Assembly: GCA_902805735.1 (NCBI GenBank)
Contig: CADCTW010000106.1
Span: 1-54,381 of the forward strand
Direction: 5' to 3'
Length of the DNA: 54,381 nt
From: an uncultured Gemmatimonadota bacterium
GTDB lineage: Bacteria; Gemmatimonadota; Gemmatimonadetes; Longimicrobiales; Longimicrobiaceae
Part shown: piece by piece, positions 1-54,381 of the stretch
How positions within the stretch are numbered: the first letter of the stretch is position 1
Layout of the letters: every line of letters begins with the position of its first letter
Position numbers and translations under genes: made by a program
Notes under the pieces: generated by a model
What the model was told of the DNA's origin: nothing
Database searches by the model: none
Seen by the model: only the letters and a program-made list of their open reading frames with translations

Positions 1-76
1 GCGCCGGGGGCGGCACCGCCGCCGCCGCGCCGCACGCGGCCAGCAGGACGAGCGCGGCCGTCCATGTTCTCGTCAT
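1..76 (-). CDS. Lipoprotein, N-terminal fragment
   Basis: Only the first 25 codons lie in the window; the gene runs off the left edge. The minus-strand start ATG (74-76) is preceded by a GGGAGG ribosome binding site. The peptide begins MTRTWTAALVLLAACG: a short basic N-region, a hydrophobic core and an LAAC lipobox, so Cys15 should be lipidated by signal peptidase II. An Ala/Pro-rich linker follows. Nothing else of the protein can be seen, so its function is unknown. The lipoprotein call rests on the signal alone. Confidence 0.7.
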   Translation of the reverse strand, partial: MTRTWTAALVLLAACGAAAAVPPPA

Positions 77-115
77 CCCAAATCCTCCCGGGGTACCGTG
101 TGGCGCCTTGGTGAG

Positions 116-144
116 ATATTATCGCGTCGGCACCCGGTTGCGAC
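116..144 (-). promoter_or_regulatory. Possible promoter of the left-edge lipoprotein gene
   Basis: On the minus strand a TAATAT -10 box (121-116) lies 17 bp downstream of GTCGCA (144-139), a weak -35 match (3 of 6). The -10 is about 40 bp upstream of the lipoprotein ATG. The AT-rich hexamer stands out in this GC-rich DNA, but the -35 is poor. Confidence 0.3.
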
Positions 145-228
145 AGTACGAGCGTTCGACCCACCGCGCTGTGACACGGAGACACCGGGAGAGGTTCCCT
201 CGGGCGGTGAGGTACGTAGCGGTACGTA

Positions 229-257
229 TTGGAATGGCGGCGCGGCGCGCCTATGCT
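229..257 (+). promoter_or_regulatory. Probable sigma-70-type promoter of the secreted repeat protein
   Basis: TTGGAA (229-234) and TATGCT (252-257) are separated by exactly 17 bp. A start point near 264 would give a leader of roughly 35 nt before the ATG at 298. This supports the downstream ATG as the real start, because an upstream in-frame ATG at 229 would overlap the -35 box. Confidence 0.5.
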
Positions 258-297
258 GTGCGGCGGGCATCCTCTCCACCCGGTACCAGGATCCGCC

Positions 298-1140
298 ATG
301 CGCATCACCCACCCACCCCGTCTCCCCGCGCTCCTGCTCGGTGCCGCGCTGGCGGCGCTCCCCGCCGCCGCACAGGATGCGCCCATCACCGTGGACGCTT
401 CGCACCTGCACTCCCTCCAGGGGCGGCTGGACGGGTTGGTCGGCGGGCTTCGCGCCGACGAGCGCGCGCTGTGGACCCGCCTGCTGCTGCGCGCCGCGCA
501 CGCGCCCGCCGAGGGGCCGGAGGTCCGGGTGCTCCCCGTGCTGCACATCGGCCCCGGCGGCGGCTGCGACGCGGGGATGGACGACGGACCGAACCGCAAC
601 CGCGTGGCGATCATCATCCAGGGCGGCCGAACCGCGGACGGCGGCGTCGCGCCCTCCCCGGCCAGCGGCATCATCGTGCAGGGCGGGCGGACCGCCGGCC
701 GCACCCCTGTGGGCGGGCGCCCCGCCGCCGGCGTGGTCCGCCCCCCGGACGCGGTGTCCATCGGCCCCAAGCCGGAAGACCCCACGAGGCCGGCCCCGGA
801 ATGCCTGGCGGCGCGCCTGACGCAGCTCTCCGCGCAACTCCCGGCGGAGGAGCGCGGCGCACTGGAGTGGCTCCTGACCCGCGCCGCCGCTGTGCCCGAG
901 TCCCAGCCCGTGACCGCGACGGCCCAAGGACGCCCCGCCACGCCCGGCGGACGGCCGGCGGGAGCTGCCGGCGTCGCCAGGCCGCTGGGCCAGCCGGGCC
1001 CGGACGGCCTGCCCGAGGGCACGGCCGTCTCGCTGCGCCAGGCGCTGGGGGTGGACGCGCTCTCCATCGGCCCCAAGCGCGAGGACCCCACACGGGGTGC
1101 GCCCACGCCGCCGGCGACGCGCTGGACCCTTCGCCACTGA
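298..1140 (+). CDS. Secreted protein with an internal duplication, unknown function
   Basis: A 280-residue protein starting MRITHPPRLPALLLGAALAA, a signal peptide probably cleaved after PAAAQ (about residue 26). The mature part is two diverged copies of one module. Each has a helical segment (LRADERALWTRLLLRAAHAP, matched by LPAEERGALEWLLTRAAAVP), a Gly/Arg-rich stretch, and a closing motif (DAVSIGPKPEDPTRPAP, matched by DALSIGPKREDPTRGAP). A short motif, IIIQGGRT / IIVQGGRT, is also repeated inside copy one. No known family is recognised. It is probably periplasmic or surface-exposed; no lipobox is seen. The start at 298 is chosen because the signal peptide begins there and the candidate promoter lies just upstream. 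Confidence 0.7.
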   Translation: MRITHPPRLPALLLGAALAALPAAAQDAPITVDASHLHSLQGRLDGLVGGLRADERALWTRLLLRAAHAPAEGPEVRVLPVLHIGPGGGCDAGMDDGPNRNRVAIIIQGGRTADGGVAPSPASGIIVQGGRTAGRTPVGGRPAAGVVRPPDAVSIGPKPEDPTRPAPECLAARLTQLSAQLPAEERGALEWLLTRAAAVPESQPVTATAQGRPATPGGRPAGAAGVARPLGQPGPDGLPEGTAVSLRQALGVDALSIGPKREDPTRGAPTPPATRWTLRH

Positions 1141-1157
1141 GCGAGGGGTAGGTCCGA

Positions 1158-1189
1158 CGGGAGCGGAGAACGCCCATTCCCCGCTCCCG
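1158..1189. terminator. Hairpin downstream of the secreted repeat protein
   Basis: CGGGAGCGG (1158-1166) is perfectly inverted at 1181-1189 with a 14-base loop, 17 bp after the stop codon. There is no T-run, so it may be a 3' stabilising stem or a Rho-assisted stop. The rest of the 1141-1443 gap shows no convincing gene. Confidence 0.4.
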
Positions 1190-1443
1190 CGCGCGCGCCC
1201 AGACCCTCACGCAGGCGAGAGGGCGATTTCCAGCCGCCCCGCCGGGAGGCCGGCACCTTCGGCACGAACGATCCACGATCGTACCCGCTTGCGATTCCTC
1301 TTTCCGATCCTCCCCTGGGTGCTCGCGCGCTTGCGCCTGTCCAGGGCGCGCTGCCACGACGCGCTTATGCTGGACGGCGGCCGCACCGTGCTCCACCTCC
1401 CCGGCGCCGCGCCGCGCCGTGCGATCCTCGCGCGCGCGTAGCC

Positions 1444-2265
1444 ATGCACGAGCGCGCACGGCTCCTCTTCCACCTGGGCCGCTACACCCTGGCGCGCGAG
1501 GAGCTGGCGCGCACGCTGGCGGCGGACCCGGGCGACCCCTGGTCACACGCCCTGCTCGCGCTCTGCCTGGCGGGCCAGAGGGAGTGGGACGAGGCGCTGA
1601 GCGCCGCGGAGGAGGCCATCCGCACGGGACCGGACGAGCCGTTCTGCAATTACGCGCGCGCCTACGTGCTGCGCGGGCGCGGGCTTCCGGTGCCGGCCGC
1701 GCTGTCCGCGCAGGAGTCGATCCGCATCCAGCCGGACTACTTGCAGGGCTGGGTGCTCCTGGGGGAGATCCGGCTGGATCAGGAGGACTACCGGGATGCC
1801 GCGCGATGCGCCCGCGAGGGGCTGGCCGGCGACCCGGAGAACCGGGGGTGCCTGGCGGTGCTGGCGACGGCGCTCATGGAGATGGGCTACGACCGCGAGA
1901 CACGCGGGGTGACCGAGGACCTCCTGCGCATCGCCCCCGAGTATGCCAACGCGCACGCGCTGGAGGCGTGGCGGCTCCTCTACCGGCTGGAGCACGACGC
2001 GGCGATCGCGCGCTTCCATGAGGCGCTGCGCCTGGACCCGGACCTGGACATCGCGGTGGGCGGGCTGCGGCGGGCGGAGGGTGAAAACGATCCCTTCAAC
2101 CGCGCCTTCCAGCGGGTCCACGGCCCGCTGATCCGCCGCGTCAACCGCCTCAACCCCCACGCGCGCTGGCTCCCCACCCTCGTGATCATCTACGGCGAGC
2201 TGTTCGCCGTTCTGTTCCTCTTCACCGCCCTTGGCGTGGTGCTGTTCGCGCTTGATGACCTGTAG
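1444..2265 (+). CDS. TPR-repeat protein with C-terminal membrane anchor
   Basis: A 273-residue protein made of about five to six tetratricopeptide repeats (residues 1-210). TPR helices are visible in segments such as YTLAREELARTLAADPGDPW, AARCAREGLAGDPEN and AIARFHEALRLDPDL. A basic linker leads to one hydrophobic helix near the C-terminus (about 240-268), so the TPR face should sit on one side of the inner membrane as a C-tail-anchored scaffold. There is no signal peptide. TPR proteins act as protein-binding scaffolds; the partner cannot be inferred here. It converges on the response regulator gene downstream. Confidence 0.75.
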   Translation: MHERARLLFHLGRYTLAREELARTLAADPGDPWSHALLALCLAGQREWDEALSAAEEAIRTGPDEPFCNYARAYVLRGRGLPVPAALSAQESIRIQPDYLQGWVLLGEIRLDQEDYRDAARCAREGLAGDPENRGCLAVLATALMEMGYDRETRGVTEDLLRIAPEYANAHALEAWRLLYRLEHDAAIARFHEALRLDPDLDIAVGGLRRAEGENDPFNRAFQRVHGPLIRRVNRLNPHARWLPTLVIIYGELFAVLFLFTALGVVLFALDDL

Positions 2266-2380
2266 CGCCGGACGGAACCCTTCGCTCAGCTGAAGCCACA
2301 TGCTTCGCCCGCCCCCCTCGCGCCGCAGGGCTGTTCTCGCGCACCGTGCGGGCGCGATGAACCGCGCCCCGCCGCACCGA

Positions 2381-2445
2381 CCCGTGGAAATCGCCTCCTC
2401 CCCCAGCAGTTTGGGGGAGGAGGTCGGGAGGAGAGGGCCCCTTCA
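2381..2445 (+). repeat. Dispersed palindromic repeat, copy 1
   Basis: The core is a perfect 11-bp inverted repeat, CCTCCTCCCCC (2394-2404) and GGGGGAGGAGG (2413-2423), around an 8-base loop. Similarity to the copy at 9434-9535, which is in the opposite orientation, extends well beyond the stem: GTGGAAATCG on one side, TCGGGAGGAGAGGGCCC on the other. It lies between convergent genes. Confidence 0.75.
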
Positions 2446-2452
2446 TGCGGTT

Positions 2453-2484
2453 GGGGGCACGGAGAACCCTCTCTCCGTGCCCCC
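2453..2484. terminator. Strong hairpin between convergent genes (minimal CACAGAG-family copy)
   Basis: A perfect 13-bp stem (GGGGGCACGGAGA, 2453-2465; TCTCCGTGCCCCC, 2472-2484) with a 6-base loop separates the TPR gene and the response regulator. A bidirectional stop is plausible, although no clear T-run is present. Its GGCACGGAGA/TCTCCGTGCC heart matches the core of the CACAGAG hairpins found elsewhere in the window. Confidence 0.55.
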
Positions 2485-2508
2485 GGGTACATCTCGTGGC
2501 CCCAACGA

Positions 2509-2877
2509 TCAGGCGGCCATGTCCATCAGGGAGCGGATGCGGGAGGCGACCACTTCGGGGGCGCAGGGCTTGGTCAGCAGGCCGTCGCAGAGAGCATTCA
2601 TCCGCTCCCGCTGGGGCGCCGAGTCCGAGCCGGTGATGGCCAGGATGCGCAGGTCGCGGCCGTACGCCCGCAGCGACTCGGCGGTCTCCACGCCGTCCAG
2701 CACGGGCATGGAGATGTCCATCAGCACCACGTCCGGGCGGTGGCGGTACACGTGCAGGATCGCCTCGCCCCCGTGCGCGGCCTCCACCACCTGGAAGCCG
2801 CAGTCCTGGAGGAACTCCGCGTACGCCACGCGCGTGGGCGCGTCATCATCCACCACCAGAATGGTCTTGCGGACCAT
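2509..2877 (-). CDS. Single-domain response regulator (CheY-like receiver)
   Basis: A 122-residue stand-alone receiver domain. All hallmark residues are present: the acidic cluster VVDDD (D10-D12), the phospho-acceptor D54 in VLMDISMP, the switch Thr82 in AITGS, and K103 in LLTKPC. There is no DNA-binding or enzymatic output domain, so it should work by protein-protein interaction in a phosphorelay. No histidine kinase is nearby, so its partner is encoded elsewhere. The family call is secure and the pathway is unknown. Confidence 0.9.
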   Translation of the reverse strand: MVRKTILVVDDDAPTRVAYAEFLQDCGFQVVEAAHGGEAILHVYRHRPDVVLMDISMPVLDGVETAESLRAYGRDLRILAITGSDSAPQRERMNALCDGLLTKPCAPEVVASRIRSLMDMAA

Positions 2878-3064
2878 CGGCCCCTCGCGTCAGGATCGTC
2901 GAGAAACTGCAACGCGCCGTCACAAAGCAGATTCGATACCCGCGCGCCCGGCCGGGCGGCGCACGAGGGGCCGGCGCCGCGGCTCCTGTAACGGCGTGCT
3001 GGCCGATGCATTGCACCGGTCGCCGCCGGCCGGATACGCCTCACGAAACACGGAACGAGAGATC

Positions 3065-3493
3065 ATGGAATTTCGCTACGGGGTGGAGTCGGACGCCCCC
3101 CTGCTGGCCGACATCAACCGGCAGCTCATCGAAGACGAGTGGGACGGCGGGGGGATGTCGCTGGAACGGCTGGAGGCCCGCATGCGCCGCTGGCTCGCGG
3201 AGGGCGACTACAAGGCCGTCCTCTTCCTGGAGGATGGCGAGACGGTGGCGTATTCGCTGGTGAGCATCGAGGACGATTCCGCCTTCATCCGGCACTTCTT
3301 CGTGCTGCACGCGCACCGCGGCAAGGGCGTGGGGAGCAGGGCGATGGAGATCCTGCTGAGGGAGATCGTTCCCCCCGCCGCGAGGATCACGCTGGACGTG
3401 CTGGCGAGCAACCAGGGCGGCCACCAGTTCTGGCGCTCCGTGGGGTTCACGGACTACGCGATCCGCATGGAGCGGCTGCCGGCGGCCGGGTAA
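3065..3493 (+). CDS. GNAT family N-acetyltransferase
   Basis: A 142-residue single-domain GNAT protein. Motif A, HAHRGKGVGSRAMEILL, carries the R/Q-x-x-G-x-G acetyl-CoA pyrophosphate loop after the beta strand FIRHFFVL. Motif B appears near the C-terminus (GGHQFWRSVGFTDYAIRME), with the usual FW...GF pattern. The N-terminal MEFRYGVESDAPLLADINRQ is the typical first strand and helix. Family members acetylate small amines, antibiotics or protein N-termini; the substrate here is unknown. It lies 21 bp upstream of the sirtuin on the same strand, an acetylase/deacetylase pairing that may be meaningful or coincidental. Confidence 0.85.
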   Translation: MEFRYGVESDAPLLADINRQLIEDEWDGGGMSLERLEARMRRWLAEGDYKAVLFLEDGETVAYSLVSIEDDSAFIRHFFVLHAHRGKGVGSRAMEILLREIVPPAARITLDVLASNQGGHQFWRSVGFTDYAIRMERLPAAG

Positions 3494-3514
3494 ACACACA
3501 GGGAGACGCAGAGA
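3494..3514 (+). repeat. CACAGAG-family half-repeat forming the sirtuin 5' leader
   Basis: The gap between the GNAT stop and the sirtuin GTG is ACACACAGGGAGACGCAGAG plus one base, a diverged single arm of the CACAGAG family. Its purine-rich GGGAGA appears to serve as the sirtuin's ribosome binding site. Confidence 0.5.
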
Positions 3515-4333
3515 GTGACGCTGAACGATCTGCTGCGCGGGCGGCGCGTGGTGGTGCTGGCGGGCGCCGGGTGCAGCACGGAATCGGGGATCCCGGACTA
3601 CCGCGGGCCGGAGAGCATCCAGAAGGTGCGCAAGCCCGTGCAGTACCAGGAGTTCGTGCGCAGCGAGGAGGCGCGGGTGCGGTACTGGGCGCGCAGCACG
3701 GCGGGGTGGCTGCGCTTCTCCGCCGCGCTCCCCAACCCGGCGCACCACGCGCTCGCCCGGCTGGAAGCGGGCGGGGTGGTGCGCGGCATCATCACTCAGA
3801 ACGTGGACGGGCTCCACCACGCGGCGGGGAGCCGGCGCGTGGTGGAGCTTCACGGCTCGCTCGCCTCCGTGCGCTGCCTCCAGTGCGCCACCGCCGTGGC
3901 GCGGACGGCGTTCCAGGAGCGGCTGCGGGCGATGAACGCGGAGTGGATGGAGCTGCTGGGCGAGGTCGTCGCCGCTCCCGACGGTGACGCGGAGCTCCCC
4001 GCGTCCGCGTTGGCGAGCTTCGGTGTGCCCGCGTGCGAGGTGTGCGGTGGCATCCTGAAGCCCGACGTCGTGTTCTTTGGCGAGAACGTGCCGGCGGAGC
4101 GGGTGCAGGAGGCCTGGCGCCTCTTCGACGAGGCGGAGGTGCTCCTGGTGGCCGGTTCGTCGCTGACCGTGTACTCCGGCCGCCGCTTCATCTACCGCGC
4201 CGAGAAGGACGGCGTCCCCATCGCCGTCATCAACCTGGGCCCCACCCGCGCCGACGAGGTGGCCGCCGCCAAGGTGGACGGCCGCCTCGGCGACGTGCTC
4301 CCGGCCCTCGCGGACGCGCTCCTCGCCCGCTGA
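3515..4333 (+). CDS. cobB: Sir2-type NAD-dependent protein deacylase
   Basis: A 272-residue sirtuin. It has the NAD-binding GAGCSTESGIPDYRGP (residues 17-32), TQNVDGLHH (94-102), catalytic His113 in ELHGSL, a zinc ribbon with Cys121/124 and Cys174/177, and the distal GSS (214-216) of the Rossmann fold. Sirtuins remove acetyl or longer acyl groups from lysines, releasing nicotinamide and O-acyl-ADP-ribose. The GTG start is chosen because GGGAGA precedes it at good spacing and the sirtuin fold begins at once. The insertion between the zinc Cys pairs (about 50 residues) is longer than in CobB of enterobacteria. It may be co-transcribed with the upstream GNAT gene. Confidence 0.93.
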   Translation: MTLNDLLRGRRVVVLAGAGCSTESGIPDYRGPESIQKVRKPVQYQEFVRSEEARVRYWARSTAGWLRFSAALPNPAHHALARLEAGGVVRGIITQNVDGLHHAAGSRRVVELHGSLASVRCLQCATAVARTAFQERLRAMNAEWMELLGEVVAAPDGDAELPASALASFGVPACEVCGGILKPDVVFFGENVPAERVQEAWRLFDEAEVLLVAGSSLTVYSGRRFIYRAEKDGVPIAVINLGPTRADEVAAAKVDGRLGDVLPALADALLAR

Positions 4334-4362
4334 CGCATCCTCCTCCGCGTGAGCCGCTGTTG

Positions 4363-4399
4363 TTGACTTCCGACAGGACCATCGGCATACTGCTGTCGG
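4363..4399 (+). promoter_or_regulatory. Promoter with overlapping inverted-repeat operator for padR-permease
   Basis: TTGACT (4363-4368) and CATACT (4386-4391) are spaced 17 bp apart, a good sigma-70 promoter. A perfect 7-bp inverted repeat, CCGACAG (4370-4376) and CTGTCGG (4393-4399), brackets the -10 box, with one half in the spacer and the other just downstream. A dimeric repressor bound there would block RNA polymerase. PadR proteins usually repress their own operon, so PadR from the next gene is the obvious candidate. The site is directly seen; the regulator assignment is inference. Confidence 0.7.
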
Positions 4400-4427
4400 G
4401 TTCCTACATCACTCTCCCGGAGGCGCC

Positions 4428-4763
4428 ATGTCCCCCGCGTCACCCAACGACATCGTGCGGGGCACGCTGGACCTGCTGATCCTGAAAGCGCTCTCCCTGG
4501 AGCCGATGCACGGCTGGGGCGTGGCGCAGCGGCTGGAGCAGCTCTCGCGCGACGCGCTGCGCGTGGGCCAGGGCTCGCTTTACCCCGCCCTGCAGCGGCT
4601 GGAGGAAAAGGGGTGGATCGACAGCGAGTGGCGCTCCACCGAGGAGAACCGCCGCGCCAAATACTACTCGCTCACCCCCGCCGGCCGCGGCGCGCTGGGC
4701 GCCGAGGCGGAAAGCTGGCGCCGCTACGTGGACATGGTCGAGGTGATCCTCCGCACCACCTGA
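4428..4763 (+). CDS. PadR family transcriptional regulator
   Basis: A 111-residue winged-helix protein of the short PadR subfamily. It shows the signature GTLDLLILKALSLEPMHGWG (about 12-31), the recognition helix and wing region GQGSLYPALQRLEEKGWIDSEW, and the RRAKYYSLTPAGRGAL segment. A C-terminal helix dimerises. It should repress its own promoter until an inducer is bound. The gene is followed after 15 bp by a large permease; this PadR-permease pairing is a common arrangement in Acidobacteria and Gemmatimonadota. The inverted repeat across the promoter at 4363-4399 fits autoregulation. Confidence 0.93.
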   Translation: MSPASPNDIVRGTLDLLILKALSLEPMHGWGVAQRLEQLSRDALRVGQGSLYPALQRLEEKGWIDSEWRSTEENRRAKYYSLTPAGRGALGAEAESWRRYVDMVEVILRTT

Positions 4764-4778
4764 CACCGGGACGTGGCC

Positions 4779-7478
4779 ATGGGGTTGAAGCGCTGGAGAA
4801 AGCGCCTGCGCGCGCTCGTGCGGAGGGACGCGGTGGAGCGCGAGCTGGACGAGGAGCTGGCGTTCCACCTGGAGATGGAAACGCGCAAACACGTCCGGTC
4901 CGGGATGAGCCTGGCGGACGCGCGGCGCCGGGCCGCCATCGAGTTCGGCGGGGTGGAGAAGTACAAGGAGGAGGTGCGGGACGCGCGCGTGCTGGGCTGG
5001 GTGCCGGGGATGTCGCTGGATTTCAAGCTTGGCTACCGCATGCTGGCGCGTTATCCCGGGCTCACCGTCGTCGGGGCGCTGGCGATGGCGTTCGGGATCG
5101 CGATCGGCGCCGCCGGCTTCGAGCACGTCAAGGACCAGCTCTTCCCTCCCCTGCCCTACGCGGACGCCGGCCGCATCGTCGCCATCCACAACGTCAGCAC
5201 GCGTACCACCCGCCCGGAGCCGCGCGCGCTGCACGACTTCTTCGCGTGGAGAAAGGAGCTTCGCTCGGTAGAGGGACTGAGTGTGCTGCACTCGCGCGAG
5301 CGGGGGCTGTCGCTGCGGCCGGGCGACGGCGCGGCGGTGACCGAGGCAGCCGTCAGCGCGAGCGCGTTCCGCCTGGTGCGCGCCGCGCCGCTGCTCGGCC
5401 GCCCGCTGGCCGCCGCGGACGAAGCGGCGGGAGCGCCCGCCGTAGCCGTCCTTGCACACGGCCTGTGGCAGCGGCGGTTCGGGGGCGACCCCGGCGTGGT
5501 GGGCCGCGTGGTGCGCCTGGGCGGCGAGCCGGTGACGGTGGTGGGGGTGATGCCGGAGCACTTCACCTTTTTCGTGCCGCGCACGGAGACCACGCTCCCC
5601 GCGGCGCAGGACCTGTGGGTGCCCTTTCGCCTGGACCCGGTCGCCTTCCCGCGTGGCGAGGGGCCGGCGGTGGCGGTGTTCGGCCGGCTGGTCGCGGGCG
5701 CGACGGTGGAGGCGGCGCGGGCGGAGCTGGCCACGCTGGGCGCGGGCGCGGCCGGCGAGTGGCCGGACACGCACGCGCAGCTCAGGCCGGAGGTGCTGAC
5801 CTTCGCGCGGCCTTTCTCCGGCGGCGAGGGGCTGATCCCGGCGGGCGCGCTCTCGCTGAGCGCCCTCTTCCTGGTGCTGCTGATGGTGATCCTGTGCGCG
5901 AACGTGGCGCTCCTCCTCTTCGCGCGGGCGGCCACGCGCGAGGGGGAGATCGCCGTGCGCAGCGCCCTGGGCGCGAGCCGCGAGCGGATCGTCTTCCAGC
6001 TCTTCGCCGAGGCGCTGGTGCTCTCCGCCCTGTCGGTCGCCGTGGGGCTGGCGGGGGCGTCGCTGGGGCTGCGCTGGGTGGTGCGGGTGCTGGAATCGCT
6101 GCTGGCGGCGCACGGGGTGCCGAAGCCGTCGTGGATCGCCGCCACGCTCTCCCCCACCACCATCGCGTACGCGGTGGTCCTCGGCGTGGTGGGCGCGGGG
6201 GTGGCGGGGGTGCTCCCGGGGCTCAAGGTGACGGCGCGCCCCGGGCAGGCGCAGCTCCAGCGGCTCGCGGGGCGCGGCTCCGGCGTGCGCCTGGGCTCGG
6301 TGTGGACCGGCATCATCGTCACGCAGGTGGCGCTGACGGTCGTCTTCCTCCCCGTCGCCATCATGTTCGCGCTGCAGACCGCGAAAGTCCGTTCGGTGGA
6401 AGGCGCGCTCCCCGCGGCCCCCCTCCTCTCGGTGCAGCTCGAGGCGGACGGGGAGCTTCCCCCGGAAGCCAGGAACCCCGGCGCCCTGGCGCGCTTCGAA
6501 AAGGAAGTGCGCGCGCTGGAGCGGCGCCTCGCGGAGGAGCCCGGTGTCACCGGCGTCACAGTCGCGGGGCAGCTTCCCGGGAGCTGGCACCGCCGCCCGC
6601 GCGTGGAGGTGGACGCGCCAGGGATCAGCGGCCACGCGCAGACCGCGTCCGTCGATGCGGACTTCTTCGAGATCCTGGACGCGACCATCCTCTCCGGCCG
6701 CGGCTTGCGCGCGGCGGATGTGGGGCAGCGCGTGGTGGTGGTGAACGAGTCGTTCGTGCGTGAGGTGCTGGGCGGCCAGAACGCCGTGGGCCGGCGGCTG
6801 CGCTTTCCCGGCGGCGAGGGAGAGGCGCACCCGTGGCACGAGGTGGTAGGCGTGGTGCGCGACCTGGCGATGAACATCGAACCCGCGCTGCCCGGCAACG
6901 CCGGCGTCTACCAGCCGCTCGCGCCTGGCGAATCGTACCCCCTGCGCATGGCGGTGCGCGTCGCGGGCGATCCGGGGGCGTTCACGGGGCGGCTGCACGA
7001 GATCGCGGCCGACGCCGCGCCCGGGCTGCGCCTGGAACGGGCGGTCCCGCTGAGCCAGGCCGCGCGCGCCGTGCTGATCGCCCACGGCGCCTGGCTCCGC
7101 GTCATCGTCCTGGGCGGCGCGATGGCCCTGCTCCTGACCAACGCGGGCATCTACGCCATCATCTCCTTCACCGTCTCCCGCCGCACGCGCGAGATCGGCG
7201 TGCGCGTCGCCCTGGGCGCGGACCGGCGCCGGATCGTCGCCTCCATCCTGTCCCGCACGGCCCGCCACGTCGGGCTGGGCGTGCTCATCGGCGGCATCCT
7301 GAGCATCGTGGTGGTGCTGGCCCTCGCCGAGGGCTCCTGGCGCGCGACTGTGCTGGAGAGCGGCGGCATCCTGGCGGGGTACATGGCCGTGATGATGGCC
7401 GTCTGCATGCTCGCCAGCATCGTCCCCACCCGCCGCGCCCTGCGCATCGAGCCGATGGAGGCGCTCAACGCGGAATGA
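4779..7478 (+). CDS. MacB/FtsX-type ABC permease of the duplicated-permease (ADOP) family
   Basis: An 899-residue membrane protein. An N-terminal prefix domain (LDEELAFHLEMETRKHVRSG, about 20-75) is followed by a transmembrane helix and a periplasmic MacB-type core. An FtsX block of three helices follows (about 365-475), then a second helix plus periplasmic core, and a second FtsX block at the C-terminus containing SRRTREIGVRVALGADRRRI. The tandem layout equals two MacB permease halves in one chain. MacB-type systems use mechanotransmission to expel substrates such as peptides or lipids; a separate ATPase is needed and is not next door. The ATG at 4779 is chosen; an in-frame GTG at 4773 is an alternative. 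It is probably controlled with padR. Confidence 0.88.
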   Translation: MGLKRWRKRLRALVRRDAVERELDEELAFHLEMETRKHVRSGMSLADARRRAAIEFGGVEKYKEEVRDARVLGWVPGMSLDFKLGYRMLARYPGLTVVGALAMAFGIAIGAAGFEHVKDQLFPPLPYADAGRIVAIHNVSTRTTRPEPRALHDFFAWRKELRSVEGLSVLHSRERGLSLRPGDGAAVTEAAVSASAFRLVRAAPLLGRPLAAADEAAGAPAVAVLAHGLWQRRFGGDPGVVGRVVRLGGEPVTVVGVMPEHFTFFVPRTETTLPAAQDLWVPFRLDPVAFPRGEGPAVAVFGRLVAGATVEAARAELATLGAGAAGEWPDTHAQLRPEVLTFARPFSGGEGLIPAGALSLSALFLVLLMVILCANVALLLFARAATREGEIAVRSALGASRERIVFQLFAEALVLSALSVAVGLAGASLGLRWVVRVLESLLAAHGVPKPSWIAATLSPTTIAYAVVLGVVGAGVAGVLPGLKVTARPGQAQLQRLAGRGSGVRLGSVWTGIIVTQVALTVVFLPVAIMFALQTAKVRSVEGALPAAPLLSVQLEADGELPPEARNPGALARFEKEVRALERRLAEEPGVTGVTVAGQLPGSWHRRPRVEVDAPGISGHAQTASVDADFFEILDATILSGRGLRAADVGQRVVVVNESFVREVLGGQNAVGRRLRFPGGEGEAHPWHEVVGVVRDLAMNIEPALPGNAGVYQPLAPGESYPLRMAVRVAGDPGAFTGRLHEIAADAAPGLRLERAVPLSQAARAVLIAHGAWLRVIVLGGAMALLLTNAGIYAIISFTVSRRTREIGVRVALGADRRRIVASILSRTARHVGLGVLIGGILSIVVVLALAEGSWRATVLESGGILAGYMAVMMAVCMLASIVPTRRALRIEPMEALNAE

Positions 7479-7485
7479 CGGATGG

Positions 7486-7543
7486 CCTCACACAGAGGCA
7501 CAGAGATGGGTTCAGCTCGGTGCCTCTGTGCCGCTGTGCGAGC
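7486..7543. repeat. CACAGAG-family hairpin
   Basis: Left arm CTCACACAGAGGCACAGAGA (7487-7506) is inverted, imperfectly, at 7518-7542. It lies between the permease stop and the convergent OsmC gene and overlaps the last codons of OsmC, whose C-terminal tail (GSHSGTEAPS) is read from the repeat. Confidence 0.8.
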
Positions 7544-7970
7544 CGAGCAGCGTGGTGCGGATGTGGAAGGCGCCCGCGAGCGACTTGTGCACGGGGCACT
7601 GGTTGGAGATGTGCAGCAGGCGGTCGCGCTGGGTCTCGTCCAGCGGCCCGCCCACCACGATCTCGCGGTCGAGCCGCGTGATCCTGGCGTCCGGCTGGTC
7701 GCAGTTGACGCAGTCCGCGGCGTGGTCGCGGGCCTCGCGCAGCGTCACGGTGACGTCCTCCAGCGGCCAGCCCTTGCGCGACGCGTACATGCGCAGCGTC
7801 ATCCCCGTGCACGAGCCCAGCGCGGCCAGGAGGAGGTCGTACGGGGTGGGGCCGGCGCCCGTGCCGCCCACCCCGGCCGGCTCGTCGGCCACCATCCTGA
7901 AGCCCCCCGCGTCGATCTCGGTGCGGTAGCCGTCGCCGGGGGTGCGGGTCACGATCTCGTTTCCGGGCAT
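7512..7970 (-). CDS. OsmC family protein (peroxide/redox-type)
   Basis: A 152-residue OsmC/Ohr-like protein. The first conserved cysteine sits in LLLAALGSCTGMTLRMYASR (about residue 54) and the second in ISNQCPVHKSL (about 127), the pair used for thiol-based hydroperoxide reduction in this superfamily. The segment between them (EDVTVTLREARDHAADCVNC) includes two more cysteines. The open frame continues far upstream, but the ATG at 7970 is the only start that gives the family's normal length. The last ten residues lie in a CACAGAG repeat, so the natural C-terminus has probably been replaced by repeat sequence. The substrate is unknown. Confidence 0.88.
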   Translation of the reverse strand: MPGNEIVTRTPGDGYRTEIDAGGFRMVADEPAGVGGTGAGPTPYDLLLAALGSCTGMTLRMYASRKGWPLEDVTVTLREARDHAADCVNCDQPDARITRLDREIVVGGPLDETQRDRLLHISNQCPVHKSLAGAFHIRTTLLGSHSGTEAPS

Positions 7971-7996
7971 GTGCTCTCGGGAGCGGGGGAACGGGG

Positions 7997-8028
7997 TTTC
8001 ACACAGAGGCACGGAGACACAGAGAGAA
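7997..8028 (+). repeat. CACAGAG-family half-repeat
   Basis: A single arm, TTTCACACAGAGGCACGGAG and following ACACAGAGAG, with no facing arm. It lies between the OsmC start and the methyltransferase stop, on the 5' side of OsmC. Confidence 0.7.
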
Positions 8029-8077
8029 TAACGCGCGCGCCGCGGAAAGTCTTGGATGGCGTTGCGGCCGCACGTGT

Positions 8078-9322
8078 TCAGCGCGTGGCGAAGAGGACCT
8101 TGAACTCGCGGCCGTCCAGCACGGTACGGCAGGTGCCGAAGCACTCGCGCACCCACGCCTCGTACGGCAACGTGCGGTTGGCGACCAGGAAGAGCCGCCC
8201 GCCCCGCTCCAGGACGCGCGCCGCGTCGCGGATGAACTGCGCGGGCACGTCCAGGTCCGTGGCCTTGCCCACGTGGAAGGGCGGGTTGCTGAGCACCAGG
8301 TCGAAGCGGCGGTCCGCCACGGCATCGGCCGCGTCGCTGGCCAGCACCTCGCAGCGGTCCCCCAGGCCGTTCTCCTCGACCGTGCGGCGGGCGGAGCGGA
8401 CGGCCTCCACGTCCACGTCCACCATGGTCACCCTTGCATCGGGCGCCGCGAGGGCGGCGGCCATGCCCACGACGCCGTAGCCGCACCCCAGCTCCAGCAC
8501 CCGCCCGGCGCCCTTCACTTCCATCACCTCCAGCAGCGCCTGGCTGCCGCGGTCCAGCCGGTCCCAGGAGAAGACGCCGGGGCGCGAGAACACCTTGCAG
8601 GCGCCGCCGGGCACGTTCACGCGAAAGGTGTGGAAGCGCTCCGGGTCCAGCCAGGGGGTGTCGAAGTCGCCGGTGCGCGCGGCGGGGGCGTCGGGGCGCG
8701 TGGCCACGCCCACCCGGTGGCCGCCGCGGTACCCCAGCACCACCGCCTCGCCGAAGAGCGCCTCCATCTGCCGCAGCGCCGTGCGGATGCCCTCGTCGTT
8801 GCCGCCGGCCAGGTAGCACCGCCCGCCGGGCTTCAGCACGCGGTAGGCGTCCCACAGGAGCTGCAGCGTGGGGATCTTGCCCTTGGGGAGCCGCGCCACC
8901 GCCACGTCGGCCGGGGGGCCGGAGTACGCGTCCGCGCCGCGGCTGAACGCGACCTCGGCGTTCGCCACGCCGTTGGCCTCCAGCGTGCGCTGGGCGGCCT
9001 GCACGGAAAGGAGGTTGCCGTCCGCCATCCACACCCGTCCGCCGGGCGCGCGCAGGGCGGCCAGCGTCCCCACCACCCCCGACCCGCAGTGCAGGTCGCA
9101 CACGGTGTCCGCGCTCGCCACCTCCAGGTGGTCCAGCAGGAGCCCGGCCGATGGGTCCAGCTCGCCGAAGGAGAGGACGCCGGGCTTGGAGACCACGGCC
9201 AGCGACTCGCCGCCCACCGTCACCTCCCCCGTGCGCCAGCGGTGGTAGTCCGCGTCTCCGCAGCGGAACTGCCCGCCGCCCTCCGCCTCGCGCCCGAGTC
9301 CCTGCCCCTTCGCTCGCCCCAT
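8078..9322 (-). CDS. RsmC-like class I SAM-dependent methyltransferase
   Basis: A 414-residue protein with two tandem Rossmann methyltransferase domains. The N-terminal domain (about 60-200) keeps a glycine motif (DLHCGSGVVGTLAAL) but lacks NPP. The C-terminal domain (about 225-414) has VLELGCGYGVVGMAAAL (SAM binding), the acidic VDVDVEAV strand end, the catalytic NPPFHVG and the LFLVANRTLPYE segment shared with RsmC/RlmG. That arrangement, a degenerate N-terminal copy and an active C-terminal copy, is the RsmC design, which methylates guanine N2 in rRNA. The exact target nucleotide cannot be read from sequence. It is encoded upstream of OsmC on the same strand, about 107 bp apart. Confidence 0.85.
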   Translation of the reverse strand: MGRAKGQGLGREAEGGGQFRCGDADYHRWRTGEVTVGGESLAVVSKPGVLSFGELDPSAGLLLDHLEVASADTVCDLHCGSGVVGTLAALRAPGGRVWMADGNLLSVQAAQRTLEANGVANAEVAFSRGADAYSGPPADVAVARLPKGKIPTLQLLWDAYRVLKPGGRCYLAGGNDEGIRTALRQMEALFGEAVVLGYRGGHRVGVATRPDAPAARTGDFDTPWLDPERFHTFRVNVPGGACKVFSRPGVFSWDRLDRGSQALLEVMEVKGAGRVLELGCGYGVVGMAAALAAPDARVTMVDVDVEAVRSARRTVEENGLGDRCEVLASDAADAVADRRFDLVLSNPPFHVGKATDLDVPAQFIRDAARVLERGGRLFLVANRTLPYEAWVRECFGTCRTVLDGREFKVLFATR

Positions 9323-9433
9323 TCGCTCCGTTCCCGTTGCATCCTCTCCTGAGCACCCCGCCGGCGGGTGACTTCAGGAAACGTTCCGTGGAGGGCCCTC
9401 GCCCCCTGTCCCCCGCATCTTGGGTGTCGGCGC

Positions 9434-9535
9434 GACGAAAGGGCCCTCTCCTCCCGACCTCCTCCCCCAAACAGCTGGGGGAGGAGGCGATTTCCACGGA
9501 TCCGTGCGTAGGGGCGCGATTCTTCGCGCTCGACC
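9434..9535 (-). repeat. Dispersed palindromic repeat, copy 2
   Basis: The same element as at 2381-2445, in reverse orientation. The stem is CCTCCTCCCCC (9458-9468) with GGGGGAGGAGG (9477-9487), flanked by GGGCCCTCTCCTCCCGA and CGATTTCCAC. Here it sits between divergent genes, so it cannot be only a terminator. The rest of the 9323-9685 gap holds no recognisable gene. Confidence 0.75.
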
Positions 9536-9685
9536 GCCGCTCAGGGTGCCGGCGCAGGGGGAGCTCTTTGTGGCCGCTCGGGATACGGGGACGGGTGCCG
9601 CGGCGGGCCACGTTCAGGGCGCAGGGGGGAATGCGCCCGTCCGGCCGCTCCCGCCCCGCACGGACTCCCCGCCCCAGAGGCAGAA

Positions 9686-11191
9686 ATGAGCTTTCTCGAC
9701 GACGCGATCAGCAACATCGGCAGAGGACTGGCACAGAGCGCGGTGCAGGCCGCGAGCGACGCGACGGGCATGGACGTGGGCGGCACGCTCAACTTCCTGT
9801 TCAACGGCCAGACGACGGGGGGAGAGCAGCTCGCGACGCTGCAGTCCAGCCTCCAGAGCGACTGGAGCGGGACGCCGGAGCAGCTCACCGCGCTGCAGAA
9901 CGGGCTTGCCCAGCAGTCGCAGACGCTGAGCGACATCGGCACGCAGCTCACCTCGGTGGCGGCGTCGGTGGGAGCGATCAGCGTGCAGATCCACCAGATC
10001 TCGACGCTGCTCACGCAGATCAACCAGCAGCAGCTCTTCCAGTCGTGGCAGACGGTGGACGTCGCCATGAGCGGCTACCTGGCCGCCATCTCCACCTCGT
10101 ACGCCACCTACGGCAAGTACGTGCTGGCGGCGTCGGAGACGGACGGGACGCTGGTGCAGGATCTGGTGGTCACCATCCTGGACCCCAACGTGGGGCCGGC
10201 CGTGGGCATCACCGCCATCCACAACCTGATCATGGGGAACGGGCAGGCGCAGAGCGTACTGCAGCTCTGGTCGGCCATGGTGGCCCCGCTGGTGAGCGGG
10301 GGGCTGATGGACTACCGCGAGGCCGTGCAGCAGTACGAGGCCTACTACAAGCAGCTCGCCTACGCGCAGCTCTGCGGCACCAACCTGCTGATGGAGGCCT
10401 ACAACTACGACGCGGAATCGTCGTCCACCCTGGCCGCGGGGGCGTACACCGACTACAAGGCGGCGCTGCTGGCCCAGGAGGACATGTTCATCCGCTGGAT
10501 GGTGCCGCTGGTGGCCGCGGGGGTGGTGGGCGGGGTCACGACCAACGGCATCCCCTTCTCGTCCGCCGACGCGGCGGTCCAGCTCAACCCCGGCGTCCAG
10601 ACCCTGCCGGGCGCCGCCGATCCCGGCGCGTCGTTCTACGCCGCCTCTCCCGTGTTCAGGGGCGCCGAGTCGCTGCTGGCCAGCCTCTCGGTGACCGACC
10701 CCGCCGACCGCCGCGTCGTGGTTCACATGGCGTATCTGGCAGGCACCAACGGCAGCAGCCTGGGCAGCCTGCACCTCACCATGACCAGCCTGGACGGAGA
10801 GTCGCAGGTGAGCCCCGTCACCAGCACGCGCCTGGGCGGCCCGTACTTCATCCCCCTGGCGCCGGGCGGCGGCTTCAGAGACAGGGGGCTGCCCGACATG
10901 AACTTCGCGACCGTTACGTCCCCCCAGAACGGGTTCTACGTCAAGCGCTTCGTCTTTTCCGACGACGTGTCGCACGGCGGCCTGGCCGACACGCAGTACA
11001 GCCTGGACAACCTGAACGGAATCAACGGCCTGGTGGCGCTCCAGACCTACCTCTCCGGGACAGGGGATGTGCCGTTCATGAACGACAACATCCCGCAGAA
11101 CGTGCTGCAGGTGAACGCCGCGCAGCCGTTCGACTTCATGAACTTCCTGGCCTACTGCGAGCCGGTGGACGCCATCGGCTACCCCTGGTAG
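9686..11191 (+). CDS. Large uncharacterised helical protein, first gene of a three-gene unit
   Basis: A 501-residue protein with no recognised domain and no signal peptide. The N-terminal part is amphipathic: small-residue helices, then a long coiled-coil-prone stretch (about 45-125) rich in Gln, Ser, Thr and Leu (SQTLSDIGTQLTSVAASV, QIHQISTLLTQINQQQLF). A helical middle region contains a hydrophobic hairpin-like segment, RWMVPLVAAGVVGGVTTNG, at about 270-290. The C-terminal half (about 310-501) looks like beta-rich extracellular-type sequence. Coiled coil plus a hydrophobic hairpin plus a beta domain recalls alpha-helical pore-forming toxins, but this is only a resemblance of layout. A glycosyltransferase gene starts 4 bp after its stop, so the two are surely co-transcribed. 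Confidence 0.75.
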   Translation: MSFLDDAISNIGRGLAQSAVQAASDATGMDVGGTLNFLFNGQTTGGEQLATLQSSLQSDWSGTPEQLTALQNGLAQQSQTLSDIGTQLTSVAASVGAISVQIHQISTLLTQINQQQLFQSWQTVDVAMSGYLAAISTSYATYGKYVLAASETDGTLVQDLVVTILDPNVGPAVGITAIHNLIMGNGQAQSVLQLWSAMVAPLVSGGLMDYREAVQQYEAYYKQLAYAQLCGTNLLMEAYNYDAESSSTLAAGAYTDYKAALLAQEDMFIRWMVPLVAAGVVGGVTTNGIPFSSADAAVQLNPGVQTLPGAADPGASFYAASPVFRGAESLLASLSVTDPADRRVVVHMAYLAGTNGSSLGSLHLTMTSLDGESQVSPVTSTRLGGPYFIPLAPGGGFRDRGLPDMNFATVTSPQNGFYVKRFVFSDDVSHGGLADTQYSLDNLNGINGLVALQTYLSGTGDVPFMNDNIPQNVLQVNAAQPFDFMNFLAYCEPVDAIGYPW

Positions 11192-11195
11192 GACC

Positions 11196-12470
11196 ATGCC
11201 CCAGCTTCTCGTGGCCGGGCTGTACCTGCCGGCATCCGGGCTCACCCGGGTGATGCTGTCGCTGATGGGCGAGCTGCGGCGGCGGCGGTGGCGGGTGCGC
11301 GGGCTGGGATTCGCGCCGTCGCGCACCCGGGAAGACCGGGACGTGGCGGACGACGGCCACGAGGTGCGCGTGCGGGGTGGGCCGGAACGGGCCTTCTCCG
11401 CCGACCCGGAGTGGCTGCGGGAGCGGTTCGAGTCCGACGCACCGCGGGCGGTGCTGGTGATCGGCCCGGCCTTCCTGGCGGCGCCGCTCCTGCGCCAGCT
11501 CCAGCCCTGGCGCGGGCGCACCCGTATCGTGCTGTACCTGCCGGTGGAGGGGGCGCTGGCGAACGACGACTTCGCCCCCGTCCTGGAGCTGGCGGACGTG
11601 TGCGTGACGTACACCCGCAGCGCGCGCCGCGACGTGGCCGCGCTCTGCCGGGCGGCCACGGCGGAGCGGGCGGAGTACCGCTCCCCGCGGCTGGAGGTGG
11701 CGGGGCACGGCGCGGACCCGGCGGAGTTCTTCCCGCTCGCCGCGTCGTGCGAGGCGGAGCGGCGGGCCGCGGCGCGGCGGGTGGTGTACGGCGTAGGGAT
11801 GGAGGGCGCGTTCCTCGTCCTCAACAGCAACCGGCCGTACCTGCGCAAGCGGCTGGACCTTTCGGTAGCCGGCTTCGCCCTCTTCGCCCAGGGGCGGCCG
11901 GACGCGCACCTGCACCTCCACACCGGCGCCCGCTCCCCCGCCGTGGACGCCGCGCTCCGCCGCCAGATCGTCGAATCAGGGGTGGCGGAGCGCATCCACC
12001 TGACTCCCGAGCACCCCGGCGGCGAGCCCGCGCCCGCCGAGTGGCTGAACGCGCTCTACAACGCCGCGGACGTGGGGCTGACCACGGCGATGGGCGAGGG
12101 ATGGGGGCTGGGGATGTTCGAGCACGCGGCGACCCGCGCCGCGCTGGTGGCGCCGGCCCACACGGGGTTCGTGGAGAACTGGCGGGGCGCGGCGCTGCTG
12201 GTGCCCACGGTGAGCCGCGAGTTCATCTTCTACGAAGCCGCGCACATGTTCGCCGTCGCCGCGCCCGGCGTGGCGGCGGCGCTCGAAAGGCTCTACTCCG
12301 ACCGAGATCTGCTGCGCCGGATGGCGGAGCTCGCGCACGCACGCGTGGGCGAACGCCGCTTCCGCTGGAAGAGCGTCGGCGCACGCTTTCACACCATACT
12401 TCAAACGGAGGGCTCCAATGCCCCGCTCGCAAGATCTTTTGAAGGTGCTCGCCCAGGTGATCACGGCTGA
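11196..12470 (+). CDS. GT4-family glycosyltransferase
   Basis: A 424-residue GT-B fold enzyme. The C-terminal donor domain has the nucleotide-sugar signature MGEGWGLGMFEHAAT (E-x7-E, about 298-312), preceded by LNSNRPYLRKRLDLSVAGFALF, the usual strand and helix with basic residues. The N-terminal acceptor domain starts MPQLLVAGLYLPASGLTRVM, matching a retaining GT4 glycine-rich loop. The sugar and acceptor are unknown. Its tight linkage (4 bp) to the 501-residue protein raises the possibility that it glycosylates that protein, which is inference. The last 53 bp overlap the start of the next gene. Confidence 0.85.
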   Translation: MPQLLVAGLYLPASGLTRVMLSLMGELRRRRWRVRGLGFAPSRTREDRDVADDGHEVRVRGGPERAFSADPEWLRERFESDAPRAVLVIGPAFLAAPLLRQLQPWRGRTRIVLYLPVEGALANDDFAPVLELADVCVTYTRSARRDVAALCRAATAERAEYRSPRLEVAGHGADPAEFFPLAASCEAERRAAARRVVYGVGMEGAFLVLNSNRPYLRKRLDLSVAGFALFAQGRPDAHLHLHTGARSPAVDAALRRQIVESGVAERIHLTPEHPGGEPAPAEWLNALYNAADVGLTTAMGEGWGLGMFEHAATRAALVAPAHTGFVENWRGAALLVPTVSREFIFYEAAHMFAVAAPGVAAALERLYSDRDLLRRMAELAHARVGERRFRWKSVGARFHTILQTEGSNAPLARSFEGARPGDHG

Positions 12471-12984
12471 CGCAGCCTCGGCGCTTCCCGTGGTGAGCTA
12501 TTTCCTGAACCGGAACCTCGCCGGCGGATGGGAGGGGTGGCTGCAGGTGGCCTACGCCCGGGCCGTGCTGGGCGCCCCCCTGCAGGCCGCCGACTTCCAG
12601 CGGGAGGTGAACTTTCCCGGCACCCTGCAGCGGTGCGACCTGGTGTTCACCCCCACGCGGGGGGTCAACATGTGGGTGGAGCTCAAGACCCAGCGCCAGG
12701 CGACGTACAAGACCACCGTGGGCGATTTCGCGGGGGACATCAACAAGATCTACAGCCTGCCGCTGGCGTTCAAGCAGTCCAACGTGCTGCTGGCGGTGGC
12801 CATCCTGCGGCTGCAGGGGACGGACGCGGCCGATCTCAACACGTTGCGCAACTCCGTGAAGGGGGGAACCATGCAGTACCTCCTGTTCACCCCCGGCTCT
12901 CCATGGCAGGACGTCACCGCCACCATCTCGACCACCGTCACGGGCGCCAACCAGCTCCTGCTGGCCAGCTACTCGGTCATCTGA
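12418..12984 (+). CDS. PD-(D/E)XK-like protein, uncharacterised
   Basis: A 188-residue protein. A central core reads like a PD-(D/E)XK nuclease fold: Glu39 in an N-terminal helix, Glu63 (FQREVNFPG), Asp74 (QRCDLVFTP) and E88-L-K90 (MWVELKTQ), with D-x13-E-x-K spacing and hydrophobic strands on either side. A later strand is NVLLAVAILRLQ. The ATG at 12418 has a GGAGGGCTCC ribosome binding site and overlaps the glycosyltransferase by 53 bp, which argues for translational coupling. It could be a nuclease or an inactive fold relative. A hairpin just after the stop ends the three-gene unit. Confidence 0.7.
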   Translation: MPRSQDLLKVLAQVITADAASALPVVSYFLNRNLAGGWEGWLQVAYARAVLGAPLQAADFQREVNFPGTLQRCDLVFTPTRGVNMWVELKTQRQATYKTTVGDFAGDINKIYSLPLAFKQSNVLLAVAILRLQGTDAADLNTLRNSVKGGTMQYLLFTPGSPWQDVTATISTTVTGANQLLLASYSVI

Positions 12985-12990
12985 CCCCGG

Positions 12991-13017
12991 AGGGCTGCCC
13001 GCGACAGGGGCAGCCCT
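12991..13017 (+). terminator. Hairpin ending the three-gene unit
   Basis: AGGGCTGCCC (12991-13000) pairs perfectly with GGGCAGCCCT (13008-13017) around a 7-base loop, 6 bp after the stop codon. There is only a single T after the stem, so it is not a canonical intrinsic terminator, but position and strength suggest a transcript end. Confidence 0.55.
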
Positions 13018-13519
13018 TCGCCAGTACTCGCTACGCTCGAGAGCGTGGAAGAGGCCCTGGGAGGAGGGAGGAAGCGCATCCAAGCGTCGAGCCGCTCGCG
13101 CGCGGAAAATCCCACCGCAATTCCTCGGCGTCGTGGGAAGGCGCTCCAGGCGACCGTGCGCGGTGCCGTGCAGCTCGCCGGAGACGGCGCGCTCCGCGGG
13201 CCGCTGCCCCATGCGGGTGCGCTTCGCCTGCCCCATTTCCACGAACGTGTGACGGCGCGTGGCTAGTCCTTGTCCGCGGCTGGTGGTTTGTTGCGGGAGC
13301 TACTGCGGATTGCGAGGCGGCGGCGGCGCGCCAGTAACTGCTATCTCACACGGAAGCACGGAGACACAGAGACTCCTCCTCGACGCTGGTTGCAAGTCTC
13401 ACGTTCTTCCGCAGGCCGCGAATGTCGTCGCGTCTGTCCGACTTCTCCAGCAGGGCGAAACGAAACACCCGCCGGAATGCACCGGCGGGACATTTCACCG
13501 ACCGAACTGGAGGGGAGCG
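13018..13519. other. Intergenic stretch without a recognisable gene
   Basis: About 500 bp. Several short open frames exist on both strands but none has a ribosome binding site plus a recognisable product. It holds a CACAGAG half-repeat at 13344-13372 and a perfect 8-bp hairpin, CCCGCCGG (13468-13475) with CCGGCGGG (13482-13489), 30 bp upstream of the next ATG. That hairpin may be part of the 5' leader of the lipoprotein gene. Confidence 0.5.
13344..13372 (+). repeat. CACAGAG-family half-repeat
   Basis: A single arm, TCTCACACGGAAGCACGGAG followed by ACACAGAGA, without a facing arm. Confidence 0.65.
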
Positions 13520-14125
13520 ATGAGGAACGACAGAAGGAGCGGCGCACGCTGGCGCTCGGCGATGGCGGTACTGGCGGGGGTCGCGTTCGGAGGGTGCACT
13601 TATCTCATCCCGCAGCCCGGCGCCCCCGCCATCGCGCTGGAGTCCTTGCAGCCGGGAGCCGCGTACTCGCCGCTCCCCATCGAATCCGTACGCGCCGAGC
13701 GCATGGATGCGGTTCCGGCCAACCTGGTGCGTCTCGCGCGGGTCGAGATGCGGCAGCGCGGCGGAGAACCGGACAGCGTGGTGGTGAACCGCATCCGGAG
13801 CCGGGCCGCGTGGCAGGGGGGAACGCTGGTGGCGTGGCGCATCCTCCGGCCCGGGCTGGTGGAGTACACCATCGCGCGAGACCCCGTGCTCGGTGCCAGG
13901 CTCGACCGCAAGATGGCGGCGCAGAGGGACAGCGGGGCACGTGCTCCGGGCTCGAACGGCTCCGGGGGGGTGCCTGCCCGCGGGAGCACGGCCGGGGGCG
14001 GGTCTTCCAGTGGCGGGTGCAGTGGGTCGTGCGGCGTGCACGTCCGCGGATACACCCGGAAGGATGGGACGTACGTGCGCCCGCACAGGAGGAGCGCACC
14101 GCGGAGCGGCGGGCGGCGCCGCTAG
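13520..14125 (+). CDS. Lipoprotein with a basic C-terminal YTRKDGTYVRPH tail
   Basis: A 201-residue protein. The ATG follows GGAGGGGAGCG, a strong ribosome binding site. The N-terminus (MRNDRRSGARWRSAMAVLAG) is basic then hydrophobic and ends in VAFGGC, so Cys26 is the probable lipidation site. The middle region is a compact domain of unknown type. A Gly/Ser/Cys-rich linker then leads to HVRGYTRKDGTYVRPHRRS, a motif seen at the ends of many bacterial surface or envelope proteins of unknown role. The ion-channel gene starts 5 bp after the stop, so the two are likely co-expressed. Confidence 0.7.
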   Translation: MRNDRRSGARWRSAMAVLAGVAFGGCTYLIPQPGAPAIALESLQPGAAYSPLPIESVRAERMDAVPANLVRLARVEMRQRGGEPDSVVVNRIRSRAAWQGGTLVAWRILRPGLVEYTIARDPVLGARLDRKMAAQRDSGARAPGSNGSGGVPARGSTAGGGSSSGGCSGSCGVHVRGYTRKDGTYVRPHRRSAPRSGGRRR

Positions 14126-14130
14126 CACTC

Positions 14131-14859
14131 ATGTCCGCCCCCGGGCCTGAAAGGCTCGCGCTCTACGACCTCTTCACCCTCGGGCTCAGCGGGTACGTGC
14201 TGGGCGCCATGGCGGCCACCGCGGTGCTCCCGCTGGGCCCGGAGAGCAGGAAGGTGCTGGGCGCGGCCGACAACGTGGTGTGCCTCGTGTTCCTGGTGGA
14301 CTTCATCCGCAACCTGGTCCGCGCGGAGCGGAAGATGGAGTACCTCCGGTGGGGATGGCTGGACCTGGCGGCGAGCATCCCCACGGTGGACGCGCTGCGG
14401 TTCGCGCGGGTGGCGAGGATCGTCCGGGTGGCGCGCGTGCTCCGCGGCTTCCGGTGCGCCCAGCGGCTCGGCGCCTTCATCCTCGGCAAACGCGCCGGGG
14501 CGGCGTTCTGGGGCGTGGCGCTGCTGTCCTTTCTCGTGCTGGTGTTCTCGTCGGTCGCGATCCTGGAGGTGGAGCGGGACGCGCCGGGAGCGAGTATCCT
14601 GACCGCCGCGGATGCGGTCTGGTGGGCGTACACCACGATCTCCACCGTGGGCTACGGCGACCGGGTGCCCGTGACCACCGAGGGCCGCGTCATCGCCGCG
14701 CTCCTGATGACCGTGGGCGTGGGCCTGTTCGGCACCTTCACCGGCTACGTCGCGAAGTCGTTCCTGCAGCCCGCCGAAAGCGCCGACGCGAGCGTCATCC
14801 GGGCGCTGGAGCTCCGGATCGCGCGGCTGGAAGACGGCGCCTCCGACCCGGCGGCCTGA
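14131..14859 (+). CDS. Voltage-gated-type potassium channel
   Basis: A 242-residue six-helix ion channel. The S4-like segment DALRFARVARIVRVARVLRG has arginines at every third position, as in voltage sensors. The pore region has the K+ selectivity filter TISTVGYGDRVPVTT (about residues 171-185). An acidic residue after the first strand of helices and a C-terminal helix (IRALELRIARLEDG) that could form a tetrameric coiled coil complete the picture. It should be an inner-membrane tetramer passing K+. It sits 5 bp after the lipoprotein gene. Confidence 0.9.
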   Translation: MSAPGPERLALYDLFTLGLSGYVLGAMAATAVLPLGPESRKVLGAADNVVCLVFLVDFIRNLVRAERKMEYLRWGWLDLAASIPTVDALRFARVARIVRVARVLRGFRCAQRLGAFILGKRAGAAFWGVALLSFLVLVFSSVAILEVERDAPGASILTAADAVWWAYTTISTVGYGDRVPVTTEGRVIAALLMTVGVGLFGTFTGYVAKSFLQPAESADASVIRALELRIARLEDGASDPAA

Positions 14860-14867
14860 GACAGAGC

Positions 14868-14937
14868 GGGCTCACACGGAGACGGGGAGGCACAGGGACG
14901 ACTTCATCTCCGTGTCTCTGTGCCTCTGTGTGAGCCC
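14868..14937. repeat. CACAGAG-family hairpin
   Basis: The two arms GGGCTCACACGGAGAC.. (from 14868) and ..CTCTGTGTGAGCCC (to 14937) face each other around a short loop, 8 bp after the channel stop codon. It may end the channel transcript. Confidence 0.8.
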
Positions 14938-15073
14938 CTTCTTCCGTTGACTCCGCGGGAGTAATGTGAGACAATTCGTCGAGAGGCGGGAGGCGCGATT
15001 TCCGTGCGGGAAATCAGGCCGGTACCTGCCTCTCGTCGTTGCCGCCGTTCGCGTTCCCCCCGTCTACGCACGC

Positions 15074-18000
15074 ATGCCGCCGTTCTCATTAAGCCACCCG
15101 CCGCGCGTGCCGGTCAAGCGCTGGCATCTTGTGCTGCTGGGCGCCGCGCTGCTCGGGGCGATGGTGGCCGAGACCCGCCGCGGACCGTCGCACGCGACGG
15201 TGGTGGGCGAGCTGGCGGAGGCCCGGCCCGCCCGCCTCCACTCGCCGCTCTTCTCCATCGCGACCGAATACCACCCGTGCGATCCGGGCGCAAAGGCGGG
15301 CGAAACGGTGCCGCGCGAAGCGTGCGGAGGCGACGCCGGCCGGCTGGCGGGTTTCGAGGCGCTGGCCCGTGCGGGTGAAAGCTCGGATCCGGATTCGCTG
15401 CAGGCGTCGGCGCTGCTGGCGATCATGGGCGGCGACGACACGGAGCAGGCGGCCAACGCGGCGATCGCGCGGCTGTCGCGGGCGCTGCGGATCTCCCGCC
15501 GGAGCGTGCCGCTGCTGGTGGACCTCTCGGGCGCGCACCTGGTGCGCGCGCAGCGCACCCAGAACCCGCGCGACCTGCTGGAAGGGCTGAACTACGCGCT
15601 GGAGGCGGCCGCGGCCGAGCCCCGCAACCGGGCGGCGCGCTTCAACACCGCCCTGGCGCTGCAGACGCTGGGGCTGGACGAGCAGGCGGAGAGCGCGTGG
15701 ACGGAGTACCTGCGCATCGACGCCAGGAGCAGGTGGGCGTACGAGGCGCGGGAGCGGCGCGGCTCCCTGCGGGCGGCTCCCGTCCCGGAGGCGCCCCGGC
15801 CCGGCGCTCCCGACGCGGAGGTGCGCGCGTACGCCGCGGCCCATCCACAGGAGGCGCGCATCTACGGGTGGAACTCGGTGCTGGGGGGCTGGGCAGGTGC
15901 ATACGAGGCCGGGAACCCGGACCGCGCGGCGGAGATGCTGGAGCTGGCGGAGCGGCTGGGTGGCGCCCTGGACCAGCGCCGCGGAGATGCCTCGCTGACG
16001 GACGCGACGCGCGCCATCCGCGCCGCCGCGGGCGATTCCGCGGCCAGCCGCGCGCTCGCCCGGGCGCACCGCACGTACGCGGCGGGGCAGCGCCTGTACG
16101 AGAGCACCCAGCCCGTCGCGTCGGGAGACTCGTTCGCCAGCGTGGTAAGCGCGCGGCCGCCCTCGCCCGTGCTGGTGCTCTCGGCGGAGGTGTTCCGGGG
16201 CGCCGCGGTGGTGTACGACCGCCAGTACGCCAGGGCCGATTCCGTGTTCACGGAGCTGGTGCCGCGCATCGACCCCGTCCGGTACCCCGCCCTGGCCGCG
16301 CGCGCCCTGTGGATGCGCGGGGCGGGACTGCTGCGCAACGGCCATCCGGCGCGGGCGCGCGCGCCCTTCCAGGCCTCCGCCCGCCTGTTCGAGAGCGCGG
16401 GAGAAAGGGAGTTCATGGGGGCGATGTGGGCGATGGACGGGGAAGCCGCCTACCGCCAGCGCGACACGCTCGCGGCGTACGCTTCCATGCACCGGGGCCT
16501 GACGGTGCTGCGCCACTACCGCTCGTCCGTGTGGCTGCACAACGCGCTGTTCACGCTGGCGCACTGCGCCGCCATCGACCGGATGCCCCGCACCGCGTCG
16601 GCCGCGCACGACGAGGACGTCGCCGTGACCATGCGGGACCCCCGCCTGGCCAGGCGGGTGGAGGCGCTCCTCGGCCGTGCCCGCATCCGCTCGTTCCAGG
16701 GACAGTCGCCCCTGGCGGCGCGCGACGTGGAGCAAGCCGAGGGGTTGCTCGCCAAGGTGCGCGCGGAGGAAGCGCGCAAGTGGCTCGTGGAAACCGTGCA
16801 CTTCTCGCGGGCGCTCGTGGCGCCCGCCACGGCCTCCATGGCGGAGCTCGACTCCGCCGTGGCCTTTTTCAGCGAAGTCGACAACACGGGGTGGCTCCTC
16901 CCGGCCCTGCTGCAGCGGGCGGACGTGCGGCTGGCGCGGGGCGACCTCGCGGGCGCCACGGCCGACCTGGGCGCCGCCACGGCCCACGTCCGCGGCATAT
17001 CGCTGAGCCACCCGGAGGCGTCGCTGCGAGCGGCGGCCATGGAGCAGGCACGCAGCCGGTTCGACCAGCTGGCCATGCTCCGGCTGCGCGCGGGCGACAC
17101 CATCGCCGCGCTGCAGGCGGTGGAGCGCGGGCGGGTCTCGTTCGCGCCGGGGTACGGGGCTTCGGCGCTGGGGGACGGCCGCCCGGCGGCACCCCCGGGG
17201 CAGGTGGCGGTGGAGTACGCCCTGATCGGCGACACGCTGCTCACGTGGACCGTGCGCGGGGGCGACGTGCGTCTCCTTCGCCAGACCCGGAAGCGGGGCG
17301 ACGTGCTGGCCATGATCGAGAGGAGCGTCGCCGCGCTGGAGTCGCCCGCGCGGGCCGCGCGGGCGGACCGGGAGCTCAAGGCGCTCTACGAGCTGCTGGT
17401 GCGGCCGGTGGAAGGACGCCTCGGCCCGGCCGGGACGCCGCTGGTGTTCCTGGTGGACGGCGAGATCGCCGGCGTGCCCTTCAGCGCCCTGCTGGACGGC
17501 AGGCGGAACCGCTACCTGGTGCAGGATCACCCTCTGCGCTTCGCCGCAACGCTGGCCGAAGCGGCCCGTCCCGCGCCACCCACGCGCCGCGCCGCCCCCG
17601 CCCTGCTCGTGGCCGACCCGGCGTTCGACGCGGAGCAGTACCCCACGCTGGACCGGCTGGAGGGCGCGCGGGCGGAGGTGGACTCGTTGCGCACGGTGTA
17701 CCGGCCCAGCCTGGTGCTGCAGGATACGGCCGCCACGCGCGACGCCCTGCGCAAGCTCGCGCCCGGGGCCGGCGTCATCCACTACGCCGGCCACGCGGTG
17801 TTCGACGACGTGCGGCCGGAGCGGTCGGCGCTGGTGCTGGCGGGGGCGGACACCACGGGGCGGCTCACCGCGGAAGCCGTGAACGCGCTCCAGCTCCGCG
17901 GAGTGCGCCTGGTGGTGCTGGCGGCGTGCCGCACGGTGCGGGCGCGCGAGGGGCGCTCGGGAGGGCTGGCGGGGTTTTCGGGCGCGCTGGTGGCGGCGGG

Positions 18001-18202
18001 CGCGGGCGGGGTGGTGGGGAGCCTGTGGGACGCGGACGACCGGCTGACGCAGCCGCTGATGCTGGCGTTCCACCGCGCCTACCGCCGCTCGGGCAACCCG
18101 GCCGCGGCGCTGCGCGACGCGCAGCTGGAGCTGCTCCGCTCGCCAGACCCCGCGCGGCGGTCACCCGCGGCGTGGGCCGGCTTCCGCTACATCGGGAGCT
18201 GA
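15074..18202 (+). CDS. TPR-CHAT protein (caspase-clan protease with TPR array)
   Basis: A 1042-residue protein. After a short basic segment there is one N-terminal hydrophobic helix (RWHLVLLGAALLGAMVA), a signal anchor or secretion signal. Residues about 60-700 are helical repeats of TPR type. The C-terminal CHAT domain (about 720-1042) carries the catalytic pair His907 (IHYAGHAVFDD) and Cys952 (VVLAACRTVRA), followed by GGLAGFSGALVAAGAGGVVGS and the SLWDADD motif. CHAT proteins are clan CD cysteine proteases, often effectors gated by their TPRs. An ATG at 15074 is chosen; a GTG at 15110 is an alternative. It faces the anti-sigma/sigma pair, separated by a hairpin. Confidence 0.88.
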   Translation: MPPFSLSHPPRVPVKRWHLVLLGAALLGAMVAETRRGPSHATVVGELAEARPARLHSPLFSIATEYHPCDPGAKAGETVPREACGGDAGRLAGFEALARAGESSDPDSLQASALLAIMGGDDTEQAANAAIARLSRALRISRRSVPLLVDLSGAHLVRAQRTQNPRDLLEGLNYALEAAAAEPRNRAARFNTALALQTLGLDEQAESAWTEYLRIDARSRWAYEARERRGSLRAAPVPEAPRPGAPDAEVRAYAAAHPQEARIYGWNSVLGGWAGAYEAGNPDRAAEMLELAERLGGALDQRRGDASLTDATRAIRAAAGDSAASRALARAHRTYAAGQRLYESTQPVASGDSFASVVSARPPSPVLVLSAEVFRGAAVVYDRQYARADSVFTELVPRIDPVRYPALAARALWMRGAGLLRNGHPARARAPFQASARLFESAGEREFMGAMWAMDGEAAYRQRDTLAAYASMHRGLTVLRHYRSSVWLHNALFTLAHCAAIDRMPRTASAAHDEDVAVTMRDPRLARRVEALLGRARIRSFQGQSPLAARDVEQAEGLLAKVRAEEARKWLVETVHFSRALVAPATASMAELDSAVAFFSEVDNTGWLLPALLQRADVRLARGDLAGATADLGAATAHVRGISLSHPEASLRAAAMEQARSRFDQLAMLRLRAGDTIAALQAVERGRVSFAPGYGASALGDGRPAAPPGQVAVEYALIGDTLLTWTVRGGDVRLLRQTRKRGDVLAMIERSVAALESPARAARADRELKALYELLVRPVEGRLGPAGTPLVFLVDGEIAGVPFSALLDGRRNRYLVQDHPLRFAATLAEAARPAPPTRRAAPALLVADPAFDAEQYPTLDRLEGARAEVDSLRTVYRPSLVLQDTAATRDALRKLAPGAGVIHYAGHAVFDDVRPERSALVLAGADTTGRLTAEAVNALQLRGVRLVVLAACRTVRAREGRSGGLAGFSGALVAAGAGGVVGSLWDADDRLTQPLMLAFHRAYRRSGNPAAALRDAQLELLRSPDPARRSPAAWAGFRYIGS

Positions 18203-18211
18203 GGGAAGGGC

Positions 18212-18276
18212 GGGCTCACGCGGAGGCACGGGGACACGGAGAGAAAGCCTCCCCGTGTCCCCGTGCCTCTTCGTGG
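18212..18276. repeat. CACAGAG-family hairpin between convergent genes
   Basis: The arms GGGCTCACGCGGAGGCACGG.. (18212-18244) and CCCCGTGTCCCCGTGCCTC.. (18248-18275) pair with few mismatches. Placed 9 bp after the CHAT stop and 6 bp from the anti-sigma stop, it could terminate both. Confidence 0.75.
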
Positions 18277-18282
18277 CGGGTC

Positions 18283-19233
18283 TCACTCGGTGGCCAGCTC
18301 GCGGGCCAGGGCGTCGAGCGCGGGGGCGAGCGCTTCCCAGCGGGGGGGATCGGCCGCAAGGAGAAGGCGCACCTGCTGGAGCGCGCCGTGCCCGGGCGGA
18401 TCCGCCTGGGTCAGCCGCCCCGCGTCGTCCAGCGTACGCCGCGTGGCCGGGTCGCGGAAGAACCCGGCGTCGCGCCGCGCGGCGGCCAGCCCCGCGGCCT
18501 CGGTCCACGCCCCCAGCCGCAGCGCGTCCGCGTCCAGCCGCCGGGCGATCCGCTCCGTGGCTTCGCCGATCAGCGGGCGCAGCCGCTCCGGGCTCTTCCC
18601 CGCCCCCTCGGCGATGTCGCGGAGCGCGCCGCCGCGTCCGCCCTGAGGATCGAAGCGCGCGGCGAGCTGGGCCGCGAGCACCCGCGTGGCCGCGGCGTCG
18701 CGCGCCTCCACCGCCACCGACAGGTCCACCAGCATCGCGCCGGCACGCGCGGACCGCGCCGACCGCCCGGTGGGCGACGAGGCCGCACCGGGGTCCTCTC
18801 CGCGCACGGAGGTCCAGGGCCGCCGCTCGGTCCACCCCGCCGGGAGCCCCTGGGCGCCGTGCTCCAGCCGCGCGGCCAGGAGCACCGGCTCGTCGGCGAC
18901 CGAGGGGCGCGTGGTCAGCGCGCGGCCGGTGAGCGCGACACCGGCCAGCACCGCCGCGAGCGCCAGCCAGCGGAGGGCGGGCATGCGCCTGCGAGGGAGC
19001 TCCTGGACGGGCTCGGGCCGGCGCGTGTGCAGGGGGATCACCGCCTGGTCCGCTGCATCCGCCTCGGCGTCCTCCTCTTCCAGCTCGCGCAGGACGTCCG
19101 CGGTGACCGCGAGCAGCTCGCGCTCCTCCTCGCTCGCGATGAAGCGGGCTAGCATCTCCTGCCGGCGGCGCGCGTCCATGCGGCCATCGAGGAAGGCGGC
19201 CCGCCGCTCGTCGTCCGTCTCTTGATCGCTCAC
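18283..19233 (-). CDS. Putative membrane anti-sigma partner of the adjacent sigma factor
   Basis: A 316-residue protein starting with GTG at 19233 after an AGGAGATT ribosome binding site. The N-terminal cytoplasmic part (about 1-80) is helical and acidic, with DERRAAFLDGRMDARRRQEM resembling the anti-sigma N-terminal layout, but it lacks the HxxxCxxC zinc motif. One transmembrane helix (MPALRWLALAAVLAGVALTG) follows, then a periplasmic helical domain (about 120-316). The stop-to-start distance from the sigma gene is 46 bp, same strand. The position and topology suggest it holds the sigma factor at the membrane; no sequence motif proves it. Confidence 0.6.
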   Translation of the reverse strand: MSDQETDDERRAAFLDGRMDARRRQEMLARFIASEEERELLAVTADVLRELEEEDAEADAADQAVIPLHTRRPEPVQELPRRRMPALRWLALAAVLAGVALTGRALTTRPSVADEPVLLAARLEHGAQGLPAGWTERRPWTSVRGEDPGAASSPTGRSARSARAGAMLVDLSVAVEARDAAATRVLAAQLAARFDPQGGRGGALRDIAEGAGKSPERLRPLIGEATERIARRLDADALRLGAWTEAAGLAAARRDAGFFRDPATRRTLDDAGRLTQADPPGHGALQQVRLLLAADPPRWEALAPALDALARELATE

Positions 19234-19279
19234 CGGCAATCTCCTGCCAGGGGCTCTCGGTGCCCGCGGTATCGCGCGC

Positions 19280-20068
19280 TCATGGTGCGTCGTGCTCGTC
19301 GTGAAGAAGGCCTTGCACGTCGTTTCGGTGCAACCCGGCGCTCTCCAGGAGCTCACGCAGGCGGTTGCGCAGGCGCTCGACGCGCCGGTACAGCGGTTTC
19401 TGCTCCAGGCGCAGGGCGCGGGCCACGTTGGCCACCGTCTTCCCCTCGGCGAAGTGCATCTGCACGATGAGCTGGTCTTCCTCCTCCAGCTCCCCCATCG
19501 CCGACCCCAACGCCTGCAGGATCTCCGCGCGCCGGCTGCCGGCCTCCTCCGCCACTACCCGCTCGTCCGCGCGCGACGCGCCGGGCGCGGCGTCCATCTC
19601 CATGGCCGGCTCCGCCACCACCGGGCGCAACGGTGCGCGCTCGGGGAGCTGGGCCAGCAGGCGCGCAAGCTCGAGGTCGGAGAGCGTAGTCTGGCCCGCG
19701 GTGCGCAGCTTCTCCCCCGCCTGCTGCAGCGTGTAGCCGCCGCGGCGCACCAGCCTCTCCAATTCCTCCGCCGGCGGTCCCAGCCGCTCCGCAGCCGCCG
19801 TGGGACGCCAGCGGCCACGCTGCACGCGAACGAAGTCGGCGAGGTGGCGGACGACCACGGCCGAAAGGTATGTCCTGAGCTTGGAGTCGCCGACGAACCG
19901 GCGTACTACGAGATAGTCGTCCTCCATCAGCTTCATTCGCACCTGGGCGACAAAGTCGTCCGCTTCGGTGCCCCGGATCCCGTACTTGCCGCAGGTTTTC
20001 AACGCGGTCCTGTCGATCCATTCCAGGTGCTCCAGGAAGAGCGCCTCGGCCTCCCCGCGGTCAAGCAT
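19280..20068 (-). CDS. Sigma-70 family RNA polymerase sigma factor
   Basis: A 262-residue sigma factor. Region 2 (about 25-85) includes TEADDFVAQVRMKLMEDDYL and the DNA-melting segment LRTYLSAVVVRHLADFVRVQ. A longer than usual linker (about 90-190) follows, then region 4 (about 195-262) with LIVQMHFAEGKTVANVARAL and the helix-turn-helix EQKPLYRRVERLRNRLREL. Length and linker fit an ECF-like factor of the type found next to CHAT genes. The ATG at 20068 is chosen because region 2 starts shortly after and the upstream in-frame extension is low-complexity. It is first in a two-gene unit with the putative anti-sigma gene and divergent from the caspase operon. Confidence 0.85.
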   Translation of the reverse strand: MLDRGEAEALFLEHLEWIDRTALKTCGKYGIRGTEADDFVAQVRMKLMEDDYLVVRRFVGDSKLRTYLSAVVVRHLADFVRVQRGRWRPTAAAERLGPPAEELERLVRRGGYTLQQAGEKLRTAGQTTLSDLELARLLAQLPERAPLRPVVAEPAMEMDAAPGASRADERVVAEEAGSRRAEILQALGSAMGELEEEDQLIVQMHFAEGKTVANVARALRLEQKPLYRRVERLRNRLRELLESAGLHRNDVQGLLHDEHDAP

Positions 20069-20220
20069 CTGGGGCCTTCCCTGCGCCGGAGCGCGGGTCG
20101 CCACAGCGGCGGCTGCGAATCGCCGGGAACCCGTCCGACGAAGGTGTGGCACCCGGAATGGAGCCGGGGCCCGCGGCCGGCGGAACGGAACGATCACTCT
20201 CAGACGAGGCGGCAACGACG

Positions 20221-21054
20221 ATGGCCTTCACTCTCCGAATCACCTTCTCGGGCCTTTGCCTGTTCGTGCCCGAGCCCGCCGCCGGCGGAAGCACCGGCCG
20301 GATGCACGTGCTGATGCCGGGGATGCCCGGCCACCACCACCACCCCGGGGACCGGCACGTGGCGGCGGTGGCGTACGACACCGGGCACCTGGTCCCCGGC
20401 GGCACGCCCACCGGCATCACCGCCCTGGCGCCGATCTCGGGCCGGCAGGTGACGCCCGTGGCCGGCGAAGGGGCCAGCCTGGCGCTGTGCGGCCACATCC
20501 CGGACCTCCGCGAGATCACGGGGCGCCCGGTGGACCCCGACCACCTGGGGGCCGACACGAGGAAGAAGCTGAACTCGCGCGTGACGCTGGGGGCGGGGCG
20601 GATCACGCGGGTGGCCCCGGGGGTCTGCTGGGAATGGCGCCCGGGTGAGCTCCGCCCCATCGCGAACCGGGTGGAATGGGAGATCGCCGACGTGGAGGGC
20701 GAGCAGCTCACGCTGGTGTCGGAGCTCATCGGCGGCGGAGGCGAGCAGAAGGCGCTGGGAACGCTGTTCCCCATGAACGGCCGGGTGAATCTGGTCGTCT
20801 ATCACGAGCCCCCGCAAGACCTGCCGCCGGAGCCCCTCCCGGTGGAGCACCAGCCCGTGCCCGCGCCCGGCTTCACGCCCCCCCACTTCACCGCCTTCTA
20901 CAGCCTCTTCGGCGGGCCGGTGCCCACGCTCCTCCCCCGGTACCGCGGGCTGTCGTGCGACGTTCCGCCGCTCGCCAACGCGTGCGAGACCATCCCCCCC
21001 GAGATGGGCGGGATGCCCTTCACCTGCCTGGTCGCGGGAGGGGGCGGCGGCTGA
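20221..21054 (+). CDS. Uncharacterised protein upstream of the caspase gene
   Basis: A 277-residue protein with no recognised domain. The N-terminus MAFTLRITFSGLCLFVPE looks like the first strands of a beta-rich domain, not a signal peptide. A His-rich loop, MPGHHHHPGDRHVAAVAY, occurs at about 33-50. The C-terminal third is Pro-rich and ends with a Gly run. The ATG at 20221 begins right at the conserved-looking strand. It stands 66 bp upstream of the caspase gene and 152 bp from the divergent sigma gene, so it probably belongs to the caspase operon. It may be a caspase substrate, regulator or sensor, which is speculation. Confidence 0.65.
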   Translation: MAFTLRITFSGLCLFVPEPAAGGSTGRMHVLMPGMPGHHHHPGDRHVAAVAYDTGHLVPGGTPTGITALAPISGRQVTPVAGEGASLALCGHIPDLREITGRPVDPDHLGADTRKKLNSRVTLGAGRITRVAPGVCWEWRPGELRPIANRVEWEIADVEGEQLTLVSELIGGGGEQKALGTLFPMNGRVNLVVYHEPPQDLPPEPLPVEHQPVPAPGFTPPHFTAFYSLFGGPVPTLLPRYRGLSCDVPPLANACETIPPEMGGMPFTCLVAGGGGG

Positions 21055-21120
21055 TCCAGGCGCCGATCCACGGCGCCGCCGCGTCCGCGGCGGCGCCCGT
21101 TCCCACTGCGGAGACCGGAC

Positions 21121-21972
21121 ATGGCACGCGGCACCTCGATCCACATCGGAGTGAACCACCCGGCGTCGGCCAGCGGGCAGCCGCTGTCGCTGAGCGAGGG
21201 GAACGCGTGGAAGATGGCGGAGCTCGCGCACCAGGCGGGCTACGGCGCCATCCACGTGCTGCGCGGCGCCGCCGCCACCCGCGGCGCCGTGCGGGACCTC
21301 CTCTCCACCGCCGCGAAGGGGCTGGAGCCCGGCCACACCCTGTTCGTCTCGTACTCCGGCCACGGCTCGCGCGTGCGGGACACGGACTGCGACGAGCGGG
21401 ACCGGTTCGACGAGACCTGGTGCCTTCACGACGCCGACCTCCTGGACGACCAGCTGGTGGAGATCTGGAGGCTGGCGACCGCCGGGACGCGGGTGCTGGT
21501 GGTGTCCGAGAGCTGCTTCGGCGGCGGAATGAAGCGCGGCGACGACGTGCTGGCCGAGCCGTCGCCCCGCATGCACCCGCCGGTGCACCGCTCGGGCGCG
21601 CCGGTGATGCGCGGGGTCAAGCAGTTCGCGCAGCCGTCCCCATCCTGCATCTCGCGCGAGCCGTCCGACAGCGACGGCATCAGGGCGTGCGTGCTGATGA
21701 TGACCGCCTCGGCCGAGGCGCAGAAGGCGCGGGAGGGGCTCTACGTGCAGCACCTGCTGAATCTCTGGAACGGCGGGGCGTTCGGCGGCAGCTTCTGCGC
21801 GCTGCACTCGCGTCTGTGCGAGCAAGTGCAGCACGACAATCCCGACCAGCATCCGCAGATCCTCATGCTGGGGACGCCCGACCGCCACTTCCCGCTCGAG
21901 ACCGCGTTCCACCTCGTTCCGCGCGAGGGCGGGCCGGACCGCCCCGTGATGCGCGGGGGTGATGCGAATTGA
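21121..21972 (+). CDS. Caspase family (metacaspase-like) protease
   Basis: A 283-residue bacterial caspase-fold protein (peptidase C14). The catalytic dyad is seen as His81 in LFVSYSGHGS and Cys132 in VVSESCFGG. Strands typical of the p20 unit precede them (SIHIGVNHP, YGAIHVLRG). An acidic run after the His (RDTDCDERDRFDET) is the usual S1-pocket region of metacaspases, which cut after Arg or Lys. No prodomain and no transmembrane helix are present. Bacterial caspases often execute abortive infection or programmed death as outputs of multi-gene systems. The ATG is preceded by GGAGACCGGAC. It is co-directional with the CHAT-like gene. Confidence 0.9.
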   Translation: MARGTSIHIGVNHPASASGQPLSLSEGNAWKMAELAHQAGYGAIHVLRGAAATRGAVRDLLSTAAKGLEPGHTLFVSYSGHGSRVRDTDCDERDRFDETWCLHDADLLDDQLVEIWRLATAGTRVLVVSESCFGGGMKRGDDVLAEPSPRMHPPVHRSGAPVMRGVKQFAQPSPSCISREPSDSDGIRACVLMMTASAEAQKAREGLYVQHLLNLWNGGAFGGSFCALHSRLCEQVQHDNPDQHPQILMLGTPDRHFPLETAFHLVPREGGPDRPVMRGGDAN

Positions 21973-22121
21973 TGGGGAGCGCCGAGGGACTCGTGCGTCC
22001 CAGGGGCAGACACCCGGATCTGCCTCTGCGGGTCCGCGGTGGAGTGGCCGGAGAGCGCGGGCGCGGCGAATCGCGCCCCTACGCTGCGCGCATGGCATCT
22101 GAAGGAAACAAGGAAACACGA

Positions 22122-22676
22122 ATGCGCGACGAAATCGAGGTGCTGTTCCTGGCGTCGGACCCGTTCCGCGAGGGGGCGGCGCGGCGGCTCGATGAGGAGG
22201 TGCGCGGCGTCGAGGAGGCGATCCGCAGGGGCCACGGGTGCGCCCGGGTGAAGCTGGTGCCCTGCTTCGCACCCGGCACCCGCGACCTGCAGCATGCGCT
22301 GATGCGGCACGATCCGCGGATCGTGCACTTCGCGGGGGACGGCGGCGGCATCTACCTGGGCGACGCTTCCGGGCGGCGGGGCCTGGTGACGGCGAGGGCG
22401 CTGGCGGAGCTGTTCGGCTTCCTGAACGAATGGATCAAGGTGGTGATCCTGAACGGATGCGACACCCTCCCCATGGCCGAAGCCCTGGGCGAGGTCGTGG
22501 ACTACACCATCGGCATGGACCCGCCGCTCGGCGACGCTTCCGCGATCCTCTTCGCCGAGGCGTTCTACGGCGCGCTCGGGATGGGCGAGACGGTGCGGGG
22601 GTCGTTCGACGAGGCCGTGCGCCGGCTGGATGGGAGCGCGGTCCCGGTGCTGCGCACGCGCGCCGGGGCACGCTAA
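22122..22676 (+). CDS. CHAT-like protein with altered His motif
   Basis: A 184-residue protein starting MRDEIEVLFLASDP, which is the first strand of stand-alone CHAT effectors. The start at 22122 follows AAGGA at 7 bp; an ATG at 22092 is possible. The motif usually read as HFSGHG is here VHFAGDGGGIYLGD, so the catalytic His of GHG is Asp, while the nucleophile region VVILNGCDTLPMAEAL keeps its Cys. Either another His (in VHFA) takes over or the domain is a non-proteolytic decoy or adaptor. The TAA stop lies 4 bp before the left inverted repeat of the ISL3 element. Confidence 0.7.
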   Translation: MRDEIEVLFLASDPFREGAARRLDEEVRGVEEAIRRGHGCARVKLVPCFAPGTRDLQHALMRHDPRIVHFAGDGGGIYLGDASGRRGLVTARALAELFGFLNEWIKVVILNGCDTLPMAEALGEVVDYTIGMDPPLGDASAILFAEAFYGALGMGETVRGSFDEAVRRLDGSAVPVLRTRAGAR

Positions 22677-22680
22677 AAAA

Positions 22681-22706
22681 CGGTTCTTCGTCGATTTAGT
22701 TGCAGG
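22681..22706 (+). repeat. ISL3 left terminal inverted repeat
   Basis: It begins CGGTTCTTCG and ends TTAGTTGCAGG, and matches the reverse complement of 24003-24028 at 22 of 26 positions. Confidence 0.85.
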
Positions 22707-22749
22707 TAGGTAGAACAAGAATGGACACCGGTCCTTTCGGTGCAGCAGA

Positions 22750-24024
22750 ATGGAGTTGTCTAAGCTCCCATTCACGCTCACGCCTCAGAACACGGTGTCC
22801 GACCTCAGTATAGCACCTTTCTTCCCCTTTGCACGAGTAGTTCCGGTCGATCAGACGGTCGCCGGGTCGGGAACGCACCTGGAAGCGGTCATCACCCTGG
22901 CACCGATCGAGGGTGCATCGCCCTTCTGTTCGGCGTGCGGTGAGGATAGCGGGCGGCTGCACACGCATGGGACACGCAGGGTGCGGGATCTGAACCTGGC
23001 GCACGCGCGTGTCGACCTGGTGGTGCCCAACCGGAAGCTGCGCTGTGGCAACTGTCGCAGGGTCCGGACGGAAGGCCAGAGCTTCGTCAGCCCCTACCGC
23101 CGCCACACGTTGCGGTTCGAGCGGGCGGTCGCCGACCTCTGCCGCCACCTGCCGATCAAACAGGTGGCCGATCACTTCGGCCTCACGTGGCATGCGGTCA
23201 AGGAGATCGACAAGCAGCGGCTGGAGCGGGAGGTCGGTACCCCGTGCTACGACGGGCTGCGGCTCCTAGCCGTCGATGAGGTCGCGGTCCACAAGGGGCA
23301 CACCTACCTGACCACGGTGCTCGATCTGGAGACGGGGCGCATCGTCTGGGTAGGGAAAGGACGAACCGAGGCCACGCTGGCCGGCTTCTTCGACGAGCTG
23401 ACGCAGGAGCAGCGGCAGTCTATCGAGGCGGTGGCCACCGACATGGCCGCGGGGTTCCGCAACGCGGTGGAAAAAGCCTGCCCGCACGCGGCCCTGGTCT
23501 ACGACCTCTTCCACGTGGTGGCGAAGTACAGCCGCGAGGTGGTCGACGTGGTCCGCCTGCAGGAGGCGAAGAAACAGGACGAGGCCGGGCGCAAGCTGAT
23601 CAAGGGAAGCCGCTACCTTCTGCTGAAGAACGCGGCTAACCTGCCCGGCTCACAGCGGAAGCGGCTGCGGGAGCTGCTCGCGGCCAACGAGAACCTGAAC
23701 ACCATCTACGTGCTGAAGGATCAGCTCAAACGCATCTGGACGTACCGGCATCCCGCTTGGGCCAGGAAGGCGCTCGACCAGTGGTGCGCGCTGGCCGACG
23801 CCAGCGGGATCCCGACGCTGGCGACCTTCGCCCGAAACCTACGCCGGCACGAGAAGGGGATCGTGAGCCACTGCCGCTACGCGATCCACACCGGCCGGCT
23901 GGAAGGGATCAACAACAAGATCAAGGTCATCAAGCGCCAGGCGTACGGATTCCGCGATGATGCCTACTTCATCCTGAAGATCAAGGGCGCCTTCCCGGGC
24001 TCCCTGCAACTAGATCCGCGATGA
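22750..24024 (+). CDS. ISL3 family transposase
   Basis: A 424-residue DDE transposase. The N-terminal zinc ribbon has Cys60/63 (FCSACGE) and Cys99/102 (RCGNCRR). A helix-turn-helix follows (CRHLPIKQVADHFGLTWHAV). The catalytic triad is Asp176 (LAVDEVAVHKGH), Asp231 (VATDMAAGF) and Glu385 (HTGRLEGINNKIK). The C-terminal VIKRQAYGFRDDAYFILKI is an ISL3 hallmark. The frame is intact and full length, so the element may be active. The TGA stop lies inside the right inverted repeat. Base composition is slightly lower in GC than its neighbours. Confidence 0.96.
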   Translation: MELSKLPFTLTPQNTVSDLSIAPFFPFARVVPVDQTVAGSGTHLEAVITLAPIEGASPFCSACGEDSGRLHTHGTRRVRDLNLAHARVDLVVPNRKLRCGNCRRVRTEGQSFVSPYRRHTLRFERAVADLCRHLPIKQVADHFGLTWHAVKEIDKQRLEREVGTPCYDGLRLLAVDEVAVHKGHTYLTTVLDLETGRIVWVGKGRTEATLAGFFDELTQEQRQSIEAVATDMAAGFRNAVEKACPHAALVYDLFHVVAKYSREVVDVVRLQEAKKQDEAGRKLIKGSRYLLLKNAANLPGSQRKRLRELLAANENLNTIYVLKDQLKRIWTYRHPAWARKALDQWCALADASGIPTLATFARNLRRHEKGIVSHCRYAIHTGRLEGINNKIKVIKRQAYGFRDDAYFILKIKGAFPGSLQLDPR

Positions 24025-24028
24025 ACCG
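24003..24028 (-). repeat. ISL3 right terminal inverted repeat
   Basis: It begins CCTGCAACTAG and ends GATGAACCG, and includes the transposase stop codon. Confidence 0.85.
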
Positions 24029-24031
24029 GAA

Positions 24032-25720
24032 ATGATCGAAACGGGTGTGATCCAGGCGGTGGCCCGGCGGTACCTGGCGGTCGCGCGCAGCACGCTGGAG
24101 ATGGACGTGGCCTGGCTGTCCGAGCACTCGGGCGCCGAGCACCTGCTCCACGCCGTCGACGGCGACTGCGAGCCGTTCGGAATCGAGGCCGGCACCATCC
24201 TGGCGGCGCCGCAATCGTACTGCGCGCGCGTCCTGGACGGCACCCTCCCGGCCGTGATCTCCGACGCGCGCGGCGAGCCGGCGACCGCGTGCCTCCCCGT
24301 CACGGAGCGGCTGGGGATCGGCTCGTACGCGGGGGCGCCGGTCAATCTCCCGGACGGCACGCTGTTCGGGATGCTGTGCTGCGTGGGACGCGCTCCCAAC
24401 CCCGGCCTGGGCGCGAGCGAGGGGCGCCTCCTCTCCGCCCTGGCCACGTCGCTGGGGGAGGACCTGGCTCGCGTGGCGCTGCGCCAGCGCGAAGGGGCGA
24501 TCCCGCGGGCGGGCATCGAGCGGGCCATCGCGGGGGAGGGGCTCTCGGCGGCGCTGCAGCCCATCGTGAAGCTGGCGGAGATGCGCACCGTGGGGGTGGA
24601 GGCGCTCGCCCGCTTCCAGGACCCGCCGGGCCGCCCCGACCTGTGGTTCGCCCGCGCCGCCGAGCTGGGGCTGGGCGAGGCGCTGGAGCTGAGCGCCATC
24701 CGCGCCGCCCTGGCCCTCCTCCCCCAGCTCCCCGACGGCGTCTACCTTTCCGTCAATGCCTCGCCGGACACGCTGCACGGGCGCGGCCTCCACGGCCTGC
24801 TCGCCGCCGCGGACGCGCGGCGGGTGGTGGTCGAGATCACGGAGCACGCGTCGGTGGCGCGCTACGACGACCTGCTCCGCGAGCTGGCGGCCCTGCGCGA
24901 GCTGGGGGTGCGCGTGGCGGTGGACGACACCGGGGCCGGGTACGCCAGCTTCCGCCACATCCTGGCGCTGCGCCCCGACATCATCAAGCTGGACCGCGAC
25001 ATGGTCGTGGGCGTGGACCGCGACCGCGCGCGCGAGGGGCTGGTGGGGGCGCTCGCGTCCTTTGCCGAGAGCCTGGGCGCCGTCGTGGTGGCCGAGGGGG
25101 TGGAGACGGCGGGCGAGCTGGACGCGCTGGCCCGCGCGGGGATCGCGTGCGCGCAGGGGTACTACCTGGCGCGGCCCGGTCCCCTCCCGCTCCCGGACAT
25201 CGGGGTGTCGCCCAAGCCGCAGCGGCTCGCGCCCGCCCGTCCGCTCCCGCCCGGCGACGACTTCGCGGATTTCGTGGCGGCGCAGCTTGCCCGCGTGGCC
25301 GCCGTCACGGGGCTGGACGCGAGCTACCTCAACCTCCGCGACCCGGTGGACGGCACCCTGGAGCACCGCTACGTCTACGACCCCGCCGGAGTCGGCATCA
25401 TCGCCGGCGCGCGCATCCCCTGGAGGGGCTCGCTCTGCCAGCGGTGCCAGGAGGCGGGCCTGCTGTGGACGGCCGATGTCGTCCGCGACCTCCCCGGCGC
25501 GGAGGTGGACCCGTCGATGTACGGCACCTTCATGTCCGTGCCGGTGCTGAGCGCGGGCGGCAAGGTGATCGGCACGCTTTGCGCGGCCGGACGGGCGCGC
25601 CGCTACCTGAGCGACCGCGCCACCGCCGAAGCGGAGCGGATCAGCCGCGCCATCACGGACCGCCTGGCCCGGGGTGGCGAGGGGTACGGCCCGCCGGTTC
25701 CCGCCGCCCGCGGGAGCTAG
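24032..25720 (+). CDS. GAF-EAL-GAF cyclic-di-GMP phosphodiesterase
   Basis: A 562-residue protein. GAF domain 1 spans about 1-150, EAL about 165-385, and a second GAF about 405-550. The EAL domain is catalytically complete: E190-A-L, Asn242 (SVNAS), Glu268 (EITEHA), Asp298-Asp299 (VDDTGAGY), Lys319 (IIKLDRD), Glu355 (AEGVET) and Gln375 (QGYYLARP). It should hydrolyse c-di-GMP to pGpG under control of ligands or redox state sensed by the GAF domains; the second has paired Cys (LCQRCQEAG). The ISL3 element ends 3 bp before the ATG, so the original promoter, and perhaps some N-terminal codons, may be lost. Expression may now depend on the IS. Confidence 0.93.
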   Translation: MIETGVIQAVARRYLAVARSTLEMDVAWLSEHSGAEHLLHAVDGDCEPFGIEAGTILAAPQSYCARVLDGTLPAVISDARGEPATACLPVTERLGIGSYAGAPVNLPDGTLFGMLCCVGRAPNPGLGASEGRLLSALATSLGEDLARVALRQREGAIPRAGIERAIAGEGLSAALQPIVKLAEMRTVGVEALARFQDPPGRPDLWFARAAELGLGEALELSAIRAALALLPQLPDGVYLSVNASPDTLHGRGLHGLLAAADARRVVVEITEHASVARYDDLLRELAALRELGVRVAVDDTGAGYASFRHILALRPDIIKLDRDMVVGVDRDRAREGLVGALASFAESLGAVVVAEGVETAGELDALARAGIACAQGYYLARPGPLPLPDIGVSPKPQRLAPARPLPPGDDFADFVAAQLARVAAVTGLDASYLNLRDPVDGTLEHRYVYDPAGVGIIAGARIPWRGSLCQRCQEAGLLWTADVVRDLPGAEVDPSMYGTFMSVPVLSAGGKVIGTLCAAGRARRYLSDRATAEAERISRAITDRLARGGEGYGPPVPAARGS

Positions 25721-25814
25721 GCAACGCTTCGGGGGGAACCGGGGTCGAAACCTTTGCGCGCTTCCCGCCGTTGAGGAGCACGTACCCGTCGTCCCCTCCC
25801 CCGGAGCTTCCGTC

Positions 25815-26333
25815 ATGCGCACCGTTCTGCTCGTTTCCGCCGTCCTCGGGCTCGGCCTCGCCGCCCAGCCCGCACAGGCCCAGCGCCACGACACCGAATC
25901 CGACGTGCGCGTCGTGGAGCGCCAGCCGCTCCGGCGCGCTTCCTCGGCCATCCACACCCGTGGCGGCGAGGTGGCCCTCCTCCTCGTCGACCGCCGGCTG
26001 GTGATGCAGCTCACCGACGCGGGCCTCGACGAGATCGAGCGCGACATGGCGAACGACGCGAAGAAGGAGGAGTCCGGCTTCGCGCGCTTCGTGAGCGGCG
26101 TGGTGCGCAGCGGCGTGCGCACGCTCCTGGACCGCGGCATCGAGTACCCCGTCTCCGAGCTGCGCGAGGCACGCTACGAGCGCGGCCGCCTGGTGCTGGT
26201 GGACCGCGAGGGCAACGAGCTCTTCCGGGACGTGCAGGTGAACGACATCCAGGTGATGGAGAGCTTCTCCCCCGCCGAGGCGCGCGCCTTCGCCGCCCGC
26301 GTCAACCAGGCCCGCCGCCGCGCCGACCTGTAA
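25815..26333 (+). CDS. Secreted protein of unknown function
   Basis: A 172-residue protein with a clear signal peptide (MRTVLLVSAVLGLGLAAQPA, cleavage near QAQ). The mature part is charged and has a beta-rich C-terminal half. It contains VALLLVDRRLVMQLTDAGLD, a helical middle section (ERDMANDAKKEESGFARFV) and RGRLVLVDREGNELF. It recalls proteins of unknown function in Gemmatimonadota but no family is recognised. The following hairpin may be its terminator. Confidence 0.75.
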   Translation: MRTVLLVSAVLGLGLAAQPAQAQRHDTESDVRVVERQPLRRASSAIHTRGGEVALLLVDRRLVMQLTDAGLDEIERDMANDAKKEESGFARFVSGVVRSGVRTLLDRGIEYPVSELREARYERGRLVLVDREGNELFRDVQVNDIQVMESFSPAEARAFAARVNQARRRADL

Positions 26334-26405
26334 ACAGCGGTCTCACACAGAGACACAGAGGCACAGAGATTGGTTTTTCTCTGTGCCTCTGTGTGAGACC
26401 GCTGT
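26334..26405. repeat. CACAGAG-family hairpin
   Basis: A near-perfect copy: ACAGCGGTCTCACACAGAG.. at the left is mirrored by ..CTCTGTGTGAGACCGCTGT at the right, with TTGGTTTT in the loop. It overlaps the stop of the secreted protein by one base. Confidence 0.9.
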
Positions 26406-26471
26406 CTCCTTGCACTGAACTTGCACCCGGCTCGCGCCCAACGAGCACGGACCCAGGGGAGGCGCGCACCG

Positions 26472-26762
26472 ATGTCGCTGCAGTACCTCAAGGACGCCGC
26501 CGAGGCGGGTGACCAGGAGAAGCTGATCCGCTACGTTCGCCTGCACTTCGGCGACGGCAACGAGGACGCGGGGCGCCGCGAGATCGACAAGGCGTGGATC
26601 GAGGCCCTCAAGCCCCTCCTGGACGTGCCCCCCACGGACCGCGAGTTCATCCTGGAAACGATCCGCACCCGCGACCCGGCCACCCTCGCGCACCTGTTCT
26701 TCCACCTGCACTTCTACCTGGTGCAACGCTCCGGAGAATGGATCCATGATGGAAACCTCTGA
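26472..26762 (+). CDS. Small uncharacterised protein co-transcribed with the selenoprotein gene
   Basis: A 96-residue soluble helical protein: MSLQYLKDAAEAGDQEKLIR, then an Asp/Glu-rich stretch, then a hydrophobic C-terminal helix with His (LAHLFFHLHFYLVQRSGEWI). There are no cysteines. No family is recognised. Its last 17 bp overlap the start of the GrdB-like selenoprotein gene, so the two are translated from one message. It may be a partner or accessory of that protein, but the sequence gives no mechanism. Confidence 0.65.
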   Translation: MSLQYLKDAAEAGDQEKLIRYVRLHFGDGNEDAGRREIDKAWIEALKPLLDVPPTDREFILETIRTRDPATLAHLFFHLHFYLVQRSGEWIHDGNL

Positions 26763-27564
26763 CCCCGGGCCGGCGCAGCTCCGCCCGGGGCTGTGGGACA
26801 CGGTCAACGAGCGCTACCCCGGCTCCATGATCGACAAAGCGGACTTCATTCCGCTGGCGCGGCTGGGCAAGCCGATCTCGGAGTGCCGCCTCGTCTTCGT
26901 GAGCACCTCCGGGGTGCAGCCGAAGGGGTCCATGCCCTTCGATACCGTGCACCCGGTGGGCGACTACTCCTTCCGCCGCGTTCCCTCGGCGTCGCGCGTG
27001 GACGAGCTGGAGATCCACCAGCTCAAGTATCCCACCGCCAGCGCCAACCGCGACCTCAACGTGATCTTTCCCATCGACCGGCTGCGGGAGCTGGCGGACG
27101 AGGGGGTGATCGGCGGGCTGACGGAGAACTTCTACACCTTCATCGGCTACAACATGGACCCCGAGCGGCTGGAGCGGACGCTCGCGGAAGACATCGCCAC
27201 CGCCATATCCGAAGAGGGGGCGGACATCGCCCTCGCGGCGCCTGCCTGACCCATCTGCCATCAGAGCATCGCGCTGGTCCAGCGCGCCTTAGAGCAGCGG
27301 GGAATCCCGACCGTTTCACCCACGGTGGCGCGCGACGTCACCGAGCACGCCAAGCCGCCCCGGGCGGTCTTCCTTCCGTGGATGATGGGGCACCACTTCG
27401 GGGTGCCGTTCCACCGCGACCTGCAGCGGCGGGTCATCATGGAGTGCCTGGGCCTCCTGGAGAGCGCGGAGCGGAGCGGCGAGATCCGCACCCTCCCCAT
27501 CCCCTGGCCGCAGGTGCGGAGGGAAGGAATCGAGATCGAGCGGCGGCTGGGGCTCCGGCCCTAG
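26746..27564 (+). CDS. GrdB-like selenoprotein, in-frame UGA read as selenocysteine
   Basis: A 272-residue product of the glycine/sarcosine/betaine reductase selenoprotein B (GrdB) family, provided TGA 27247-27249 is decoded as Sec168. The frame continues past the TGA without a stop to TAG 27562-27564. The continuation is typical of the family ([38 protein letters not shown]), while the upstream part has [20 protein letters not shown] and [14 protein letters not shown]. The redox motif is Sec-Pro-Ile-Cys (U168, C171). A SECIS-like hairpin lies just after the UGA, and selD follows. Without Sec decoding the protein would stop 105 residues short and lose the redox centre. In anaerobes GrdB attacks C-N bonds; in stand-alone aerobic relatives the reaction is unknown. 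Confidence 0.88.
27247..27286 (+). promoter_or_regulatory. UGA codon plus bacterial SECIS-like hairpin
   Basis: The Sec codon TGA (27247-27249) is followed by a stem CGCGCT (27270-27275) and AGCGCG (27281-27286) with apical loop GGTCC. The apical GGU matches the loop feature recognised by SelB in the E. coli fdhF element. The distance from UGA to the loop, 26 nt, lies in the usual bacterial window. Prediction by eye only. Confidence 0.65.
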
Positions 27565-27570
27565 TCCGCA

Positions 27571-27626
27571 TCTCACGAGGAGGCACGGAGATGATGTTCT
27601 CCGTGCCTCCTTGTCTCCGTGTGAGG
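27571..27626. repeat. CACAGAG-family hairpin
   Basis: Left arm CTCACGAGGAGGCACGGAGA (27572-27591) and right arm from TCTCCGTGCCTCC to CGTGTGAG (27598-27625), between the selenoprotein stop and selD. Confidence 0.8.
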
Positions 27627-27652
27627 CTCGCTTTCTGCGCAGTGCGCGGGCC

Positions 27653-28696
27653 ATGCGAACCGAGCCCATCATCCGCCTCACCGAGTACTCGCACGGAGCG
27701 GGGTGCGGGTGCAAGATCGCCCCCGCCGTGCTCACCCGCATCCTGGCTGGCGTGCCGCAGGCGGCCCCCGACCCGCGCCTGCTGGTTGGGAACGGCGCGC
27801 GCGACGACGCGGCCGTCTACCTGCTGGACGACGAGCGCGTGGTGATCAGCACCACCGATTTCTTCATGCCCATCGTGGACGACCCGTTCGACTTTGGCGC
27901 CATCGCCTCGGTCAACGCCATCAGCGACGTGTATGCCATGGGGGGCACGCCGATCCTGGCCATCGCCATCCTGGGGTGGCCGGTGGACCGGCTGGGACCC
28001 GAGGTGGCGGGCGAGGTGCTGCGCGGCGCGAGCGACGCCTGCCGGCGGGCCGGGATTCCGCTGGCGGGCGGGCACAGCATCGACGCTCCGGAGCCCATCT
28101 TCGGCCTGGCCGTGACGGGCACCGCGCATCGCGGCGAGGTGCGCACCAACACCCAGGCGCGCGCCGGGTGCGAGCTGTACCTCACCAAGCCGCTCGGCGT
28201 CGGCATCCTGACCACCGCGCAGAAGCGGGGCATCCTGCGCGACGAGGACTTCGCCACGGCGCGCGCGCAGATGCTGGCGCTCAACGACGTGGGCCGCGCG
28301 CTGGCGGGGGTCGCGTCCGTCGCCACCATGACGGACGTGACCGGCTTTGGCCTCCTGGGCCACCTGATCGAGCTGTGCGAGGGGAGCGGGGTGCGCGCGG
28401 AGGTCCGTTTCGACGACGTCCCGCGCCTGGCCGCGCTCCCCTTCTACCTGGAGCAGAAGACCATCCCCGGCGGCACGCGGCGCAACTGGGACAGCTACGG
28501 CCACAAGGTCGCCCCCCTCACCGACGGGCAGCGCACCCTCCTGTGCGACCCTCAGACCAGTGGCGGCCTCCTGGTCGCCGTGGACCCATCGGGCCGCGGC
28601 GACTTCCTGCGCGTCACCCGCGCGCACGGGCTGGACGTGGCTCCCTTTGGCGTGCTGCACCCGGCGGGAGACGGGCCCGTGGTCACGGTGCGGTAG
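27653..28696 (+). CDS. selD: Selenide, water dikinase
   Basis: A 347-residue selenophosphate synthetase, which converts selenide and ATP to selenophosphate, the Se donor for Sec-tRNA. The catalytic loop is [13 protein letters not shown] with Cys18, Cys20 and Lys21 (a Cys enzyme, not itself a selenoprotein). ATP/Mg residues are in [40 protein letters not shown] and [10 protein letters not shown]. The C-terminal GGLLVAVDP is typical. The ATG at 27653 starts the family's N-terminus directly. It is downstream of the Sec-containing gene on the same strand, with a hairpin between. Confidence 0.97.
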
Positions 28697-28791
28697 AGCC
28701 TGTGCGTCGTTGCGGGTAGAACGCCGGGGTACCATGATTCCGGTCCGCGGCGGGCCGGGAAGGGCCCAGCCCGACGCGAGGGGGAAGTCCG

Positions 28792-29391
28792 GTGCGCCTC
28801 CTTTCATCTCCACGTCCGCGATTCTCGTCCATGCTGTTCCTCGCCGCGTTCGGGCGCTTTCTCAACCGGAGGCGCCTCCCCGGCACCGCCCGCGCCGACG
28901 CTGCCCTGGTGTTCGGGATGGGTGTGGAGTGGAAGGCGCGGGCCCGTATCGGGACCGCGGCGGAGCTCTTCCACAGGGGCGTGGTGCGCCACCTGGTCGT
29001 GAGCGGCGGCGTGCCGGTGGACGGTGTCACCGAGGCCGAGCGGTTCCGCCGCGCCCTGGTGGCGGCGGGTGTCCCGGACCGGCACATCTCCCTCGAGGAC
29101 CAGGCCAGCAACACCGCCGAGAACTGCACCCTCTCGCTCGCCGTGCTGCGGCGGCATGGATGCCGTTCCGTGGTGCTGGTGATGTCCGACTTCGAGGGGA
29201 TCCGCGCCCACCTCACGGCTCGGAAAGCCTGGCGCGGCGCGGGGATGGAGATCTTCGACTGCCATGCCCCCTCACCCGGCCACTGGACGCCGCACGGCTG
29301 GTGGCTCAGCCGTGAAGGATGGTACTGGACCTGGCACACCGTCTCCCGGCTTTTCCGCTACCGCCTTCTGCCGCACCTCTGGCGTTCCTGA
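28792..29391 (+). CDS. DUF218 (YdcF/SanA/ElyC) family protein
   Basis: A 199-residue DUF218 protein starting at GTG 28792 after GGGGGAAG; an ATG at 28831 is an alternative start. Core motifs are ADAALVFGMGVEWKARARIG, VVRHLVVSGGVPVDGVTEAE, the LEDQASNTAENC signature and VVLVMSDFEGIRAHLTARKA. The family includes ElyC and SanA, envelope proteins affecting peptidoglycan and lipid carrier use, and YdcF, which binds SAM. No clear signal peptide; the N-terminal hydrophobic stretch LFLAAFGRFL may be peripheral. The exact role is unknown. Confidence 0.88.
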   Translation: MRLLSSPRPRFSSMLFLAAFGRFLNRRRLPGTARADAALVFGMGVEWKARARIGTAAELFHRGVVRHLVVSGGVPVDGVTEAERFRRALVAAGVPDRHISLEDQASNTAENCTLSLAVLRRHGCRSVVLVMSDFEGIRAHLTARKAWRGAGMEIFDCHAPSPGHWTPHGWWLSREGWYWTWHTVSRLFRYRLLPHLWRS

Positions 29392-29502
29392 CGGCTCGCG
29401 GCGCACAATCCAGAGCGCCGGGCCGCTGGCCGCTTGCGGTAGTTTCCGCCTCCCCATCTACTTGGAGAGCGGTTCCGTTGCACCCCTGGTCCCGAGGTTC
29501 AG

Positions 29503-30039
29503 ATGCGTCACAAAGCCTGGTTGGTGTCGGGGTATTTGCTCGCTGCGGCCTGCCGGCCGGGTGGACGAGTGGAGTCGAAGCCTTACCCGGCCCCTTCCTC
29601 CACGAACGTCTCGGTTGAACAGGTCACGACGATATCTCGCCCGGCGGGAGGCCTCAACTCCTTCGTGCCCGCTGTGCCGGGTTCCGGGGACGGTGGCGAG
29701 TGCGAGGTCTCTGGGCGCACGGAGCGTCGCGGAGCGCTGTACGTGCTCTCCTTTCCTGAATCCGACGGCGTTGGACGGAACGTGAGCGTCGAGTTCGACT
29801 CGGTCTGGCAGCCAATCCACTACAGCGATCTGCGCGGCGATCTGCGTCGGGTGAAGACGGGCCCACAAACCTCTGTGCTGTTGGACTTCCGTGACGGCAC
29901 TGCCCAGGCACTCAACGAATGGCCAGGCCGGATCGGCGAGATGGCGGAGGGTGAGCTTTCTGCCGCTTTGGAGGCGCGTAACCTCGGATATCCACAGCGG
30001 ATGATCGATCTGGTGCGAAACAGGTGCGTGAAGCCCTAA
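29503..30039 (+). CDS. Lipoprotein of unknown function
   Basis: A 178-residue protein with a short lipoprotein signal: MRHKAWLVSGYLLAAAC gives an AAAC lipobox with Cys17. A Ser/Thr/Pro-rich tether follows, then a globular part with RRGALYVLSFPESDG and QTSVLLDFRDGTAQALNEWP. It has an odd number of Cys outside the lipobox (ECEV, NRCVKP). Base use is less GC-rich than most neighbours, so it may be a recent arrival. No family recognised. Confidence 0.7.
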   Translation: MRHKAWLVSGYLLAAACRPGGRVESKPYPAPSSTNVSVEQVTTISRPAGGLNSFVPAVPGSGDGGECEVSGRTERRGALYVLSFPESDGVGRNVSVEFDSVWQPIHYSDLRGDLRRVKTGPQTSVLLDFRDGTAQALNEWPGRIGEMAEGELSAALEARNLGYPQRMIDLVRNRCVKP

Positions 30040-30046
30040 GGCGACG

Positions 30047-30130
30047 CTGCCCGTCGTCACGCTGGAACCGGCCGGCGCGCTGATCCGCTGGACGGGCGCA
30101 GCGTACGAGTGGCGGCAGCTCAGCGACTGA
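30047..30130 (+). pseudogene. Possible 3' remnant of a lost gene
   Basis: A 27-codon open segment in good coding character (LPVVTLEPAGALIRWTGAAY, then EWRQLSD and stop) with no start codon or upstream continuation in frame. It looks like the end of a protein whose 5' part has been removed, next to the inverted-repeat/tandem array. Short and uncertain. Confidence 0.3.
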
Positions 30131-30185
30131 TACGGATCGCGGTCGGCCGGACATGATCGTACCCCACGCGGCGCGCCCGACCCGT

Positions 30186-30318
30186 CCAGGAGCGAATGAA
30201 TTCGCCGCTGGACCTGCGCGAAGACCGCCTTCGCGGTCTCTCCCTTCGACCATGGTGGACCGTACAGTCCCCGCAGGGGACTTCGCGTGTTTCCAGCGGC
30301 GAATTCATTCGCTCCTGG
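30186..30318. repeat. 27-bp perfect inverted repeat element
   Basis: The left arm at 30186-30212 and the right arm at 30292-30318 are exact reverse complements over 27 bp, both centred on GAATGAATTCGCCGC or its mirror. The 79-bp interior has nested small palindromes: GACCGCCTTCGCGGTC (30222-30237) and GTCCCCGCAGGGGAC (30267-30281). It resembles a miniature mobile or REP-type element. The right end runs directly into the 11-bp tandem array. Confidence 0.85.
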
Positions 30319-30509
30319 CTCGCTCCTGGCTCGCTCCTGGCTCGCTCCTGGCTCGCTCCTGGCTCGCTCCTGGCTCGCTCCTGGCTCGCTCCTGGCTCGC
30401 TCCTGGCTCGCTCCTGGCTCGCTCCTGGCTCGCTCCCCGGCTCGCTCCCGGCTCGCTCCTGGCTCGCTCCTGGCTCGCTCCCGGCTCGCTCCCGGCGCGC
30501 TCCCAGGCG
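30311..30509 (+). repeat. 11-bp tandem array, about 18 copies
   Basis: Unit GCTCCTGGCTC begins inside the right arm of the inverted repeat. Eleven perfect copies run from 30311 to 30431, then a 12-bp variant (GCTCCCCGGCTC, 30432-30443) and about six more copies with CCTGG or CCCGG. Variants cluster at the distal end, as expected if expansion is most recent near the inverted repeat. It is not a CRISPR: there are no spacers. Confidence 0.95.
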
Positions 30510-30518
30510 CTGAACGGC

Positions 30519-31010
30519 TCAGATCTCGGCGCCCTCGCCCGGCCAGAACGTGCCGAGGGCGCTCTCCTCCACGCGGTAGATGTGCAGCATGTCGTGCAGC
30601 GCCGCGTGCCGGCACATCAGGAAGAGCGAGTAGCGCGCGTGCGCGGTGTTCACCGCCCGCCGCTCCCACGCCCCGGGATCGAGCTGCGCGAGCCGCCCCA
30701 GGAAGATACGCCGCTCCCGCTCGTAGCTGTCCATCGCCTCGCCCAGGTCCATCGCGAGGAGCCGGTCCGCCGGCTCATCCTCGTCTGGTTCGTAGGAGAC
30801 GATGGTGGGTACGTCCTCCGTCAGGATCCGCTCCAGCCGCGCGACCCAGAGCGGCTCCACGAGCGCCAGGTGGCAAGCGTGCTCGTGCGCCGACCACTTC
30901 CCCGGAATGGGCCGGCGTTTGAGGTCCGCGGGCGGAACGTCCGCGACGAGGGCACGGAGCGTGTCCGGCCCACGGGCGAGCTGTGCAAGGATGTCGGCCG
31001 GCGTGCGCAT
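30519..31010 (-). CDS. DinB-like four-helix protein
   Basis: A 163-residue DinB/YfiT superfamily protein. The metal-binding His residues appear as PGKWSAHEHACHLALVEP (His47 as first ligand) and MCRHAALHDMLHIYRVEES (His135 and His139). The fold is a four-helix bundle; relatives are thiol-dependent S-transferases (bacillithiol or mycothiol type) or damage-induced proteins of unknown reaction. The ATG at 31010 begins the conserved helix directly. It is 84 bp downstream of selB on the same strand, separated by a CACAGAG hairpin. Confidence 0.85.
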   Translation of the reverse strand: MRTPADILAQLARGPDTLRALVADVPPADLKRRPIPGKWSAHEHACHLALVEPLWVARLERILTEDVPTIVSYEPDEDEPADRLLAMDLGEAMDSYERERRIFLGRLAQLDPGAWERRAVNTAHARYSLFLMCRHAALHDMLHIYRVEESALGTFWPGEGAEI

Positions 31011-31030
31011 GGACTCCGTGGTGGCGGCGG

Positions 31031-31085
31031 CACAGGGACACGGGAGAGTGTTTCTCTCTGTGTCTCTGTGTCTCTGTGTGAGCCC
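31031..31085. repeat. CACAGAG-family hairpin
   Basis: Short left arm CACAGGGACACGGGAGAG (31031-31048) and a longer right arm of CTCTGTGT units (31054-31085). It begins 8 bp downstream of the selB stop (minus strand), so it may separate selB and dinB messages. Confidence 0.75.
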
Positions 31086-31093
31086 CGCTGTTC

Positions 31094-32953
31094 TCACGCG
31101 AGGTAGTGCAGATCCCCTTCGCGGCGGAGGATCCCCTCCTGGTTCAGGTACTCCAGGTAGGGGATCGTGTACTTGCGGGACAGGCCCAGCGCCCGCCCGA
31201 ACTCGGCGGCGCGGACGCCGTCCAGCCCATGCCGCCGCGGGGCCTCCCGCAGCTCGTCCGCCGCGTCCGCGTGCAGAAAGAGGTCGGGGCTCACCCGCAC
31301 CACGCGCCCCTGGTCGCGCAGCTTGGCGGCGACGCGCTCCACCACCTCGGGGCGCCGCGGGTGCAGCTCGCCGTACTCGCGGATGCGCGCCGGGCGCAGC
31401 CCCGCCGCCCGCAGCCGCTCCAGGAGTTCCCCGGCGACGCGCTCCTCGTCGGGGGTGAAGGCCACGCGGCCCGGGTAGAGCACGCACCCGGCGCCATCCA
31501 GGCGGACGCTGGCGCGCAGGAACGCGGTGCCCTCGCGCCCCAGCAGGGCGCGCAGCAGGGCGGGGAGGTGCGAAGCGGGCCCCCTCAGCTCCCGGCCGAG
31601 CCGCGCGTACGGCACCAGGCGCTCACCGCGCGGCTGGCCGGCCACGAAGTCGTGCAAGCGCTTCAGCAGCTCCCCCTCCCAGTCCGCCCCCCACACCAGG
31701 AGCCCCGCCCCGCCGCCGGGGCCCAGGCGCAGCTTCGGGCTTTCCTCCGCCTCGCGCCGCAGCGCCGCCTCGGGGAGCATCCACCGGCGGGCCAGGGCGG
31801 GCAGCTCGACCACCGGCGCCGGGGCCTCGGCCAGGTACGCGGCGAGGGACGGCTCTCCGCCCTCCCGCAGGGAGTAGGCGGCGCGCTCGGCGGGGAGCAC
31901 GCGGCGCGGGCGGCCGGGCGCCACGTCCAGCACCTCGCCGCCGCCCACCGTGGCCAGGGGGCTGGTGCCGCGCAGGATGAAGCGCTGCCCGGGGAAGAAA
32001 GGCGCCTCCTCCCGCAGCTCCAACTGCGCCCACCCCTCGCGCTCCAGCCCCCACAGGCGGCACTCGGCCTCGGTGCACCCCGCGTGGAAGTGGAGCCGCG
32101 CGCCGTGCTTCCACTCGGCCGGCGCGCCCTCCACCCAGCGGATGCGCACGTTGAGAAAGCGCCCCGTGTACGGGTGCCCGGGTGCCACCAGGGTGTCGCC
32201 GCGCCGCACGGCGTCCGCGGCGAGCCCCGCGACGTTGACGCCCACGCGGTGCCCGGCCCCGATGGCGCCCACGCGCTCGTGGTGGTTGTGGAGCGAGCGC
32301 ACCCGCCACGTTCCCCCGGCCAGCGCCACCTGGCCCCCCTCCGCCAGGCGCCCGCGCACCAGCGTGCCCGTGACCACCGTGCCGATCCCCCGCAGCGTGA
32401 ACACGCGGTCCACGGGGAGGTAGGGGAGCGCGTCCTCGCCGTCCGGGCTGGCACCGCACGAGGCGAAGATAGCCTCCTTGAGCCGCGCGATGCCGCGCCC
32501 GCTCACCGAGTCCACCACATGCGCGGGCTGCGTGGGGACACGGGCGCGCGCCAGGAGCGACGCCACGTCGTGCAGCGCGGCGTCGAGCTGCTCGGCGCTC
32601 GCCAGCTCCGCCTTGGTGACCACGGGGATCAGAGAGCGCACCCCCAGCAGGTCCAGGATCTGGAGGTGCTCCAGTGACTGCGGCATCACGCTTTCCCGCG
32701 CGTCCACCACCCACAGCGCCAGCTCGAACCCCGTGGCGCCGGCCACCATGTTCTTCACCAGCTTCTCGTGGCCGGGCACGTCCACCATCCCCAGCCGGTA
32801 GCCGTCCGGGTGGTCCAGGTGGGCATATCCCAGGTCGATGGTCATCCCCCGGGCACGCTCTTCCGGGAGGCGCGAGGGGTGGATGCCGCTCAGCGCCTCC
32901 ACCAGCGTGGACTTGCCGTGATCGATGTGCCCCGCCGTGCCGATCAGCCTCAT
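31094..32953 (-). CDS. selB: Selenocysteine-specific elongation factor
   Basis: A 619-residue SelB. The GTPase domain begins MRLIGTAGHIDHGKSTLVEA (G1), with G3 DVPGHEKLV. Domains II and III follow (about 175-345), including GTVVTGTLVRG. The C-terminal half consists of winged-helix domains that bind the SECIS hairpin, ending in FGRALGLSRKYTIPYLEYLN and a hairpin-recognising basic tail. The G4 motif reads VVTKAELA, with Glu in place of the usual Asp. SelB brings Sec-tRNA to ribosomes stopped at UGA. The ATG overlaps the selA stop (ATGA), so the two are translationally coupled. Confidence 0.97.
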   Translation of the reverse strand: MRLIGTAGHIDHGKSTLVEALSGIHPSRLPEERARGMTIDLGYAHLDHPDGYRLGMVDVPGHEKLVKNMVAGATGFELALWVVDARESVMPQSLEHLQILDLLGVRSLIPVVTKAELASAEQLDAALHDVASLLARARVPTQPAHVVDSVSGRGIARLKEAIFASCGASPDGEDALPYLPVDRVFTLRGIGTVVTGTLVRGRLAEGGQVALAGGTWRVRSLHNHHERVGAIGAGHRVGVNVAGLAADAVRRGDTLVAPGHPYTGRFLNVRIRWVEGAPAEWKHGARLHFHAGCTEAECRLWGLEREGWAQLELREEAPFFPGQRFILRGTSPLATVGGGEVLDVAPGRPRRVLPAERAAYSLREGGEPSLAAYLAEAPAPVVELPALARRWMLPEAALRREAEESPKLRLGPGGGAGLLVWGADWEGELLKRLHDFVAGQPRGERLVPYARLGRELRGPASHLPALLRALLGREGTAFLRASVRLDGAGCVLYPGRVAFTPDEERVAGELLERLRAAGLRPARIREYGELHPRRPEVVERVAAKLRDQGRVVRVSPDLFLHADAADELREAPRRHGLDGVRAAEFGRALGLSRKYTIPYLEYLNQEGILRREGDLHYLA

Positions 32954-34302
32954 GCCAGCTCGTCCAGTGCCCGCTGCAGCTCCGCGAGGTCCTGGGGGAA
33001 GAAGGTGCGCAGGTCCAGGTAGAAGCGGTCCCGCTGCACGTAGCCCACAATGGGCACCTCCCGCGTGGCGAAGCGCCGCTTCAGCGCCTCCGCCGGCAGA
33101 TCATGGTGCACCAGCTCCAGCCCCACGCTGCCGAAGGCGGCCTCGGGATTGGAGCCGCCGCCCAGCGTGCCGCGCAGGGCCACGCGCGCGCACGTCCGCC
33201 ACCGGCTCTCCGGCCCGGGGATGCGCAGACCCCGGATGCGCTCCTCCAGCTCCTCCAGCGGCGTGTGGAAGAGGCGCCAGAGGGGGAGCGGGCGCCCGGC
33301 GAGGTGGTGCCGGAGCGCGCCGTGCAGCAGGGCCATGCGCACCTTGTCCAGCCGCAGCACGCGGTATAGGGGGTTCTTGCGCATGGCCTCCACCAGGGTG
33401 GAGCGGCCCACGATGATCCCCGCCTGCACCCCGCCGAACAGCTTGTCCGCGCTGCAGCAGACCACGTCCACCCCCTTTTCCAGGCTCGCCACCACCCGCG
33501 GCTCGTCGTCTAGGAGCGCGTCCCCGCCCGCCTCCATGAGCCCCGAGCCGTTGTCCTCGATCACGGGGATGCCCAGCCGCCCCCCGATCGCCGCCAGCTC
33601 GCCGGCGCCGACCTGCTCCACGAAGCCGCGCTGCACGAAGTTGGACTGGTGGACCTTGAGCAGCGCCGCGGCACCGGGGTGTGCTTCGAAGTCGCTGGGC
33701 CGTGTACGGTTGGTGGTGCCAACTTCCACCAGGCGGCACCCGCTGGCCGCCATGATGTCGGGCACGCGGAAGCTGCCGCCGATCTCCACCAGCTCCGAGC
33801 GGCTGACCAGCACCTCGCGCCCCGCGGCCAGCGTGTTGAGGGCCAGCAGGAGGGCGCTGGCGCAGTTGTTCACCACCAGCGCGCCGGACGCCCCTGTGAG
33901 TAGCGTGAGCTGCCGCTGGAGGGCCGCGTCGCGGTTGCCGCGCCCCTGCGTGGCGGCGTCCCACTCCAGGTCCGTGTAGCCGGCCAGGGCTTCCAGCTCG
34001 TCCAGCAGCTCGCCCAGCGGCGCACGCCCCAGGTTGGTGTGGATCAGCACGCCGGTGCCGTTGACCACGCGGCGCGGAAAGGGCGTCCGCACGGCCTCCG
34101 CCTCGGCGACGCACTCGGCCACCACCCGCGCGCCGACCTCGTCCGCAGACCCGCCGGCGCGCAGCCGCTCCCGGTGCCGCTGCACGACCCCGCGCACCAG
34201 GCGGGTGCGGTACGCCTCCGCCAGCTCCGCGCTCGCCGCGCGGAACGCGGGATCGCGCAGGACCTCGTGGACGGGCGGGAGGGACGCGCGGGGGTTATGC
34301 AA
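32950..34302 (-). CDS. selA: L-seryl-tRNA(Sec) selenium transferase
   Basis: A 450-residue PLP enzyme that converts Ser-tRNA(Sec) to Sec-tRNA(Sec) using selenophosphate. It shows VVNGTGVLIHTNLGRAPL (about 79-96), the PLP lysine Lys287 in VCCSADKLFGGVQAGI, and the VEDNGSGL-like IEDNGSGLMEAGG loop. The C-terminal VGYVQRDRFYLDLRTFFPQD is family-typical. The length fits the decameric bacterial form. It is first of a selA-selB operon (4-bp overlap) and lies 21 bp downstream of the tRNA-Sec gene, probably in the same transcript. Confidence 0.97.
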   Translation of the reverse strand: MHNPRASLPPVHEVLRDPAFRAASAELAEAYRTRLVRGVVQRHRERLRAGGSADEVGARVVAECVAEAEAVRTPFPRRVVNGTGVLIHTNLGRAPLGELLDELEALAGYTDLEWDAATQGRGNRDAALQRQLTLLTGASGALVVNNCASALLLALNTLAAGREVLVSRSELVEIGGSFRVPDIMAASGCRLVEVGTTNRTRPSDFEAHPGAAALLKVHQSNFVQRGFVEQVGAGELAAIGGRLGIPVIEDNGSGLMEAGGDALLDDEPRVVASLEKGVDVVCCSADKLFGGVQAGIIVGRSTLVEAMRKNPLYRVLRLDKVRMALLHGALRHHLAGRPLPLWRLFHTPLEELEERIRGLRIPGPESRWRTCARVALRGTLGGGSNPEAAFGSVGLELVHHDLPAEALKRRFATREVPIVGYVQRDRFYLDLRTFFPQDLAELQRALDELA

Positions 34303-34323
34303 AGCGGCGCGCCGGGGAATGGC

Positions 34324-34414
34324 GGAGAGATACAGGAATCGAACCTGCCCGCGGAACTCGGTCCCGCGTCACGGTTTTGAAGACCGCGGGCCACACCAGT
34401 GACCTGATCTCTCC
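34324..34414 (-). tRNA. selC: tRNA-Sec (anticodon UCA)
   Basis: A 91-nt minus-strand tRNA. It has an 8-bp acceptor stem (GGAGAGAT with ATCTCTCC), a 6-bp D-stem (GGTCAC with GTGGCC) closed by a 4-base TGGT loop, anticodon loop CTTCAAA with UCA, a long variable arm (7-bp stem CGCGGGA with TTCCGCG), and a T-arm with TTCGATT. The 8-bp acceptor and long D-stem are diagnostic for bacterial tRNA-Sec and exclude tRNA-Ser. CCA is not encoded. It lies just upstream of selA. Confidence 0.95.
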
Positions 34415-34620
34415 TCGCATTCGCTCCTCTGCTTTCGTTTGATACGCGATCCGAGTGCGCTTGCGCCCGACCGGGATCGCGGCAGCGATTACGGGGATTC
34501 CCCCTGCGGGGACCACGGGGTTCCGGCCGATCCCTGAGCACCGGCCCGCGCAGGCGGACTTCGCGCCGTCGTTGCCGCGACTTCAACCACCCGGCCGCGG
34601 GTTCCGGATGAGCCCGGCCG

Positions 34621-35196
34621 TCAGCGGTCCGCGGGCCTGGCGAGCGCGCGGTAGGCGGTGTACCCGAGGGCGCCGGCGATCAGCCAGGGCGCGGCCACGA
34701 TGATAGGGTCCAGCCACTGGTGGTTCACGTCCGCGCGGTGCTGGCCCACGCGGGAGCGGATGCCGTGGTGGGTGAACTCGCTGAGCACCCCCGTCTCGGT
34801 GACGGGATTGTCCGGGCGCAGCGACGCGTACGACGCCAGGTTGCTCTCCAGCACGTCCACCCGGTCCGCGGCCAGCAGGAGCAGCCAGTGCGCGGCGCGC
34901 GCCTCGCTGTACTTGGCGTACGCGTACTTCCTCAGCGCGCCCGACAGCCCCTTGGGCGGGCACGAGGTGCCGAAGACGGGGGTGAGGAACGCGTGCTCGA
35001 TGGAGCGCTCGCGCGGCCACTTCTCCTCCTGCCGCTCGGGGAAGTGCCAGTGCGCGCCGCTCAGGGTGGGGTCGAAGCGCTCCTGCGGAAACGAGGGGCG
35101 GTCGTTGGGGTCCAGGTCCGCGCCCCACCCGGGGATCCGCTGGCGGAGCTCCTCGGGCGGTGGCGTGACGGTGGGCTTCTCTGCCGTGTAGGGCAT
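34621..35196 (-). CDS. Uncharacterised protein paired with the alcohol dehydrogenase
   Basis: A 191-residue protein. The N-terminus is Pro-rich and polar (MPYTAEKPTVTPPPEELRQR). A hydrophilic domain with conserved-looking HWHFPERQEEKW and FGTSCPPKGLSG follows, then a helical segment (KYAYAKYSEARAAHWLLLLA). One C-terminal transmembrane helix (IIVAAPWLIAGALGYTAYRA) anchors it. No known domain. The gene begins 12 bp after the dehydrogenase stop in the same operon, suggesting it is a membrane partner of that enzyme, which is inference from position. Confidence 0.7.
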   Translation of the reverse strand: MPYTAEKPTVTPPPEELRQRIPGWGADLDPNDRPSFPQERFDPTLSGAHWHFPERQEEKWPRERSIEHAFLTPVFGTSCPPKGLSGALRKYAYAKYSEARAAHWLLLLAADRVDVLESNLASYASLRPDNPVTETGVLSEFTHHGIRSRVGQHRADVNHQWLDPIIVAAPWLIAGALGYTAYRALARPADR

Positions 35197-35208
35197 GATC
35201 GCTCCTCC

Positions 35209-36357
35209 TCAGTGTGCGTTGGGAACGATGACCGGCTTGATGCAGTTGTCCAGCTTGGCCGAGAAGATGTGGTACCCCTCCGCGATGTGCTCCAGCGGGA
35301 CGCGGTGGGTCACGATGTCGTTGGGCTTCAGGTAGCCGTTGCGGACGTGCTCGAAGAGGCGCGGCCACTGGCGCTTCACCGGGCACTGGTTCATGCGCAG
35401 GGTGAGCCCCTTGTTCATCGCGTCGCCGAACTTGATGGCGCTGAACATGGGCCCGTAGGCGCCCACGATGGAGATGGTGCCGCCCTTTCGCACCGAGTCG
35501 ATCGCCCAGTTGATGGCCACCGGCGAGCCGCCCTGCAGCTTCATCTTGGCCGAGGTCACGTGCTGGATGAAGTTGCCGTCCGCCTCCGCGCCCACGGCGT
35601 CGATGCACACGTCGGCGCCCAGGTGCTCGGTGGCCTTCTTCATGTACACCACGATGTCGTCCACCTCCGCGAAGTTCACCGTCTCCGCGTGGGCAAAGGT
35701 GCGCGCCTTCTCCAGCCGGTACTCCAGGTGGTCGATGACGATCACCCGCCCCGCACCCATCAGCCACGCGGACTTGGCGGCGTAGAGCCCCACGGGCCCC
35801 GCGCCGAACACCGCCACGGTGTCTCCCTCCCGGATCTCGCCGAGCTGCGCCCCGAAGTACCCGGTGGGGAGCGCGTCGGTGAGCATCAGGGCGTCTTCAT
35901 CGTCCATCCACTCGGGGATAAGCGTGGGCCCCACGTCCGCGAAGGGGACGCGCACGAACTCCGACTGCCCGCCGTCGTAGCCGCCGCAGGTGTGCGAGTA
36001 GCCGTAGATGGCACCCACCGCCGTGGCGTTGGGATTGACGTTGTGGCAGTTGCCGTACAGGCCGCGCGCGCAGAAGAAGCAGGAGCCGCAGAAGACGTTG
36101 AAGGGCACCATCACACGGTCGCCGCGCTTCAGGTTCTGCACCGAAGGACCCACCTCCTCCACCACCCCGATGAACTCGTGCCCGAAGGTCATTCCCACGC
36201 GCGTGTCGGGCATCATCCCGTGGTAGAGATGCAGGTCCGAGCCGCAGATCGCCGCCAGCGTCACGCGCACGATGGCGTCGTTGGGGTGCTCGATGGGCGG
36301 GATGTCCTTCTCTTCCACCCGTATGCGGTACGGCCCACGGTACACCATCGCTCGCAT
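35209..36357 (-). CDS. Zinc-dependent medium-chain alcohol dehydrogenase
   Basis: A 382-residue MDR dehydrogenase. Catalytic zinc ligands are in AAICGSDLHLYHG and FGHEFIGVVEEVG; structural zinc uses the four Cys of NVFCGSCFFCARGLYGNC. The cofactor-binding turn is AVFGAGPVGLYAA (GxGxxG). The length and the C-terminal insert resemble glutathione-independent formaldehyde dehydrogenase-like MDRs, with NAD(P) as cofactor; the substrate is unknown. The ATG at 36357 has AAGGAGAGTGCG before it and starts MRAMVYRGPYRI, typical of the family. Confidence 0.93.
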   Translation of the reverse strand: MRAMVYRGPYRIRVEEKDIPPIEHPNDAIVRVTLAAICGSDLHLYHGMMPDTRVGMTFGHEFIGVVEEVGPSVQNLKRGDRVMVPFNVFCGSCFFCARGLYGNCHNVNPNATAVGAIYGYSHTCGGYDGGQSEFVRVPFADVGPTLIPEWMDDEDALMLTDALPTGYFGAQLGEIREGDTVAVFGAGPVGLYAAKSAWLMGAGRVIVIDHLEYRLEKARTFAHAETVNFAEVDDIVVYMKKATEHLGADVCIDAVGAEADGNFIQHVTSAKMKLQGGSPVAINWAIDSVRKGGTISIVGAYGPMFSAIKFGDAMNKGLTLRMNQCPVKRQWPRLFEHVRNGYLKPNDIVTHRVPLEHIAEGYHIFSAKLDNCIKPVIVPNAH

Positions 36358-36436
36358 CGCACTCTCCTTGCAGAAGTCCGCCGAGTCGGAGGCGCGTGGC
36401 CTTGCATTGCCCGTACCGTGGCGCGAGACAGGCAAC

Positions 36437-36483
36437 CGCAGAGAGACACGGAGTCGCTTCATCTCACGCGTCCGTGTCTCTCA
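36437..36483. repeat. CACAGAG-family hairpin
   Basis: Arms GCAGAGAGACACGGA (36438-36452) and TCCGTGTCTCTCA (36471-36483). The right arm contains the yhaV stop codon, so the toxin's last codon lies in the repeat. Confidence 0.7.
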
Positions 36484-36984
36484 GCCTTCGGGAAGCTTGA
36501 GCGCCTTCGATTCCTTGAGAAGCTGCTCCCAATCGCCCGGCGGGGCGCCCGCCTCCAGCATGCGCCGGAACACCGCGTACGCCTCGCTTCGCGCGCCGCG
36601 AGCCCGCAGGGTGTCGTCGTCGTTCACCCATGCGTAAACGATGGCACGCGCATCCGTGCGGAAGCGGAAGTAAAGGCGATACCGCTGGAAGAACCCCGCC
36701 GAGAACCAGTGGCGGTGGCTCGCTCCGAGCGTGTTTCCCTGCCGGAACTCGCGTGCGCCCGGGTCCGCGGGGATGACCACGGTGATGAGGCGGTAGATCG
36801 CGGCCAGGCGCTTCGTGGACGGGTGCGAGCGGAACCCCGCGGGGTCGTCGCGCTCCAGGCGCTCCACCTCGGCCACCAGCTCCGCGAACGCGCGGCCGAA
36901 CTCCCGCCATCGATAGAGCTTCCAGCCGTTTCGTCGCGGAGGCTCCGCGCGCTCCGCCGATGGCCCGCCGCCGTCCCGGGCCAC
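36481..36984 (-). CDS. yhaV: YhaV family type II toxin
   Basis: A 167-residue RelE-like RNase toxin of the YhaV group. Family segments are evident: NGWKLYRWREFGRAFAELV, LAAIYRLITVVIPADPGARE, FRQGNTLGASHRHWFSAGFF, RYRLYFRF, AIVYAWVNDDDTLRARGARS and the C-terminal VFRRMLEAGAPPGDWEQLL. YhaV cleaves mRNA or rRNA; its PrlF antitoxin is just upstream. The GTG at 36984 is placed one base after the antitoxin stop; TTG at 37005 (overlapping) is an alternative. It is expected to be co-repressed by the PrlF-YhaV complex. Confidence 0.93.
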   Translation of the reverse strand: MARDGGGPSAERAEPPRRNGWKLYRWREFGRAFAELVAEVERLERDDPAGFRSHPSTKRLAAIYRLITVVIPADPGAREFRQGNTLGASHRHWFSAGFFQRYRLYFRFRTDARAIVYAWVNDDDTLRARGARSEAYAVFRRMLEAGAPPGDWEQLLKESKALKLPEG

Positions 36985-36985
36985 G

Positions 36986-37312
36986 TCAGTCGATCCGCTC
37001 GCCAAGGTCCACTTCCATGTTCCCCACGAGCCGCTCCGCGCGCGCCAGCAGATCGGACGAGAGGGGCTGAATGGTCGCCGGCTGCTCGATCATGTCGCGC
37101 TCGATGAACGCCAGGAACGCGCCGAGGACCGGGTCCTCACCCGCCGCTGCGTCGTCGTCTGCGCCCACGGCGCGGACGAGGAGGACGCCCGGCCCGATGT
37201 AGTCCGCCTCCACGTTGCGCGTGTCGAACTCCGGGTGCGAGCGAAAGAGAGCGGACTCGAAGGCGTACGACTTCGAATTCCCCGTGCGGGTGAATCGTCC
37301 CTTGTAGGTCAT
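36986..37312 (-). CDS. prlF: PrlF family antitoxin
   Basis: A 108-residue AbrB-fold antitoxin starting MTYKGRFTRTGNSKSYAFES, the swapped-hairpin DNA-binding unit of PrlF/SohA. The following part (VEADYIGPGVLLVRAVGADD) and the helical C-terminus (LGAFLAFIERDMIEQPATIQ) bind and neutralise YhaV. The ATG at 37312 has a CAGGAGCGG ribosome binding site. The promoter upstream contains a palindrome TACAAATGTA over the -10, the likely autoregulatory operator. Confidence 0.92.
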   Translation of the reverse strand: MTYKGRFTRTGNSKSYAFESALFRSHPEFDTRNVEADYIGPGVLLVRAVGADDDAAAGEDPVLGAFLAFIERDMIEQPATIQPLSSDLLARAERLVGNMEVDLGERID

Positions 37313-37344
37313 CTCCGCTCCTGGGCTGGGTTGTTGAATGGCAT

Positions 37345-37377
37345 TACAAATGTACTTACGGTCGCGGTGGAGCGCAA
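37345..37377 (-). promoter_or_regulatory. prlF-yhaV promoter with palindrome over the -10
   Basis: On the minus strand TTGCGC (37377-37372) and TACATT (37354-37349) are 17 bp apart. A 10-bp palindrome, TACAAATGTA (37345-37354), covers the -10 and is a natural operator for the PrlF antitoxin. The start point would be near 37342, giving a 30-nt leader. Confidence 0.55.
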
Positions 37378-37467
37378 CGTTCGCGAAAAGCCCCGAGTCG
37401 CGCGGCCCGGGGCATGCGCAGGTGTGCGGTACGCCCGCAACGACGCCCCTCACGGAGAACCCGGCGG

Positions 37468-38937
37468 ATGCCACACACCCGATCCATCGCCCTGGCGGCG
37501 ATCCTCGCGATGCTGCCGGCCGCGTCCGCCGCGCAGACGGCCGCGCCCCCGGCGCTCGACGCCATCCGGCGCGACGACCTCCGGCGCGACCTCTTCACCC
37601 TGGCCTCCGATTCCATGCGCGGGCGCGAAGGGGGGACGCAGGACGAGATGCGCGCCTCCGTCTGGCTGGCGGAGCGGGCGCGCGAGGCCGGGCTCCTCCC
37701 CGCGGGCGACGACGGCACGTACTTCCAGTTCTTCGGCCTGCGCCGCATCCGGCAGACGGCGGCGAGCGCGGCGTCCGTGGGGGGGACGCCGCTGCGCCTG
37801 TGGGAAGACGCGGTGCTGCTGGCCCCCGTCGCCGCGCGGGTGGACGGGACAGTCGTGCACGCGGGCGCGGCGGCACCGGCGCAGGGGCGCGTGGTGGTCG
37901 CGCGGCTGGCGCCGCCCACGCGCATGCCCGTGCGCGGCGTGAGCCTGTGGGAGTGGCGCTACACCCTCACCGCCGTGCGCGAGCAGAGCACCGCGCTCCG
38001 CGCCGGGAACCCGGCCGCCATCGTGCTGGTGGCAGACTCGGTGGCGGCGATGGCGTTCGGGCGGATGCAGCACTGGCAGCGGGAGGGGCTCTACCTGCTG
38101 GACGATTCCGCCGCCGCCGCGCCCCGGCCCGCCGGGGGGCCGCCCGTCTTCCTGGTGCGTCCCGAGGTGTTGAGCCGCCTGGCGGAGGGCGCGCGCTTCA
38201 CCGCCGACCTGGGGCTGGAGAGCTTCGTCTACCCATCGGTCAACGTGGTGGCGCGGGTGCCGGGCGCCGACGCGCGGCTGCGAGGCGAGCACGTGCTGTT
38301 CAGCGGCCACCAGGACCACGACGGCATCGGCGGGCCGGTGAACGGCGACTCCATCTGGAACGGCGCGGACGACAACGCCACGGTGAGCGTGGCGCTGCTG
38401 GCCATCGGCCGGGCCTTTGCGCGGCGGCCGGGGCGGCGCTCCGCGCTCTTCGTGTGGCACGGGGCGGAGGAGCGGGGGCTGCTGGGCTCGCGCTGGTACT
38501 CCGCGCATCCCACCGTGCCGAAGGGGTCGCTGGTGGCGGTGCTCAACGCGGACATGATCGGCCGCAACCACCCGGACAGCGCGGCGCTGCTGGGTGCGAT
38601 CCCGCCGCACCGCAACTCCACGGCGCTGGTGGAGATGGCGCTGGAGGCCAACCGCCGCGTCACCCGCTTCGCCGTGGACCACAGCTGGGACGATCCCGCG
38701 CACCCGGAGGGCTGGTATTTCCGCAGCGACCACCTGCCGTACGCGCGGGCGGGCGTGCCCTCCATCTTCTTCACCACCCTCCTGCACCCGGACTACCACA
38801 CGCCGGAGGATGAATCGGAGCGCATCGACATCGCCAAGCTCACCCGCATGACGCAGTGGATGTACGCCACCGGCTGGTCCGTCGCCAACGCCGCCCAGCG
38901 CCCCACCGTGGACCCGGGCTTCAAATTGGAGCGCTGA
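37468..38937 (+). CDS. Secreted M28 family metallopeptidase
   Basis: A 489-residue zinc aminopeptidase-type protein with a signal peptide (MPHTRSIALAAILAMLPAAS). The M28 core holds HVLFSGHQDHDG (first zinc His/Asp), NGADDNATVSVAL (bridging Asp), HGAEERGLLGS (general base Glu and ligand), LNADMIGRN (Asp) and YHTPEDESERI (final His). A PA-like or inserted domain lies at about 110-240. It should act in the periplasm or outside the cell, releasing N-terminal residues from peptides. The ATG at 37468 begins the signal peptide. Confidence 0.93.
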   Translation: MPHTRSIALAAILAMLPAASAAQTAAPPALDAIRRDDLRRDLFTLASDSMRGREGGTQDEMRASVWLAERAREAGLLPAGDDGTYFQFFGLRRIRQTAASAASVGGTPLRLWEDAVLLAPVAARVDGTVVHAGAAAPAQGRVVVARLAPPTRMPVRGVSLWEWRYTLTAVREQSTALRAGNPAAIVLVADSVAAMAFGRMQHWQREGLYLLDDSAAAAPRPAGGPPVFLVRPEVLSRLAEGARFTADLGLESFVYPSVNVVARVPGADARLRGEHVLFSGHQDHDGIGGPVNGDSIWNGADDNATVSVALLAIGRAFARRPGRRSALFVWHGAEERGLLGSRWYSAHPTVPKGSLVAVLNADMIGRNHPDSAALLGAIPPHRNSTALVEMALEANRRVTRFAVDHSWDDPAHPEGWYFRSDHLPYARAGVPSIFFTTLLHPDYHTPEDESERIDIAKLTRMTQWMYATGWSVANAAQRPTVDPGFKLER

Positions 38938-39052
38938 CTTCGCGCCTCGCGGCGAACCGGTTTTGTGACGCACCTTGATTGCGCGGCGAATTTCGTGCAG
39001 CGTATGGACGAGATAACGCCGCGTTGATCAAGATGCACAAGAGAGAGCCGCG

Positions 39053-39247
39053 ATGACCTACAAGGTCGTGTTGAACAAGTCCGAAGAGGGATACAGCGTC
39101 AGTTGTCCGGGCCTTCCGGGTTGCTGGTCGCAGGGCGCGACCGAGGAGGAAGCCCTGGAGAACATCCGAGACGCGATCCAGGAGTACCTCGCCGCCGTCA
39201 ACGAGACGGTGAGCGGCGACGTACGCGAGGTCGAAGTCGCCGCCTGA
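39053..39247 (+). CDS. hicB: HicB family antitoxin (module 1)
   Basis: A 64-residue short HicB: MTYKVVLNKSEEGYSVSCPG, LPGCWSQGATEEEALENIRD and a C-terminal strand. It has the partial RNase H-like fold that blocks HicA; the usual C-terminal DNA-binding domain is absent. Its TGA overlaps the hicA ATG (TGATG). Because the partner gene is frameshifted, its toxin-neutralising role may be relaxed. Confidence 0.92.
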   Translation: MTYKVVLNKSEEGYSVSCPGLPGCWSQGATEEEALENIRDAIQEYLAAVNETVSGDVREVEVAA

Positions 39248-39458
39248 TGGGCGAGATCCCGGGCGTCCACCACCTGGACGCGGTGCGTGCGCTGGAGAAG
39301 GCCGGATTCGCGGTGGTCCGCCCGGGGATGCACATCGTGATGTCCGACGGCGCGCGCATCCTGACCATCCCGCGACACAACCCTGTGAACGCGTTACGAT
39401 GGGCGGGATCGTACGAGACGCCGGCTTGACCGAGACCCGGTTCCGATCTCTGCTGTAG
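39247..39458 (+). pseudogene. hicA: HicA toxin gene with a one-base frameshift (module 1)
   Basis: The reading frame starts MGEIPGVHHLDAVRALEKAG and continues to GARILTIPRHNPVNA, matching HicA including the His of MHIVMSDG. At about 39394 one base appears missing (TT where TAT would be expected). The frame then ends early at 39429 with an unrelated tail. In the shifted frame the family's true end follows: TMGGIVRDAGLTETRFRSLL and stop at 39458. As sequenced, the product is a 60-residue protein lacking the C-terminal helix, probably inactive. A sequencing error is the alternative. Confidence 0.85.
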
Positions 39459-39576
39459 AGAACCAGCGCCGTACCTCGCCGAGTACGTTGGGGAAGGGGT
39501 CTTGCCTCGCCCTACGATTACGCACAGCCTAGAGATAGGCTGGCTTGACACACGATTACGAACTCAGGAGGACTCC

Positions 39577-39792
39577 GTGAGTCGGGAATTCAGCGTAGTG
39601 ATCGAGAAGGACTCGGAAGGCTACTACGTCGCTTCGGTCCCTGCGCTGCCGGGATGTCACACCCAGGCGCGCTCACTGGACGAGTTGATGGAGCGTGTTC
39701 GCGAGGCTGTCGAGCTTTGCCTCGAAGTTCGGGACGATGATGCGGAAGCGATGGACTTCGTGGGCGTACAGCGCATCACGATCGCCGCGTGA
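39577..39792 (+). CDS. hicB: HicB family antitoxin (module 2)
   Basis: A 71-residue short HicB (SREFSVVIEKDSEGYYVASV, PALPGCHTQARSLDELMERV) with GTG start at 39577 after an AGGAGG ribosome binding site 5 bp upstream. It is diverged from module 1. The stop overlaps the start of the second hicA (GTGA), coupling their translation. Confidence 0.92.
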   Translation: MSREFSVVIEKDSEGYYVASVPALPGCHTQARSLDELMERVREAVELCLEVRDDDAEAMDFVGVQRITIAA

Positions 39793-40013
39793 CACGATTG
39801 CCGCGGCCGTCCGGGCCGGAGGTTGTCCGGGCATTGGGCAAGGCGGGGTTCGAGGTCGTCCGAGTCAAGGGAAGTCACCACTTCCTCAAGCATGAAGATG
39901 GCAGGGCCACGGTAGTTCCGATCCACACGGGCGAAACCGTCGGCCCCGGCCTCCTGCTCAAGATCCTGCGCGACGCGGAGCTTACGCGAGACGAGCTCGC
40001 CGCCCTGCTCTAG
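39789..40013 (+). CDS. hicA: HicA family mRNA interferase toxin (module 2)
   Basis: A 74-residue HicA with the double-stranded-RNA-binding-like fold: PSGPEVVRALGKAGFEVVRV, catalytic His in KGSHHFLKHEDGR, TVVPIHTGETVGPGLLLKIL and RDAELTRDELAALL. It is complete, unlike module 1. The GTG start overlaps the hicB stop. The toxin cleaves mRNA and is held by HicB. A CACAGAG hairpin follows. Confidence 0.93.
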   Translation: MTRLPRPSGPEVVRALGKAGFEVVRVKGSHHFLKHEDGRATVVPIHTGETVGPGLLLKILRDAELTRDELAALL

Positions 40014-40022
40014 AGCCTATCG

Positions 40023-40077
40023 TCAGAGGCACGGAGATGAAGTCGTCTCTGTGCCTCTGTGCCTCTGTGTGAGCCCC
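40023..40077. repeat. CACAGAG-family hairpin
   Basis: Short left arm CAGAGGCACGGAGA (40024-40037) and right arm TCTCTGTGCCTCTGTGCCTC.. to TGAGCCC (40046-40076), after the second hicA. Confidence 0.8.
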
Positions 40078-40099
40078 TTTTTTGCGCAACGGCGACGCC

Positions 40100-40861
40100 A
40101 TGCGAACCACACTTGCTCTGCTCCTGGCGATCTTCGCGGCGGGGTGCGCCTCCGGGCCATCCGTCGCGCCCAGCCCGGCGCGCGCCGCGCTCCCCGCGCA
40201 CCCGGGGTTCGACATCGACCGCTACCCCGGCGACGCCGCGATGCGGGCGTGGCGCGGCGCGGCGCCGTACGAGTGGGTCGGGTTCTACCTCCCCGCGCCC
40301 TGCCACCGCGATCCGTCGTGGAGCGGCAAGCGGGCGGCCCTCCAGGCGATGGGGTACGGGTTCGCGGTGCTGTACGTGGGGCAGCAGCAGTTCGAGGGCG
40401 ACACCACCCGCGCGGCGCCCGGCGCCCCCGTGGTCTGCTCGCGCACGCTGCTCACCGCGGAGCGTGGCCGCGCCGACGCGGCGGACGCCGCCGCCCGCAC
40501 CGCCGCGGAGGGATTCCCAGCCGGGACCACCGTGTTCCTGGACGTGGAGCGGGCCTCCCGCATCACCCCGGAGATGTCCGCCTACGTGACCGCCTGGGTG
40601 GAAGCGCTGCGCCGCGACGGGCGCTACCGCCCGGCCATCTACGCCCACCGCGAGAACGCGCCGGCGCTCCGCGCCCTGGCCGGCGCGATCCCGTTCTGGG
40701 TCGCGGGCGGAGCGGGCTTCGCGCTGGACCGCACGCCACAGCAGAGCGGGGTGGAGTTCGCCTCCGTCTGGCAGGGGCTCCCCGGTCCGCGCAGCTGGGG
40801 CGGCATCACGCTCACGGTAGACGAGAACGTCGCGGCCACGCCCTCGCCATCCGCACCGTAG
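40100..40861 (+). CDS. Lipoprotein with DUF1906-like (glycoside hydrolase-like) domain
   Basis: A 253-residue protein. The signal MRTTLALLLAIFAAGC gives lipobox AAGC (Cys16). The domain starts GFDIDRYPGDAAMRAWRGAA and continues YEWVGFYLPAP, FAVLYVGQQQFEG, GTTVFLDVERA and FWVAGGAGF, the strand pattern of the DUF1906/Rv2525c-like TIM barrels related to GH25 muramidases. Asp/Glu at strand ends (FDIDRY, FLDVER) are candidate catalytic acids. It may act on cell-wall glycans outside the cell. Start at 40100 is chosen because the signal begins there. Confidence 0.82.
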   Translation: MRTTLALLLAIFAAGCASGPSVAPSPARAALPAHPGFDIDRYPGDAAMRAWRGAAPYEWVGFYLPAPCHRDPSWSGKRAALQAMGYGFAVLYVGQQQFEGDTTRAAPGAPVVCSRTLLTAERGRADAADAAARTAAEGFPAGTTVFLDVERASRITPEMSAYVTAWVEALRRDGRYRPAIYAHRENAPALRALAGAIPFWVAGGAGFALDRTPQQSGVEFASVWQGLPGPRSWGGITLTVDENVAATPSPSAP

Positions 40862-40927
40862 CTCACACAGAGACACAGAGGCACAGAGAAGGACTTCTTC
40901 TCTGTGCCTCTGTGTCTCTGTGTGAGT
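40861..40927. repeat. CACAGAG-family hairpin
   Basis: Near-perfect arms: GCTCACACAGAGACACAGAG.. (40861-40889) and its mirror (40899-40926). It lies between convergent genes (lipoprotein and flavin monooxygenase) and could terminate both. Confidence 0.9.
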
Positions 40928-40928
40928 C

Positions 40929-41969
40929 CTAGCCTACGCGCGCCCCGTTCACCAGCGGGATCACCTCTTCGGCGAAGCGCTCCATCTCCTCCAGCTGCGG
41001 CGAGAACTGCAGCAGGAGCAGGTCCAGCCCCGCGCGCTCGAACTCCATGATGCGCTCGGCCACCTGCTCGGGCGTGCCGACCAGGCCGGAGCGGAGGCCG
41101 CGGTTGGAGACGGAGTAGTCTTCCAGCGAGACGCGCTGCTCGAGCTGGGTGTTGTTCAGCCAGTCCTGGTAGTTGGCGTACCCCGCCGTCCCCGGCCGCA
41201 CCTCGGTGATCCGCTCCACCTCGCGTTGCGCCTCCGCCTCGGAGCCGCGCACGATCGCGTAGCCCGCCGCGCCGAACTTCATGGGCGGCAGCTCCAGCCG
41301 CTCGCGGCGCTCGCGCAGGTCGGCCACCTTGGCGCCGATCGTCTCCGGCGGGTCGCCGTGGGTGAGCCAGGCGTCGCACTTCTGAGAGATCAACGCCTTG
41401 GCCGCCGGCGACTCGCCCCCCGCGTAGATCGTGGGGCGCGGGCGCTGCACCGGCTTCGGCTCCAGGATGGCGTCGTCCACGCCGTAGTACTTCCCCTGGT
41501 AGCTGAAGCGGGGCTCCTTCCACATCCCGTCCACCACGTCCAGCCACTCGCTGGTGCGGGCGTAGCGGTCGTCGTGCTCGTCGAACTGGATGCCGTACTT
41601 CTTCGCTTCGGTCGCCCACCACGACGAGACCACGTTCAGCGACAGGCGGCCGCCGCTGATCTGGTCGATGTTGGCGGCCTGCTTGGCGAGGAGCGCGGGC
41701 TGGTGGAAGGTGGGGCGCACCGCCACCATGATCTCCATCCGCTCGGTGACCGCCGCCAGCGCCGCCGCCGTGGACCACGCGTCCAGCGACGGGGCATCCA
41801 TCCCCTTGATGTCGTTGAGGTTCAGCTCGGCCACCAGCGTCAGGTCGAAGCCGGTCTGCTCGGCGCGTTGCGCGAGGCGGCGGGCGTATTCCCAGCTCGC
41901 CGCCATCCCCTCGTCGGGAACGTTGCGCAGCCACCCGCCGAAGACGGGGAGCCAGAATCCAAACCTCAT
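40929..41969 (-). CDS. LLM-class flavin-dependent monooxygenase (SfnG/SsuD-like)
   Basis: A 346-residue bacterial luciferase-fold protein. It begins MRFGFWLPVFGGWLRNVPDE and carries LTLVAELNLNDIKGMD, TERMEIMVAVRPTFHQPALL, the flavin-site ISGGRLSLNVVSSWWATEAK and PRPTIYAGGESPAAKAL. These match FMNH2-dependent monooxygenases acting on alkanesulfonates or dimethylsulfone, so the likely role is sulfur scavenging. The ATG follows GGAGGTGGGGCG and overlaps the ATP-grasp stop (ATGA). The operon is preceded by a Cys-rich leader peptide and terminator, fitting control by sulfur supply. Confidence 0.92.
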   Translation of the reverse strand: MRFGFWLPVFGGWLRNVPDEGMAASWEYARRLAQRAEQTGFDLTLVAELNLNDIKGMDAPSLDAWSTAAALAAVTERMEIMVAVRPTFHQPALLAKQAANIDQISGGRLSLNVVSSWWATEAKKYGIQFDEHDDRYARTSEWLDVVDGMWKEPRFSYQGKYYGVDDAILEPKPVQRPRPTIYAGGESPAAKALISQKCDAWLTHGDPPETIGAKVADLRERRERLELPPMKFGAAGYAIVRGSEAEAQREVERITEVRPGTAGYANYQDWLNNTQLEQRVSLEDYSVSNRGLRSGLVGTPEQVAERIMEFERAGLDLLLLQFSPQLEEMERFAEEVIPLVNGARVG

Positions 41970-42958
41970 CGCCCCACCTCCTGCAGCACCGGCGCCTCGA
42001 TCCCCGCCTGCTCCTCCAGGTAGTCCGCGAGCCGCGCGAACGGGTCGAAGCCGATCACGTTGGGCGCGTCGGCCACGAAGTTGGAGAGGGCGTTGATGTC
42101 GTAGAAGTAGAGCTGCCCATCGCGCGAGTCGATCATGTACTCGATCCCGCCCACGTCGATGTGCGCGGCGGCCATGATGGCCTCCACCTGCGCGCGGATC
42201 TCGGCGGGGGGCTCGTAGCCCTCCACGCGCAGGCCGCGCTTGGGCGCGTCCACGGCGCAGATCTGCGCGTCCAGCTCCACCCCGTCCACCCGCTGGCAGA
42301 CGTCCGCGGGGCACAGGTCGAAGGAGTTGCCGGGGGTGTAGATGCGGATGCCGTACAGGTACTCGCCGCCCAGCACCTCCACGCGCACGATGCGGCTCTC
42401 CTCCTGCGGGATGAACTCCTGCACCAGCGCCACCGAGTCGATCCCCAGCTGCAGGTCGCCGGCCACGGCGGCGGCCGCCAGCTCCTCCGGCGTGTCGAAG
42501 CGCCGCACTCCCGCGCCGCTCCCGCCGATGTTGGGCTTGATCACGATGGGGAAGCGCAGCCCCTCGGCCGCGGCCGGCGCCTGCGAGGGGTGGTTGATGG
42601 CGCGCGCCCTGGGGTACGGCAGCCCGAGCCGCTCCAGCAGCGCGAGCTGGTGCGCCTTGGAGATCTCGGTGAGCCACGCGTCGTACCCGTTCACCACGCG
42701 GATGCCGTTCTCGCGCAGGTAGCCCAGGTACGAGGTGGTGTAGAAGATCGAGTTGGCGTGGCCGCGGTTGAACGCGGAGGGGCTCATCCGGTTGAAGACG
42801 AGCGAGTACTTCGGCTCCTCGGCGGGGTCGAAGCGGTGCTCGCCCGCGTGGATCTTGACGTACGGCGTGCCGCGCCGGTCCAGCTCCGCGAAGAGGGGGC
42901 GGAACCACTCCGGGTGCTCGTAGAAGATGGCGATCGGGCGTTCGGGCGTGGCGGACAT
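41966..42958 (-). CDS. ATP-grasp ligase
   Basis: A 330-residue ATP-grasp enzyme. It has LRFPIVIKPNIGGSGAGVRR (ATP-binding Lys and Gly loop, about 133-152), ALVQEFIPQEESRIVRVEVL (hinge), and the Mg-binding YMIDSRDGQLYFYDINALSN with Glu/Asp/Asn. The N-terminal domain (MSATPERPIAIFYEHPEWFR) is a pre-ATP-grasp fold. Such enzymes join an acid to an amine or thiol through an acyl-phosphate. Linked to a sulfur-type monooxygenase it might make a Cys- or thiol-containing peptide, which is inference. It is the first structural gene of the operon. Confidence 0.9.
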   Translation of the reverse strand: MSATPERPIAIFYEHPEWFRPLFAELDRRGTPYVKIHAGEHRFDPAEEPKYSLVFNRMSPSAFNRGHANSIFYTTSYLGYLRENGIRVVNGYDAWLTEISKAHQLALLERLGLPYPRARAINHPSQAPAAAEGLRFPIVIKPNIGGSGAGVRRFDTPEELAAAAVAGDLQLGIDSVALVQEFIPQEESRIVRVEVLGGEYLYGIRIYTPGNSFDLCPADVCQRVDGVELDAQICAVDAPKRGLRVEGYEPPAEIRAQVEAIMAAAHIDVGGIEYMIDSRDGQLYFYDINALSNFVADAPNVIGFDPFARLADYLEEQAGIEAPVLQEVGR

Positions 42959-42984
42959 CGGCTCTCCTGGTTGCGCTGTAAACC

Positions 42985-43014
42985 AAAAACCGCGGCCCCG
43001 TCTCGGGGTCGCGG
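42985..43014 (-). terminator. Intrinsic terminator (attenuator) in the operon leader
   Basis: On the minus strand an 11-bp stem, CCGCGACCCCG (43014-43004) and CGGGGCCGCGG (43000-42990) with one G-U pair and a 3-base loop, is followed by TTTTT (42989-42985). It lies 27 bp upstream of the ATP-grasp ATG. It would stop transcription before the operon unless an alternative pairing with 43100-43093 (CGGGGGCG) forms. Confidence 0.88.
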
Positions 43015-43044
43015 CTGTGTCGCCTTCGTGGAGCGGCGCGCCTC

Positions 43045-43161
43045 TCAGCCGCCGGTCAGCTCATGCCGACCCATCCCACGCACGCGCGCCGTCGCCCCCG
43101 GCTGGCGATGCCAGCGGGCACGGGGACAGCAGCACATGCACATGGGGGCGCGGTTCGACAT
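43045..43161 (-). CDS. Cys-rich leader peptide (attenuation)
   Basis: A 38-codon minus-strand frame from ATG 43161 to TGA 43045. The peptide begins MSNRAPMCMCCCPRARWHRQ; codons 8, 10, 11 and 12 are Cys. Codon 13 starts CCCCG (43125-43121, segment 1), which can pair with CGGGGGCG (43100-43093, segment 2) around an inner CTGGCATCGCCAG hairpin. A ribosome stalled on the Cys codons would cover segment 1. Segment 2 would then be free to pair with CGCGACCCCG (43013-43004), the 5' arm of the terminator. This is the classical attenuation plan, here responding to cysteinyl-tRNA. The frame is too short for routine gene calling. Confidence 0.82.
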   Translation of the reverse strand: MSNRAPMCMCCCPRARWHRQPGATARVRGMGRHELTGG

Positions 43162-43170
43162 GCCGATGAG

Positions 43171-43197
43171 TGTATAAAGAGCAGCACGATCCGGCAA
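43171..43197 (-). promoter_or_regulatory. Promoter of the Cys-leader operon
   Basis: On the minus strand TATACA (43176-43171) lies 15 bp downstream of TTGCCG (43197-43192). The start point would be near 43164, within a few bases of the leader ATG at 43161, so the leader is probably translated from a leaderless message. Confidence 0.5.
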
Positions 43198-43275
43198 GTG
43201 CGCCGCGCTTCAGGCCCTCGCGCGGGCACGGCCGTGTGGCCGCGGGTCGCCCCGTCCTTGCAGGCGCTCCCCCGC

Positions 43276-43605
43276 ATGAAAGCCACGATCTACGCCCGCG
43301 TCGCTGGCGCCAAGCTGCGGCACATGGTGCCCCCCGCCTACCAGGACGCCGTCGCCGCCGGCACCCGTCCGGACGCGGAGTACTCGCTCCTCCTCTTCGA
43401 CCACGCCCCTCGCGACGTGGTCCCCTCACCCCCGGTGCGCAAGGCCCTGCGCCGCCTGGAGGTCCCCGCCCCGGACGGCATCCTCGCCGTGGGAACCGTC
43501 TTCACGGACGAAGCCCTCTCGCTCCTTGCCGAAGCCGGTGCCCGCCCCATCGCCTTCCACAAAGCGAGGTGGACAGACGAGTCCGCCCGTGCGCGCCAGC
43601 TTTGA
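43276..43605 (+). CDS. Small protein of unknown function
   Basis: A 109-residue soluble protein starting MKATIYARVAGAKLRHMVPP. It has hydrophobic strands (YSLLLFDHAPRDVV, GILAVGTVFTDEALSLLAEA) and an alpha/beta look. No family is recognised. It is divergent from the Cys-leader promoter and followed by a CACAGAG hairpin. Confidence 0.6.
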   Translation: MKATIYARVAGAKLRHMVPPAYQDAVAAGTRPDAEYSLLLFDHAPRDVVPSPPVRKALRRLEVPAPDGILAVGTVFTDEALSLLAEAGARPIAFHKARWTDESARARQL

Positions 43606-43612
43606 ACAGCGG

Positions 43613-43680
43613 GGGCTCACACAGAGACACAGAGGCACAGAGATGATGTTCTCTGTGCCTCTGTGTCTCTGTGTGAGCCC
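43613..43680. repeat. CACAGAG-family hairpin (best-formed copy)
   Basis: Arms GGGCTCACACAGAGACACAG.. (43613-43643) and its exact mirror (43650-43680) over about 31 bp, loop ATGATGT. It lies between convergent genes. Confidence 0.95.
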
Positions 43681-43685
43681 TCCGT

Positions 43686-44105
43686 TCACGGCGCGCGCAG
43701 GAGCGGGCGGAAGCCGGCCTGGTGGAAGTGCGCATCGGCGGTCAGCGCATCGGTCAGCCCGCGGTCCTTCATCACCACGAACGAGATGCAATCGGTGAGG
43801 CCCCACGCCTTGTCGTGGTGGCGCCGGAAGAAGGTGCGTCCCCGCTCGTACAAATCCTCCGTGAGCGGGGTCACCTCGACGAGCGGGTTACCCTCGAACA
43901 GGTCCAGGAGCGTCACGGCCCTGCTCCGCAAGGCACCTTTCGCAAGCGCGTTGCCGACTTCGATGATCACCGCGCGCGTAGTGACGACCCGGATTCGCTC
44001 GGCTTCGATCGTGTGTGCCAGCGCGACCGCATGCGCGTGGTGCAGATCTCGAGGCGATCCGAGCGCGACTGCGTAGGATGCATCCATGAACAGCTTATTC
44101 GTCAC
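43686..44105 (-). CDS. PIN-domain toxin (VapC-like)
   Basis: A 139-residue PIN-domain ribonuclease. Acidic metal ligands appear in KLFMDASYAVALGS, AVIIEVGNALAKGA, WGLTDCISFVVMKD and ALTADAHFHQAGF. The GTG start at 44105 overlaps the upstream antitoxin gene by 11 bp. Toxins of this type cleave specific RNAs, often tRNA or rRNA, and are neutralised by the neighbouring antitoxin. Confidence 0.9.
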   Translation of the reverse strand: MTNKLFMDASYAVALGSPRDLHHAHAVALAHTIEAERIRVVTTRAVIIEVGNALAKGALRSRAVTLLDLFEGNPLVEVTPLTEDLYERGRTFFRRHHDKAWGLTDCISFVVMKDRGLTDALTADAHFHQAGFRPLLRAP

Positions 44106-44343
44106 GCCGGGCGCCCTCACCATAGAGGTAAAAGTCGAGGCGTTCCGACCAGTCCGGGGGACCATCCAGGTTGGCTGATGCCAGGAAGTGCAGCCAGCCG
44201 TACGGATTGCATTCCTCCGTTGCCGGCACTTCCGAGGGCTCCTCCTCGACGGTGATGCGGACGCGGGTGTCCGGGGCCAGGGGAATGGGGCCGTCGGGGC
44301 GGAGGACTTCGCCGTCGAACGTGGCGTGGAAGGTGGTCGTCAT
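44095..44343 (-). CDS. Antitoxin of the PIN toxin pair (DUF104/AF2212-like)
   Basis: An 82-residue protein. The N-terminal half (MTTTFHATFDGEVLRPDGPI, then TRVRITVEEEP) matches the small DUF104/AF2212-like beta-hairpin domain found beside PIN toxins. The C-terminal part (PYGWLHFLASANLDGPPDWS, RLDFYLYGEGA) should wrap the toxin's active site. Stop overlaps the toxin start by 11 bp. Confidence 0.78.
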   Translation of the reverse strand: MTTTFHATFDGEVLRPDGPIPLAPDTRVRITVEEEPSEVPATEECNPYGWLHFLASANLDGPPDWSERLDFYLYGEGARRDE

Positions 44344-44691
44344 GCTGTACTCTGGTGCTGGGCCAGGTGCGTCTGCTCGGTGGTGCGATACGGAAGCTGG
44401 GCAAGAGTTTGGCGGTGAACAAGGGGGCGGCGGAAAGACGATCCAGCCGTGGCGTGTACGGGTCGCGAAGCATCCGTTTTGTGCACCGGTCGCTCTCTCG
44501 AGCCGGCGAGTGCGGCGCCAGGATCAGTGCACCCCGCGATCAGGCACGGTGAAGCTCGGGACGACGAACCGTCGGACGGGTGAGACGAGACTGTGGCGCC
44601 GCGGGATGGTTTGGAGGGGGGCGCGGGCGTACCTTTCGGGCAGCGGCGGCCAGACCCGGGCCGCGCAGGGCCTTCACCTGGCGCAGCAAGC
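44344..44691. other. Intergenic stretch without a recognisable gene
   Basis: About 350 bp between the divergent antitoxin and phosphatase genes. Open frames on both strands have no convincing start signals or product. It presumably holds the two divergent promoters, but I could not identify good -35/-10 pairs. Confidence 0.5.
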
Positions 44692-46296
44692 ATGAACCTG
44701 AGACGCATCGCATCGCTGGCGGCCGCGGGGTGGCTGGCAGCCGCTCCCGCCGCGGCACAGCAGACCGCCGGCCGCCTTCCCGCACCCGCGCAGCGCCCGA
44801 CGCTGGTGGTGCTCATCACGGTGGACCAGCTCCGCCCCGACTACTTCACCCGCTGGCAGGGGCAGCTCACCGGCGGGCTGGCGCGGCTCTACCACGGGGG
44901 CGCCGTCTTCACGCGCGCCTACCAGGACCACGCCATTACCGAGACGGCGCCGGGGCACGCCAGCACCCTCTCCGGGCGCTTCCCGCGCGGCACGGGGGTC
45001 GTGCAGAACATCGCGGGGGTGAACGACCCGCAGAGCCCGCTGCTGGGCGGGAGCACCATGATGGGCGCGTCGCCCTTCCGCTTCCGGGGGAGCACGCTCA
45101 CGGACTGGCTGCGCGTCAGGGACCCGCGCACCCGCGCCCTCTCCGTGTCGCGCAAGGACCGCGGGGCGATCCTTCCCCTGGGGCGCGCGCAGCAGGAAGT
45201 CTACTGGTACGGCTACGACGGCCGGTTCACCACCAGCACGTACTACGCGGACACGCTTCCAACCTGGGTGCAGCGCTACAACGCCTCCAACCCGGTGGCG
45301 CGCTTCGCGGGGCAGGCGTGGACGCCGCTCCTTCCCGCATCGGCGTACGCGGAGCCGGACAGCGTGCCGGTGGAGAGCGGCGGGCGCGGCTACACCTTCC
45401 CGCACGTCCTCTCCGCCAACCCGGACACTGCGGGGCGCACCATCCCGGAGTTTCCCTGGATGGACCAGCTCACCATGGAGATGGCGCTGGCGGGGCTTCG
45501 CGAGATGAAGCTGGGGCAGGGCCCGCAGACGGACGTGCTGGCGGTGTCGTTCTCCACCACCGACGCCGTGGGGCACCGCTACGGGCCCGACTCGCGCGAG
45601 ATCCACGACCAGGTGCTGCGACTGGACCGGATGATGGGCGTGTTCCTGGACTCGCTCTACGCCGGCCGCGACCCGAAGAGCGTGGTGATCGCGCTTACCT
45701 CCGACCACGGCGTCGCATCCTTCCCCGAGGTGACGCATCCCAACGACGCGGCGCGCTTCCACCCGAGCCCGCTGCCCGTGACCCGCTGGCTGGGTGCCGA
45801 GGCGCGGCGGCTGGGGGTGGACAGCACCGCCTTCGGCTTCGACGACGGGATGGTGTCGTACGATCCGGACGCCTTCCTCCGCGCGGGCCGCGACCCGGAG
45901 ACGGTGCTCCCGGCGCTGATGACCCGCTTCGTGGCCTTCGCGCGCGGCCTACCGGGGGTGATGCAGGCCCAGCGCGTCTCCGACCTCCCGCGCGATTCCG
46001 CCACCAACCCGATCTCGCGCCGCTGGGTGCACATGCTCCCCCCCGACCTCCCCGTCGCGGCCGTCGTGACGCTGAAGCCGGAGCACGTGTGGGGGACCGC
46101 GACGTACGCGCAGCACGGCACGCCGCACGAGTACGACACGGCGGTGCCCGTAATCCTGTACGGCCCCATGATCCGCCCCGGCCGCTACAGCCGCTTCACG
46201 CGCGTCGTGGACATAGCGCCGACGCTGGCGCGCATCGTGGGGGTGCGGCCGACCGAGGTGCTGGATGGGCGGGTGCTGGTGGAGGCGCTGAGGTAG
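44692..46296 (+). CDS. PafA-like alkaline phosphatase family protein
   Basis: A 534-residue secreted phosphatase of the alkaline phosphatase superfamily. The signal peptide is MNLRRIASLAAAGWLAAAPA. Motifs: ITVDQLRPDY (Asp45, metal), AITETAPGHAST (nucleophile Thr85), SFSTTDAVGHRYGPDSRE (Asp/His), ALTSDHGV (Asp-His) and the final His in ATYAQHGTPHEYD. These match PafA-type calcium/zinc phosphomonoesterases of Bacteroidota, with Thr as nucleophile. It should release phosphate from organic phosphates in the periplasm. The ATG at 44692 starts the signal peptide. Confidence 0.92.
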   Translation: MNLRRIASLAAAGWLAAAPAAAQQTAGRLPAPAQRPTLVVLITVDQLRPDYFTRWQGQLTGGLARLYHGGAVFTRAYQDHAITETAPGHASTLSGRFPRGTGVVQNIAGVNDPQSPLLGGSTMMGASPFRFRGSTLTDWLRVRDPRTRALSVSRKDRGAILPLGRAQQEVYWYGYDGRFTTSTYYADTLPTWVQRYNASNPVARFAGQAWTPLLPASAYAEPDSVPVESGGRGYTFPHVLSANPDTAGRTIPEFPWMDQLTMEMALAGLREMKLGQGPQTDVLAVSFSTTDAVGHRYGPDSREIHDQVLRLDRMMGVFLDSLYAGRDPKSVVIALTSDHGVASFPEVTHPNDAARFHPSPLPVTRWLGAEARRLGVDSTAFGFDDGMVSYDPDAFLRAGRDPETVLPALMTRFVAFARGLPGVMQAQRVSDLPRDSATNPISRRWVHMLPPDLPVAAVVTLKPEHVWGTATYAQHGTPHEYDTAVPVILYGPMIRPGRYSRFTRVVDIAPTLARIVGVRPTEVLDGRVLVEALR

Positions 46297-46374
46297 GGAC
46301 GGCGGGGAACGGCGTCGGCGGCTGGGCGCGGCTTGCGCCTGGTCGGCGCGGCGGCCTAGCTTCGGCGGGGTGCG

Positions 46375-46402
46375 GTTCCCCGTTCCCCGTTCCCCGTCCC
46401 CC
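46375..46402 (+). repeat. 7-bp tandem repeat abutting the argR start codon
   Basis: Three copies of GTTCCCC (46375-46395) and one GTCCCCC (46396-46402) end directly at the argR ATG, where a ribosome binding site would be expected. No Shine-Dalgarno is visible, so the message may be leaderless or weakly translated. Confidence 0.75.
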
Positions 46403-46852
46403 ATGAAGCCGCAGCGCCACGCCGCCATCCTGGAGCTCGTCCGCGACCGGCGGGTGTCGTCGCAGGAGGTGCTGCGCGACTTCCTGGCGGAGCGCGGCTT
46501 CGAGGTGGCGCAGGCCACCCTCTCGCGCGACATCCGCGAGCTGGGGCTGGTCAAGGTGCCGGACGAGAATGGCGGCTCCACGTACACGCTCCCCCCCGGC
46601 GTCACCGATCCCACGCCCACGCTGGCCCGTCTCCTCCCCTCGCTCTACCTGGGCTCGGACGGCGTGGGGAACCTGCTGGTGGTGAAGACGGTCGTCGGCG
46701 GCGCGCAGCCCATCGCGGTGGGGATCGACTGGGAGGAGTGGCCGGAGGTGCTGGGCACGGTGGCCGGCGACGACACCATCCTCCTCATCCTGCGCGACGT
46801 CGCGCACCTGGACACCATCGTGCGCCGCATCGAGGAGATCGCCGGCGTCTGA
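46403..46852 (+). CDS. argR: Arginine repressor ArgR
   Basis: A 149-residue ArgR. The N-terminal winged helix has KPQRHAAILELVRDRRVSSQ and the recognition helix AQATLSRDIRELGLVKVPD. The C-terminal hexamerisation/Arg-binding domain has NLLVVKTVVGGAQPIAVGID and LGTVAGDDTILLILRD, with the paired Asp that grips L-arginine. It represses arginine biosynthesis when arginine is high; no arg genes lie in the window. The tandem GTTCCCC repeats precede the ATG. Confidence 0.95.
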   Translation: MKPQRHAAILELVRDRRVSSQEVLRDFLAERGFEVAQATLSRDIRELGLVKVPDENGGSTYTLPPGVTDPTPTLARLLPSLYLGSDGVGNLLVVKTVVGGAQPIAVGIDWEEWPEVLGTVAGDDTILLILRDVAHLDTIVRRIEEIAGV

Positions 46853-46866
46853 CCGCATTGCGGCGA

Positions 46867-46953
46867 CTGAAATCGCTGCAACGACGGCACCTGCGTGGGC
46901 TCGTCCTGAGGGGGTTGTAGTCTCGGCAGCGGTGGTCGTTGCAGCGGTTTCAG
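46867..46953. repeat. Large inverted-repeat element
   Basis: CTGAAATCGCTGCAACGAC (46867-46885) is mirrored at 46935-46953 with one mismatch (19 bp), a 49-base GC-rich interior. The element looks like a REP- or miniature-type mobile palindrome. It lies after argR and may serve as its terminator. Confidence 0.8.
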
Positions 46954-47067
46954 GGGCGCGGCAGCGGTGCCTGAAAGGGGAGCCGGTAACTTTTTGCGGC
47001 AGGTGGGTGTACGAGCGGGCGGCGGGGCAGGGATGCCCGCCGCCTGTTTCCATCTGCCCCCTCCATC

Positions 47068-48297
47068 GTGAAGCAGATCGTAGCCATCGCCGCGCTGCTG
47101 GCCGCGGCACCGCTCGCCGCGCAGGATCACACCCACGCCCATGCCGATTCGGCGGCGGTGGGGGTGATGGTGCGCGCCCAGGCGATTCCCATCGTCACGC
47201 ACACGGCGCCGGCGCTGGGCGGGCGCTCGCGCACCGAGGCGCAGGTCACGCAGCCGGTGGTGATGGCGCACGCCCACGCGCTGGGCGGGCGGGCGTCGCT
47301 GGCGGTCGCCGTGAACCTGGAGGCGCTCACCCTGGCCGACGGCGAGCCCAACCCGGGGATCTGGGGCGAAGGATTCATCGACCGCCGCCACCCGCACACC
47401 GTCCTGCACGAAGCGGTTGCGACGTTCTCTCCCGTGGGCGGCCCGCGTGCGCCCGTGGAGCTGTCGCTGAGCGCGGGCCGCGGCTTCGTCCCCTTCGGCA
47501 CGGACGATCCGATGGCGCGGCCCTTCGTCAAGTTTCCCGCCAACCACCACCTGGCGCAGGTGCTGGAGCGGCTGATGGCGCAGGCGGCGGTGCGCGGCGG
47601 GCCGCTGACGGTGGAGGGTGCCGTCTTCGCCGGCAACGAGCCCAGCGGCACGGGCGACGTGGGCGATCCTGGCCGCTTCGGCGACTCGTGGGCCGTGCGC
47701 GCGACGCTGGCTCCGCGCGCGGGGTGGGAAGCGTCGCTGGGCTACGCCGACATCAACTCCCCCGAAGAGCCGCGCGGCGTGGGGCTGGACCACCACAAGC
47801 TCGCCGCGTCGCTGCGCTACGAGGCCACCCGCGGCACGGCCGAGCGCAGCTACGCCCTGGTGGAGTGGGCGCGCACGGACGAGCTCAACGGCTCCCGGCG
47901 CTCCTTTCGGCTGGGCACCGTGCTGGCGGAGGGCGCGCTGCGCCGCCGCGGCACCGAGGTGGCCCTGCGCCTGGAGCGCACCGAGCGCCCGGAAGAGGAG
48001 CGCGAGTCCGCGTTCCGCACCCCCTTCCCCCACTCGGACGTGTCGCTGCAGGGGATCACGCGCTTCAGCATCGCCACCCTGGCCGTGAGCCACGGCCTGG
48101 GCTCGCTGGGCCCCATCCGGATGCGCCCCTTTGCCGAGGGCGCCTGGCTGCACGCCCAGCCCCTGCGCACCCCCACGACCTTCGTCCCGCGCGAGTTCTA
48201 CGGCTCGGACCGCATGTGGACCCTGGCCCTGGGCGCGCGCCTGGAGCTCGGCGGCACCCACCCGCGCATGGGCCGCTACGGCGCCGCCGCCCGGTGA
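47068..48297 (+). CDS. Outer-membrane barrel-like protein
   Basis: A 409-residue protein starting GTG, MKQIVAIAALLAAAPLAAQ, with cleavage at AAQ. A short His-rich start (DHTHAHADSAA) precedes alternating hydrophobic strands typical of an outer-membrane beta-barrel (SLAVAVNLEALTLADGE, YALVEWARTDELNG, FRLGTVLAEGALRR, MWTLALGARLELGG). The His-rich start might bind metal ions. No family recognised; not clearly TonB-dependent. The GTG start has no strong ribosome binding site. Confidence 0.7.
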   Translation: MKQIVAIAALLAAAPLAAQDHTHAHADSAAVGVMVRAQAIPIVTHTAPALGGRSRTEAQVTQPVVMAHAHALGGRASLAVAVNLEALTLADGEPNPGIWGEGFIDRRHPHTVLHEAVATFSPVGGPRAPVELSLSAGRGFVPFGTDDPMARPFVKFPANHHLAQVLERLMAQAAVRGGPLTVEGAVFAGNEPSGTGDVGDPGRFGDSWAVRATLAPRAGWEASLGYADINSPEEPRGVGLDHHKLAASLRYEATRGTAERSYALVEWARTDELNGSRRSFRLGTVLAEGALRRRGTEVALRLERTERPEEERESAFRTPFPHSDVSLQGITRFSIATLAVSHGLGSLGPIRMRPFAEGAWLHAQPLRTPTTFVPREFYGSDRMWTLALGARLELGGTHPRMGRYGAAAR

Positions 48298-48356
48298 ACG
48301 GAGCGCGTAAGGGCCACAGGATCCCGAGCCCTTCCTTGTCATCCATCGCAGTTCGA

Positions 48357-48426
48357 ACTAGGCACTAGGCACTAGGCACTAGGCACTAGGCACTAGGCAC
48401 TAGGCACTAGGCACTTGGCACTTCGC
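48357..48426 (+). repeat. 7-bp tandem array ACTAGGC
   Basis: Eight perfect copies of ACTAGGC (48357-48412) and two degenerate ones (ACTTGGC, ACTTCGC), upstream of the LVIVD gene. Related sequence, inverted, recurs at 53290-53400. Confidence 0.95.
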
Positions 48427-48464
48427 ACCTCGTAGTCACCCTTTCCCTTTACCTGGCCGCCCCG

Positions 48465-49694
48465 ATGAAAAACGCCGCCCTGCTTCTCCTCCTTCTCGCC
48501 TCCGCGGCGTGCGAACGCAACCCGGCCGGTGAAGATCCCGAGCCCCAGCCCAAGCCGGATCCGAGCTGCGCGCAGATCTCGTCCTCGGGGGTGCTGGGGC
48601 TGGGATGCGTGCCGGAGCGCTACACCGCCGAGGTGAGCGTCGGCGGGCGCTACGCCTACACCAGCACCTGGAGCGGGGGCACGGGCCGCCGGCCGGGGAA
48701 CGCCATCAAGGTGTGGGACGTGGCGGGGAACATCCCGGTGCTGGTCGACTCCGTGATCATCACGGCCGCCAGCACCACCGGCGACCTGCAGGTGACCGAC
48801 GACGGCAAGCTGCTGGTGGTGGCCACCGAGCGCAGCCCGGGCTCCATCGTCGTCCTCAGCCTGGCGGACCCGCGGCGCCCCGTGCAGGTCTCCCGCTTCT
48901 CCTCGGCCAACACGCAGCCGGGCGTGCACACGGCCGAGGTGGCGCGGGTGAACGGGAAGCTCTACGCCTTCCTCTCGGTGGATCCCGGGGCCAGCTTCCC
49001 CGCGCGCCTCGTGGTGGTGGACCTGAGCGACCCCGCCACCCCGCGCGAGGTCTTCTCGCGGCAGATGGGCCAGCCCTTTCTCCACGACGTGTTCGTGCGC
49101 GACGGCATCCTCTTCACCGCGCTCTGGAACGCCGGCATGACCATCTGGGACATCGGCGGTGCCGGGCGCGGCGGGTCGCCCGAGAACCCGGTGGAGCTGG
49201 GGAACGTGCGGACGGTGGGCGGCGCCGTGCACAACATCTGGTGGCTGCACACCGGCGGGTCCAAGCGCTTCGCCATCGTCGGCGAGGAGCAGGGCGGGTT
49301 CACCGGGAACAGCTCCGCGGGCGACATCCACGTGGTGGACGTGAGCGACTTCAGCAACCCGCGCGAGGTGGGCTTCTACACCGTCCCCGGCGCCGGCACC
49401 CACAACTTCTCGGTGGACGAGGCGCGCGGCGTCCTCTATGCCGCCTACTACAACGGGGGAGTGCGCGCGCTGGACGTGCGCGGCGACCTCGCGGCCTGCG
49501 CCGCCTCCGCCCGCTCCGCCGACGGCCGGTGCGACCTGGGCAAGGCGGGCCGCGAAGTGGGCCGCGTCCTCGACGCGCCCACCGGCGGGCGCAACTTCTA
49601 CATCTGGGGCGTGCAGGCCACGGGCAACTTCGTCTACGCCTCCGACATGCTGAACGGCCTGTGGAAGCTGGACGCATCCAAGCTGCGCCCGTAA
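48465..49694 (+). CDS. LVIVD-repeat lipoprotein (beta-propeller)
   Basis: A 409-residue lipoprotein; signal MKNAALLLLLLASAAC, lipobox with Cys16. The body is a seven-bladed-type beta-propeller of LVIVD repeats, with blades such as GNAIKVWDVAGNIPVLV, RLVVVDLSDPATPREV, GDIHVVDVSDFSNPREV and GGVRALDVRGDLAA. Such propellers sit on the outer surface or in the periplasm and mediate binding. Two Cys pairs may form disulfides. The ATG is preceded by a tandem repeat, not a clear ribosome binding site. Confidence 0.85.
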   Translation: MKNAALLLLLLASAACERNPAGEDPEPQPKPDPSCAQISSSGVLGLGCVPERYTAEVSVGGRYAYTSTWSGGTGRRPGNAIKVWDVAGNIPVLVDSVIITAASTTGDLQVTDDGKLLVVATERSPGSIVVLSLADPRRPVQVSRFSSANTQPGVHTAEVARVNGKLYAFLSVDPGASFPARLVVVDLSDPATPREVFSRQMGQPFLHDVFVRDGILFTALWNAGMTIWDIGGAGRGGSPENPVELGNVRTVGGAVHNIWWLHTGGSKRFAIVGEEQGGFTGNSSAGDIHVVDVSDFSNPREVGFYTVPGAGTHNFSVDEARGVLYAAYYNGGVRALDVRGDLAACAASARSADGRCDLGKAGREVGRVLDAPTGGRNFYIWGVQATGNFVYASDMLNGLWKLDASKLRP

Positions 49695-49710
49695 CATAGC
49701 TCCCGCACCG

Positions 49711-49766
49711 TCGCACGGAGGCACGGAGATCCTTTTCTCTGTGCCTCTGTGTCTCTGTGTGAGACC
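49711..49766. repeat. CACAGAG-family hairpin
   Basis: Short left arm CGCACGGAGGCACGGAGA (49712-49729) and long right arm TCTCTGTGCCTCTGTGTCTC.. to GAGACC (49736-49766), between LVIVD gene and ABC ATPase. Confidence 0.85.
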
Positions 49767-49795
49767 CCGTTTCCGCCCACCAACCCCGGCCATCG

Positions 49796-50725
49796 ATGAA
49801 CACCGACGGGCTCGCCATCCGCTGCCGCGGGCTGCACAAGCGCTTCGGCGGCACGGTGGCGGTGAAGGCGCTGGACCTGGAGGTGCGCCGCGGCGAGTGC
49901 CTGGGGCTGCTGGGGCCCAACGGGGCGGGGAAGACCACCACCATCGAGATCCTGGAAGGGCTGCAGGAGCGCGACGGCGGCGAGGTGGAGATCCTGGGGA
50001 TGACCTGGGAGCGCGAGCCGCAGCGCATCCGCGAGCGGCTGGGCGTGCAGTTGCAGGAGAGCGAGTTCCCGGACCGCGCCACGACGGAGGAGATCGTGCG
50101 CCTCTTCCGCTCGTTCTACCCGCGGGGCCCGTCGGTGGACGAGCTGATCGGCTTCGTGCAGTTGGAGGAGAAGCGGTCCACGCAGGTGCGCCACCTTTCC
50201 GGCGGGCAGCGGCAGCGCCTGTCGGTGGCGTGCGCCCTCGCCGGCGACCCGGCGATCCTTTTCCTGGACGAGCCCACCACCGGGCTGGATCCCCAGTCGC
50301 GCCGGCAGCTGTGGGACGTGTGCGAGGCGTTCAAGGCGCGCGGCGGCACGATCCTGCTCACCACGCACTTCATGGACGAGGCGGAGTACCTTGCGGACCG
50401 CATCGCCATCCTGGACCACGGCGAGACGATCGCCGCGGGCACCCCGGGCGAGCTGATCCAGGGGCTGGGCGGCGCGCACGTGATCGAGTTCGCCAGCACC
50501 GCCGCCCCTTCGGACGACGCCCTGCGCGCCCTCCCCGGCGTCTCGCGCCTCCGCCGCCGCGGCGACGCCGTCCTCCTCACCGTGGACGAGCCCCACCTCG
50601 CCCTCCCGCCCCTGCTGGCGGGCGTGGCCTCCGCCGGCGGCGCCCTCACCGCCCTCACCACGCACCGCGCCACCCTGGACGACGTCTTCCTGGCCCTCAC
50701 CGGCCGCGGGCTGCGGGAAGACTGA
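49796..50725 (+). CDS. ABC transporter ATP-binding protein (CcmA/drug type)
   Basis: A 309-residue ATPase of an ABC-2 exporter. Walker A GLLGPNGAGKTTTIE (about 38-52), Q-loop VQLQESEF, signature HLSGGQRQRLSVACALAG, Walker B PAILFLDEPTTGLDP and H-loop LLTTHFMDEAEYL are all intact. The C-terminal 70 residues are an extra regulatory domain. It needs an ABC-2 permease; the best match is at 52202-53281, about 1.5 kb away, with other genes between. Confidence 0.95.
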   Translation: MNTDGLAIRCRGLHKRFGGTVAVKALDLEVRRGECLGLLGPNGAGKTTTIEILEGLQERDGGEVEILGMTWEREPQRIRERLGVQLQESEFPDRATTEEIVRLFRSFYPRGPSVDELIGFVQLEEKRSTQVRHLSGGQRQRLSVACALAGDPAILFLDEPTTGLDPQSRRQLWDVCEAFKARGGTILLTTHFMDEAEYLADRIAILDHGETIAAGTPGELIQGLGGAHVIEFASTAAPSDDALRALPGVSRLRRRGDAVLLTVDEPHLALPPLLAGVASAGGALTALTTHRATLDDVFLALTGRGLRED

Positions 50726-50803
50726 ATCTCACACAGAGACACAGAGACACAGAGGCACAGAGAAACGCATTGTTCTCTGTGCCTCTGTGTCTCTGTGTGA
50801 GAT
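50726..50803. repeat. CACAGAG-family hairpin, longest copy
   Basis: Left arm with four CACAGAG-type units (50726-50763) and mirror at 50774-50803. It starts right after the ATPase stop codon. Confidence 0.92.
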
Positions 50804-50818
50804 GGTTGTTTCTGGCCG

Positions 50819-51226
50819 CTACCGGCGGATCTCGTACACCAGGGCGCCGGCTCCCGCCCCCGCGACCGTGCCCAGGCCGACGTGCAGCGCCATCCCCGCC
50901 ACGGCGTTGTTGTGGCAGAACTCGCCACACTGGGTCACCACCAGGAGCCCGCTCAGCAGGCCCGCGGTGGCGCCGATGGCCGCGCCCCACCCCACGTGCT
51001 TGCGGGCGGAGATCCGTTCCATGCGGGGCGTGTACTCCGAAGATGCAGCGAAAAGATCTCGATCCGCCTCGGCCGGCAGGACCGGTGCACGCGCCGGCTG
51101 CAGCGCGGGTGCTTCGCGTCTCGGCCCGTGCGCCGCGTCCCCGGACGCGGACTGTGCTTCGAGCGGGCCGGCCAGCGACGGGAGGACCAGCAGGGCAACA
51201 AACCACGACAGTCGGGACGGGCTCAT
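50819..51226 (-). CDS. Small secreted or membrane protein with glycine-rich helix
   Basis: A 135-residue protein. Signal peptide MSPSRLSWFVALLVLPSLAG, then a Pro/Ala-rich region, then a Gly/Ala-rich hydrophobic segment (HVGWGAAIGATAGLLSGLLV and VAGMALHVGLGTVAGAGAGA), a glycine-zipper-like pair of helices with Cys-x3-Cys (QCGEFC) between. Function unknown; probably in the envelope. Encoded opposite to the ABC genes between which it lies. Confidence 0.7.
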   Translation of the reverse strand: MSPSRLSWFVALLVLPSLAGPLEAQSASGDAAHGPRREAPALQPARAPVLPAEADRDLFAASSEYTPRMERISARKHVGWGAAIGATAGLLSGLLVVTQCGEFCHNNAVAGMALHVGLGTVAGAGAGALVYEIRR

Positions 51227-51325
51227 GGCTCCTCGCGTTTCTGGCGATGGGTGATCGGACGCTCTTACGCTATACGGCACGGAAGCGCGTGGCAAGACGG
51301 GGCCTCGCGATTCTGGCGCAAATAA

Positions 51326-51357
51326 TCTCTGTGCCTCCGTGTCTCTGCGTGAGGCCC
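51326..51357 (+). repeat. CACAGAG-family half-repeat (right arm only)
   Basis: TCTCTGTGCCTCCGTGTCTC followed by TGCGTGAGGCCC, with no facing arm. It lies upstream of the mazEF promoter. Confidence 0.75.
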
Positions 51358-51375
51358 GCTGTTTCTTCGGGCGGA

Positions 51376-51414
51376 TTGGCATCAGCGTGCCGCGTGGTTA
51401 CATTGTGTGCACAC
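51376..51414 (+). promoter_or_regulatory. mazEF promoter with palindromic operator
   Basis: TTGGCA (51376-51381) and TACATT (51399-51404) are 17 bp apart. A 10-bp perfect palindrome, GTGTGCACAC (51405-51414), follows over the expected start point, a fitting site for MazE autoregulation. The ATG is at 51433. Confidence 0.6.
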
Positions 51415-51432
51415 CCCCACCGGCAGGTGCAC

Positions 51433-51681
51433 ATGAAGGCACGCATCGTTCGCGTTGGCAACTCCCGAGGAATCCGGCTTCCAAAGCCGCTCCTGGATGA
51501 GGCTGGGCTCCCGGACGAGGTAGAGCTGCGTGCCGAGCCGGGCCGCATCATCATCGAATCGCCTGTGCGCCCGCGTGCAGGGTGGGCGGCAGCCGCTCGC
51601 CGAATGGCGGAACGGGGCGAGGACGTCCTACTGGACGCACCCACCGCTACCGATTTCGACGTCGAGGAGTGGGCGTGGTAG
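51433..51681 (+). CDS. mazE: MazE/AbrB family antitoxin
   Basis: An 82-residue AbrB-fold antitoxin: MKARIVRVGNSRGIRLPKPL is the DNA-binding swapped hairpin, GLPDEVELRAEPGRIIIESP its second half. The acidic C-terminal tail (ERGEDVLLDAPTATDFDVEE, W) would lie in the MazF active site. The stop overlaps the MazF GTG by 7 bp. The palindrome at 51405-51414 is a probable operator. Confidence 0.92.
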   Translation: MKARIVRVGNSRGIRLPKPLLDEAGLPDEVELRAEPGRIIIESPVRPRAGWAAAARRMAERGEDVLLDAPTATDFDVEEWAW

Positions 51682-52031
51682 AGCACGGGCGAACACCCTC
51701 CCCGCCCCGGCTACCCCGGCGCGGAGCCGTCTATCTCGTCAACCTTGATCCCACACGAGGAAGCGAGATCCAGAAGACCCGCCCGTGTGTCGTCGTCTCA
51801 CCTGACGATCTGAACGAAAACCTGCGCACCGTAATCGTCGCCCCCATGACCACGGGCGGACAGCCGTATCCATGGCGCGTCGAGTGCCGGTTCCAGGGGC
51901 AGCGGGGCCGGGTGGCGCTGGATCAGCTTCGAACGGTGCACCGGGAACGCCTGGCCCGCCACCTGGGCGCACTTCCTGACGAGACGATCGCGGAGGTGCT
52001 CGATACGCTCGCGGAGTTGTTCGCCAAGTAG
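51675..52031 (+). CDS. mazF: MazF family mRNA interferase toxin
   Basis: A 118-residue MazF/PemK endoribonuclease. Family motifs: RRGAVYLVNLDPTRGSEIQK, TRPCVVVSPDDLNENLRTVI, VAPMTTGGQPYPWRVECRFQ, RGRVALDQLRTVHRERL. It cleaves mRNA at short sequences when MazE is degraded. GTG start at 51675 overlaps the antitoxin's end, normal for the family. Confidence 0.94.
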   Translation: MVEHGRTPSPPRLPRRGAVYLVNLDPTRGSEIQKTRPCVVVSPDDLNENLRTVIVAPMTTGGQPYPWRVECRFQGQRGRVALDQLRTVHRERLARHLGALPDETIAEVLDTLAELFAK

Positions 52032-52163
52032 GGGAGACGAGGAAGTGCCCGAGGGGAACTATCGCGTTCGTGGAGGCGCTGCGGGGAGCGAACACGCGGC
52101 GCGCGACCCTCACGAAGGCGCGGGACGCGGTATCTCTCCGCATGTGGCGACTGACCGGGAGCC

Positions 52164-52193
52164 TTGAGTGGACACGGGGGCTCCGTGTTAGAT
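52164..52193 (+). promoter_or_regulatory. Candidate promoter of the ABC permease
   Basis: TTGAGT (52164-52169) and TTAGAT (52188-52193) are 18 bp apart. The start would be close to 52200 and the ATG is at 52202, so the message would be leaderless. An imperfect palindrome, ACACGG..CCGTGT (52172-52188), lies in the spacer. If real, the permease is expressed independently of the distant ATPase gene. Confidence 0.4.
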
Positions 52194-52201
52194 TGCCGGG
52201 C

Positions 52202-53281
52202 ATGACTACGACCACTCCGGCACCGCCGGCCGCGCCCGCACATCCGCCCGAGCGGCTGAGCCCGCTGAGAGAGCTGATGATGGCGCGCATCCGCTCGTTC
52301 TTGAGGGAGCCGGAGGCGCTGTTCTGGACGTTCGTGTTCCCGATCCTGATGGCGGTGGGGCTGGGGATCGCCTTCCGCGAACAGCCGGTGCAGAGGGCGG
52401 CGGTGGGGGTGGAGCGGGGGAGCGCGGCGGAGCGCTTCCTCCCCGCGCTGCGGGGCGCGCGGGAGGTGGACGCGCGCGTGCTGGAGCCCGCGGCGGCCGA
52501 GAGGGCGCTGCGAACCGGCGAGGTGGCGGTGGTGCTCGCGGGGACCGACGCCGTCGTCTTCCGCTACGATCCGGGACGCGAGGAGAGCCGGGTAGCGCGG
52601 CTGCTGGCCGACGACGCGCTGCAGCGGGCCGCCGGTGGCTCCCGTCCCGTGCCCACGCGCGACGACGGCGAGCGGAGGCCGGGGGGGCGCTACATCGACT
52701 GGGTGATCCCCGGGCTTGTCGGGCTCAACCTGATGAGCACCGGGATGTGGGGGCTGGGCTTCGGGCTGGTGCAGATGAGGCAGAAGAAGCAGCTCAAGCG
52801 CCTCGTATCCACCCCCATGCGCCGCGGCGACTTCCTCATGGCGCAGATGGCGGCGCGCGTCTGCTTCCTGCTGCTGGAGGTGCCGCCGCTGCTGCTGTTC
52901 GCGTGGCTGGCGTTCGGGGTGAAGCCGCAGGGGTCCATGCTGCTGCTGTCGGCGCTCGTCTTCCTGGGGGCGCTCACCTTCGCGGGGATCGGGCTGCTGG
53001 CGGCGTCGCGCGCGCGCACCATCGAGGGGGTGAGCGGGGTGCTGAACGTGGTGATGCTCCCCATGTTCGTGCTCTCGGGCGTATTCTTCTCGTCCGCGCG
53101 GTACCCGGCGGCGCTGCAGCCTGCCATCCAGGCGCTCCCGCTCACCGCCCTCAACGACGCATTGCGCGCGGTGTACAACGAGGGGCAGGGAATCGCCGCG
53201 GTCGCGCCGGACGCGGCCATCCTGCTGGCGTGGACCGCAGGGTCATTCGTGCTTGCGCTACGCGTGTTCCGCTGGCAGTGA
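52202..53281 (+). CDS. ABC-2 type transporter permease
   Basis: A 359-residue ABC-2 permease. The N-terminus (LRELMMARIRSFLREPEALF, then WTFVFPILMAVGLGIAF) is the first helix of the family. A periplasmic domain (about 60-165) follows, then five helices (DWVIPGLVGLNLMSTGMWGL, the QMRQKKQLKRLVSTPMRRGD loop that contacts the ATPase, LLLEVPPLLLFAWLAF, LLLSALVFLGALTFAGIGLL, MLPMFVLSGVFFSSARYP). It should export a drug or lipid. The likely ATPase is at 49796-50725. Confidence 0.9.
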   Translation: MTTTTPAPPAAPAHPPERLSPLRELMMARIRSFLREPEALFWTFVFPILMAVGLGIAFREQPVQRAAVGVERGSAAERFLPALRGAREVDARVLEPAAAERALRTGEVAVVLAGTDAVVFRYDPGREESRVARLLADDALQRAAGGSRPVPTRDDGERRPGGRYIDWVIPGLVGLNLMSTGMWGLGFGLVQMRQKKQLKRLVSTPMRRGDFLMAQMAARVCFLLLEVPPLLLFAWLAFGVKPQGSMLLLSALVFLGALTFAGIGLLAASRARTIEGVSGVLNVVMLPMFVLSGVFFSSARYPAALQPAIQALPLTALNDALRAVYNEGQGIAAVAPDAAILLAWTAGSFVLALRVFRWQ

Positions 53282-53289
53282 TGGAACGG

Positions 53290-53400
53290 AAGTGCCTAGT
53301 GCCTAGTGCCTAGTGCCTGGTGGGAAGCGCGATGTGCCGAGAGCCAACTGCACGTGTGAAGTTGAAATGCAGTTACTAGGCACTGGGCACTCGGCACTTC
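53290..53400. repeat. Inverted AGTGCCT repeats
   Basis: Tandem AGTGCCT units (53291-53318) face ACTAGGCACTGGGCACTCGG.. (53375-53399), the same 7-bp unit as the 48357-48426 array in both orientations, able to form a long imperfect hairpin before the sigma gene. Confidence 0.8.
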
Positions 53401-53573
53401 GCCCCTCCGCCAGATGCACTCGCGATCCCGACAAGATGTCACACGAACCCCCGTTCGGTCGTTTACCCGTAGCTGACGCGCCGGGCCGGGCCGCCGGCGG
53501 GGCTCCCCTCCCCGCCGCGCCAGCCGACGGTGCCCAACCTCCACGCGATGCCGGGCCTGACCCTGTGCACCCC

Positions 53574-54146
53574 ATGCCCACCGTTCATCCGGCCGGCAAG
53601 GCGGACCCCACCCGCCGGGGCGCCGCCGTGACCGGGGACGGCGCCCCGGACTACGACGCCCTCTTCCGCAGGGTGTACCCGTCGCTCTTCCGCTACCTGC
53701 ACCGCCTCACCGGCGACACGGACGCGGCGGACGACATGGCGCAGGAGGCGTTCGTACGCCTGCTGGGGCGCAGCTTGCCGGAGGACGAGGCACGGCTCTG
53801 GCTGTTCACGGTGGCCACCAACCTGTTCCGCGACCGTGCGCGCATGGCCCGGCGCCGGGAGCGCATCCTCTCCGCCAACCCGTGGCGCCCGGCCGCGCTG
53901 CCCCGGCCGGACGAGGTGCTGGATCGCTCGCGCGCGGTGGATGGCGTACGGCGCGCGCTGGACAAGATCGCCCCCCGCGACCGGCAGATGCTGCTGATGC
54001 GCGAGGAGGGCTTCCGCTACGACGAGATCGCACAGGCGGCCGGGGTGGCGCCCGGCTCGGTGGGCACCCTGCTCTCCCGGGCCGCGCGGCGCTTCGCCGC
54101 CGTTTATGAGAAAGACGAGGATACGGGCGATGAAGCACTTGGATGA
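53574..54146 (+). CDS. ECF-type sigma factor
   Basis: A 190-residue ECF sigma factor from ATG 53574; in-frame ATG 53436 would add a low-complexity Ala/Pro-rich extension. Region 2 has YDALFRRVYPSLFRYLHRLT, DTDAADDMAQEAFVRLL and ARLWLFTVATNLFRDRARMA. Region 4 has DKIAPRDRQMLLMREEGFRY and DEIAQAAGVAPGSVGTLLSR. The gene overlaps its zinc-finger anti-sigma gene by 17 bp, so they are translationally coupled. The signal sensed is unknown. Confidence 0.92.
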   Translation: MPTVHPAGKADPTRRGAAVTGDGAPDYDALFRRVYPSLFRYLHRLTGDTDAADDMAQEAFVRLLGRSLPEDEARLWLFTVATNLFRDRARMARRRERILSANPWRPAALPRPDEVLDRSRAVDGVRRALDKIAPRDRQMLLMREEGFRYDEIAQAAGVAPGSVGTLLSRAARRFAAVYEKDEDTGDEALG

Positions 54147-54381
54147 GGGCGTGCTGCAGGCGCTCGCCGACGGCGAGCTGCCGCAGGCCGGGCGTCGCGC
54201 CGCCGAGGCCCACCTGGCCGCCTGCGCCGCCTGCGCGGCCGAGCTGGCCAGCCTGCGGGCGGACCACGGAATACTGAGCGCGGCGCTGGCCCGCGCCGAC
54301 GTGACACCCCCCACGGCGGCCGCGCAGATGTCGATGCGCCGCCGCCGCGCCGCCGCCAGCCGCTGGACGGGGGAGGCGCGG
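54130..54381 (+). CDS. Zinc-finger anti-sigma factor, N-terminal fragment
   Basis: The first 84 codons, cut by the window end. The zf-HC2 anti-sigma domain is visible: MKHLDEGVLQALADGELPQA, then EAHLAACAACAAELASLRAD with the H-x3-C-x2-C zinc motif. It should hold the upstream ECF sigma factor at the membrane. A transmembrane helix would be expected beyond the window. Start ATG 54130 lies inside the sigma gene's end. Confidence 0.88.
   Translation, partial: MKHLDEGVLQALADGELPQAGRRAAEAHLAACAACAAELASLRADHGILSAALARADVTPPTAAAQMSMRRRRAAASRWTGEAR

Follow-up and report, generated by a model that had tools for sequence, protein, structure and literature searches.

What is the role of a short, cysteine-rich reading frame and a terminator-like hairpin in front of two genes for an ATP-grasp ligase and a luciferase-like monooxygenase (LLM), and what might these two enzymes do? 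The question is raised by a locus of the window, which is the whole 54,381-nucleotide stretch analyzed here, contig C106 of an uncultured Gemmatimonadota bacterium of the Longimicrobiaceae whose genome is 86% complete and 5% contaminated. A first-pass annotation had read the locus as a transcription attenuator ahead of an ATP-grasp/monooxygenase operon. That reading is supported by conservation, by covariation, and by the presence of the same leaders at known cysteine and sulfur genes. Very probably the window leader attenuates transcription in the classical, ribosome-mediated way, with charged tRNA-Cys as the signal, a judgment made without transcript, ribosome or cysteine-response data.

The Leader and its Operon

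All elements of the unit lie on the minus strand. The whole leader (43161-42985) begins by encoding MSNRAPMCMCCC..., and its reading frame specifies a putative leader peptide of 38 residues, MSNRAPMCMCCCPRARWHRQPGATARVRGMGRHELTGG (43045..43161), with the ATG at 43161 and a stop codon that ends at 43045. Codons 8, 10, 11, and 12 of this frame are Cys codons (TGC ATG TGC TGC TGT, 43126..43140) and are the presumed regulatory codons. Stretches of five codons with at least four Cys are found 3 times among the 108,728 of all six frames of the window; one is the leader and two overlap at a single other site. Directly 3' of the Cys codons sits a predicted protector hairpin (1:2, 43093..43125), formed by segment 1, CCCCG (43125-43121), and segment 2, CGGGGGCG (43100-43093). 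Segment 2 is also the proposed antiterminator strand (43093..43100), which would partner segment 3 once segment 1 is masked. Segment 3, CGCGACCCCG (43013-43004), belongs to a GC-rich intrinsic terminator (3:4, 42985..43016) that consists of a hairpin (43016-42988) and a tract of five T (42989-42985). From the end of this tract to the ATG of the ATP-grasp gene there are 26 nt, and the Shine-Dalgarno-like AGGAGAG of that gene is placed 3' of the terminator. The frame, its Cys codons, segments 1, 2, and 3 and the terminator are all where the first-pass annotation had placed them.

The promoter-like pair that it had also proposed (43169..43197) is a putative promoter with a -10-like TACACT (43174-43169) and a weak -35 element, TTGCCG (43197-43192). 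TACACT ends 7 nt ahead of the leader ATG. In the genus, a TANNNT motif ends 6-7 nt ahead of an in-frame ATG in all nine leaders of the ATP-grasp gene, a spacing at which the transcription start would fall at or beside the leader ATG, as in the leaderless upstream ORFs (uORFs) of mycobacteria. Across groups and targets the motif stands 4-10 nt before the ATG in 27 of 60 leaders, and it is mostly absent in other groups and before other targets. The pattern suggests that in the genus the leader ORF starts leaderless or nearly so, in the absence of transcription start data. Rfam scans of the window and of 29 relative loci gave no T-box, and no known riboswitch, SAM-I included, was found in the window at the gathering threshold. 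Matches to plant and animal microRNA families near the locus were discarded; they score below gathering thresholds and lie on inverted intergenic repeats. Two such inverted repeats (40856-40932 and 43612-43681) look like a dispersed intergenic repeat. Elsewhere in the window, a PIN-domain ORF (43686-44165, minus strand) lies upstream of the leader, and a selenocysteine cluster (31094-34414, minus strand) comprises tRNA-Sec (34320-34414), SelA (32950-34302, minus strand; PF03841, 339 bits) and SelB (31094-32953, minus strand).

The first gene of the operon (41966..42958, minus strand) encodes an ATP-grasp ligase of the RimK/LysX kind with 330 residues, and its stop codon overlaps the ATG of the LLM gene (41969) as ATGA. 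The ligase meets the cut-off of Pfam PF08443 (31.5 bits against 21) and does not reach that of TIGR00768 (64.9 against 143.4 bits). Its AlphaFold2 model (mean pLDDT 81, pTM 0.83) is nearest to LysX/ArgX (3vpd, 3vpb), with TM-scores normalized by target of 0.82-0.84. Cys216, Cys221, and Cys234 are invariant in 21 sequences of the family and are located in or beside a low-confidence loop of the model (residues 217-237), a possible metal or redox site. The second gene (40929..41969, minus strand) encodes an LLM of 346 residues (PF00296, 222 bits) that is similar to SfnG and alkanesulfonate monooxygenases. The first-pass annotation had likened this enzyme to sulfur-scavenging monooxygenases, and the likeness holds insofar as sulfone and sulfonate monooxygenases are its closest relatives: the best-scoring NCBIfam model is SfnG (TIGR04021), and among its solved relatives (3rao, 8vw6, 8t0u) the first is a putative luciferase-like monooxygenase and the others are named alkanesulfonate/dimethylsulfone monooxygenases. 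It does not extend to a specific assignment, as the score of 256 bits is below the cut-off of the SfnG dimethylsulfone monooxygenase model (383 bits). No LLM relative was found in the flanks examined of the remote ATP-grasp homologues (L023-L029, L059). The operon most likely frees sulfur from an organosulfur compound, with both substrate and chemistry inferred, and similarity of the LLM is the only link that the window operon itself would have to cysteine supply.

Conservation of the Leader and Pairing of the Antiterminator

Among 61 genomes searched, there were 22 orthologues of the ATP-grasp gene (58-100% identity, window included), as well as eight remote homologues (about 31-36% identity). 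The closest named relative of the window protein, among the matches listed, is encoded by a Longimicrobium metagenome-assembled genome (MAG; 93% identity), which makes the host Longimicrobium-like and not actinobacterial. The gene is preceded by a Cys-clustered leader ORF in 21 of the 22 close orthologues and in all eight remote homologues. A terminator is present in each of the 27 leaders scanned (L010, L011, and L059 are outside this set), 22-69 nt past the ORF stop and with energies of -17 to -36 kcal/mol. A lack of the Cys run or of the terminator in related genomes had been named beforehand as grounds for abandoning the attenuator, and the locus passes on both counts. The T tracts of several leaders are short (3-4 T, e.g., L002-L005 and L013).

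Cys density reaches at least three per nine codons in 17 of the 21 close leaders and is two in L006, L010, L016, and L017. An automatic rule (an ORF within 400 nt upstream with at least three Cys among its first 25 codons) was satisfied by 20 of 22 close and 6 of 7 remote loci, L059 being excluded. Its match at L011, a TTG-started ORF by the gene with three scattered Cys, was discounted, and this locus otherwise has only a GTG-started ORF with two scattered Cys codons. The Cys ORFs of L014 and L027 were recognized by eye, and the two-Cys ORF of L010, which is farther upstream, was located by a covariance model at 80 bits. The leader ORF of the eighth remote homologue (L059) is MISQAIDRDFNDHAGCACCCCRPPGRGVLT. 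Beyond the Cys cluster and its place the leader peptides have little in common, and the spacing and order of their residues vary (e.g., MCMCCC, CTCMCSCPC, or a C-terminal CCCCCCC). A different leader, CGATTTNTAGCGATTGC...CCGCGTAA, with a hairpin and a T run, is shared by the upstream regions of L011 and L272 (G013:C87:1224-1250 and G016:C83:28706-28731), where an ATP-grasp or metY gene is without a clear Cys run; the exact shared pattern is absent elsewhere in 21 genomes.

The predicted structures of the window leader are not equally strong when they are considered alone. The terminator hairpin has an energy of -21.1 kcal/mol (z -4.9) that is equalled by none of 200 shuffled sequences, which bears out the 3:4 pairing of the first-pass annotation. 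The 1:2 hairpin (43128-43088) is found where it had been proposed, but its stability (-22.9 kcal/mol, z -1.6) is matched by 14 of 200 shuffles. The 2:3 pairing of the window is not beyond chance by itself (shuffle p = 0.106), and its support is therefore comparative. The same per-locus test gives p <= 0.05 in 9 of 27 leaders, the window not among them. As this test is weak in GC-rich DNA, a swap test was used instead, on the premise that, if 2:3 pairing is required, the strongest partner of a leader should be the terminator arm of the same locus. In MAFFT alignments of the leaders, the terminator arms are misplaced.

For the swap test, 53 leaders with terminators were reduced to 35 by dropping near copies (>=75% alike), and the duplex energy of the 60 nt that follow the final Cys codon with the terminator's 5' arm was compared over 20,000 permutations of partners. 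Leaders and their own partners average -22.4 kcal/mol, against -18.3 kcal/mol (sd 0.5) for permuted partners (z -7.8, p 5e-5). The signal comes from the first 30 nt past the Cys run (z -7.4); nucleotides 31-60 contribute none (z +0.4), and the further controls are flat, both for the 60 nt that end at the Cys run (+0.4) and for the stretch behind the terminator (-0.2). These data support a 2:3 pairing that is specific to each locus and an antiterminator that covaries across leaders, so far as alignment-free comparison can establish this. The antiterminator of the first-pass annotation is thus not upheld by the window alone and is upheld by the 35 leaders together.

Co-transcriptional folding was modeled on a transcript that ends with segment 3, with and without a ribosome on the Cys codons. 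The mean paired fraction of segment 3 with segment 2 rises from 0.42 without a ribosome to 0.66 with stalls, and it goes up in 42 of 53 leaders; in 11 of the 53 it is not raised by the mean stall. With a ribosome on the last Cys codon only, a rise is obtained in 38 of 53. In the window, 2:3 pairing is 0.00 in the free transcript and 0.71-0.73 when the ribosome is stalled on the Cys codons. At equilibrium, on the other hand, the finished window leader adopts the terminator fold whether or not it is masked, and the switch must therefore be kinetic, that is, decided during transcription. Folding with and without the ribosome, a check that had been suggested at the outset, agrees with the proposed switch in the first setting and not in the second.

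Genes behind Poly-Cys Leaders in Three Phyla

In the family, a covariance model (R1) was built from nine leaders and run over 21 genomes, of which 17 loci were read. Five of these have a Cys ORF (>=3 Cys in 9 codons) and one (L282) is the two-Cys ORF of L010; the other 11 have no Cys ORF and were taken as false. Since R1 misses the window's own leader, the resulting list of regulon members is incomplete. Targets include the ATP-grasp gene of L010, the metY gene of G015, a gene whose product is 60% identical to the cystine symporter TcyP, and, in G003 (L297), a gene run that encodes ATP sulfurylase, sulfite reductase and PAPS reductase and whose sulfurylase gene is separated from the leader by about 1.5 kb of reading frames without an assignment; the G011 site ends at a contig end. 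The PF01507 loci of the genus have no Cys ORF in the flanks examined; in G003 the leader heads the gene run, about 4.5 kb farther upstream. metY encodes an O-acetylhomoserine/O-acetylserine sulfhydrylase (TIGR01326, 649 bits), and its leader is present in G009, G008, G002, and G015 and absent in G016 and G019; in G020 the contig stops within the leader region. The window's own genome has a second leader, MTFATLMCCRMCMCARSHEGGHGCGAVPCG, with a terminator, before a gene for a MetN-like ABC ATPase (TIGR02314, 289 bits against a cut-off of 500) with a NIL domain (PF09383). This site scores 33 bits, less than the false match L283 (37 bits), and its support comes from the Cys ORF and the terminator. 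A plain Cys-rich string pattern was dropped as a regulon search, for it gave 128 matches in four Longimicrobium genomes and 205 in the reversed control.

The wider distribution was examined in the best 80 of at least 565 confirmed stretches with relatives of the ATP-grasp gene. Strict poly-Cys ORFs (>=4 Cys in 8 codons, <=2.5 kb upstream) occur at 36 of these 80 loci in the sense direction (39 ORFs) and at 3 in antisense (3 ORFs). A looser rule (3 Cys in 8 codons, within 420 nt ahead of the first gene of the operon) finds 45 sense and 5 antisense loci in the same best 80 of at least 565. By record title, the loci with strict ORFs belong to Gemmatimonadota, Acidobacteriota, Bacteroidota and one MAG labelled Cyanobacteria. 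The strict ORF is absent at 44 of the 80 loci, including all 10 from planctomycetes. Immediately 5' of the ATP-grasp gene, 18 of the 80 loci have a gene for an NADPH-dependent FMN reductase (PF03358 in all three tested). The looser rule finds a Cys ORF ahead of the reductase gene at 13 of these 18 loci in the sense direction and at none of 18 in antisense, and the leader thus tracks the head of the operon. Among the 45 looser-rule ORFs, 30 have a terminator of -15 kcal/mol or lower within 60 nt of the stop. A miss is no proof of absence, as the rule overlooked L090, which is the same locus as L002 and has a terminator.

In Acidobacteriota, a second covariance model (R2) found a Cys ORF at one of eight loci read, at the ATP-grasp gene, and no further regulon member. 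An acidobacterial MAG has a tRNA-Cys(GCA) gene between the leader terminator and the ATP-grasp gene (L138:2310-2385). Two other acidobacterial loci (L320 and L321, about 1440-1640, reverse strand) have in common a leader peptide ending in ...KRVF..SGSGA.D-stop, followed by a terminator-like hairpin and a membrane protein gene.

The leaders of Bacteroidota are built differently. The Cys-rich pattern gave 94 matches there, overlaps counted, and its reversed control 5. The ORFs of Pontibacter and Nafulsella end in, or shortly after, a run of 4-10 Cys codons, and an Rfam SAM-I riboswitch (RF00162) stands directly 5' of the poly-Cys ORF. A search for RF00162 in five Bacteroidota genomes, in which the best 150 candidates of each were scored, returned 20 riboswitches, all above the cut-off. 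A poly-Cys ORF begins 5-11 nt behind 14 of the 20 (tandems are found at L128, L129, L137, L141, L156, L200, L201, and L204-L207). The genes behind the 14 tandems are ATP-grasp-LLM (5), metY (3), cysH-cysD (2), a NirA-like sulfite reductase (2), an NhaC-like antiporter followed by another ATP-grasp gene (1), and a ferredoxin followed by an O-succinylhomoserine-sulfhydrylase-like gene (1), as assigned by place or by reading, with families tested on one or two representatives each. In the 300 nt that follow each of the other six riboswitches, every ORF has fewer than 3 Cys in any 8 codons. Five of the six precede metH (TIGR02082, 745 bits on part of one; the others are 73-98% identical), and the sixth precedes a PLP-enzyme remnant and homoserine dehydrogenase. 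No terminator was found behind the Bacteroidota Cys runs (-15 kcal/mol, 60 nt rule), and the mechanism in this phylum may therefore differ.

An amino acid attenuator is expected to stand before genes that make or import its amino acid, and this is met in the relatives by sulfate assimilation, metY and the tcyP-like gene. Cross-genome comparison establishes the Cys cluster, the terminator, the 2:3 covariation and the sulfur-gene regulon, and by the same comparison the window unit is one site of this regulon.

Proposed Mechanism, Alternatives and Known Systems

In the proposed mechanism, RNA polymerase would start at or just before the leader ATG, with a ribosome trailing behind. When Cys-tRNA is ample, the ribosome would clear the Cys codons, 1:2 would re-form, 3:4 would then form, and transcription would stop at 42985. 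Under a shortage of Cys-tRNA, the ribosome would stall at codons 8-12 and cover segment 1, and the freed segment 2 would take segment 3 as it emerges, ahead of the synthesis of segment 4. The terminator would thereby be pre-empted and the ATP-grasp-LLM operon transcribed. The sensing of tRNA-Cys, the direction of the response and the dependence of termination on charged tRNA are inferences. As for the enzymes, the LLM is proposed to oxidise a C-S bond using reduced flavin, in line with the FMN reductase gene found in the operon of relatives. The ATP-grasp enzyme may condition the substrate by making an amide or peptide bond.

The unit could instead act on translation, as the polycysteine uORFs of mycobacteria do, with a stalled ribosome altering the coupling of the ATP-grasp gene or access to its ribosome site and with the hairpin being incidental. 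The published Cys leaders act on downstream translation, according to the available portions of two citing papers (PMC9031893, PMC13236596), the start in the genus looks leaderless, and no terminator was found behind the Bacteroidota leaders. Such control is nevertheless improbable as the main explanation, given that terminators occur in 27 of 27 leaders, that their 5' arm covaries specifically with the 30 nt past the Cys run, and that AGGAGAG lies downstream of the terminator. It is very unlikely that the Cys-rich nascent peptide is itself the sensor, of a metal, an oxidant or a thiol, and arrests the ribosome. Certain leader peptides are thought to be metal sensors, and the Cys clusters here do have CxC and CC spacings; what the leaders share, though, is little more than a Cys cluster and its place, and their identified targets serve sulfur assimilation, with no metal or redox defence among them.

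The short Cys-rich ORF also adjoins an ATP-grasp gene, and the model of the ligase resembles PsnB among others (7dro, rank 11), which would fit a precursor peptide matured by its neighbor into a graspetide-like RiPP. This has hardly any standing, since similar ORFs head metY, the tcyP-like gene, cysH-cysD and sulfite reductase, a conserved core sequence is absent, and a terminator separates the ORF from the gene. On these grounds the RiPP precursor and the metal-sensing peptide were both rejected. Least credible of all is that GC-rich DNA produced the hairpins and a fortuitous Cys run by chance. GC content is high and the per-locus 2:3 pairing is mostly within the range of shuffles, but 36 sense against 3 antisense loci, the swap test with its flat controls, and the regulon all speak against it.

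With transcription attenuation by charged tRNA-Cys as the preferred reading, a broader one can be put forward, for and against which the evidence is about evenly balanced. A cysteine-starvation regulon with poly-Cys leaders would span Gemmatimonadota, Acidobacteriota and Bacteroidota. In Bacteroidota, sulfur-entry genes would take both SAM and Cys-tRNA as inputs, two RNA inputs that are inferred from the start of the leader ORF 5-11 nt behind the SAM-I riboswitch, and metH would take SAM alone. The ATP-grasp-LLM(-FMN reductase) operon, a member in all three phyla, would be an undescribed sulfur-scavenging pathway in which the ligase conditions a substrate for flavin-dependent C-S cleavage. If this is true, cysteine becomes a full member of the amino acids that are read by classical terminator-based attenuators, in phyla where leader peptides of such kind are not usually described. 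The regulon offers natural contrasts (metY with a Cys ORF, metH without), and two-input RNA logic could readily be studied in Pontibacter strains, where a SAM riboswitch and a Cys leader stand in tandem. The leader may also serve as a marker, the gene behind it being probably involved in cysteine supply, which gives a testable function to the ATP-grasp-LLM pair, with at least 565 ATP-grasp relatives in the genome collection.

Classical attenuators of the trp/his type follow a four-segment logic (1:2, 2:3, 3:4) with control codons before segment 1. The window leader has the same logic and differs in its amino acid, in its targets, and in an ORF that extends beyond segment 2. The SAM-I riboswitch (S box, RF00162), which is directly before poly-Cys ORFs in five Bacteroidota genomes and absent at the window, senses SAM and not Cys-tRNA; in Bacteroidota it is combined with the leader peptide. 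Among peptide leaders for cysteine, the accessible text of Seliverstov et al. (2005; PMC1262725) has predictions for Mycobacterium, P. acnes and B. longum and no conserved terminators with them. Ribosomes have been seen on such ORFs, which would be the first cysteine-directed attenuation in bacteria (Shell et al., 2015; PMC4633059, in part). The polycysteine leaderless uORFs of mycobacterial cys operons (Canestrari et al., 2020) are described as translational in the parts available of PMC9031893 and PMC13236596. The mycobacterial leaders resemble those described here in having a Cys run in a short ORF near the mRNA 5' end, before sulfur genes, and in reading cysteine supply via ribosome speed. 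In contrast to their lack of conserved terminators and their action on translation, as far as those partial sources go, there are terminators in 27 of 27 leaders here and a covarying antiterminator, in other phyla and with the ATP-grasp-LLM operon as a target.

The nearest precedent is uORFC-8-2, a predicted Cys-codon attenuator that precedes cysS in Rhodobacterales; it has two Cys codons in tandem and ends in a T run that would fit an intrinsic terminator (PMC8632094, from the portion available). By that portion it is confined to cysS and to one order of Alphaproteobacteria; here, 2-7 Cys codons precede ATP-grasp-LLM genes and, in relatives, other sulfur genes. The gene behind the window leader is ATP-grasp and not cysS, and no cysS was met behind the leaders read, in the absence of a directed search for it. 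The accessible parts of PMC2965389, PMC8079986, and PMC3766115 contain no Cys attenuator. In the open-licence literature, at the level of titles and abstracts, no recognised Cys attenuator in Gemmatimonadota, Acidobacteriota or Bacteroidota was found, nor a combination of SAM riboswitch and Cys leader, nor the ATP-grasp-LLM pair. The class of mechanism is already known; as far as has been searched, its terminator-based use for cysteine, the phyla, the regulon, the tandem with SAM riboswitches and the ATP-grasp-LLM target are new.
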